In this document: one piece after another, positions 1-34,190 of the stretch
Layout of the letters: the number at the start of each line of letters is the position of its first letter
Position numbering within the stretch: the first letter of the stretch is position 1
Origin: Planctomycetota bacterium
GTDB lineage: Bacteria > Planctomycetota > PLA2 > JAEUHO01
Length of the DNA: 34,190 nt
Direction: 5' to 3'
Assembly (NCBI GenBank): GCA_029259795.1
Contig: JAJDEM010000008.1
Span: 1 to 34,190, forward strand
Made by a program: the position numbers and the translations under genes
The notes under the pieces: model-generated
Seen by the model: only the letters and a program-made list of their open reading frames with translations
Told to the model about the DNA's origin: nothing
Databases searched by the model: none

Positions 1-1
1 C

Positions 2-2149
2 CATGCCACGGATGTCGTCGAGTGCGACGGTGGCAATCGGCGTTGCCGCGCCGGTCGAGATATCCAACTCCATGAGCGTGCCAGTCGGCCGATCGATGGC
101 GAGGAGCGCGGCGCTGTCAGGGTCGAAGGCCAGCGCTTCGATGTTCGCGGCCGGCAGGGGCGAGCCGATGCTCGTCGCGGTCCCGTCGGTCGTGTTGATG
201 GACACGAGGACTCGTGCGATGAAGTCGAACCCGAAGAGCACGCCCGTGCCGCCTCGCGGGTCGAAGGCCAGGCTGCGCACGTCCCTCGCGCCCAGCGCAC
301 CCGCGGCGCCGATGCGCGTGAAGATGCCCTCGCCACTGACGCGGTAGAGGCTCTGGCTTGCACCGTCGACGGCGTACGTCGTCGTGGTCAGGGGATCGTG
401 GGTCATGCCTTCGATGGCAAGTCCGGCAGCGCCACCCTGCTCGGTCGCAGTGCCCGACGACAGGTCGACGATCAGGCGAGTGAACGTCGTCTGGTCGAAC
501 GCGGTGAGCTCGTTGCCCGCCCAGGCGAGTGAGAGGGCGTGCACCGCGTCGTGGCCGAGGTTCGGCACCGTGAGCTGCTCCACGGTCACGAGGGCATCTG
601 CGTTGAGGTCCGATCCGACGAGCCTAAGCTCGGGCGGCAGCCAGGCCAAGGCGCCCAAGGACGCGAACGACCCCTGGTCGAGGAGGGTCGGCACGCTGCC
701 CGGGAGCGGCGCGAACGCGAGCAGACTCTGGCTCGTGTCGGCGAAGGCAAGTAGCTCCTCGCGAGCCGGGTCGTAGGCGAGGCTCTGAATGCCCCCATGC
801 CCCGTGAGGACCGTCAGCACCGTGCCTGCGCCCGTGGACGGCACGATCTCGAGGACGGTACTGGTCGCCGTGTGGACGGCGTAGAGCGTTCCTCCGACAC
901 AGGCAAGGGAGTCGAGCCCGTTCCAGGGCCCTCCGGCCGCCGCAACGGAGGCAAGCGGCAACACACTGCCCGTGGACGGGTCGACCTGATGCAGCTGCAG
1001 GCTGGTGCCTGCGATGGTGTAGATCGAGCCGTTCGAAGGGTCGAAGGCCGCGCCGCTGAGTCCCGTCACATTGATGACCGTCGTCGGCTGGCGCCAGCCC
1101 GTCGCCGCGTCTGCGTGGAAGACGAGCCCGAAGTCCGGCTGCACGCCGTAGATCTCGGCGGTCGCGGGGTTGGCGGTCAGGCCGAGCACGCGGTTCCATG
1201 CGATCCACGAGCCTGAGGGATCGAGCTCATGCAGTCCGCCGTCACTCGCGGCGACACCGAACCAGAGTCCGCTCAACGGTGCGTGCGCCAGGCACTGCAG
1301 CGCGCCTCCGGGCAGCGTGACCAGCCGCCGCGCATCACCGCTTGCAGGATCGACCAGGACGACGTCGCCCCGCGTTGCATCGACGCCGATCAGGCCGAGG
1401 TTGGGCGCGCTGGCCAGGGCGCGGACGTCACTGCCGCTTGCGCCCAGGGGGCCGACCGTGGTCGGCAGCCCGGTGAGCGGGTTGAGCTCGAGCAGCACGT
1501 CGCTCGCGGTGTCGATGGCATACAGCTTCTCGGCTCCGACGTTGCCGTGGAACGCGAGGGCCTCGATCGCGCTGTAGCCGGAGATCGTTCCGATCGTCTG
1601 CGTCGCGACGTTGGTCGGATCGACGGTGTGGAGTACGTCGTCGTTTCCGGCGCCCCCCCTCGTGACCACGAGCAACCGCTGGTTGGCGGTGTCGTAGCTC
1701 ATGCCGCGGACGGCGCGGAGCGTCGAGACGCCGCGCAGCGTGGGCTCGCTATCGCCCGGGCCGAGTACCCGCAACACGCCAGTCTCTCCGTCGAGCGTGT
1801 AGACGATGTCGCTGTCCGGATCGATCGCGGCGCCATGCACGGCGGCAAAGCCGCTGTGCGACGGAAGCACCGGGAGCGGCACCACCGTCGGCGCGGGAGG
1901 CGGCGGCGGCGGCGGCGGATCCGTGGGCGGCGGATCCGTCGGGGGCGGATCGCTGGGCGGCGGATCCGTGGGGGGCGGATCCGACGGCGGAGGATCCGAG
2001 GGCGGCGGGTTGCCGCCTGAAGGGCCAGGCACCTCGTAGGTCGTCGGCCCACCCTCTGTGGAGCTTCCGCCGCCACCGCCACCGCAGCCCAGCAGAGGTG
2101 CGGCGGTCAGCGCAAGGACGATCCCGAGAAGTCGAGTCGTGTTCACCAT
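2..2149 (-). CDS. Lipoprotein with proline-rich linker and beta-propeller-like repeats (3' end outside window)
   Basis: The frame stays open from an ATG at 2149 to the left edge, so the C-terminus is missing; at least 716 codons are present. The N-terminus is a lipoprotein signal: a short basic start, a hydrophobic stretch and a lipobox ending Leu-Leu-Gly-Cys with Cys22, followed by a Gly run. Residues about 46-83 form a linker of repeated (S/T)DPPP units. The rest consists of repeated blocks with FDP or YDP, a YAID/LLAID-type strand and VDPxTG-type turns, typical of beta-propeller (NHL/DUF4394-like) proteins. An AGGAGG Shine-Dalgarno lies 5 nt before the ATG. I infer a surface-exposed, outer-membrane-anchored binding protein; no enzymatic motif is visible and the ligand is unknown. 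Confidence 0.8.
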   Translation of the reverse strand, partial: MVNTTRLLGIVLALTAAPLLGCGGGGGGSSTEGGPTTYEVPGPSGGNPPPSDPPPSDPPPTDPPPSDPPPTDPPPTDPPPPPPPPAPTVVPLPVLPSHSGFAAVHGAAIDPDSDIVYTLDGETGVLRVLGPGDSEPTLRGVSTLRAVRGMSYDTANQRLLVVTRGGAGNDDVLHTVDPTNVATQTIGTISGYSAIEALAFHGNVGAEKLYAIDTASDVLLELNPLTGLPTTVGPLGASGSDVRALASAPNLGLIGVDATRGDVVLVDPASGDARRLVTLPGGALQCLAHAPLSGLWFGVAASDGGLHELDPSGSWIAWNRVLGLTANPATAEIYGVQPDFGLVFHADAATGWRQPTTVINVTGLSGAAFDPSNGSIYTIAGTSLQLHQVDPSTGSVLPLASVAAAGGPWNGLDSLACVGGTLYAVHTATSTVLEIVPSTGAGTVLTVLTGHGGIQSLAYDPAREELLAFADTSQSLLAFAPLPGSVPTLLDQGSFASLGALAWLPPELRLVGSDLNADALVTVEQLTVPNLGHDAVHALSLAWAGNELTAFDQTTFTRLIVDLSSGTATEQGGAAGLAIEGMTHDPLTTTTYAVDGASQSLYRVSGEGIFTRIGAAGALGARDVRSLAFDPRGGTGVLFGFDFIARVLVSINTTDGTATSIGSPLPAANIEALAFDPDSAALLAIDRPTGTLMELDISTGAATPIATVALDDIRGM
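1917..2006 (-). repeat. 15-bp coding tandem repeat (six units) encoding (S/T)DPPP
   Basis: Six near-identical 15-bp units, most with GGATCC on the plus strand, encode the proline-rich spacer between the lipid anchor and the propeller. The period is a multiple of three, so unit gain or loss changes linker length without breaking the frame. Similar Asp-Pro-rich repeats occur in the FHA protein at 24678-24722. Confidence 0.85.
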
Positions 2150-2282
2150 GGGAAGCCTCCTGGCGGGCGTTGGAATCCGCTCGCCTAGCGACGGGGACAC
2201 TTGCCCATCGACTTCCTGCGACCGCTTAGGGGAGACCTCCTACATCAGATGCTTGCAATGGCTGGCGCCGCGGGTGCTGGTC

Positions 2283-3965
2283 TCAGCGCGGCGACACGGG
2301 CGTCGTCTCGTAGCGCACGGCGCCGTTCTTGAGGATGACGAGCGCGCCCTGGGCGGGGATCGGCATGTAGATGCCGAGTGCCTCCAGGGTGGTCGCGCCG
2401 GCGGCTGCCGGTGCCGAGGAGGAGCCGCCGTACTTCAAGGACTTTACGACGACGTAGCCGCCAAACAGGGTGAGCGAGAGCCCGTTGATCGCCAGCCCCG
2501 CCGGCTTCCAGCGAACGGCGCGCTTCAGCTCGTGCTTCGCAACGCGGTCTTCGATGCGGATCTGGCCGTCGCTCATCGTCACGTAGAACACCGGTGCGTC
2601 GAGCGGCAGGTCCTTGGCCCTCGAGCGGTCGCCGCCTCCCGTGGCACTGCCGCCAGCGCCGCCAGGTACGCCATCCGTGCGCGCCTTCGCCTGTTCCGCG
2701 ACGACGGCGGGGATGAGCTCGGAGATGCCTGCCGCCTCTGCCGCGTCCACGATCGATGCCAGGGCCGCGCGGCGGCCGCCGAAGTCACCGAGGCCACGCC
2801 AGGCAGCGGCTGCGTCTCGCGCCGCCGCCGGGAAGTTCGCCTTGCCTGCCTTGTTGGCCTGCACGAGAGCCCGGGCCGTCTTGGCGCGCGCGGAGAGGTG
2901 CGGGGCGCAGGGGCCCGTGCCGATGCTGAGCTTCTTCAGCGCGAGCAGGGCCCGCTTGCTCTTGCCTTGGCGCGCCGTGGCGACGGCAGCGCGGATCGTG
3001 AGATCCGCCTGGAGCTCCGGTACGGAGGCCTTGGGCGGCTGATGGAGGATGGCCTTCGCCAGCGCGAGGATGGCCCGCTTGTCGTTCGTCTTCTCCGCAA
3101 TCAGCAGGGCTTGACGATCCAGGAAGCTGGGCGGAACGACGGCGCCGTAGCCCGACCGTGCGCTCGCCTCACGCAGCGCGCGCAGCCACGGCGCCGCGCG
3201 TTCATCAGGCTTCGCGTGCAGCATCTCGATGGCCTTCTTGAGGTTCCACGCCACCGCCTGCTGCGGCTGCGGAACCCGCTCGGTGTGCACGAGCTTGTAG
3301 ACCCGGCTCAAGGGGTCCAGCGCTTCGGTCAACGCATTGCCGACGAGGTGCAGGTTCGCGAGGTTGTTGAGGCTCCAGGCTTCGCCCACGGCGTCGCCGA
3401 TCTCCTGACGAATGTCGATGGCACCTGTGTAGTAGGCGATCGCAAGCCCGCTCGCCTTGTGCCTCACGGCGAGGGAGCCAAGGCTGTGCAGCGTCTGCCC
3501 CCGCAGCTTGTGCAGCTGGCGCGACTCGGCCGCTTGCTCGATCGGTGTCATGAGCGCCTCGGCCTCCTCGAAGGTCTTGCGCGAGGACGCTGCTTCCCAG
3601 AGCGCGCTGAAGGCGCTCGTGACCTCCGGGTAGACGCTCTCCTCGACGACGGCGATGTCCATGAGCGTCTGAAAGGGCTTCTGGATCTCCGTCATGAGCC
3701 CGGCGCGTACCAGGTTCCAGATCAGGGCCCGCTGGGTGATCGCGCGGTCGGCGGGCTTCTCGCCATCTACGCGTGCGTAGATCTCAAGCGCCTCGCGGAG
3801 CTTCTTGACGGCTGCCGTGTGGTCTTTCTTGTTCCAGTCAGCCGCCGCGTCGTTGCGCAGGGTCTTGGCGCGCTCGAGCGGATTGTCATCGGCGGCGGCG
3901 ACGGCGCAGGTCAGGCAGATGCAGGCCGCAGCGAAGCGCAGGCCGCGCAGGGTGAGAGTCGTCAT
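2283..3965 (-). CDS. Exported TPR-containing protein of unknown function
   Basis: The 560-residue product begins with a signal peptide (hydrophobic region about residues 10-23, likely cut after the Ala run near 25). Helical TPR-like repeats follow through about residue 430, including the clear stretch AWSLNNLANLHL. After a Gly/Ser-rich linker, the C-terminal 100 residues are beta-rich and open with FYVTMSDGQIRIED. The start is the ATG at 3965, with GGAGGA 7 nt upstream; the longer open frame upstream overlaps the divergent gene and has no such signal. It is transcribed away from the small lipoprotein gene at 4088. I infer a periplasmic scaffold or binding protein; no family can be named. Confidence 0.75.
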   Translation of the reverse strand: MTTLTLRGLRFAAACICLTCAVAAADDNPLERAKTLRNDAAADWNKKDHTAAVKKLREALEIYARVDGEKPADRAITQRALIWNLVRAGLMTEIQKPFQTLMDIAVVEESVYPEVTSAFSALWEAASSRKTFEEAEALMTPIEQAAESRQLHKLRGQTLHSLGSLAVRHKASGLAIAYYTGAIDIRQEIGDAVGEAWSLNNLANLHLVGNALTEALDPLSRVYKLVHTERVPQPQQAVAWNLKKAIEMLHAKPDERAAPWLRALREASARSGYGAVVPPSFLDRQALLIAEKTNDKRAILALAKAILHQPPKASVPELQADLTIRAAVATARQGKSKRALLALKKLSIGTGPCAPHLSARAKTARALVQANKAGKANFPAAARDAAAAWRGLGDFGGRRAALASIVDAAEAAGISELIPAVVAEQAKARTDGVPGGAGGSATGGGDRSRAKDLPLDAPVFYVTMSDGQIRIEDRVAKHELKRAVRWKPAGLAINGLSLTLFGGYVVVKSLKYGGSSSAPAAAGATTLEALGIYMPIPAQGALVILKNGAVRYETTPVSPR

Positions 3966-3999
3966 CGGGTCCTCCTCCTCAGGGCTGCCGGCTTGGACG

Positions 4000-4005
4000 A
4001 TCCTA
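4000..4005 (-). promoter_or_regulatory. -10 box TAGGAT for the TPR protein gene
   Basis: TAGGAT on the minus strand lies 34 nt before the ATG at 3965, leaving room for a leader of about 28 nt that contains the Shine-Dalgarno. It fits the TANNNT pattern before many genes in this window. No convincing -35 is visible. Confidence 0.4.
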
Positions 4006-4048
4006 CGCCGAGATGCTTGCACGGGGGGCGCGAGAGGCATCGCTCGCG

Positions 4049-4054
4049 TAGAGT
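4049..4054 (+). promoter_or_regulatory. -10 box TAGAGT for the small lipoprotein gene
   Basis: TAGAGT lies 33 nt before the ATG at 4088 in a strongly GC-rich divergent intergenic region; GGAG lies 7 nt before the start. It is one of the few TANNNT matches there. There is no recognisable -35. Confidence 0.35.
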
Positions 4055-4087
4055 CGGGCGCGCCCGCGCCCCCCCCGGAGTCGTCCC

Positions 4088-4417
4088 ATGCTCTCCCTTC
4101 GCCGACTGATCCTGACCCTTGGCCTCGCCAATCTGATCGTGCTCTGCCTGATCGCGTGCGGCGACGACGGCGTGGCCTCCGATCCCGAGCTCGAGCGCCG
4201 GGTCGAGCAGCTGGAGTCCTGGCGGATGCTCGTCGAGCAGCGCGATGCATCCTCCACCGCGTTCATGCGCTCCCAGCACGAGCTGAACAAGGTGGTGCAG
4301 GGGAGTCTCACCCAGGCCTCCGAGGCGGCTGTACGGGCCGATGCCTCCCTGACCCGGCAGCGCGCGGCCTTGAATCAGCTGGCCGACATCGTGAAGGGCA
4401 TGCTCGAGCGCAAGTAA
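4088..4417 (+). CDS. Small coiled-coil lipoprotein
   Basis: The product has 109 residues: a basic N-terminus, a hydrophobic helix (about 8-23) and a lipobox Leu-Ile-Ala-Cys (Cys24) followed by GDD, indicating lipid attachment. The mature part is highly charged with regular heptad-like Leu/Val spacing (ELERRVEQLES onward) and predicts one long amphipathic or coiled-coil helix. GGAG precedes the ATG by 7 nt. Small helical lipoproteins of this kind often act as envelope spacers or oligomeric anchors, but that is inference. It has no recognisable family, and its neighbours are also exported proteins. Confidence 0.7.
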   Translation: MLSLRRLILTLGLANLIVLCLIACGDDGVASDPELERRVEQLESWRMLVEQRDASSTAFMRSQHELNKVVQGSLTQASEAAVRADASLTRQRAALNQLADIVKGMLERK

Positions 4418-4466
4418 TCTGCGCCGCTTGCTGAAACACACAGAGGCTGGGAGGCGTCAGGTCTGC

Positions 4467-4682
4467 ATGCTCTGAAGCCTCAATCATCCCCGTCGGATCG
4501 CGGTCGCGGTCCTCTTCGCCGGTGCCGGCCTTCTGGCGCAGTACGCCTTCGGCCTCGCCAATGGCTGGGCCTGGGGCCTGCTCGCCGGGCTCATCGCCGC
4601 GCCGCTCATCCCCGTGCCCGGCGCCGGCTGTGGTGTGCGGAGCCCCGACGAGGGCGCAGCGCCCGGCGACGACACGCCGTAG
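4467..4682 (+). pseudogene. Possible remnant of a small two-helix membrane protein (in-frame TGA at codon 3)
   Basis: From 4476 to a TAG at 4680-4682 one frame encodes a hydrophobic, plausible membrane segment (RRIAVAVLFAGAGLLAQYAF, then a second Gly/Ala/Leu-rich helix) and a polar tail ending GDDTP. The only upstream ATG in frame (4467) is followed by CTC and then TGA (4473-4475). No ATG, GTG or TTG occurs before the first helix. GGGAGG lies 12 nt upstream of that ATG. Either this is a small gene killed by a nonsense change, or it uses an unusual start, or the open frame is chance in GC-rich DNA. The rest of 4418-4699 holds nothing else I can identify. Confidence 0.25.
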
Positions 4683-4699
4683 GGATCCGCTGCGGTGGA

Positions 4700-7660
4700 T
4701 CAGCGCACATCGAGGTCGATGACGATCTCCGTGTGCCCGTCGCACTCGATGGTCTTATCAAGGCTCCCCTTGGCGGCCACCCCCGACGTACCGAAGCCGC
4801 GCATCGGCATGGCGTGCAAGTCGAAGGTACCCGCGCCCAGACCCTTGAGCAGCACTTCCGCCTCGCCGCGTGAGTTGACGTGGCGGGTGTAGGTGAAGCC
4901 CGTCTTGGCGTGGGCATTCGCGTAGATCCGCGGCGGATCCTGGCCCTCCTTCACCTTGAGGCGGAACCGGACGGTGGCCCCCGCCTCCGTCGTTACCGTG
5001 CCGAGGTCGGTGCCCGTTCCCAGCGTCACCTTCTCCATGACGGCTGGCGCCCGGCCCTGCTGGTCGAAGACCATGGTGTAGGTGCCGGGCTTGAAGCCAG
5101 CCAACGCGTAGGCGCCGTCCTTCAGGTTCGCCATCAACCTCTGGTCTGCCGTGCCTTCCGGAGCGCCCGTGTAGAGGTACACGCCGACCTGGGAGGTGCG
5201 CGGGTTGCGGGTCTTGGGCGGCGCGGGGTCCATCTTGAAGGTTGCCGACCCGCCTGCGATCAACTCCAGCACCACATCGGCGCGGATCTCCTTGACGTCG
5301 ACGCGCCCGCCGGGGCTTGCGGCAATCAGCTGCGGATGCGTAACGCCCAGCGTCACGGTGCGGTTGCCGGGCACACGGATCGAGAACGTGCCATCCGCGC
5401 GCACGCTCGTACCGCTGAAGCGCGCCATCGGATCGACCGTCCCATCGGCCGCCAGGATCGAGACGCGTGCCCCCCGCGTCTGGAAGCCCTCCGGCACCGT
5501 GACGCGCCCGGCCAGGTTGCCGACCGTGGAGAGGTCAAGCTCGACCACGGACTCCTTGCCGGTTTCGACGGTGAAGGCTCCGGAGCGTGCTTGCGACTGC
5601 GCGTCGCTCGCCTCGTACTCACCCGGCGCGAACGGGCCCAGGCGTCGCAGGACCCAGCCGTTCTCCGTACCCAGCTCGACCGGGCCTCCGCCGATACCGG
5701 GCGGGCGGAAGCCGCGAGCCATCTGCCCCGCCTTGTTGACCTGGACGTTGTGATGGCCGTCTGTGGGCGGCTTGATCTTGAGCAGCACCGTGCCGCCACG
5801 GGCGAGCGTGATGTCGACCTTCGCGAGCGCGTCACCCTCGGCGGGAGGAATCGAGAACGGGAAGGGGAGGAAGCCCTGCGCGTTGAACGACGCCTTGATC
5901 TCGGTCTCCGAGCGGGCAACCTCGAAGCGGAGCGTGCCCGCCGCCGGGTCCTCGTCCTTTGCCCCGACGCCGCCGCCCCCCTGGACGCTGTAGTTCGGGG
6001 GTAGGCGGGCCTCACCATCGATCAGGATCCGCAGCTCCACCGGCCGCTGCTCGGGCAGGGTCGCCTCGACACGCCCGCCGGTCTCCTCCTTGAGGTTCAC
6101 GGAACCGAGCGGGATGGTCCCGTGCGGGGTTGCCGTGCGCGCGGCGAACACATCGAGCAGGTACTGGTAGGGGATCACGAACTCGTGCTCCCCTGTGGGG
6201 CCGAGCTTCTTGGGGTCGACGACGACGTTGTTGCCCTGGCCGCGCATAGAGACGTAGTAGCCCTCGGCGGGGGAGCCGTCCGCGTGCGTGAGGACCACCG
6301 TGACCCTGCGCGGGATGGCGAATGTCGCCTCCCGCAGCGCCTGCCCCACAGGGCTGGCCATGACGCTGGCGAACGCGCCACTCGGGGCGACCGCGATCAC
6401 ATGGAACAGCCCTGCGTTGCACTCCTCGGCCACGATGTGGCCGTTCTCGATACGTGCCGAGGTCGGGAGCGTTGCCGTGACGGCGCCGCGGGCCTGCTTG
6501 AAGGTGAGCTCGGTTCCCTCGGGCGGCGCGTGCGGGTTGTCGCTTGCGAGCGGCCAGCGAATCTGGCGCGTCTTCTGCAGCTCGATCCGCACTTCGGTAT
6601 CGCCCGGCTTGATGCTGCGGTGCATACGGATGTTGCCCCGTCCCGAGTAGCCGGCCGCCTCCGCATTGACCTGTACGGCTGCTTCAAGCGACAGCCCTGG
6701 GATGCTCGCCTGCCCCGCCGCGTCGGTGACGAGCTCGGGCATGGCGGGGACCCAGGGCAGCATCCGGCTGTAGGTGGTTCGGACCCTTTCGTCCACGACG
6801 ATTTGAGCGCCCTCGATGGGATCGCCCGTCTCCTTGTCGACGACGGTTGCGAGCAAGGAGCGCTCCGGACCCAGTGTGATCACAAGGGCGCTCGGTGTGG
6901 GCTGGGGCAGGCCGCACTTGGCGGTCCCGCGCCCGTAGCCGTCCGCGACGCCGTGTACGCGGTAGCCCCCGGACGCTAGTGCGGGCAGGTGGGCCTTGCC
7001 CGCGGCATCAGTGCGTACGTCTGCGACGACGGCGCTCGACCACATCACGTTGGCTTCCAGCAGGACGCGCGCGCCCGAGGCTCCTGTGCCGTCGGCGTGC
7101 TTGACCTGCACGTCCAGCGCGTGGCTCGGGCCCAGCACGGCGACCGGCATCGTCAGCTCCGCAGGCATCGCCGTGTAGGCACTCGCGCCCACGTCGATGG
7201 CGAAGCGCTTGTGGCGGGCGCGCGCGACGATGTGGCCCCACGTTGAAGGGCGCACGAGTCCTTGGATGCGGTAGTGGCCGCTTGCATCCGTCGTGCCCGT
7301 GGGCGGCTCTTGCTCGCTCGCGTAGCTGACGACGATGGAGACCGTCGCACCCGCGACAGGGCGCCTGCGGTCGTCGAGGACGCGACCCAGGACCGTCACG
7401 CTGTTCGGCGGCGGGGGCGCCGGCTCCACCGTCGGTAGCTCCGCAGGTTTCTCCTGCCCCTTGGCTTCCAAGGCGGGGCCCTGCCCGGACTTCGTCCGGG
7501 GGGTCTCGTCGTGATCGGCGTCGCCTTCCTGGAGCGGCGGCGCGCTCGGCGGCGTCTCGGGAGCCGTGTCCGGGGCGGGTTCCTCCAGGCGTTGCAGGCC
7601 GAGCCAAGCCAGCAGGGCGAGGGCAGCAACGGCGAGGGCGACGAGCAGCGGTCGCGGCAT
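4700..7660 (-). CDS. Large anchored surface protein with carboxypeptidase-regulatory-like beta-sandwich repeats
   Basis: The product has 986 residues. Residues 1-22 form one hydrophobic helix after MPR, acting as an uncleaved anchor or signal. A Pro/Glu/Asp-rich linker runs to about residue 85. Several beta-sandwich modules follow with the hallmark GRVLDDRRRPVAGATVS ... TDASGHYRIQGL pattern of carboxypeptidase regulatory-like/CNA-B folds. The pattern recurs, for example as VDKETGDPIEGAQIVVDE and TDAAGQASIPGL. No peptidase catalytic domain is present, so the modules appear structural. GGAGG lies 5 nt before the ATG. The gene converges on the possible remnant at 4467-4682. Likely role: an extracellular or periplasmic adhesion or structural protein; this is inferred from fold only. 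Confidence 0.75.
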   Translation of the reverse strand: MPRPLLVALAVAALALLAWLGLQRLEEPAPDTAPETPPSAPPLQEGDADHDETPRTKSGQGPALEAKGQEKPAELPTVEPAPPPPNSVTVLGRVLDDRRRPVAGATVSIVVSYASEQEPPTGTTDASGHYRIQGLVRPSTWGHIVARARHKRFAIDVGASAYTAMPAELTMPVAVLGPSHALDVQVKHADGTGASGARVLLEANVMWSSAVVADVRTDAAGKAHLPALASGGYRVHGVADGYGRGTAKCGLPQPTPSALVITLGPERSLLATVVDKETGDPIEGAQIVVDERVRTTYSRMLPWVPAMPELVTDAAGQASIPGLSLEAAVQVNAEAAGYSGRGNIRMHRSIKPGDTEVRIELQKTRQIRWPLASDNPHAPPEGTELTFKQARGAVTATLPTSARIENGHIVAEECNAGLFHVIAVAPSGAFASVMASPVGQALREATFAIPRRVTVVLTHADGSPAEGYYVSMRGQGNNVVVDPKKLGPTGEHEFVIPYQYLLDVFAARTATPHGTIPLGSVNLKEETGGRVEATLPEQRPVELRILIDGEARLPPNYSVQGGGGVGAKDEDPAAGTLRFEVARSETEIKASFNAQGFLPFPFSIPPAEGDALAKVDITLARGGTVLLKIKPPTDGHHNVQVNKAGQMARGFRPPGIGGGPVELGTENGWVLRRLGPFAPGEYEASDAQSQARSGAFTVETGKESVVELDLSTVGNLAGRVTVPEGFQTRGARVSILAADGTVDPMARFSGTSVRADGTFSIRVPGNRTVTLGVTHPQLIAASPGGRVDVKEIRADVVLELIAGGSATFKMDPAPPKTRNPRTSQVGVYLYTGAPEGTADQRLMANLKDGAYALAGFKPGTYTMVFDQQGRAPAVMEKVTLGTGTDLGTVTTEAGATVRFRLKVKEGQDPPRIYANAHAKTGFTYTRHVNSRGEAEVLLKGLGAGTFDLHAMPMRGFGTSGVAAKGSLDKTIECDGHTEIVIDLDVR

Positions 7661-7751
7661 GGGGGCCTCCAGGAGCGATCAGGGCAGCCCGCGAGCCTCT
7701 CGGATCCGGGTCATCTGGAGGTCTTCGCGTGGCTGTTGGGCGGGAGGAATC

Positions 7752-7780
7752 AAAAAAGGGCGGCCTCAGGGGGGCGGCCG
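7752..7780 (-). terminator. Hairpin plus T-run, terminator-like, upstream of the beta-sandwich gene
   Basis: On the minus strand a CGGCC/GGCCG stem with a C-rich 10-nt loop is followed by CCC and six T (7752-7757). It points toward the gene starting at 7660, yet no minus-strand gene lies upstream of it. It could be an attenuator, an insulator against read-through, or chance; the stem is only 5 bp. Confidence 0.25.
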
Positions 7781-7793
7781 TTCCCGGATTGCC

Positions 7794-7799
7794 TAGAAT
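7794..7799 (+). promoter_or_regulatory. -10 box TAGAAT for the thioredoxin-like protein gene
   Basis: TAGAAT (5 of 6 to TATAAT) lies 24 nt before the ATG at 7824, giving a short leader of about 18 nt that carries AAGGAG. No good -35 is seen. Confidence 0.45.
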
Positions 7800-7823
7800 C
7801 CCGCTGTCCCTCAAGGAGTTCCC

Positions 7824-9326
7824 ATGCGCCTAGCCATGTCCCTCGCGCTCGCCGCCCTTGTCCTGTTCGCCGTGCCGACCACCGTTCGCGCCGAGGATGT
7901 GCTCAAGCCCACCAAGGCGCAGAGCGCGCTCCGCAAGGCCCTCAAGAAGATCCGGGGGGACGCCGCAAAGGCCGACGAGGAGAAGCGCTACGCCACCGAG
8001 TACCTCGCCAAGTGGAAGGCCTCCGGCAAGAAGCCCACCGCCGCCGATGGCTACGCGCTTGCGCAGTTCCACCAGTCCGCTGGCGAGCGTGCGAAGGCCG
8101 CGGGCCTGTTCCGTGGCGTACGTGTCAACGAGGACGCGAAGGAGAAGACCCGCGACTACGCCGCGACCGCCGAGGCGCTGCTGCTCCTCATGCCCGACGT
8201 GCGCACGGCGCTCGGCAAGGACGGCTTGGCCAAGTCGATCAAGGAACTCAGTGGCTGGGCCGCCGACCAGGCGGCTTCGCCGATGCGCAGCAAGAACCGC
8301 ACGAAGCTCCTCAAGGTGCTCGCGAGTGTCCACGCGATGGGCGGCGACTCCGCCGCCGCGCACGACCTGCGGATGGAGATCATCACGCAGGACCCCGGCT
8401 CGCTCGGCGAGTTGGTGCGTCCGATCATGCAGGGGATGCTCGGATCCACGTGCGCCCTCGCAGACTTCGACGCGCTGCGCACCAAGGCGGGCACGGTGCT
8501 GAAGACCATTGCGGGCGTGCAGGCCGGCATCGTCAAGGAGAAGAAGACCAAGCTCGACAAGGCCGTAGCGAAGCTCAAGGGCTCGGATGCCAGTGCCTTC
8601 GGCAGCGATGGGCGCTTGAAGAAGACGAGCACGCGAGGCATGTCCGCGGACGAGAAGGCCGTCTACACCGCCCAGCGCTCCTACGACTCAGCGGACAAGC
8701 TCCTGCAGGGCCTCGCCGCCAACAGCGCGCCGTTCGAGCGTCTTGGCAAGGCGGCCGAGGATTGGACGCTCACGAAGGGCTACGGCGAGGTCACGACCCT
8801 GGCCTACCTCAAGGGCAAGGTCGTCCTGCTCGACTGCTGGGCCACCTGGGCCGACCAGAACAACTTCCCGGTGGTTCGCGACCTCGTGCGTGACTTTGGC
8901 GAGAAGGGACTGGCCGTCGTCGGCCTGACCTCGAGCGCGTCGGTCGTCTACGCGTCGCGCTACGACGCCGATCCCGACATGGCGGCGAAGCTCGAGAAGG
9001 GGGCCCGGCTCTACTACGCCGCGCGCTTGGCCAACGAGAAGTCGCCCGCTGACGAGGACAAAGCCATCTACGACTCGAAGGAGTACCGCGAGATCGAGAT
9101 GCAGGCGATCGCGCAGTTCAAGGAGAACCATGAACTGCCCTGGCCCCTGGCCCTCATCGACGATACAGAGCCCGAGGAGAAGTACGGCGCCGCCGGGCTG
9201 CCGCACCTCCTGCTGCTCGACAAGGAGGGCCGCGTGCGGCTGATCCGCAGTGGCATGGTCTCGCGCGACAAGACGGCCTTGGTCGCTTCCTTGCGCAAGG
9301 CGATCGAGACGCTGCTCGCCGAGTAG
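7824..9326 (+). CDS. Exported thioredoxin-fold protein lacking the CXXC cysteines
   Basis: The 500-residue product starts with a signal peptide (hydrophobic 5-20, likely cut after VRA near residue 23). A long Lys/Ala-rich helical region follows. The C-terminal part, from about residue 325, is thioredoxin/TlpA-like: LKGKVVLLDCWATW, a following helix, a VVGLTS strand, and a GLPHLLLLDKEGRVR stretch matching the cis-Pro loop and last strands. Where TlpA proteins have Trp-Cys-X-X-Cys, this protein has Trp342-Ala-Asp-Gln-Asn346, so both active-site cysteines are gone; a lone Cys338 sits just before the motif. A large insert (about 380-450) separates the fold halves. It probably binds or scaffolds in the periplasm rather than acting as a disulfide oxidoreductase. 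AAGGAG precedes the ATG. Confidence 0.8.
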   Translation: MRLAMSLALAALVLFAVPTTVRAEDVLKPTKAQSALRKALKKIRGDAAKADEEKRYATEYLAKWKASGKKPTAADGYALAQFHQSAGERAKAAGLFRGVRVNEDAKEKTRDYAATAEALLLLMPDVRTALGKDGLAKSIKELSGWAADQAASPMRSKNRTKLLKVLASVHAMGGDSAAAHDLRMEIITQDPGSLGELVRPIMQGMLGSTCALADFDALRTKAGTVLKTIAGVQAGIVKEKKTKLDKAVAKLKGSDASAFGSDGRLKKTSTRGMSADEKAVYTAQRSYDSADKLLQGLAANSAPFERLGKAAEDWTLTKGYGEVTTLAYLKGKVVLLDCWATWADQNNFPVVRDLVRDFGEKGLAVVGLTSSASVVYASRYDADPDMAAKLEKGARLYYAARLANEKSPADEDKAIYDSKEYREIEMQAIAQFKENHELPWPLALIDDTEPEEKYGAAGLPHLLLLDKEGRVRLIRSGMVSRDKTALVASLRKAIETLLAE

Positions 9327-9328
9327 GG

Positions 9329-9811
9329 CTACGAGATCGTCGCCAGCTCGAGGAGGCCGCCGCCCGCATCGCGGAGCTTGCCCTGCGCGACGAGGAACGC
9401 CCAGATCTCGGGCGGATACTGCTCCGGCGGACGGACGCCCAGGATCGACGACTCCTCGCCCTTGCTGAGCGGGTTGCGCGAGCCCGAGGACTCATCGTCG
9501 AGGCGCATGAGCTTGAGCCGCTTGCGGTAGGCCTTGAGCGCGCGCTTGAGGACAGCCTTGTCCCACTCCGGCAGGTGGACGCTGCCGTTGTCCCAGCCGT
9601 CGAACACGGCCTGCACCTCGGTGCGGCTGCGCTCGAGAACGGGCAGCGCGAGGTCGGCGTCTTCTTCAGCACCGGCCTTCTCCAGTGCCCGCTCCATCTG
9701 CCGCCAGATCGCTGCCGAGGCAGCCTCATCGGCATCCGGCGCCAGCGCGTCGAGGTCCGCGGCGAAGGCCCGCATCCGCAGGCAAAGCAACCAATTCTCA
9801 GAGGCGTCCAT
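9329..9811 (-). CDS. Hypothetical cytoplasmic protein, helical, conserved-looking C-terminus
   Basis: The product has 160 residues and no signal peptide or membrane segment. The first half is helical and acidic. The second half has a basic helix (LKAYRKRLKLMRLDDESS), a Gly/Ser turn, and a block PPEQYPPEIWAFLVAQGKLR ending in a small Gly-rich strand. This resembles a compact winged-helix-like unit, although I cannot name a family. The ATG at 9811 has no Shine-Dalgarno but is preceded by a TATCGT box 7 nt upstream, suggesting a leaderless mRNA. The longer frame upstream is Pro/Arg-rich and unlikely to be coding. It is convergent with the preceding gene, with 2 bp between stops, and divergent from the SEC-C gene. 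Confidence 0.65.
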   Translation of the reverse strand: MDASENWLLCLRMRAFAADLDALAPDADEAASAAIWRQMERALEKAGAEEDADLALPVLERSRTEVQAVFDGWDNGSVHLPEWDKAVLKRALKAYRKRLKLMRLDDESSGSRNPLSKGEESSILGVRPPEQYPPEIWAFLVAQGKLRDAGGGLLELATIS

Positions 9812-9818
9812 GCACGCC

Positions 9819-9824
9819 ACGATA
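9819..9824 (-). promoter_or_regulatory. TATCGT -10 box, predicted leaderless start of the 9811 gene
   Basis: TATCGT on the minus strand ends 7 nt before the ATG, placing transcription initiation at or next to the start codon. No Shine-Dalgarno is present. Confidence 0.5.
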
Positions 9825-9888
9825 CCCGCGCGGGGCCCGACGGGATCACGCGGCCTCGACGAGGCGGGCGGCGGCCGCGCTTGTGGGC

Positions 9889-9894
9889 TAGGCT
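9889..9894 (+). promoter_or_regulatory. TAGGCT -10 box, predicted leaderless start of the SEC-C gene
   Basis: GGGC-TAGGCT ends 6 nt before the ATG at 9901 and there is no ribosome-binding site. Transcription would start at about the A of the ATG. It shares the GGGCTA core with the boxes before the genes starting at 18061 (minus) and 26518. Confidence 0.55.
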
Positions 9895-9900
9895 GGCGCG

Positions 9901-10371
9901 ATGAACGCACGCAAGGACACGATCGAGAGCTGGGTGGGGGACTTCTGTGTCTCCTCGGCGTTCGTGGATCATCCCTCCCTGGTGCGCGAGTACGCGCCCG
10001 AGGTGCTCATGGCGTTTCTCGAGGCCGCGTGCGACGCTCGCGACGTCGCGCCGGGCGACCTGGAGGAGGTCGACTGCAAGCCGGGGCTGTTCGCCGGGGT
10101 CGGTGCCCTGGAGATCCCCGCTTCGGTGCGCACCGATGTCCCCGCGCTGGTGGCCGCGTTCCTGGGCAACCTCGAAGAGGTCGGACGCCTCGCCGGCGGG
10201 CGGACGCTGGGGCTCTACGTCCGTGCGCTGCGGGAGCCGTACCTCGAGCGGGCAGCCGGCAAGGGCCACACGATCCGCTCGCCCGCCGCAAAGGTGGGGC
10301 GCAACGACCCCTGCCCCTGTGGCTCTGGCCGGAAGTACAAGAAGTGCTGCATGGGCCAACTCGACGGCTGA
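9901..10371 (+). CDS. SEC-C motif (zinc-binding) protein
   Basis: The product has 156 residues. The C-terminus holds a complete SEC-C motif: [18 protein letters not shown] with Cys138, Cys140, Cys149 and Cys150. In SecA tails and stand-alone proteins this motif binds one zinc ion and contacts SecB or the ribosome. The N-terminal 110 residues are helical and acidic ([18 protein letters not shown] onward) and resemble no domain I know; they are not SecA. The start is the ATG at 9901, directly after a -10 box and without a Shine-Dalgarno. It is divergent from the 9811 gene and precedes the desaturase gene by 76 bp, with a separate -10 box between. A role as adaptor in protein handling is inference. 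Confidence 0.8.
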
Positions 10372-10417
10372 TCGCCCGCGAAGGGGATTCTCCGTGGGTA
10401 GAAGGGCTCGGTTGATC

Positions 10418-10423
10418 TAGTCT
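10418..10423 (+). promoter_or_regulatory. -10 box TAGTCT for the desaturase gene
   Basis: TAGTCT lies 24 nt before the ATG at 10448; the leader of about 18 nt contains GGAGG 4 nt before the start. The -35 is not recognisable. Confidence 0.4.
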
Positions 10424-10447
10424 CGCGCTGGAAGCCGTGGAGGCCCG

Positions 10448-11449
10448 ATGGAAGCGCGACAACTCACCATGAACGCCGATCGCCTCCGGGTGGTGGCAGA
10501 CATGCTGCCGCTCGTCGAGGGGCTCCTCTCCAACCTCAAGTCGGTCGAGGAGAGCTGGCAGCCGTCGGACTACCTGCCGAACTTTGGCGGGGAGGGTTGG
10601 CGCGAAGAACTCGCCACGCTGCGCGAGGAGGCCGCGAACCTCAGCGACGAGATGCTCGTGGTCTTGGTGGGCAACGTCGTGACGGAGGAGGCGCTGCCGT
10701 CCTACCAGGCGGCGCTCAACCGCTTCGGTGGCATGACGGATCGCACCGGCGTCGAGACCCACGCGTGGGCGCAGTGGAGTCGGGGCTGGACCGCCGAGGA
10801 GAAGCGCCACGGCGATCTGAGTCGGGCCTACCTCTACCTCAGCGGGCGCGTCGACATGCGCTCGGTCGAGCAGACGATCCAGCACCTCCTGCGCAACGGC
10901 TTTGACACGGGGGCCGATGGCGATCCGTTCCTCGGACTCTCCTACGCGTCGATCCAAGAGCACGCAACGAAGACCTCGTGGCGTCAGCTCGGGACGGTGG
11001 TCGGCAAGGCCGGCGCCCCCATGCTGCACAAGTTCTGTGGCCTGATCGCCGCCGACGAGGCGCGCCATGAGCGTGCCTACCGCGCGATGATGCGCGGCAT
11101 CCTCGAGCGCGATCCGGCGGGTGCCCTGCAGGCGATGCGCGATTCCCTTGGGCGCGTGGCCATGCCCGCGAAGACGATGAGTGACGGCAAGAGCCGTCGG
11201 CTCTTCCAGCACTTCTCCGATGTGGGCCGCCGCCTCGGCGTCTACGACCTGCGTGACTACGCCGACAATGTCGATGGCTTCGTCAACGAGCTGAACCTCA
11301 AGACGCTGGAGGGCTTGAGCGGCGACGCGGCCAAGCACCAGGACGAGATCTGCGGCATGGGCGCCCGCTACCGCAAGCAGGCCGACATCATGGACAAGAT
11401 GAAGGTCCGCCCCGTCCCGTTCGCTTGGGTCCACGACCGGAGGGTGTAG
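10448..11449 (+). CDS. Acyl-[acyl-carrier-protein] desaturase (soluble di-iron, FA_desaturase_2 family)
   Basis: The product has 333 residues, near the usual size of soluble acyl-ACP desaturases. These ferritin-like di-iron enzymes use O2 and ferredoxin to insert a cis double bond in acyl chains bound to ACP. Both EXXH motifs are present: EEKRHG (Glu118, His121) and DEARHE (Glu204, His207). Glu80 (in TEEALPSY) and Glu171 (in IQEHATK) complete six ligands. Their spacing (38, 3, 53, 33, 3) equals that of the castor stearoyl-ACP desaturase ligands, so I expect an active enzyme. GGAGG precedes the ATG by 4 nt. Its presence implies aerobic membrane-lipid unsaturation. It converges, across the 1-kb repeat region, on the 12474-12920 gene. 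Confidence 0.93.
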   Translation: MEARQLTMNADRLRVVADMLPLVEGLLSNLKSVEESWQPSDYLPNFGGEGWREELATLREEAANLSDEMLVVLVGNVVTEEALPSYQAALNRFGGMTDRTGVETHAWAQWSRGWTAEEKRHGDLSRAYLYLSGRVDMRSVEQTIQHLLRNGFDTGADGDPFLGLSYASIQEHATKTSWRQLGTVVGKAGAPMLHKFCGLIAADEARHERAYRAMMRGILERDPAGALQAMRDSLGRVAMPAKTMSDGKSRRLFQHFSDVGRRLGVYDLRDYADNVDGFVNELNLKTLEGLSGDAAKHQDEICGMGARYRKQADIMDKMKVRPVPFAWVHDRRV

Positions 11450-11470
11450 CGGCATTCGAGGAAGCCGCTC

Positions 11471-11915
11471 GAATGGCCCTGCACGCTGAGCCTCCTGTTG
11501 TTCGCAACGGCACCTTGCTCCGTCGTAATCGCCCAACGGCAGAGGGCCCGGGAGCCGGGCCGCCGCCATTGGGTCCCTCTTCGTTGGAGTGAGTCCCTTC
11601 GCGGCCTCATGAATCGGCCGCTGTGGTTTGGGCGACCTCCGGACCAACAAGCCCGAATGGCCCTGCACGCTGAACTTGCCGTTGTTCGCAACGGCACCTT
11701 GATCCGTCGTAATCGCCCAACGGCAGAGGGCCCGGGAGCCGGGCCGCTGCCATCAGGTCCCTCTTCGTTGCAGCACGGGCCTTCGCGGCCTCATGAATCG
11801 GCCGCTGTGGATCGGGACGGTCTCCTGACCAACAAGCGCGAATGGCCCTAGACGCTGAACTTGCCGTTGTTCGCAACGGCACCATGATCCGTCGTAAGCG
11901 CAGAACGCCATAGGC
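11471..11915. repeat. 184/185-bp tandem direct repeat, two full copies and a truncated third, with conserved hairpins
   Basis: Copies begin at 11471, 11655 and 11840 with the same GAATGGCCCT start. Copy 1 (184 bp) and copy 2 (185 bp) are largely identical; copy 3 diverges near 11900. Each contains a UUCG-capped 6-bp stem (CCGTTG-TTCG-CAACGG at 11679-11694 and 11864-11879; one U-G pair in copy 1 at 11495-11510). Copies 1 and 2 also have GGCCCGG-GAG-CCGGGCC (11545-11561, 11729-11745) and a GCGGCC/GGCCGC stem with an identical 9-nt loop (11601-11621, 11785-11805). In copy 2 the second stem is extended by GGCAG/CTGCC. No reading frame looks protein-like in any strand. It lies between convergent genes. 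It may be a repeated structured RNA, a REP-like element or a terminator array. Confidence 0.75.
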
Positions 11916-11927
11916 GTCGTTCAGCTA

Positions 11928-12118
11928 ACCCCCTTGGGAGCGCTGTAGATGTCAAGGGGGGTGGCGGCCGCGACGTCCGCGCGAAGGCGCGGACGTAACG
12001 CCTGGCCGCGGGGCTTCGCGTGCGGTTCGGCCCCCTCGGGGCCGACAACGGGCCGAGCCAGCGAGGCCTGTTGAGCACGCGTGAGCCCCCCAGCACAAGA
12101 CGCCGATTCGCAGGCGTC
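11928..12118. other. Cluster of very stable hairpins in the same non-coding region
   Basis: Four stem-loops follow the 184-bp repeats. CCCCCTTG/CAAGGGGG (11929-11936 with 11953-11960) comes first. A 46-nt hairpin at 11964-12009 has stems GCGGCC/GGCCGC, GCG/CGC and ACGTCCGCGC/GCGCGGACGT around a GAAG loop, 19 bp in all. TCGGCCCC/GGGGCCGA (12027-12045) has a 3-nt loop. GACGCC/GGCGTC (12099-12118) has an 8-nt loop. None is followed by a T-run on either strand, so they are not classical intrinsic terminators. No coding potential is evident from 11450 to 12473. Confidence 0.7.
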
Positions 12119-12194
12119 GGCCGCCGGCCGTCATGCCCGAACCGCGGGGGTCTCGATGTCGAACCCGCGTACGCACGCAGGCTCCGGCTCGCAT

Positions 12195-12465
12195 CCGCCC
12201 GCGGCAGGCATCGCCCAAGCTTCGGGCCTCAACCAACGCGAACCCTCTGACCCGCCCGTTAGGGCGGAACACCGGCCAGCACCACCCGCCCGCGGCAGGC
12301 ATCGCCCAAGCTTCGGGCCTCAACCAACGCGAACCCTCTGACCCGCCCGTTAGGGCGGAACACCGGCCAGCACCACTCGCCCGCGGCAGCGCCTTCACGA
12401 ACCACAACGCCCGCCCAACGCGACCCCTGCTGACCCGCGCGTCAGCGCGGAACGTTGTCCAGGTG
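12195..12465. repeat. 91-bp tandem repeat, two identical copies and one diverged copy, with a covarying hairpin
   Basis: Copies run 12195-12285 and 12286-12376 and appear identical. A diverged third runs from 12377 to about 12465, next to the stop of the 12474-12920 gene. The period is not a multiple of three, so it is not a coding repeat. Each copy has a tetraloop hairpin: CCGCCC-GTTA-GGGCGG (12252-12267, 12343-12358), and in the third copy CCGCGC-GTCA-GCGCGG (12435-12450). The stem change is a paired C-G to G-C swap that keeps pairing, which argues for selection on structure. Confidence 0.8.
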
Positions 12466-12473
12466 CGAGGCCC

Positions 12474-12920
12474 CTACACCGACGTCTCAGGCTCCCGCCC
12501 GAGATACGCATCAATCCAGCCACGAGTCGCGTCGTCCAGCCGGCGCAAGGCGTCGATCACCGTTGCGTCGCTGCCGCTCTCCACGGCCGTTACCCAGGCC
12601 TTGAGCGCTTCGCCAAAGCGGGCGCGGCCCTCGAGGTAGCGCGGCACGTCCGTGCGCGACACGTCGTGGGGCATCACGGCCTTGATCAGGGCGATGCCTT
12701 CGCTGGAGAGCGCCGGACCGCGGGCGCGGAGCCGCGCCGCATCACCGCGCGCGGCCTCGACCGCCGCGTCATTCAGCATCGAGCGCATGCGACGAAAGCG
12801 CATCGGCGTCTGCATGGATGCCGGACGGGCGCCGGGCACGCCCGTACCCGCACCCGAGCCAGCGCAGGCCGTCGCCCCAAGCAAGGCGGCGACGAGCAAG
12901 CCGATGGCGAGGCAGCGCAT
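12474..12920 (-). CDS. Small helical lipoprotein downstream of glyS
   Basis: The product has 148 residues. The N-terminus is a signal peptide ending in a lipobox-like Ala-Thr-Ala-Cys (Cys19), then a short Gly/Ser-rich stretch. The rest is helical, with MRFRRMRSMLNDAAVEAARG at its start and AWVTAVESGSDATVIDALRRL near its end. The arrangement recalls a cytochrome-c'-like four-helix bundle, but there is no CXXCH haem site, so I do not assign that family firmly. The ATG lies 5 bp after the glyS stop codon on the same strand, so the two are likely co-transcribed, although no functional link to tRNA charging is evident. The 91-bp repeats begin directly after its stop. Confidence 0.65.
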   Translation of the reverse strand: MRCLAIGLLVAALLGATACAGSGAGTGVPGARPASMQTPMRFRRMRSMLNDAAVEAARGDAARLRARGPALSSEGIALIKAVMPHDVSRTDVPRYLEGRARFGEALKAWVTAVESGSDATVIDALRRLDDATRGWIDAYLGREPETSV

Positions 12921-12925
12921 TGGTC

Positions 12926-14263
12926 CTACCCGCGCGTCCAGGCAGCCATCTGGTCGGCCAGGTAGCTTCCGACCTTGTCCATCGCGATGCGCTCTTGGAC
13001 GAGCGAGTCGCGATGCCGCACCGTGACCGTGCCATCCGTGGCCGTATCGCCGTCGATCGTGACACAGAACGGCGTGCCGACCTCGTCCAGCCGCGCGTAG
13101 CGCTTGCCGATCGAGCCGGCCTTGTCGTAGGTGCAGCGGAAGCGCTTGCGCAGCTCGGCGTAGAGCGCCTCGGCCTTCTCCGGCATCCCGTCCTTCTTGA
13201 CGAGCGGGAAGATCCCCACCTGCACGGGTGCGAAGCGCGGATGCAGGTGCAGCACCGTGCGCGTCTCGCCATTGGGCTTGGCCTCCTCCTCGTACGCATC
13301 GCACAGGATCGTCAGGAAGCAGCGATCGACGCCCATGGCCGGCTCGACCACGTACGGGACGATCCACTCCTTCTTCTCCTCGTCGCGGTAGGCGAGACCC
13401 TTGCCGCTGCCCTCCTGGTGCTTCTTGAGGTCGTAGTCGGTGCGATTGGCCACGCCCTCGACCTCGTCCCAGCCCCACGGGTACTTGTATTCGATGTCGC
13501 TGCAGGCGCGTGCGTAGTGGGCAAGCTCGTCGCCCTCGTGTGCGCGAAGGCGGAGGTTCTCGGAACGGAGACCCAGCTCCTGCCACCAGCGCATCCGCTC
13601 GGCCATCCAGTACTCGTGCCACTCCTCGTCGGAGCCGGGGGCGCAGAAGAACTCCATCTCCATCTGCTCGAACTCGCGCATGCGGAAGATCTGGCCGCCG
13701 GTCACGATCTCGTTGCGGAACGACTTCCCGATCTGCCCGACCCCGAACGGGATCTTCACGCGCGTCGTGTCCATGACGTTCTTGAAGTTGACCAGGATCC
13801 CCTGCGCCGTCTCCGGGCGCAGGTAGATCGTCGCGGCGTCCTCGTCGACGGGGCCGGCCTTGGTCGAGAACATCAAGTTGAACTGACGCGGCTCGGTGAA
13901 GTCACCGCCACACTCGTTGGGCGTGAGCTTCTTCTTCTTGAGGCACTGGGACTGATCCAGCTTGTCGGCCCGGAAGCGGCCCTTGCAGGTCTTGCAGTCG
14001 ATCATCGGGTCGTTGAAGCCGCCGACATGGCCCGAGACTTCCCAGACCTTGGCGGCCATGAGGATCGAGGCGTCGAGCCCTACGACGTTGTCGCGCTCGC
14101 GGACGATGTCGCGCCACCAGTCGTCCTTGATGAGGCGCTTCAACTCGACACCCATGGGGCCGTAGTCGTAGGTGGCTTGCAGACCCCCGTAGATCTCGCT
14201 GCTGGGGTAGATGAACCCTCGGCGCTTCGTCAGGGCGACCACGCGTTCCATGATGTCGGCCAC
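12926..14263 (-). CDS. glyS: Glycyl-tRNA synthetase, single-chain dimeric type
   Basis: This class II synthetase charges tRNA-Gly with glycine using ATP in the cytoplasm. The 445-residue size and architecture match the alpha2 (archaeal/eukaryotic/Gram-positive) type, not the alpha2beta2 E. coli type. The start reads MERVVALTKRRGFIYPSSEI, followed by YDYGPMGVELKRLIKDDWW. Motif 2 contains FRNEIVTGGQIFRMREFEQ. A C-terminal anticodon-binding domain begins near FAPVQVGIFPLV. A small insertion with Cys90-X2-Cys93, Cys107 and Cys118 may bind zinc. I chose the GTG at 14263 because GAGGA lies 6 nt upstream and homology begins immediately; the frame extends further upstream without coding character. 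No T-box or glycine riboswitch is recognisable upstream. Confidence 0.95.
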   Translation of the reverse strand: MADIMERVVALTKRRGFIYPSSEIYGGLQATYDYGPMGVELKRLIKDDWWRDIVRERDNVVGLDASILMAAKVWEVSGHVGGFNDPMIDCKTCKGRFRADKLDQSQCLKKKKLTPNECGGDFTEPRQFNLMFSTKAGPVDEDAATIYLRPETAQGILVNFKNVMDTTRVKIPFGVGQIGKSFRNEIVTGGQIFRMREFEQMEMEFFCAPGSDEEWHEYWMAERMRWWQELGLRSENLRLRAHEGDELAHYARACSDIEYKYPWGWDEVEGVANRTDYDLKKHQEGSGKGLAYRDEEKKEWIVPYVVEPAMGVDRCFLTILCDAYEEEAKPNGETRTVLHLHPRFAPVQVGIFPLVKKDGMPEKAEALYAELRKRFRCTYDKAGSIGKRYARLDEVGTPFCVTIDGDTATDGTVTVRHRDSLVQERIAMDKVGSYLADQMAAWTRG

Positions 14264-14544
14264 GGGAAATCCTCTCTTTGGAGTCTGGGCGGGCCGATTT
14301 GTACCGGGAAGGGCTGGCCGCCGGACGCTCCGTCTCGCTGGTTGCCCCCGCAGCCTACGCCTACGCCGGCTGTCGGTGACCTCTCCTACAGTGGGGGGGC
14401 ATTCGAACGACGGACACACCCCTGCTTCAGGGCATCGCTCGGACGCCCGATCTTCCGTAACGACCTGCTGACCACCCAAGCTGGCGCCCCGCGGCGCGTC
14501 TTGAGCCCTCTCTCCGCTGGGCCAAGGCGCTGTCTCTGCGTGGA

Positions 14545-14579
14545 CCGAGCGGCCTGGGGGCGGCCGTCGGCACTTTTTT
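14545..14579 (+). terminator. Intrinsic-terminator-like hairpin with T6, no upstream gene on its strand
   Basis: CCGA-g-CGGCC, a 7-nt loop, then GGCCG-TCGG makes a 9-bp stem with one bulged base, followed by CAC and six T (14574-14579). It reads rightward toward the sigma gene. Because glyS is on the other strand, it would stop either read-through or an unrecognised short transcript starting between 14264 and 14540. Confidence 0.5.
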
Positions 14580-14604
14580 GCGTTGTGTATGTATCCTGTT
14601 AGCT

Positions 14605-14620
14605 CCACAAGATCTTGTGG
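14605..14620. promoter_or_regulatory. Perfect 16-bp palindrome, candidate operator
   Basis: CCACAAGATCTTGTGG equals its own reverse complement. It lies in the AT-rich intergenic region about 175 bp before the sigma factor start and 340 bp before glyS. Palindromes of this length usually bind dimeric regulators. The regulator is unknown. Confidence 0.5.
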
Positions 14621-14710
14621 TTTCGTTCATGGAAATTGGCCTTCGAATGCAAGGTCTTGCGGTTCGACCGCCCCCGACCCAACGAACGTAAGTCTCTAAC
14701 TGACAACAAC

Positions 14711-14795
14711 TTTCGGCTAGGAGGTCCTCCGAACCGGGTGCAGGATTCGTCTTGGACCCCGCTTTTGGGTGTGAAAGCGGGGAGCGGAGGCCGAT
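14711..14795 (+). promoter_or_regulatory. Structured 5' leader of the sigma factor gene
   Basis: Two hairpins precede the start. The first is TTCGG/CCGAA (14712-14716 with 14729-14733), enclosing an AGGAGG-like sequence that can alternatively pair as GGAGG-T-CCTCC (14720-14730). The second is a perfect 9-bp stem CCCCGCTTT/AAAGCGGGG (14757-14765 with 14774-14782). The real Shine-Dalgarno GGAGG (14786-14790) begins 3 nt after the second stem. Folding here could control sigma factor translation. Confidence 0.45.
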
Positions 14796-15710
14796 ATGTG
14801 TCCGATCGTTGCTGTATCGAAGAGTCCTGCCCCGAGGAGCCGTCGGGCTCCGAAGCGCAAGCGTCGGCCCGAACCCGACATGAGCGGGGTGTGGTCCGAG
14901 TTCAAGTCCGCGGACGCCGGCCAGAAGCGCGATGAGCTCCGCAACGAGCTGGTCGAGACCTACCACTACCTCGTGAAGGTCATCGGCAACCGGATCGCCG
15001 CCCGCCTGCCGCGCTCGATCGACGTGCAGGATCTGCGCAGCGCCGGCGTGTTCGGCTTGATGCGGGCGATCGAGAACTACGACCTGGAGCGGGGCACACC
15101 CTTCCCCTCCTACTGCGCGACCCGCATCCGCGGCGCGATCCTCGACGAGCTGCGCGCCCAGGACTGGGTGCCGCGACTCGTGCGCAACCGGGCCGGGACC
15201 TACCGCGATTGCACGGCCAAGCTGCAGAAGCGCCTCGGCCGCGAGCCGAGCAACTACGAAGTCGGCCAGATGCTCAAGATGACCACGGCTGAGGTCGAGA
15301 AGCTCCGCCGCGAGTCCAACCTCACGAGTGTGTACACGCTCAACCAGCAGGACTCCGACGACGACGATCCCATGGCGCTGCGCAAGCTCGATGCCTTGAT
15401 GGACAAGGATAGCCACCAGCCCTTCGACCAGATGCTGGCGAAGGACCTGGCCCGCGCCCTCATGACGACCCTCGCGAAGAACGAGCGCACCGTGATCGCG
15501 CTCTACTACCACGAGGGCCTCACGATGAAGGAGATCGGGCGCGTCATGCACATCTCCGAGAGTCGCGTGTGCCAGATCCACACGAAGACCTTGAAGAAGC
15601 TGAAGGCCTACCTCGACCGCCTCGCCGAAGAGAAGTCCGAGGAAGAGAAGAAGACCACGACGCCGCCGAAGTTCCGCGCCATCCGGCGCCCGAAGACGCA
15701 GCTCAACTAG
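14796..15710 (+). CDS. RNA polymerase sigma factor, FliA/WhiG (sigma-28) family
   Basis: The product has 304 residues. It directs RNA polymerase to a specialised promoter set. Region 2 is clear: IDVQDLRSAGVFGLMRAIEN, then FPSYCATRIRGAILDELRAQDWVPR, the characteristic FliA/WhiG stretch. Region 3 follows (LQKRLGREPSNYEVGQML), then a region 4 helix-turn-helix (EGLTMKEIGRVMHISESRVC). The first 30 residues are basic and Pro/Arg-rich, and the Lys/Glu-rich tail after region 4 is an unusual extension. The ATG at 14796 has GGAGG 5 nt upstream. No flagellar gene is nearby, so the regulon is unknown. No anti-sigma factor gene is adjacent. The stop overlaps the stop of the convergent HEAT gene in a shared CTAG. 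Confidence 0.93.
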   Translation: MCPIVAVSKSPAPRSRRAPKRKRRPEPDMSGVWSEFKSADAGQKRDELRNELVETYHYLVKVIGNRIAARLPRSIDVQDLRSAGVFGLMRAIENYDLERGTPFPSYCATRIRGAILDELRAQDWVPRLVRNRAGTYRDCTAKLQKRLGREPSNYEVGQMLKMTTAEVEKLRRESNLTSVYTLNQQDSDDDDPMALRKLDALMDKDSHQPFDQMLAKDLARALMTTLAKNERTVIALYYHEGLTMKEIGRVMHISESRVCQIHTKTLKKLKAYLDRLAEEKSEEEKKTTTPPKFRAIRRPKTQLN

Positions 15711-18061
15711 CGCAGCGGCGGGAGCGCGCCTGCGGGCGGGAGATCCGCTTCGATCTCCTTGATGAGCTTCTTGGCGCGCTCGCGGATGACGCGGTCGGCG
15801 TGCTTTTCGTACTTGCGTAGCGCCGTCAGGGCGCGGGCGTGCGGCTTCTCCCACGTGGAGGCCCCCAGCAGCGCTCGTGACGCCGCGTGGCCCACCATGT
15901 CGGGTGCGTGTGACGTCTGGCGTACGGCGGCGTCGGCTAGGGCATCAGCCGTCTCGACTCCCAAGGGACCCGTCGCATCCCAGAAGAGAAGCACGGCAGC
16001 GGCCACGCGTAGGGCGCGGTCGCTCGATCGGAACGACGCCAGGACCTCGCTCTTCATCGGGGCCCAGTCATCCATGCGGCGCAGCACGTCGAGAGTGGCC
16101 GTCCGCTCGGCGAGCGAGGCGCGCGGCCAGAGCTTCTGGAGTACGGCCATGCCGCGAGCCTCGGCGCGTGAGAGGACGCGCCCGATGAGGAACCGCACGT
16201 CCCAGCTCTCGTGCGCGATCAACTCGTAGGCCACCTCGAGATCGCGGGCCGCGATGATCTCGAACGCCGACTCCATGGTGTTCGTGGCGGCGTGATTCTC
16301 GCCATCCGGAAGGTCTGGCCGACGGGGGAGCCCCGCGTAGGCCTCCACGATGCGGCGTGCATTGGCGTCGCCGATGGCGGCGGCGAGCGCGCGCAGGTGG
16401 GGCAGGGCGTCCCCTCCGAGGCGCCTGAGCCCTACGGCTGCGAAGGCCCGCTCGCCCCAGGTGTCGGCCCTCAGTCCCTCAAGGAGTACAGGCACGCTGG
16501 CGATCTGGCCCTCCGCCGCCAGCGCCGCAGCGATGTGGGTGTGGACGGGCGACTCCTCGTGGTCCACAAGCCACGCACGAAGAAGTCGCCGGTGCACTGA
16601 GTCCGGATCGCCGGCCCAGGCCATGGCCCACCCGGCGGCCTCACCCATCGCTGCGTCCTCCGACTGCAAGCCCTTCCAGAGATGCGGCCACGCCTCGGGA
16701 CCCAGCTCGGACCAAAGGCTCTCGTAGTCCGTAAGGTCTCGGTTGTCTCGCGCGGTCGGGAGCGCGCCGCTGCGAACCAGAGCGCGTAGCAGTCCGCCCG
16801 CGGCATGTCCCATGTCACGGGCGTTCGGCAGCCATTCCATCCGCTTCCAGAGTTGGAGGATCGCCTCGTCTTCCGTTTCGCGAGGCTCGGCCATGATGTC
16901 CAAGACAGCCTCGCGGATGGACGCAGGCAGATCATCTCCGAGCTCGAACTGGTGCGAGGCAAGCGCCTCCAGCGTTGCCACACGTAGTGCCGGGTCAGTA
17001 CCACGCAGCACATGTGCGAACTCGTGCGCGACATCCGGCTTGTACAACCAACCGACAAGGGCCCCGATCGCGTGCTCGCGTACGCGTTCGTGCGGGTCGC
17101 GCATGCAGGCCACAGCAGCCGCACGGATCCCTGAGGACCAGTCGAGTCGGCTGGTATCGAAGATTGCCAGCGCCCCCTCGCGGACACGGGGGTCTCCCGA
17201 CCTCATCCACTGAACGAGCGACGGCCCGGCGTCAAGACCGATGAGGAGGACGACCGATTCGGCAAGGTCGCGCCCACCGTCGTCCCCGTCCGCGAGCCAC
17301 GGGTCGAGATAGCGCAGCGCGGGTACGCCGAGTTCGGCGATGGCCCGCGCGATCTTGAGGCCGCTGCTCTCGAACTCCTCGTGGTCTTCGATGCCAGCCG
17401 CGACCAGCCGGGCGGCACGGGCATCGAAACGCCGCCTCTCGCCGGCGAGCCAATCCATGGCATGCGGGATCAGTTCCTCGGCCCGCGGACCGAGCGCGCT
17501 CATCCGACGGAAGATCTCGTGGGCTGCCTCCGGCGCGCGGCCCGACGGTGCGACCCCTAGCGCGCTGTCGAAGTGTGCGGGTCGCAGGGGCCCAGAGTAC
17601 AGGGGGTGTGCCTCCAGCACTCCCTTGGCGCGCAGCGTGAAGGATGAGAGCGGCCCTGGATCGAGTGCAACGGCAAGCAGTCGTACGCCCGGTTCGCGCG
17701 CGGCCGCCGTGTCGCCCATGCACGCCTTGAGGATGTGCTCCAGGTAGGGGGCGAAGTCGATACGCTCATCGGTCAGCCAGCGCTTGAGTTGCGGCCAGCC
17801 CGGTGCCCCGGCAGGGAGCTTCAGGGATGCCACGATCCAACGCCGCACCTGACTGGGCGTCGGCGCCGGGCCTCGAACGTCGACCTCCTGGCCTGGACTT
17901 GCCGGGCTGGCACCGCGGAGGCCGGGCTCCTGGATGGCCTTCGTTGTGGCACCAGCGTCGGCCTGCGGCGCTGGCGTGCGCCGCACCTCGTGCCGCGTGA
18001 TCAGCACCCAGAGCAACACGCCGCCGAGCAGCACCCCGGCAATGATCAGCCCCATCCGCAT
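15707..18061 (-). CDS. Membrane-anchored HEAT-repeat protein
   Basis: The product has 784 residues. Residues 3-19 form one hydrophobic helix (LIIAGVLLGGVLLWVLI) preceding a polar linker, so the body is probably periplasmic. From about residue 200 the chain is a long series of HEAT/PBS-lyase-like helical pairs, e.g. DPRVREGALAIFDTS, DPHERVREHAIGALVGWL and WGERAFAAVGLRRLGGDALP. Such solenoids serve as protein-binding scaffolds; no enzymatic motif is seen. I chose the ATG at 18061 because a TATCCT box ends 6 nt upstream and hydrophobicity begins at once; the upstream extension is not coding-like. It is divergent from lysA and is one of several anchored or exported helical-repeat proteins here. 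Confidence 0.8.
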   Translation of the reverse strand: MRMGLIIAGVLLGGVLLWVLITRHEVRRTPAPQADAGATTKAIQEPGLRGASPASPGQEVDVRGPAPTPSQVRRWIVASLKLPAGAPGWPQLKRWLTDERIDFAPYLEHILKACMGDTAAAREPGVRLLAVALDPGPLSSFTLRAKGVLEAHPLYSGPLRPAHFDSALGVAPSGRAPEAAHEIFRRMSALGPRAEELIPHAMDWLAGERRRFDARAARLVAAGIEDHEEFESSGLKIARAIAELGVPALRYLDPWLADGDDGGRDLAESVVLLIGLDAGPSLVQWMRSGDPRVREGALAIFDTSRLDWSSGIRAAAVACMRDPHERVREHAIGALVGWLYKPDVAHEFAHVLRGTDPALRVATLEALASHQFELGDDLPASIREAVLDIMAEPRETEDEAILQLWKRMEWLPNARDMGHAAGGLLRALVRSGALPTARDNRDLTDYESLWSELGPEAWPHLWKGLQSEDAAMGEAAGWAMAWAGDPDSVHRRLLRAWLVDHEESPVHTHIAAALAAEGQIASVPVLLEGLRADTWGERAFAAVGLRRLGGDALPHLRALAAAIGDANARRIVEAYAGLPRRPDLPDGENHAATNTMESAFEIIAARDLEVAYELIAHESWDVRFLIGRVLSRAEARGMAVLQKLWPRASLAERTATLDVLRRMDDWAPMKSEVLASFRSSDRALRVAAAVLLFWDATGPLGVETADALADAAVRQTSHAPDMVGHAASRALLGASTWEKPHARALTALRKYEKHADRVIRERAKKLIKEIEADLPPAGALPPLR

Positions 18062-18067
18062 GGCCGC

Positions 18068-18073
18068 AGGATA
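18068..18073 (-). promoter_or_regulatory. TATCCT -10 box, predicted leaderless start of the HEAT gene
   Basis: GGGC-TATCCT on the minus strand ends 6 nt before the ATG at 18061. There is no Shine-Dalgarno. It supports choosing this start over the longer open frame. Confidence 0.55.
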
Positions 18074-18114
18074 GCCCGCGGCGGCAGGTGTGCGGGGCGG
18101 GGCCGCTTCGCCCG

Positions 18115-18120
18115 TATCCT
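18115..18120 (+). promoter_or_regulatory. -10 box TATCCT for the lysA-kdsA operon
   Basis: TATCCT lies 23 nt before the GTG at 18144. Transcription would begin near 18127, downstream of the alternative upstream start, and the short leader contains AGGAAG. Confidence 0.45.
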
Positions 18121-18143
18121 CCGGGCTCGACCAGGAAGCACCC

Positions 18144-19454
18144 GTGGACCAGTTCACTCACACCAATGGCCGGCTGCACTGCGAGCAGGTGCCGCTTGAC
18201 GCCCTCGCAGGCGAGGTGGGCACACCCGCCTACGTCTACAGCGCGACCACCATGCGCGACCACGCAACACGGCTCAAGGAGGCCTTCGCCGGTCTCGATC
18301 CGCTCGTGTGCTACGCGGTCAAAGCCAACAGCAACCTGGCCGTGCTCGAGCTGCTGGCCAAGGCCGGCTGCGGGTTCGACATCGTCTCGGGTGGCGAGCT
18401 CGCTCGCGTGCTGCTCGCTGGTGCGGACCCGGCGAGCGTTGTGTTTTCCGGCGTCGGCAAGAGCGAAGCCGAGATGAAGGCGGCGATGGAAGTCGGCGTC
18501 TTGATGTTCAACGTCGAGAGCGAAGAAGAGCTCGACGTCCTCGGTGCCGTCGCAACGTTTCTCGGTGAGAAGCCCGGCGTCGCGATCCGCGTCAACCCCG
18601 ACGTCGACCCGAAGACGCACCGCTACATCACAACCGGCAAGAAAGAGAACAAGTTCGGCGTCGACCTCGACCGTGGCGAGGCGCTGGCCCGGCGCGCGCT
18701 CGCCCACGACCACCTCACCTTGCGCGGGATCCAGTGCCACATCGGCAGCCAGATCACCGACGTCGCGCCGTACGCCGAGGCCGTTGCGCGCACGCGCGAC
18801 CTCGCCCTGCGCCTCAAGGCCGACGCGCCCCATCTCGAGTACCTCAACATGGGCGGCGGCTACGGGATCTTCTACAAGGACGAGAAGGCGCCCGCGTTCA
18901 GCGACTACGCCGAGGCGATTCGCCCGGTCGTCGCCGACTGCGGCTTGAAGCTCGTCATGGAGCCGGGTCGCATCATCGTCGGCAACGCCGGTGTGATGCT
19001 CACCCGCGTCGTGTTCAACAAGACCTCCGGCGCGAAGAAGTTCGTCATCGTCGACGCAGGCATGAACGACCTGCTGCGCCCGAGCCTGTATGAGGGCTAC
19101 CACCGCATGTGGCCCGTCGTGGGCGAGCCGCCCCCGCCCCTGGGGGAGGAGGGCGACCACGATCCTGTCGACGTCGTCGGCCCCGTCTGTGAGTCTGGCG
19201 ACTTCCTGGCCCAGAACCGCCCGCTGCCGACCATGGTCCGCGGCGACCTGCTCGCGGTCATGAGTGTGGGTGCCTACACAGCCGTGATGGGCAGCAACTA
19301 CAACGATCGTCCGCGTCCGCCGGAGGTGTTGGTCGACGGCGACCGCTACGCCGTCGTGCGCGAGCGAGAGAAGCACGCCGACATCCTTGGCAACGAACGC
19401 CCCGACGCGCCCTACCGCGCGATCGGGGAAGCCACCGAAGGAGACGCCTCGTGA
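18144..19454 (+). CDS. lysA: Diaminopimelate decarboxylase
   Basis: This PLP enzyme decarboxylates meso-diaminopimelate to L-lysine, the last lysine step, in the cytoplasm. The 436-residue product is a fold-type III (alanine-racemase-like) decarboxylase. Lys60 in CYAVKANSN binds PLP. HIGSQI, GGGYG (about 237-241) and EPGR (about 273) bind the cofactor phosphate and ring. Cys349 in CESGDF comes from the partner subunit's active site, and GAYTAVMGSNYN matches the C-terminal signature. I chose the GTG at 18144 because AGGAAG lies 5 nt upstream and homology starts there; the ATG at 18090 would precede the likely transcription start. The stop overlaps the kdsA start as GTGA, implying translational coupling. 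Confidence 0.95.
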   Translation: MDQFTHTNGRLHCEQVPLDALAGEVGTPAYVYSATTMRDHATRLKEAFAGLDPLVCYAVKANSNLAVLELLAKAGCGFDIVSGGELARVLLAGADPASVVFSGVGKSEAEMKAAMEVGVLMFNVESEEELDVLGAVATFLGEKPGVAIRVNPDVDPKTHRYITTGKKENKFGVDLDRGEALARRALAHDHLTLRGIQCHIGSQITDVAPYAEAVARTRDLALRLKADAPHLEYLNMGGGYGIFYKDEKAPAFSDYAEAIRPVVADCGLKLVMEPGRIIVGNAGVMLTRVVFNKTSGAKKFVIVDAGMNDLLRPSLYEGYHRMWPVVGEPPPPLGEEGDHDPVDVVGPVCESGDFLAQNRPLPTMVRGDLLAVMSVGAYTAVMGSNYNDRPRPPEVLVDGDRYAVVREREKHADILGNERPDAPYRAIGEATEGDAS

Positions 19455-20281
19455 GCACCGTCAAGCCCTGCAGGGTTGCCGACTTCCAGGTGGGGGACGG
19501 CTCCGCGCCGTTTCTGATCGCTGGGCCTTGCGTGATCGAGAGCCGCGAGATGGTGCTGAGCCACGCCGAGCGGCTGCGCGACATCGTCAAGGCGGCGGGC
19601 TTTCACTTCGCGTTCAAGTCCTCCTTCGACAAGGCCAATCGCACGAGCATCGACTCCTTCCGCGGCCCGGGCCTGGACGAGGGCCTGGACATTCTCGCGG
19701 AGGTCAAGCGCGAGCTCGGCTGCGCCGTCCTCACGGACTTCCACACCGCCGAGCAGGCAGGCGCCGTGGGGGAGGTCGTGGACGTGCTGCAGGTGCCGGC
19801 GTTCCTCTGTCGCCAGACCGACCTCCTGATCGCCGCCGTGAAGACCGGCAAGGCGGTCAACGTGAAGAAGGGTCAGTTCCTGGCTCCGGAGAACATGAAG
19901 GAGGTCGTCGGCAAGCTCACCGAAGCCGGCGGCGGCGACATCATGCTCACCGAGCGCGGCGTCACCTTCGGCTACGGCAACCTCGTCGTGGACTTCCGCT
20001 CCTTGCCGCTCATGCGCGGCTTGGGTCACCCCGTGATCTTCGACGGTACCCACAGCGTGCAGCGCCCGGGCGGTCGCGGTGCGACGACCGGCGGGGATCG
20101 CACCGAGGTGCCTGGCCTCGTGCGCGCGGCGGCCGCCGTGGGCGTGGACGGGTTCTTCCTCGAGGTGCACGAAGACCCCGACAAGGGCCTCTCCGACGCG
20201 CCGAACATGCTGGCGCTCGAGACACTGCCTGCGTTGCTCGAGTCGATCCGCCGCATTCGCGATGCGGCGGGGATGCCGTAA
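19451..20281 (+). CDS. kdsA: 3-deoxy-D-manno-octulosonate 8-phosphate (KDO-8-P) synthase, metal-dependent class
   Basis: The enzyme condenses phosphoenolpyruvate with D-arabinose 5-phosphate to KDO-8-phosphate for lipopolysaccharide inner core. The product has 276 residues, the normal length. IAGPCVIES, FKSSFDKANRTS and FDGTHSVQRPGG are diagnostic. Cys27, His201, Glu238 and Asp249 have exactly the spacing (174, 37, 11) of the Aquifex metal ligands (Cys11, His185, Glu222, Asp233). This places it in the metal-dependent class; the E. coli enzyme has Asn instead of Cys. The GTG start overlaps the lysA stop. It is direct evidence for an LPS-type outer membrane. A hairpin cluster follows the stop. 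Confidence 0.96.
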   Translation: MSTVKPCRVADFQVGDGSAPFLIAGPCVIESREMVLSHAERLRDIVKAAGFHFAFKSSFDKANRTSIDSFRGPGLDEGLDILAEVKRELGCAVLTDFHTAEQAGAVGEVVDVLQVPAFLCRQTDLLIAAVKTGKAVNVKKGQFLAPENMKEVVGKLTEAGGGDIMLTERGVTFGYGNLVVDFRSLPLMRGLGHPVIFDGTHSVQRPGGRGATTGGDRTEVPGLVRAAAAVGVDGFFLEVHEDPDKGLSDAPNMLALETLPALLESIRRIRDAAGMP

Positions 20282-20321
20282 GGACGCATCGCCAGCGAAC
20301 CTCCGGATCGTTCACGCCTCC

Positions 20322-20474
20322 GGGTGGGCACACGGGCCCGCGCGGGGCGCGGACCCTGGCCCACCCCTACAGCATCACCCCTCGCCGAAGGGTCCCGTAG
20401 GGGCTGCCCAGGTACGTCGCGAAGCGACGTGCCGTGTGGCCGCCCGCGATCCTCAGGGAGGCGAGCATCTCGCC
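20322..20474. other. Hairpin cluster between convergent kdsA and the lipid kinase gene
   Basis: The 209-bp convergent gap contains a long hairpin at 20322-20366 with stems GGGTGGGC/GCCCACCC, GGG/CCC and CCGCGC/GCGCGG. ACGTCGC-GAA-GCGACGT follows at 20414-20430 and GGCGAG-CAT-CTCGCC at 20460-20474. None has a T-run. They may stop or stabilise transcripts from both sides. The CCGCGC/GCGCGG stem also occurs in the third 91-bp repeat copy. Confidence 0.6.
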
Positions 20475-20490
20475 GGTGTTCCGCCGCCCC

Positions 20491-21390
20491 CTACGGTGCA
20501 CGTAACAGCGTCAGCCCCCCAGGCAACAACTCGAGGTCGACGTCGGTCCAGCCGGCCGGGTCGCCGTCGGCTTGCACGGGTGCTTGCTTGGACGAGCGCA
20601 AGGACACGCGCTGCCCGCGCACGAACTTCACGTCCTTGTTGCGCGGCGCGCGCTTCGTCCACGCGCTGAACAGGATGCCGAACAGGGCGCGGTTGGTTCG
20701 CGCGCGAATGATCATGACGTCGAGCGAACCCGAGTCGAGCCGCGCGTCCGGCGAGAGCTCGAACACGCCCCCGTAGTTGCGCGCGTTCTGCACGATCACG
20801 GCACCAGCGGCGTACGTGATGTGATCGTCGACGGTTACGCGCAACTTCGGAAAGCGGAACGAGGAGAAGGAGTCGATGATGGGGCGGATCCAGCGCTTGT
20901 AGCCTCCGGAGCCGCCATCGCGCACCTCGGAGACGGCCCGCACGATCTCGGCATCCAGTCCAACGCCGGCGTTGGCCACCGCGCGCTCGAGCGTCCCGTC
21001 CGCGCGGGTCAGCTGAATGACATCGACCGTCCACGGCTCGCTGGCCAGCAGGCCCGCGGCCATGCGCGGGGCACGCTGGTCGAGCGGCATGCGCACCTCC
21101 CGTCCGACGATGTTGGCGGTCCCCATGGGGACGATCCCCACGGGCCAGGGCAGCGGCAGTGCGCGGGCATTGACCACCTCACGCAGGGTGCCGTCCCCGC
21201 CGACCACCACGAGGCGATCGCATGCGTCCGCGGCCAGGGTGCGGACATGTTCGGCCCCATCGCCCGCTGCCGTCGTGACATAGCGAGTCGCCTTGGCCCC
21301 GCCGGCCTCCAGGGCCTTGGTGATCGCCTCGACGAGGGGCAGCGCCTGCTGGCGGCCCGCAGCGGGATTGACCACGAAATGGAAGTGCAT
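20491..21390 (-). CDS. Diacylglycerol/lipid kinase family protein (DAGK catalytic domain)
   Basis: The product has 299 residues, the usual size of DgkB/YegS-type kinases. These soluble kinases phosphorylate lipid hydroxyls (diacylglycerol, sphingosine or related) with ATP at the membrane surface. The start FHFVVNPAAGR matches the first strand and glycine loop. GGDGTLREVVN (Gly64-Gly-Asp-Gly-Thr) is the nucleotide-binding signature, followed by VGIVPMGTAN. The C-terminal beta-sandwich includes VQNARNYGGVFELSPDA and ends with VQADGDP, where family members contact lipid. The substrate cannot be decided from sequence. No clear Shine-Dalgarno precedes the ATG. It is divergent from the PPC gene. 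Confidence 0.9.
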   Translation of the reverse strand: MHFHFVVNPAAGRQQALPLVEAITKALEAGGAKATRYVTTAAGDGAEHVRTLAADACDRLVVVGGDGTLREVVNARALPLPWPVGIVPMGTANIVGREVRMPLDQRAPRMAAGLLASEPWTVDVIQLTRADGTLERAVANAGVGLDAEIVRAVSEVRDGGSGGYKRWIRPIIDSFSSFRFPKLRVTVDDHITYAAGAVIVQNARNYGGVFELSPDARLDSGSLDVMIIRARTNRALFGILFSAWTKRAPRNKDVKFVRGQRVSLRSSKQAPVQADGDPAGWTDVDLELLPGGLTLLRAP

Positions 21391-21451
21391 CGTGCTCGGA
21401 TCATCGCCGGAGGCCGGCCGGCGGGCGAAAATTGCACAATGGACCCCGTGT

Positions 21452-21480
21452 TTGAACCCTTGAGGCGGGGGGCGTAGGCT
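21452..21480 (+). promoter_or_regulatory. Promoter TTGAAC-17-TAGGCT for the PPC/phosphatase-fold operon
   Basis: TTGAAC (21452-21457) and TAGGCT (21475-21480) are 17 bp apart. Transcription would start about 38 nt before the ATG at 21525. Confidence 0.45.
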
Positions 21481-21524
21481 GCCCGCGCGCAGTCGGTAGG
21501 GCTGCGAGGTCCGCAGGAGACGGC

Positions 21525-22004
21525 ATGCACTATCACCCCCTCGGCGACGGGCGCTACATGATGCGCTTGGATCCGGGCGATGAAGTCATCGCCTCCCTGC
21601 GCCAGTTCGCCAGCGAGGAGAGCGTGACTGCCGGCTACATCACCGGCCTCGGCTCGACCCAGAGTGCCGTCATGAGTTGGCTGGATCCCGAGTCGGGTGA
21701 GTACCTCAAGCGCAAGCTCGACGAGCCCATGGAGGTGAGCAACCTCACAGGAAGCATCTCGATCGCCGCCGATGACGGCCGCCCCTTCGTGCACTTGCAC
21801 GCCGTGCTGTCCCCGCGCGAGCTCCTGGCCTACAGCGGCCACATCCACGAGGCGCGCACCGGAGCCGTCATGGAGATCTTCATCTCCACGTTCGACGTGC
21901 GCCTCGAGCGGCACAGCGTGCCGGAGAAGCCCTTCCCCTGGTTGGTGCTCCCCGGAGAGCCGTTGCCCGGTGAGGACGCGCCGGACGAAGCCCCGCAGGA
22001 GTAG
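21525..22004 (+). CDS. PPC-domain (DUF296) protein
   Basis: The product has 159 residues. The PPC (plants and prokaryotes conserved) domain covers about 10-135: YMMRLDPGDEVIASLRQFAS, GYITGLGSTQSAVM, then FVHLHAVLS and YSGHIHEARTGAVMEIFI. His90, His92 and His106 form the conserved putative metal site. In plants this domain is joined to AT-hooks in DNA-binding proteins; stand-alone bacterial forms make trimers whose role is unclear, and no AT-hook is present here. A Pro/Glu-rich acidic tail follows the domain. The next gene starts 4 bp after the stop, so the two form an operon. The ATG is preceded by AGGAG. Confidence 0.88.
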   Translation: MHYHPLGDGRYMMRLDPGDEVIASLRQFASEESVTAGYITGLGSTQSAVMSWLDPESGEYLKRKLDEPMEVSNLTGSISIAADDGRPFVHLHAVLSPRELLAYSGHIHEARTGAVMEIFISTFDVRLERHSVPEKPFPWLVLPGEPLPGEDAPDEAPQE

Positions 22005-22008
22005 TGCG

Positions 22009-23196
22009 TTGAAGACCGTCGTGGTCGTCGCTGCCGGCGCCGCGGACCGGCCGCTCGAGGAACTCGGCGGACGCACTCCGCTGGAGGCTGCGGCGACGCC
22101 GGTCCTCGACCGCCTGGCGCGCAAGGGGCGCATCGGCCGTCTCGTGCCCGCGCCCAGCGTTCGTCGGGCCGAGGAGGGCGCCTTCGCCCTCGCCATGTTC
22201 GGTCTCGACGCCATCAGCTACGGCGATGTCGGCGCGGCGCTCGAGGCCGCAGCATTCGGCGTCGAGGTCGGGCGGCACGATCAAGTGCTGCGCCTCGCCC
22301 TGGTCTCCGCGGACGACGACACGATCTACGATGCGACGGCCGGCGGCATCCTGCGCGATGAGGCCGCGCTCCTGCTCGAGAGTCTGGGCGAGGCGTTCAG
22401 CGGCGAGGACATGTCCTTTCACGCCGGGCACGGCGCCCGGCATCTCTGCGTGTGGAAGGGATCGCGCGAGTTGAAGGTGGAACTCGTCCCGCCCTTCGAT
22501 GCCGCCTCCGCGAAGATCAAGCGTTCCCTACCCCGTGGCACGGGCGCGAAGAGTCTGATCGGCATGATCGAGCGCAGTCGGGAGGTCTTCGCGGGGCATG
22601 AGGTCAACAGCCTGCGTATCGAGCTCGGCGAGAACCCGGCGACGCTCGCGTGGCCTTGGGGGCCCGGGGTCAGCGTGCCGTTGCCGGACTTCACGGCGCG
22701 GACGGGTCTCGACGCCCTCGTCGTTGGCGTGGATCCCTGCTTCCTCGGCGCCGCCCGGATGCAGGGCGTCGAGACCGTGACGCCGGAGGGCTCGACCGGC
22801 CGTCCCGGCTCCAACCTGCGCGCCAAGGCCGACGCCGCACTCGCCGCGCTCGAGTCCCATGAACTGGTGTACGTCCACGTGGACGCGGCGGCTGCCGCGA
22901 GCCACGCCCGCGACTTCGTGGCCAAGGTCGAGACGCTCGAGCGCTTCGATGGCTACGTCCTCGGGCGCCTGCTCCGCGCGCTGGAGGGGGGCCCTGAGGC
23001 CCGTCTCGTCGTCGTCTGCGGCCCCGGGGTCGCCACGGAGACGGGGGCCGCCCTCCGCCAGCCGGTGCCGTTCGCGCTCTGGGGCGCCGGGATTCGGCCC
23101 CATGGAAAGGGCCGCTGCACCGAGGTCGGGGCCCGGGATGCCGGATTCCAGATCGACCACGCCCACGAGTTCCTGGAGTTCTTGCTCCACCGCTGA
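22009..23196 (+). CDS. Archaeal-type phosphoglycerate mutase (ApgM) homologue, probably inactive
   Basis: The product has 395 residues, normal for the cofactor-independent archaeal-type mutase (alkaline phosphatase superfamily). The fold is recognisable from DRPLEELGGRTPLEAAATPVLDRLARKG and the C-terminal HVDAAAAASHARDFVAKVETLERFD. Catalytic positions are altered. The first metal Asp (GDG in active enzymes) is Ala9. The segment that carries the catalytic Ser reads RRAEEGAFALAMFGLD, with Glu56 about where Ser is expected. The DEAGHDGD-type block has lost several acidic residues. The late Asp-His-Ser sites are replaced by GPGVATETG. I infer a pseudoenzyme with a regulatory or structural role. 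TTG at 22009 is chosen because AGGAG lies 7 nt upstream; GTG at 22021 is the alternative. Confidence 0.82.
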   Translation: MKTVVVVAAGAADRPLEELGGRTPLEAAATPVLDRLARKGRIGRLVPAPSVRRAEEGAFALAMFGLDAISYGDVGAALEAAAFGVEVGRHDQVLRLALVSADDDTIYDATAGGILRDEAALLLESLGEAFSGEDMSFHAGHGARHLCVWKGSRELKVELVPPFDAASAKIKRSLPRGTGAKSLIGMIERSREVFAGHEVNSLRIELGENPATLAWPWGPGVSVPLPDFTARTGLDALVVGVDPCFLGAARMQGVETVTPEGSTGRPGSNLRAKADAALAALESHELVYVHVDAAAAASHARDFVAKVETLERFDGYVLGRLLRALEGGPEARLVVVCGPGVATETGAALRQPVPFALWGAGIRPHGKGRCTEVGARDAGFQIDHAHEFLEFLLHR

Positions 23197-23222
23197 TGCC
23201 GTCCTGAGTCGAGCGACCGGAG

Positions 23223-23228
23223 TAGACT
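23223..23228 (+). promoter_or_regulatory. -10 box TAGACT for the FHA-CAP gene
   Basis: TAGACT lies 36 nt before the ATG at 23265, with GGGAGG in the leader. It would give the gene its own promoter separate from the upstream operon. Confidence 0.4.
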
Positions 23229-23264
23229 CAGGCGGTCCGTTTCCCTGGGAGGCGCGCAGCTGCA

Positions 23265-26200
23265 ATGCCCGCGATCCGAATCGAAATCCAAGGTCAGTCG
23301 TTCGACGCTCCCTTGCCGGAGGCGCCGGTCGGCATCGGCAAGGCCGACGACGCCGACCTGTGCATCCAAGGCGATGGCGTTGCCCGGCACCACTGCGTGC
23401 TCGAGCCGCTCGGCGGCGGCCGTACGAAACTGAAGGATCTCGGCAGCGGCAGCGAGACATTGGTCAACGGCGTTGCCATCAAGCAGATCTCCTTGAACGA
23501 CGGCGATGTAATCCAGGTCGGCGCGGCACGCATCACGTATCTGGCCACGGCCGCCGGCGCCCCCGCGCAGCCTGAGGCCGTCCCCGCGCGCCCGCAGGCG
23601 GCGAAGCCCAAGGCTGCCGCGAAGCCCAAGGCTGCCGCGAAGGCCACCTCGGCTGCGAAGCCCAAGGCCGCCGCCAAGCCCAAGCCGACCGCCGCGAGCG
23701 ACGCGACCTCCGAGGACGCCCGGCCCTCGGACAGCCCGGCCTCGAGCAGCCCCGCTGTGGACAGCGAGACGCCGGCGAGCGGGTCGGCTGACAGCCAACC
23801 GTCCGACGCCAAGTCGGGCGACGCCTCCGCCGAGGACGCCGTCGTGACGGCGGCGCCCGGGGCCCGGACGCGCAAGGAGAAGTCCCGCATCCCGCTCGTG
23901 GGGTTGCTCGCGGGTGTCGTGGTCCTGGTCGGCGTCTGGTTCGTCACCCAAGGACTCGATCAGGGTGACGACGCGTCCCTGGCACGCGGCATCAAGGAAG
24001 GCCATCGCCTCTTCGATGCGCAGGACTACGACACCGCGCGGCTCGAGTTCCAGCGAGTGCTCGACAGGGCACCCGAGGGCGGACCGTTCAAGGGCAAGGC
24101 CTCCGACGGCCTCTCCCTGGTCGGCGGCGTCGTGCGGGAGATGGATGCCGCGCTCGAGCGGCTGCGCGGCGAGCGCCTCGTGCTCACCCAGCAGACCTTG
24201 GGCGCGGAGCGCAAGCGCTTCCTCGAGGCGTACGGCGAACTCCAGGCGGGGCGCTTTGACCGCGCCAAGGCGTCCATCCTCCGTGCCCAGACGGAGTGGC
24301 GGACGCAGAACCTCGAGGCGACACAGCACGTCGTGGCGGACCTTGTCGACAAGGCGGAGTTTGCCCGGGCCTTGGAGGCCTGGCAGGGCCTCGCGACCAA
24401 GTCGCCCGTCGCGATCGACGTCGCGGCCGAGGTCGCCGAAGCCATTCGCGGCCTGGGCGTCCTTGCAGACGCCAAGGCGGCCGAGCTGGTGGCCCGGGCC
24501 GAGCGCTGGAACAAGTCCGGTACGTCCTACAACAGCGTCAAGCTCTTCGACGACATGCTGCCGCGTTTCAAGGGCTTCCCTGCGCAGGCCGTGCTCGCCA
24601 AGGCCCGCGCGACCGCGAAGGCCATGCAGGACGTCGTGGCCCCGAGTCAGCCGACGCCCACACGACCGAGCGCGACCGACCCGCGGCCAACCGATCCCCG
24701 GCCCACCGACCCGCGGCCCGGCAAGACGGAGCCCGCGCCGGTTGCGCCCTCGGTCGACGAGGCGCTGCGCAAGCGCGCCGACGCGCTCCTCGCCGAGGCA
24801 GCCACGGCGGCGAAGGCCGGCACGTACCGTGACGGTGCGGCGCAGCTCGCGGCAGCGGCACGCGCCTTCCCCGACGGCGCCCAGAAGGCACGCGTCCTCG
24901 GCCGGGCCGAGGACTACGGCCTCGCAGCCCGCGCCAAGAGTCTGCTGATCGCCGACATCAAGGCGGCGCCGGAGCGCTACGTCAACGTCCGCCTCGCGCC
25001 TCGCCTGAAGGCGTCCCTCATCGATGCGGACGACGTGTTCGTCCACGCCAAGGTGAGCGGCGGCCGCAGCAAGACCGCATGGTCGCGGCTGCCCGCATCC
25101 GTGTGGCCGGGCCTGCTCAAGCGCCTGGGCACGAACAAGGACTCGGCCCTCCCCGCGGCAGGCCTCCTGCATGCCGTGGGTCAAGACGAGGACGCCGAGC
25201 AGACGCTCGTCGTCGCCACTGAGAAGGGCGTGCCCACCGAGACGGTCTTTGCCACGCTCGCACGCTGGCGCTCGATGCCGGTACCCGAGGGCGGCTTCGT
25301 CGTCTATCGGGGCCGCTACGTCACGCCGACCGAGCGCGATGACTTCGTCCGCGAGGAGCAGATCGTCGCCGCGCTCAAGCTGCTCGACAGCAAGCGACCG
25401 GGCGAGCGCAAGGCCGCGGCCGACGCACTGTTTGCGCTGGGCGAGGCCGCCGCACCCCGCTTCAAGGGCGCACTCGAGCGCCGCCGCGCCTTCCTGATGG
25501 ACGAGCTCGTTCGCAGCAAGTCCTTTGGCAGCGGGAAGTACAAGGCCAAGCTCCTGGGGCTGCTCGCCGAGCGACGCAAGCACGCGCTCGCGCTGATCTA
25601 CGACGCGGCGGCGTATCCCTACCCCAACCCGCAGAAGAAGAACCAGAAGGAGGTCGAGGCGCGCGTCGACCAGGTACGCGAGGTGTGGGAGCGCCCCTTC
25701 GACCTCGTCGCCCAGTGGGACAGCAAGCTTCAGGAGCGCCTCACCTACATCACCGAGGTCGACGAAGTCCTCGCCCAGGTCAACCCGTCGTTCCAGCCGG
25801 ATCTCGAGGCGCTCAAGGAACGCATCAACAAGGCGATCGATGTGCCGGCGTCCTCCGATCCGGGCAAGCGCGAGTACTCCCTCGCGGTGATCCTCTACAA
25901 CACCACCCTCTCGACGACCGCCACCGGTCAAGAGAAGGAGAACGTCCGCTCCGTCAACGACTACCGGATGATGATGGGCCTGCTCTCGGTCAAGATCGAC
26001 GAGAAGCTCACCCGCGCCGCCCGTGGGCACAGCCGCCACATGGCGACCAACCAGTACTTCGCCCACAACGTGCCGGCCCCGTACGCCAAACCGACGAACC
26101 GCACGCCGGGCACCCGCGCCAAGCAGCAGGGCTTCGGTGCGGGCGTCGGCGAGAACATCGCGCGCGGACCGAGTACGGGCCACGGCGCGTTCATGGCGTG

Positions 26201-26444
26201 GTTTCGCTCCTCCGGCCACCACCGCAACATGCTCGGCCGCGGCTGGCTTGTCATGGGCTGCGGGCGCGCCGCCGGCACGTGGTGGACGCAGCTCTTTGGT
26301 GGGGGCAGCAAGTCGTTGAAGGCCCCCGACCCCCTGCCCGCTCCGTCGGCACCGTTCGCGCCCGATCCCGAGGGCAAGGGCGGCGGCGGCCGTCCGGGTG
26401 GCGGTGCCGAAGAGCCCGACGACGAAACGCCGGGCGGCGGCTAG
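23265..26444 (+). CDS. FHA domain - transmembrane - CAP/SCP domain protein
   Basis: The product has 1059 residues. Residues 1-95 form an FHA phosphothreonine-binding domain (VGIGKADDADLCIQGDGVAR, then LVNGVAIKQISLNDGDVIQVG). A low-complexity Ala/Lys/Pro then acidic linker follows. One membrane helix spans about 209-230 (LVGLLAGVVVLVGVWFV), placing the rest outside the cytoplasm. A long helical region, TPR-like at its start (GHRLFDAQDYDTARLEFQRVL), is broken by a DPRPT linker. A CAP/SCP domain lies at about 890-1015: ARGHSRHMATNQYFAH, GENIA and SSGHHRNMLG. The tail is Pro/Gly-rich. It could couple cytoplasmic Ser/Thr phosphorylation to an envelope activity; partners and substrate are unknown. 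No kinase or phosphatase gene is adjacent. Confidence 0.88.
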   Translation: MPAIRIEIQGQSFDAPLPEAPVGIGKADDADLCIQGDGVARHHCVLEPLGGGRTKLKDLGSGSETLVNGVAIKQISLNDGDVIQVGAARITYLATAAGAPAQPEAVPARPQAAKPKAAAKPKAAAKATSAAKPKAAAKPKPTAASDATSEDARPSDSPASSSPAVDSETPASGSADSQPSDAKSGDASAEDAVVTAAPGARTRKEKSRIPLVGLLAGVVVLVGVWFVTQGLDQGDDASLARGIKEGHRLFDAQDYDTARLEFQRVLDRAPEGGPFKGKASDGLSLVGGVVREMDAALERLRGERLVLTQQTLGAERKRFLEAYGELQAGRFDRAKASILRAQTEWRTQNLEATQHVVADLVDKAEFARALEAWQGLATKSPVAIDVAAEVAEAIRGLGVLADAKAAELVARAERWNKSGTSYNSVKLFDDMLPRFKGFPAQAVLAKARATAKAMQDVVAPSQPTPTRPSATDPRPTDPRPTDPRPGKTEPAPVAPSVDEALRKRADALLAEAATAAKAGTYRDGAAQLAAAARAFPDGAQKARVLGRAEDYGLAARAKSLLIADIKAAPERYVNVRLAPRLKASLIDADDVFVHAKVSGGRSKTAWSRLPASVWPGLLKRLGTNKDSALPAAGLLHAVGQDEDAEQTLVVATEKGVPTETVFATLARWRSMPVPEGGFVVYRGRYVTPTERDDFVREEQIVAALKLLDSKRPGERKAAADALFALGEAAAPRFKGALERRRAFLMDELVRSKSFGSGKYKAKLLGLLAERRKHALALIYDAAAYPYPNPQKKNQKEVEARVDQVREVWERPFDLVAQWDSKLQERLTYITEVDEVLAQVNPSFQPDLEALKERINKAIDVPASSDPGKREYSLAVILYNTTLSTTATGQEKENVRSVNDYRMMMGLLSVKIDEKLTRAARGHSRHMATNQYFAHNVPAPYAKPTNRTPGTRAKQQGFGAGVGENIARGPSTGHGAFMAWFRSSGHHRNMLGRGWLVMGCGRAAGTWWTQLFGGGSKSLKAPDPLPAPSAPFAPDPEGKGGGGRPGGGAEEPDDETPGGG
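23601..23686 (+). repeat. 18-bp coding repeat (AKPKAA units) in the FHA linker
   Basis: Four full 18-bp units and a partial fifth encode an Ala/Lys/Pro-rich cytoplasmic linker between the FHA domain and the membrane helix. Such basic segments may contact DNA or the membrane surface. Confidence 0.75.
24678..24722 (+). repeat. 15-bp coding repeat (DPRPT) in the extracytoplasmic region of the FHA-CAP protein
   Basis: Three 15-bp units encode a short DPRPT spacer between two helical regions. It has the same length and composition class as the (S/T)DPPP repeat of the first lipoprotein. Confidence 0.7.
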
Positions 26445-26505
26445 CCAAGCGGCCTGTCCGCACGCCGCGTCTGCAGGTCGTTCTTAGGCGCGCAGGAATC
26501 CGGGC

Positions 26506-26511
26506 TAGCTT
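26506..26511 (+). promoter_or_regulatory. TAGCTT -10 box, predicted leaderless start of the GH3 gene
   Basis: GGGC-TAGCTT ends 6 nt before the ATG at 26518. No Shine-Dalgarno is present. The arrangement matches that before the SEC-C gene almost exactly. Confidence 0.55.
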
Positions 26512-26517
26512 CGGGGC

Positions 26518-28041
26518 ATGAGCTTGGATCTGCCCCTGATCGTGCCCGCCATCCGTCTCGACACGTGCGCCGACGCGGCTGCGGAGATCCAGACGGCGCT
26601 CGACCGTGCGGCGCAGCCCTGGCTCGCCGGCTTCATCCTGTTTGGCGGGGAAGCGAGTCAGGTGCGCGAGATGACCGCCGGCCTGCGCCGCGCCGCCGGG
26701 CGTCCGATCTTCATCGCCTCGGACATGGAGCGCGGCGCGGGCCAGCAGGTCGAGGGGCTTAGGCGCCTGCCGCCCTATGGCCTCGTGGGCCTCGCCGGAA
26801 CGCCGGAGGAGGCCGCCGCGCTGGGCGCCGCCACGGCGGCGGATGCCCGCAGCGTCGGCATTGACGTCCTCTTCGCGCCGTCGGTCGATGTGCGCAGCGT
26901 CATGGACAACCCCATTCTCGGCAACCGCTCCTTCGGCTACGACCCGCATCGGGTGGCCCTGCTGGGCGCGGCCGTGTGCGACGGCATCCTGCACGCGGGG
27001 GCGTTGCCCGTCGCCAAGCACTTCCCGGGGCACGGGGCAACGTCCACGGACAGCCATGACGGCGTCCCCGTGGTGCGCGCCGACCGCAGCGAGCTCGAGC
27101 AGCGGGATCTGGTGCCCTTCGCCCACTTGCTTGCTGGCGTGGTGCCCGGCTTGATGACAGCGCACGTGGCCTTCCCGGCCCTGGACGACACAGGCACCAT
27201 TGCCACCTTCAGCGAGCCGATCGTTGCGCACGCGCGCGCGCTGGCCGGGGAGCACGCCGATGACCTCCTCATCTTCACGGATGCGCTCCTGATGACGGGC
27301 GCGCTGCAAGACGGTGGCGAGGCCGAGGCCGCGGCGCGTGCGCTGCGCGCCGGCTGCGACGTCTGCCTCTACCCGACCGACCCCGAGGCGGTCGCCGCGC
27401 ACCTCGCCGATGCCCCGGCGGACCTGCGCGCGTCCATGGAGACATCCGCCCAGCGGGTACGCACCTTCAGCGATGGCGCGGCCTGGCTGGCCGAGCATGT
27501 GGAGCCGCTGGGCGAAGGCGTCGGTGACCACGCGGCGTATGAGATCGCGCAGCGGGCCGTGCGCATGACCGTGCGCCATCAAGACAGCGGCGCGCCCGAC
27601 GCGGTCATCGTGATCGACGACGACGGCATCGAGGATCGCGGCCAGGGACTCCGAGCGCGCGCCGACAAGGCTGCGGTGCCCTACGCCTATGTGCGCCCCG
27701 CAGCGGACGGTGCCTTGCCTGAAGACCTCATGGCCGCGTGGGCCTTGCCTGAGCCGGCGGTCGACGATCATGTCGTCCTCGTGGCAATGGCATCGGCCCG
27801 GGCCTGGAAGCACAGCGCGAGCATGAGTGCGCCCGGCCAAGCGGTCGTCGAGGCGCTCGCCGCGTGGCTGCGCGCGCGGGGCGCGAGCCACGCGACGGTC
27901 TGGTTGACGCCATGCCCGCCGGCTGCGGGCGGCATTCACCTGCCGGGGACGGGACCGCATCTCGAAGCGGCGCTCTCGGACCTGTTCTTCCCGTGGGCGG
28001 ATGAGGCGGACCTCCCCGCCGGGTCGGACGAGGAGGCGTGA
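26518..28041 (+). CDS. Glycoside hydrolase family 3, NagZ-like beta-N-acetylhexosaminidase
   Basis: GH3 NagZ enzymes remove N-acetylglucosamine from muropeptides or amino-sugar oligomers. The product has 507 residues: a TIM barrel of about 330 residues and a C-terminal alpha/beta domain. The signature KHFPGHGATSTDSHDG is present, with Asp178 and His180 as the catalytic dyad, and FTDALLM carries Asp255 at the nucleophile position. The usual second Asp of this motif is Ala256. There is no signal peptide, so it is probably cytoplasmic and points to cell-wall recycling or use of imported amino sugars. A -10 box directly before the ATG suggests a leaderless mRNA. Its stop overlaps (GTGA) the start of a decayed sodium symporter gene, which would fit an amino-sugar uptake unit. 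Confidence 0.9.
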   Translation: MSLDLPLIVPAIRLDTCADAAAEIQTALDRAAQPWLAGFILFGGEASQVREMTAGLRRAAGRPIFIASDMERGAGQQVEGLRRLPPYGLVGLAGTPEEAAALGAATAADARSVGIDVLFAPSVDVRSVMDNPILGNRSFGYDPHRVALLGAAVCDGILHAGALPVAKHFPGHGATSTDSHDGVPVVRADRSELEQRDLVPFAHLLAGVVPGLMTAHVAFPALDDTGTIATFSEPIVAHARALAGEHADDLLIFTDALLMTGALQDGGEAEAAARALRAGCDVCLYPTDPEAVAAHLADAPADLRASMETSAQRVRTFSDGAAWLAEHVEPLGEGVGDHAAYEIAQRAVRMTVRHQDSGAPDAVIVIDDDGIEDRGQGLRARADKAAVPYAYVRPAADGALPEDLMAAWALPEPAVDDHVVLVAMASARAWKHSASMSAPGQAVVEALAAWLRARGASHATVWLTPCPPAAGGIHLPGTGPHLEAALSDLFFPWADEADLPAGSDEEA

Positions 28042-28855
28042 GCGGCGCGGGCGGCGTGGGCGCTGCCATCGCGTTGGTCGTCAGCGAGCTGCCGGGTGGC
28101 CTGGCCGATGCGTGGGCGGTCGTCGTCGACCCAGCGCGTCCCGCGCCGGTGAACCCGGATCTCGATCTCGCGGCGTCCCCCACGCTGCTCACGCTCAGCC
28201 TCGGCGTCGCACGCTCTGCGAAGCTCGGCGGGCAGGACATCCCGCTCAACCAAGGCAAGCCCGCGGTGGACCCGGTGTTTGCAACCTCTGTCGCCGGGCA
28301 CCTGCCCGTCGGCCTCGCGGGCATCCTGGCGGCTGCGCTGTTCGCCGCCTCCATGCCGCGAGCATCGACTCCGCGATCCACTCGATGGCGACCGCGACGC
28401 TCATCGACTTCGTGGAGCCGCTGCGCAGCAAACCATTCGAAGACGGCGCGCGGCTGCGCCGCGCGCGCCCCCTGACTCTCCTCGACGGCGTGCTCGCTGG
28501 GGGAGTGGCCTGCGTGGCCAGGAGCCAGGGCCGGGTCGTCGTTGCCCTGCTCCTGCGCTGGCTGGGCTTCCTTCTGGGGCCGGTTCTCGGCCTGTTTCTG
28601 CTGGGCTTTCGCGGCGCCTGGGTCCGGCGGTGGCATGCCTTGATCGGGGTCCGATTGGCCTATACGGCCATCGTGCTGCTGTTCACGACCTTGGCGGTCT
28701 CGGCCTCCGGGAGCGAAGGAGCTCGCATCACGCTCGCGGCCGCGGGGGGAGCGGCTTCTATCTGGGCCGCGTTCGCCGGCTGCGCCATCACGATGGGGGT
28801 CGGACGGGCCCTCGCGTTGGGGATCGGAGGCCGAAAGGTCGACGATTCGCCTTAA
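28038..28855 (+). pseudogene. Decayed sodium:solute symporter (SSS family) gene with frameshift
   Basis: The GTG at 28038 overlaps the GH3 stop. The first frame encodes SSS-like AIALVVSELPGGLADAWAV and, later, VFATSVAGHLPVGLAGILAAALFAASM. At about 28356-28358 homology moves to the other frame, continuing ASIDSAIHSMATATLIDFVE and C-terminal helices to the TAA at 28853. One missing base explains the shift. SSS proteins have about 13 helices and more than 450 residues. Here the first 150-200 residues are absent and a block of helices is missing between SPTLLTLSLG and VARSAKL, so several lesions exist. A sequencing error could explain the shift but not the missing parts. Intact relatives import sugars, sialic acid or amino acids with sodium. 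Confidence 0.75.
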
Positions 28856-28905
28856 GTCACTGCAAACAAAGGGGATAGGCCTACACACGGACTTCGAGGC
28901 CGTTC

Positions 28906-28935
28906 TTGACACCCTATCCGCGAGGGGCGTACACT
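28906..28935 (+). promoter_or_regulatory. Sigma-70-type promoter TTGACA-18-TACACT
   Basis: A perfect -35 TTGACA (28906-28911) and TACACT (28930-28935) are separated by 18 bp. This is the best consensus promoter in the window and predicts strong expression of the exported HEAT protein, with a leader of about 110 nt. Confidence 0.75.
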
Positions 28936-28949
28936 CCCGCGACTGCAAG

Positions 28950-29047
28950 TACCGGAATCACCGGGACTTGGCGAAATTCCGACGGGGTAGGCACAGGGAC
29001 TTGAGGGAGTTCCCGCGTCCGGTCCTCGTCGCCGGCAAAGGGAGGAC
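28950..29047 (+). promoter_or_regulatory. Structured leader with repeated GGA motifs before the exported HEAT gene
   Basis: TACC-GGAAT (28950-28958) can pair with ATTCC (28976-28980) and GGTA (28986-28989), with a 5-nt bulge. GGGACTTG occurs twice, 33 nt apart (28963-28970, 28996-29003). GGA recurs at least five times including the Shine-Dalgarno AAGGGAGGA just before the ATG. This may be an mRNA stabiliser or a binding site for a CsrA-like protein; no known riboswitch matches. Confidence 0.35.
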
Positions 29048-29050
29048 TTC

Positions 29051-31231
29051 ATGAAGGCACTTGGCTTTCGTGTCGACACTGGGCTCATCATCGCGGCTGC
29101 ACTACTGGTCGGGGCCATTTTCTGCCCCCTGACCGCGAGTGCGGACGAGGGTGCCCTTAAAGACGCACTTCAAGACTACTCCACGGGGAACTACGACAAG
29201 GTGCTGCCCAAGCTGCGCGCCTACGTCGAGAGCAACCCCGACGACAGTGAGGTCTACAGCGTCCTCCTCGAGACGGAGAACCGTGTGCTGTTGCGCGCGC
29301 TTGCCAAGGGTGGCGAGCACGAGCGACTCATCAAGTACCTGCTGAACAAGGCCAAGCCCGCTTCGGGTGAGGCGTTCGGCAGCGACGATGAGATCAAGGC
29401 CAAGGCCGACGAGGCTGTCAGCAGCACGCAGATCGACGTTCAGCGTCGTGCGCGTGTCGAGCTGCGCCGCGCCGGTGAGCTTGCCGTGCCGCATCTCTAC
29501 GGCTACCTGGCCAGCGAGAACGCGGACACCGCGGTCAACGCCATCCTTGCGCTCCGCCAGCTGCATAGCGACGCCGCTACCGCACTGAGCGAGGTGCTCT
29601 CGTCGGACAACGCCCGCATGCGGGCGTACGCCGCGACGATCCTCGGCGACATCGGTGACACGCGCGCGCACGCCGCCGTCGCCGCCATGGCTGCCGCTGA
29701 AGAGGATCCGGGTGCCAAGGCCAAGGCCGAGAAGGCACTCGCCAAGCTCGGTGGGGGCGAAGGCTCCGCCGCCGACGCCTACACGGCGCTCGGCCACCGC
29801 TACTACAGCCGTGACGTCAACGTCATCGCCAGCTTCGACAGCAACAAGAACATGTGGCGTTGGCAGGACGGCAAGCTCGCTCGCCTTTCGGTCCCCGCCT
29901 ACCTCTACCCCTTCCAGATGGCCGAGGAGTGCGCCGCTGACGCGCTCGCCCTCGACCCGGCCCACATGGGCGCTCGCGCCCTGCTCGTCCGCTCGCTGCT
30001 CGCGCAGCAGGTCGAGGCGCAGGTCCAGGCCGCCAACGGTGGCTCGGCCCCGGACAGCCTCGCCGGCGCGGCGACGCTTGCGGCCAGCCAGGGCTTCAGT
30101 GCGGCCAGTGCCGCCCTCAAGGGCTCCATGGCCGACGAGGACTGGGACGTTGCGGTCGGTTGCTGCCAGCTGATCTCCGCGACCTACGGCAATGAGGACC
30201 TTCGCGATCACCCGATCGGTCACGCCCTCGGCGCTCCGCAGAAGCGCGTCCGCTACGCGGCCGCCATCGCGGCGCTCCGCATGAGCCCCAAGCGGGGCAT
30301 GCCCAACGCCGACAAGGTGGTTGCCCTGGGTGCGCAGGCCGCGTCCGAGAGCGCCATCCGCCAGGCGATGGTCATCGACGACAACGACGAGACGCGCGGC
30401 AAGATCCTGATGACGCTCCACCACGGCGGCATCCAGGCTTCGGGCGCAGCGAAGGGCACCTTCGGTGTCATGCGCGCGAAGAACGCACCGAGCCTCGACG
30501 TCATCATCGTGCGTGCCGACCTCGGCAGCGCGAGCACCGTCAACAGCATGGCGCACAGCTCGTCCTACATGGTGATCGACGAGCTCCTCGAGGACGCTCG
30601 CACCCAGGGCATGAAGATCGTCGTCCTCGTCGGTGACACGTCGAGCGCCAAGGCCGACGCCATCCGCGAAGGCTTCGCGAGCAAGTACGGCGACAAGCTC
30701 AGCGGCTTCATCGCCGAGCCGATCGTCGAGTCGGCTGTCTTCTCGACCGTCGATGCTGCCGCCAAGAGCAAGGACCTCAACTCCGACCAGGAGCGTGCCA
30801 ACGCTCTTGCCGCGAGCGCCGCCGGCGCCTTCGCGGTGGTCGACTTCTCCTGCAAGTCGTTCGACCTCAACGTCGCGATCGAGCCCCTCTCGACCGCAGC
30901 GACCGAGGGCCCGACGGCTGAGGTCCGCATGAACGCCACCCGGGCGCTCGGCAACCTCCGTGTGGGCGGCGCCGATGCGCTGATGAAGGTCCTGACGGAC
31001 GGTGAAGGTGATGACCTCAAGGCTGCGGCAGCCACGGCGCTCGGTAGCGTCCTCTCCGCAGTCGACGGCACGCCCGAGCAGATCGACGCCCTCATGGCGG
31101 CGTCGACGGCTGGTGGCGCTGTGGGTTCGGCCGCGCTTGCCGCGGTCGGCCAGGTACGCAACCTCACGCCGGAGCAGCGTCGGAAGCTCTTCCAGACGCA
31201 TCGCTTGCAGGTCGCCCAGCCGGGCGAGTAG
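29051..31231 (+). CDS. Exported TPR/HEAT protein with a degenerate receiver-like domain
   Basis: The product has 726 residues. The signal peptide (hydrophobic about 11-28) is likely cut after TASA near residue 31. A TPR-like unit (LQDYSTGNYDKVLPKLRAYV) is followed by HEAT pairs (VPHLYGYLASENADTAVNAI, MRAYAATILGDIGDTRAHAA). From about 438 to 575 the sequence resembles a response-regulator receiver: a VIDDNDETRGKIL start with Asp443-Asp444, a VIIV strand, a KIVVLVGDT strand and GFIAEPIV. The phospho-acceptor position is Arg488 and the conserved Lys is Glu556. HEAT-like repeats return at the end (RMNATRALGNLRVGGADALM). It has a strong promoter and terminator, so it is probably abundant. Function is unknown; a periplasmic scaffold is most likely. 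Confidence 0.82.
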   Translation: MKALGFRVDTGLIIAAALLVGAIFCPLTASADEGALKDALQDYSTGNYDKVLPKLRAYVESNPDDSEVYSVLLETENRVLLRALAKGGEHERLIKYLLNKAKPASGEAFGSDDEIKAKADEAVSSTQIDVQRRARVELRRAGELAVPHLYGYLASENADTAVNAILALRQLHSDAATALSEVLSSDNARMRAYAATILGDIGDTRAHAAVAAMAAAEEDPGAKAKAEKALAKLGGGEGSAADAYTALGHRYYSRDVNVIASFDSNKNMWRWQDGKLARLSVPAYLYPFQMAEECAADALALDPAHMGARALLVRSLLAQQVEAQVQAANGGSAPDSLAGAATLAASQGFSAASAALKGSMADEDWDVAVGCCQLISATYGNEDLRDHPIGHALGAPQKRVRYAAAIAALRMSPKRGMPNADKVVALGAQAASESAIRQAMVIDDNDETRGKILMTLHHGGIQASGAAKGTFGVMRAKNAPSLDVIIVRADLGSASTVNSMAHSSSYMVIDELLEDARTQGMKIVVLVGDTSSAKADAIREGFASKYGDKLSGFIAEPIVESAVFSTVDAAAKSKDLNSDQERANALAASAAGAFAVVDFSCKSFDLNVAIEPLSTAATEGPTAEVRMNATRALGNLRVGGADALMKVLTDGEGDDLKAAAATALGSVLSAVDGTPEQIDALMAASTAGGAVGSAALAAVGQVRNLTPEQRRKLFQTHRLQVAQPGE

Positions 31232-31272
31232 TTCCGCAACCGTGCCGAGCCCCTTGCGGGCGACGGATCGCC

Positions 31273-31309
31273 AGCGGCGAGCGCCTATGCGCTCGCCGCT
31301 CGCATTTTT
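31273..31309 (+). terminator. Intrinsic terminator after the exported HEAT gene
   Basis: A perfect 12-bp stem AGCGGCGAGCGC/GCGCTCGCCGCT with loop CTAT (31285-31288) is followed by CGCA and five T (31305-31309). It lies 42 bp after the stop and is the clearest terminator in the window. Confidence 0.9.
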
Positions 31310-31342
31310 GGGCTGAAACGCGGGCGGACTCTCGAAGGGACG

Positions 31343-31723
31343 CTAGCCCGGCTGGCCGAGCACCATCGCCATGGCGAGGGTCTCGGTGTGGCTCGTGCTC
31401 GCCCGCAGGACGATTCCCTGGGCGGCTGCCAGCTCGGCGGCGCGGCCGCTCAGCGCCAGCGGCAGCTGCTCGTCCTCTGGCAGCTCGACGTCCTGCCAAC
31501 CCACGCCTTGACCCCACCCCGAGCCCAGGGCCTTGAAGGCCGCCTCCTTGGCAGCGAAGCACGTAGCCATGGTCCGGGCCGGATCGGCACTCAAACGCCC
31601 CACAGCCCATTCTCGGGCCGTGAACACGCGACGGGCCCAGCGGGCCTCCTTGCCTTCGAAGGCCCGGCGGAAGCGCGCGACGTCGACAAGATCCTGTCCG
31701 ATGCGGGGGGCGCTCAGCGGCAT
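31343..31723 (-). CDS. acpS: Holo-[acyl-carrier-protein] synthase
   Basis: AcpS transfers 4'-phosphopantetheine from coenzyme A to the serine of acyl carrier protein, activating fatty-acid synthesis. The product has 126 residues, normal for the family. IGQDLVDVARF carries the Mg-binding Asp11, and CFAAKEAAFKALGSGWGQGV carries Glu60 and Lys64. The end, TSHTETLAMAMVLG, matches the SHxxxxAxA strand. The start is the ATG at 31723 with TAGGCT ending 6 nt upstream and no Shine-Dalgarno, suggesting a leaderless mRNA. It is convergent with the exported HEAT gene. Confidence 0.93.
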   Translation of the reverse strand: MPLSAPRIGQDLVDVARFRRAFEGKEARWARRVFTAREWAVGRLSADPARTMATCFAAKEAAFKALGSGWGQGVGWQDVELPEDEQLPLALSGRAAELAAAQGIVLRASTSHTETLAMAMVLGQPG

Positions 31724-31729
31724 GCGAGG

Positions 31730-31735
31730 AGCCTA
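31730..31735 (-). promoter_or_regulatory. TAGGCT -10 box, predicted leaderless start of acpS
   Basis: TAGGCT on the minus strand ends 6 nt before the ATG at 31723, placing the transcript start at the initiation codon. Confidence 0.5.
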
Positions 31736-31831
31736 CCAGCGACCTGTTTGCATGCCTTTCGGGGAAGGCTCCTGTTGTCTTGAGTGGGGGGGTGTTCCGG
31801 CCGATCAAGGATCCGAGGGAGCTTGGGTGGC

Positions 31832-31860
31832 TTGTGCCGCCCGAGCCAGAGCCGTACGAT
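31832..31860 (+). promoter_or_regulatory. Promoter TTGTGC-17-TACGAT for the small cysteine-rich gene
   Basis: TTGTGC (31832-31837) and TACGAT (31855-31860) are 17 bp apart. Transcription near 31867 excludes the earlier possible start at 31780 and supports the ATG at 31882. Confidence 0.5.
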
Positions 31861-31881
31861 GGATCGCCCCCTGGGGAGCGC

Positions 31882-32088
31882 ATGTCGAAGAAAAAGGACT
31901 GCTTCGGTTCCGAGACCTACGTCTGTCGGACGCGGGATTGCCCGTATGTCTCCGACTGCGTCCAGGTCGTCTGGGAAAAGAAGCTCCGTCGGATCATCGC
32001 CCGCAAGGGCACGACGGAAGGTGGCGCCACCCTGCGTTCGAGCAGCAGCGTCAAGGTTCGCTCCAAGGAGTTCCTCTCCGGCCGCTAG
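31882..32088 (+). CDS. Small four-cysteine protein, putative metal binder
   Basis: The product has 68 residues. The N-terminal half contains Cys7 (in DCFGSE), Cys15, Cys20 and Cys26 (C-X7-C-X4-C-X5-C), spacing compatible with one zinc ion or an iron-sulfur cluster. The short CFG-then-Cys arrangement recalls small cysteine motifs in phage and bacterial accessory proteins. The second half is strongly basic and Ser/Lys/Arg-rich, which would suit nucleic-acid contact. GGGGAG lies 3 nt before the ATG, and a promoter lies between this ATG and the longer frame's start. It is divergent from acpS. The function is unknown. Confidence 0.6.
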   Translation: MSKKKDCFGSETYVCRTRDCPYVSDCVQVVWEKKLRRIIARKGTTEGGATLRSSSSVKVRSKEFLSGR

Positions 32089-32126
32089 CGAGCTGGATCC
32101 GACCGCTCGCCGCGCCGACCGTGCGA

Positions 32127-32891
32127 CTACTTCTGGCCCTCGGTCAAGCGCAGCAGCGCCGCGCGTTCGTTGGCAAACCAGGTCGGGTGCTTGGCGAGCG
32201 AGGCCTTGAGGACCGCGGCCACATCGGTGCGCGCGTCTGTCTCGCTCGGGTCCGTCTCCAGGGCAGCGAGCAGGACGGCGAGGCCGTCCCTGACGTCCAG
32301 GCGTTCGGGCAGCGCTCCCGCCAAGTGCGGCAAGCCGCCGAACACCGCCGCGAAGGCTTCCGTTGCGCCCGCGTCGTAGGCGAGCCCAAGCAAGGCACCA
32401 ACGCGATCGACGAGCGTCGGTCCGTCCTTCAGCCGCTCGGCCAACCACGCGCGCGAGGGGCCCGAGGTGTTGGCGCCGAGCGCCGCGTAGACGACGCCGC
32501 GCACAAGCGGGTCCTCCACCGCCACGGCGTAGCGCTGCAAGCCCTCAAGGATCCGCGGCTGCTGCGCAATGCGGCCGATGCTCTCGTAGGCGCTGCGCAG
32601 TGCGGTGGTCTTCTCCGAGCGCTTGGTGATGGCGAGAGCGTCGCGCATGTCTTCGATCGCGGCTTCGGGCGGCAGGATGCGCGGCAGGCCACGGGGGGAC
32701 TCGGCGATGGCCGGCAGGCCACCCTCCGGATCCTCGCCCGCGCCCTTGCGCGGTGCGACGAAGCCCTCCTCGAGGGGATCGTCGAGCGATTCCCACGCAT
32801 CGTCCGGGGTCTCGGTCTCGCTACGGCTGACCCAGAGCAGCACGCCGCCGGCGAGGGCTGCGATCAGCAGCAGGAGCAGCAGGGAGCGCAT
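32127..32891 (-). CDS. Membrane-anchored helical-repeat protein
   Basis: The product has 254 residues. Residues 3-21 (LLLLLLIAALAGGVLLWV) form an N-terminal membrane helix. An acidic linker follows to about residue 70, then HEAT-like helical pairs (DPLVRGVVYAALG, LVDRVGALLGLAYDAGATEA, RLDVRDGLAVLLAALE). The layout resembles a short version of the 784-residue HEAT protein at 15707-18061. The ATG lies 5 bp after the stop of the FGE-like gene, so the two are probably translated together and may act together. A scaffold role at the inner membrane is inference. Confidence 0.75.
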   Translation of the reverse strand: MRSLLLLLLIAALAGGVLLWVSRSETETPDDAWESLDDPLEEGFVAPRKGAGEDPEGGLPAIAESPRGLPRILPPEAAIEDMRDALAITKRSEKTTALRSAYESIGRIAQQPRILEGLQRYAVAVEDPLVRGVVYAALGANTSGPSRAWLAERLKDGPTLVDRVGALLGLAYDAGATEAFAAVFGGLPHLAGALPERLDVRDGLAVLLAALETDPSETDARTDVAAVLKASLAKHPTWFANERAALLRLTEGQK

Positions 32892-32896
32892 GGTGG

Positions 32897-34189
32897 CTAG
32901 AAGTCGCCTTGCGGCGACACGAGGCGAAACCCTACGGCCGAGTCTCTGATCGTCTTGTAGAGCGTCCGGCGACCCGAACCCGAGCTCTCCGACACACGGC
33001 AGTCATCCAGACCATCGCGGAACGAGCCGCCACAGGCGAAGGCACGTTCGTCCAGGTCGTCGATGACATCGAGCGGGACGACCGAGAGGTTCCCGTCTTC
33101 GTCGACGGCCCGGCCCCAGCCGGCGTTGTTCGTCCACTCGGCCGCATTGCCGGCCATGCTCAGTAGCCCTTCCGCGCTGCGGCCCCCGTGCCAGCTGTAG
33201 GTCTTGCGCACGTCGCGGAGCTGCGCAACGTCCTTGTTGAGTACGTGGTTGAGGTTGTTGCAGCCGTGCAGGTCGACGTCGTTGCCCCACGGCCAGGACT
33301 GGCCGTCCAGGCCCCTGACGTTGAAGTCGTCGGGTTCACGCCGCGGCTGGCCACCGTGGAAGGCGCGCGTCCACTCCTCCCAGTTGGGCAGGCGCAGCGT
33401 GTTGATGCCGGTCTTCTGCTGCGCCCACAGCGCAAACATCTGCGCGTCCCACCAGCAGATGTCGGTGACCGGCAGGTCGTCCTGGCGCTCATCGACGCTG
33501 GCAATCAGCGACCCGTCGGTGGGATCGAAGGTCACCCACTGCGGCGGTGTGAGCAGGAGCAGCGCATCGGCGTCGCTAAGCCGCGCGAGCTCGGGGACGG
33601 TGACATCCGGTGCACCCGGTCCAAGGAACGCCGGCCGCGGGGGGGCGCGGGCGGGCGGGAACATCGCGTCACCCAGCTGCCGGATGGCGCGGGCGATCTC
33701 TTCGTCGGTCAGCGTGTCTTCGTCGGGGACGACGAGGGCGCCTGCCTTCAGCGCCTCCTCGACCAGGGCAGCGCGCCGGGTGTTGTCGCGCTCCTTGTGG
33801 TGGTCCTTGACGGCCTGCCACCAATCCTCGCGGTAGCGGTGGGCGAGGTAGCGCGCGCGGTCCTTCTCCCACTCGCGGCGCTCGAGGCGCTTCTCGCGCT
33901 CCTCGGGCGTGGCGTCTGCGTCGATCGTCACGTTGAGGGGGACGGCGCGCCAGAGCCGCCGGACCCAGGGGTAGCGCGAGAGCAGGCCGGGCTCGGCCTC
34001 GCAGGCGTCGAGGAACTCCTTGTACTGACCGCGGGTCACCTCGTAGCGCATGCACTTGAACGCCTCGACCCACACGGGCTCCTGGCGCGTGCGCTCCACG
34101 AGGATGTCCTCGGAGCGCTGATAGAAGAACGCGAGCAGCTTGTCGTGCCGGGCCAGGATGCTTGGCTCCTCCTGGAGCGCGGCCCGAAG
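32897..34189 (-). CDS. Formylglycine-generating-enzyme (SUMF1/FGE-sulfatase) domain protein, 5' end outside window
   Basis: The frame stays open to the right edge, so the N-terminus is missing; about 430 codons remain. The FGE-like domain spans most of the visible part. It includes CMRYEVTRGQYKEFLDACE, ICWWDAQMFALWAQ, RLPNWEEWTRAFHGG, WPWGND, MAGNAAEWTNN, CGGSFRDGLDDCRV and the final VGFRLV. In this superfamily some members oxidise a sulfatase cysteine to formylglycine, whereas many bacterial ones are C-terminal modules of kinases or of unknown role. The visible upstream part (FFYQRSEDILVERTRQEP) is helical and charged. Whether a kinase domain precedes it cannot be seen. The next gene starts 5 bp after its stop. 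Confidence 0.85.
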   Translation of the reverse strand, partial: LRAALQEEPSILARHDKLLAFFYQRSEDILVERTRQEPVWVEAFKCMRYEVTRGQYKEFLDACEAEPGLLSRYPWVRRLWRAVPLNVTIDADATPEEREKRLERREWEKDRARYLAHRYREDWWQAVKDHHKERDNTRRAALVEEALKAGALVVPDEDTLTDEEIARAIRQLGDAMFPPARAPPRPAFLGPGAPDVTVPELARLSDADALLLLTPPQWVTFDPTDGSLIASVDERQDDLPVTDICWWDAQMFALWAQQKTGINTLRLPNWEEWTRAFHGGQPRREPDDFNVRGLDGQSWPWGNDVDLHGCNNLNHVLNKDVAQLRDVRKTYSWHGGRSAEGLLSMAGNAAEWTNNAGWGRAVDEDGNLSVVPLDVIDDLDERAFACGGSFRDGLDDCRVSESSGSGRRTLYKTIRDSAVGFRLVSPQGDF

Positions 34190-34190
34190 G

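Follow-up and report, generated by a model that had tools for sequence, protein, structure and literature searches.

The closest known kind of element to the repeats described here is that of the REPs and BIMEs, with the GTAG and CGTC super-families (PMC3733652) and the RAYT-linked BIMEs (PMC2817692). REPs elsewhere favour sites between convergent genes and at gene 3' ends (PMC3733652; PMC1525189), and the CGTC repeats have been reported without transposase association (PMC3733652). Among the small mobile sequences of enterobacteria, RU-1, RU-2 and RU-3 have been described as MITE-like (PMC2759123). Our literature search for Planctomycetota intergenic repeats and msDNA-like dispersed repeats was without result. 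In Nannocystis, retron-related repeated sequences have reportedly been found.

The window analysed here is the whole stretch of 34,190 nucleotides of contig JAJDEM010000008.1 (assembly GCA_029259795.1), which belongs to a fragmented MAG of a Planctomycetota bacterium (417 contigs, 89% complete; hereafter G000). In it, a 1,024-bp spacer between two convergent genes is, from stop to stop, one mosaic of independently dispersed modules. In common with REP/BIME, these modules are extragenic, palindromic and species-specific, show compensatory stem changes and form mosaic clusters; they also lie near 3' ends and between convergent genes, an enrichment that was found here as well. They are best read as a genus-restricted, composite REP/BIME-like repeat, which differs from known REPs in its size and building blocks.

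Layout of the locus

A preliminary description of the window had noted a tandem repeat of 184/185 bp at 11471-11915. Tandem Repeats Finder confirmed it (184-bp period, 2.3 copies, 89% matches, score 689 at 11470-11901), as did a direct-repeat search, with spacings of 184 and 185 between the window copies. Its location was therefore correct, but its end was not: the tandem repeat, at 11466-11914 with a period of 184/185, is just the left 45% of the complete feature, and the complex goes on to a 91-bp repeat. Dispersed matches span 1-1021 of the query (window 11446-12480), and with the stop of the left gene at 11449 and that of the right gene, encoded on the opposite strand, at 12474, the spacer is filled from stop to stop. 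Two of the building blocks are A, ~78 nt long, and B, which has two hairpins in ~95 nt; to these come a 3' core, an insert of ~65 nt and the 91-nt, tandem module E. Their arrangement in the window is as follows.

10448-11449, plus strand: left flanking gene, 333-aa protein, 3' end towards the element
11450-12473, plus strand: whole element complex, between the stop at 11449 and the end of the minus-strand gene at 12474
11467-11529, plus strand: module A copy 1, cut short by B
11495-11510, plus strand: A hairpin of copy 1, TTCG loop, T-G pair; equivalents at 11679-11694 and 11864-11879
11530-11623, plus strand: module B copy 1; hairpin 1 at 11531-11574, hairpin 2 at 11601-11621
11651-11713, plus strand: module A copy 2, cut short by B
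11714-11807, plus strand: module B copy 2; hairpin 1 at 11715-11758, hairpin 2 at 11785-11805
11836-12010, plus strand: module A copy 3, uncut, into the conserved core (16-sequence alignment)
12014-12078, plus strand: optional ~65-nt insert (alignment; ends approximate), with copies in the window, L041 and L048 only
12079-12195, plus strand: remaining conserved core, including the hairpin GACGCCGATTCGCAGGCGTC
12196-12465, plus strand: module E, 91-bp tandem repeat; units 12196-12286 and 12287-12377 near-identical, third diverged
12474-12920, minus strand: right flanking gene, small lipoprotein-like protein (by eye), 3' end towards the element

The left flanking protein may resemble the acyl-ACP desaturases. 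The three hairpins previously noted in the tandem repeat are all present as described. The hairpin GTTG-TTCG-CAAC (11495-11510) recurs at +184 and +369, and the U-G pair of copy 1, where copies 2 and 3 have C-G, had been correctly read; because the closing pair of the UUCG loop is G-C, this is not the extra-stable cUUCGg tetraloop. The GGCCCGG/CCGGGCC stem is the tip of a longer one (11531-11574 and 11715-11758), and the GCGGCC/GGCCGC hairpin has the loop TCATGAAT (11601-11621 and 11785-11805). Copy 3, which had been counted as a partial copy after two full ones, is not a fragment but the uncut module A running into the core, where long stems lie at 11924-11965 and 11970-12001. The hairpin of the E unit is either CCGCCC-GTTA-GGGCGG or CCGCGC-GTCA-GCGCGG. 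That no frame looks coding was borne out, since the period is not divisible by 3 and indels separate the copies, so that the reading frame is not conserved; a 117-aa frame crossing the tandem repeat is not conserved among the copies.

Copies and modularity

The suggestion of a dispersed repeat amplified here proved right, with 71 matches in the window's own genome to the 184-bp unit and 74 to 11446-12480, among which only the window copy is full-length. They fall into about 46 footprints, amounting to 17.8 kb of assembled repeat, and because many footprints run into a contig end this copy number is a lower bound. A covariance model of B gave 45 matches in the same genome, and module E gave 51, with arrays of several units.

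The modules occur solo, in tandem, truncated, nested and inverted. Separate searches of the copies for A and B found solo B (L050, L051, L052, L056, L061 and L062) and A or A-core without B (L045, L047 and L059), besides BABA tandems (window, L036, L038 and L039) and inverted B inside the core (L041, L042 and L046). The 16 places with a core start, from which one further, spurious pattern match was left out, align together through A3/core as far as their contigs extend. B starts with a constant CGCCC edge, and the A before it is cut at three different positions. Non-coding, dispersed and nested repeats could also be those of a MITE mobilised by a DDE transposase, a reading that we consider extremely improbable given that no terminal inverted repeats were found on A, B, E or the whole element and that the target-site duplication is not above its control, the longest direct repeats being of 3-6 nt vs a swapped-flank mean of 4.9. 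As described (PMC2759123), RU-1, RU-2 and RU-3 have in common with the present repeats that they are intergenic, about 100-170 bp long and non-autonomous, and differ from them in being MITE-like; no inverted termini were found here.

Two other repeat families were observed in the genome. Family D occupies the second convergent spacer of the window (20282-20490, GTAGGGGCTGCCC...GGCCGCCC); it is dispersed, REP-like and GTAG-bearing, carries GTAGGGGC and gave 19 matches in the genome. Several arrays of the main family have it next to E. A family of ~250 bp, 69-82% identical, lies in tandem and not in convergent spacers (L172:1261-1522, L175:4778-5001 and L178:4724-4970).

Distribution in other genomes

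Among 58 other Planctomycetota genomes, one had a DNA match, that of a sister species in the same genus (G005), in which the covariance model of B recognised one more, diverged B relic (L111). Outside the genus the model gave one marginal match (E=0.03). An exact-pattern scan of 84,980 species genomes returned only the G005 record (Planctomycetota OFTM394) and one contig filed under Alphaproteobacteria OFTM68 (L072, JAJFGV010000072.1). The latter was rejected as a cross-phylum occurrence, because its DNA is 74-80% identical to that of the window's genus and the contig is therefore misbinned. The pattern had no match in IMG/VR, so that no phage occurrence was seen. As far as searched, the element family is confined to one genus. 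At the left-gene locus of one sister genome a different gene follows, and a clean empty site is thus lacking there.

Differences from known repeats and the question of mobility

At 78-95 nt, the modules have two to three times the length of REPs (20-40 nt), and neither the two-hairpin unit B nor a core of several hundred nt is a feature of REP/BIME. The GTAG tag of REPs stands at most 30 nt upstream in just 2 of 34 B copies, and a general GTAG tag is absent from modules A, B and E. Unlike the alternating units of BIMEs, the modules are mostly direct, in head-to-tail BABA order, with inversions only on contigs C374, C281, C52 and C248. A RAYT (Y1_Tnp) gave no match in G000, whereas 14 of the 21 searched genomes have one and G005 has four Y1_Tnp matches; in a fragmented MAG, 89% complete, a missing transposase is weak evidence. 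As the repeats depart from REPs in unit size and tag, in the orientation of the units and in the lack of a RAYT match, we did not file the element as a REP family. One might go further and propose a RAYT-free mobile palindromic mosaic, which would spread through the nesting of hairpin modules and would have been co-opted as a two-sided 3'-end insulator of convergent gene pairs, although we find this distinctly doubtful.

Like the reported Nannocystis repeats, the present ones form dispersed hairpins and share their genome with the gene of a retron-type reverse transcriptase. This gene (L109, contig C60, 1330-2223, minus strand) encodes 297 aa, with RT_XIII, RT_X and RT_III-A as the best PADLOC models, and its neighbour presumably encodes a product resembling peptide chain release factor 2. 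Unlike in the Nannocystis case, no repeat copy lies on C60 and no sequence link was found; the reverse transcriptase was therefore rejected as the driver and is only a lead.

Pairing, covariation and folding

Over 34 copies of B, 91% of the cells are paired and 30 are double-change cells, where shuffles gave 6.6 and slid controls 1-6; at least one double change is present in 10 of 25 pairs. Module E has 17 double-change cells, with G-C replaced by C-G at one pair of its terminal hairpin in 16 of 39 copies; in the core (16 sequences), six pairs show double changes. As cells count copies and not events, we took one event per extra double-changed pair type as the minimum, and infer at least roughly 19 independent double changes over the B, E and core alignments. 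Other copies and covariation, whose absence the preliminary description had named among its refuting conditions, were both found. This covariation is real, but also expected of REP-like palindromes. That pairing is maintained suggests a role of the hairpins, be it in spreading or at the 3' ends of RNAs.

An explanation in which the repeats are purely neutral or selfish DNA would have the palindromes kept either by a mutational process in the hairpins, namely template switching or gene conversion, or by a burst expansion from few source subfamilies, with no effect on the host. It agrees with the stem variants being linked to subfamilies and with the 99% identity of the near-identical tandem E units of the window, as left by recent slippage or recombination. 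However, different pairs are doubly changed in different copies and the stems vary more than the conserved loops, which template switching across a hairpin does not favour.

The preliminary description had also considered an undescribed structured RNA family. In terms of the modules identified here, A-core on the plus strand would then be a functional ncRNA in many copies. The core is indeed several hundred nt long and contains long stems, its 16 aligned sequences show double changes, its plus strand has many one-sided changes from C-G to U-G, and the family would be new, as no match to the element was found in Rfam even at E<5. Choosing the RNA strand from this G-U asymmetry looked strong in the core, but was dropped because the consensus folds better on the minus strand for B and E. 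Only the core folds better on the plus strand, so that no consistent RNA strand emerges, and the whole element gives z-scores of -3.14 and -3.16 vs shuffles for the two strands. This is rather what would be expected of a palindromic DNA repeat transcribed from either side than of a single RNA. Together with modules that recombine, nest and invert, and with the lack of a match in 57 of the 58 other Planctomycetota, this leaves the RNA family unsupported as stated. Given also that copies are truncated and nested, that the window copy yielded no promoter-like site and that the element is restricted to one genus, an ncRNA is very unlikely.

Genomic location

Gene calls were made with a home-made codon-usage caller trained on ten window genes, and 244 gene junctions in 328 kb of the window's genome, 35 of them convergent, served as the baseline. 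Of the 53 gene ends that neighbour a footprint within 400 bp, 46 proved to be 3' ends (p=4e-8); the distance between footprint and gene end has a median of 23 bp. Both neighbours were seen at nine places, seven of which are convergent (Fisher p=6e-5 vs baseline). In an independent survey of spacers of at least 50 bp, repeats were shared by 7/14 of the convergent, 1/69 of the tandem and 0/41 of the divergent spacers (Fisher p=3e-7). These counts leave aside an unrelated group of three tandem spacers, and two of the seven convergent spacers concerned contain family D instead of A, B or E (window 20282-20490 and L173). In the sister genome G005, repeats occupy 7/14 convergent vs 5/107 other spacers (Fisher p=3e-5). 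These are different repeats, among them GTAGGGGCG-type palindromes, as observed in the convergent spacers of L184, L186 and L187 (GTAGGGGCG...GTGGTCGCCC and similar).

Repeats that fill spacers from stop to stop with so short a gap, and are structured on both strands, might have been selected at the ends of convergent genes as dedicated terminators of transcription, or insulators, acting in both directions. However, no hairpin of the window element has a U-tract behind it (0 GC hairpins with U-tract found, 0.9 expected by chance), and of the convergent spacers that reach 50 bp, half are free of repeats. One convergent spacer without repeat (window 31232-31342) has an ordinary U-tract hairpin (GGCGAGCGCCTATGCGCTCGCC...ATTTTT), and the organism therefore probably uses intrinsic terminators. 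Such ordinary hairpins exist at gene ends and are sometimes upstream of B, as at L164 and L166, where some B copies can for that reason hardly shape the upstream mRNA. The missing U-tracts and these two places argue against a general terminator role, and we regard selected terminators as unlikely. For neutral repeats, with insertion tolerance as the only cause of location, the depletion where promoters lie and the absent terminator signature are as expected; on the whole, this explanation appears somewhat unlikely.

Discussion

We consider it probable that these are genus-restricted, composite, non-autonomous palindromic repeats, which spread separately, are kept at gene 3' ends and there most likely form 3'-UTR hairpins. 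A, B, core and E nest in each other in mosaics of up to about 1 kb and would have spread separately. They persist almost only at 3' ends, chiefly between convergent genes, presumably because insertions are tolerated in such promoter-free spacers. At these 3'-3' junctions, tolerance of insertions may thus account for the location without selection for function. Transcription from either flanking gene is predicted to produce GC-rich stem-loops, as palindromic modules present hairpins to transcription from both sides, and the mosaics, as hairpins of the 3' UTR, may shield both mRNAs or reduce read-through. Most likely, the modules have spread as non-autonomous palindromes and then become passive 3' stem-loops for both mRNAs.

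The repeats also explain many contig breaks of the MAG and have exposed one misbinned public contig. For the phylum, they extend REP/BIME-like biology in Planctomycetota to repeats that are several times longer and made of unrelated modules. Their confinement to convergent gene ends is very clean, and the sister species fills the same niche with different repeat families, so that a turnover of such repeats in convergent spacers becomes a testable idea.
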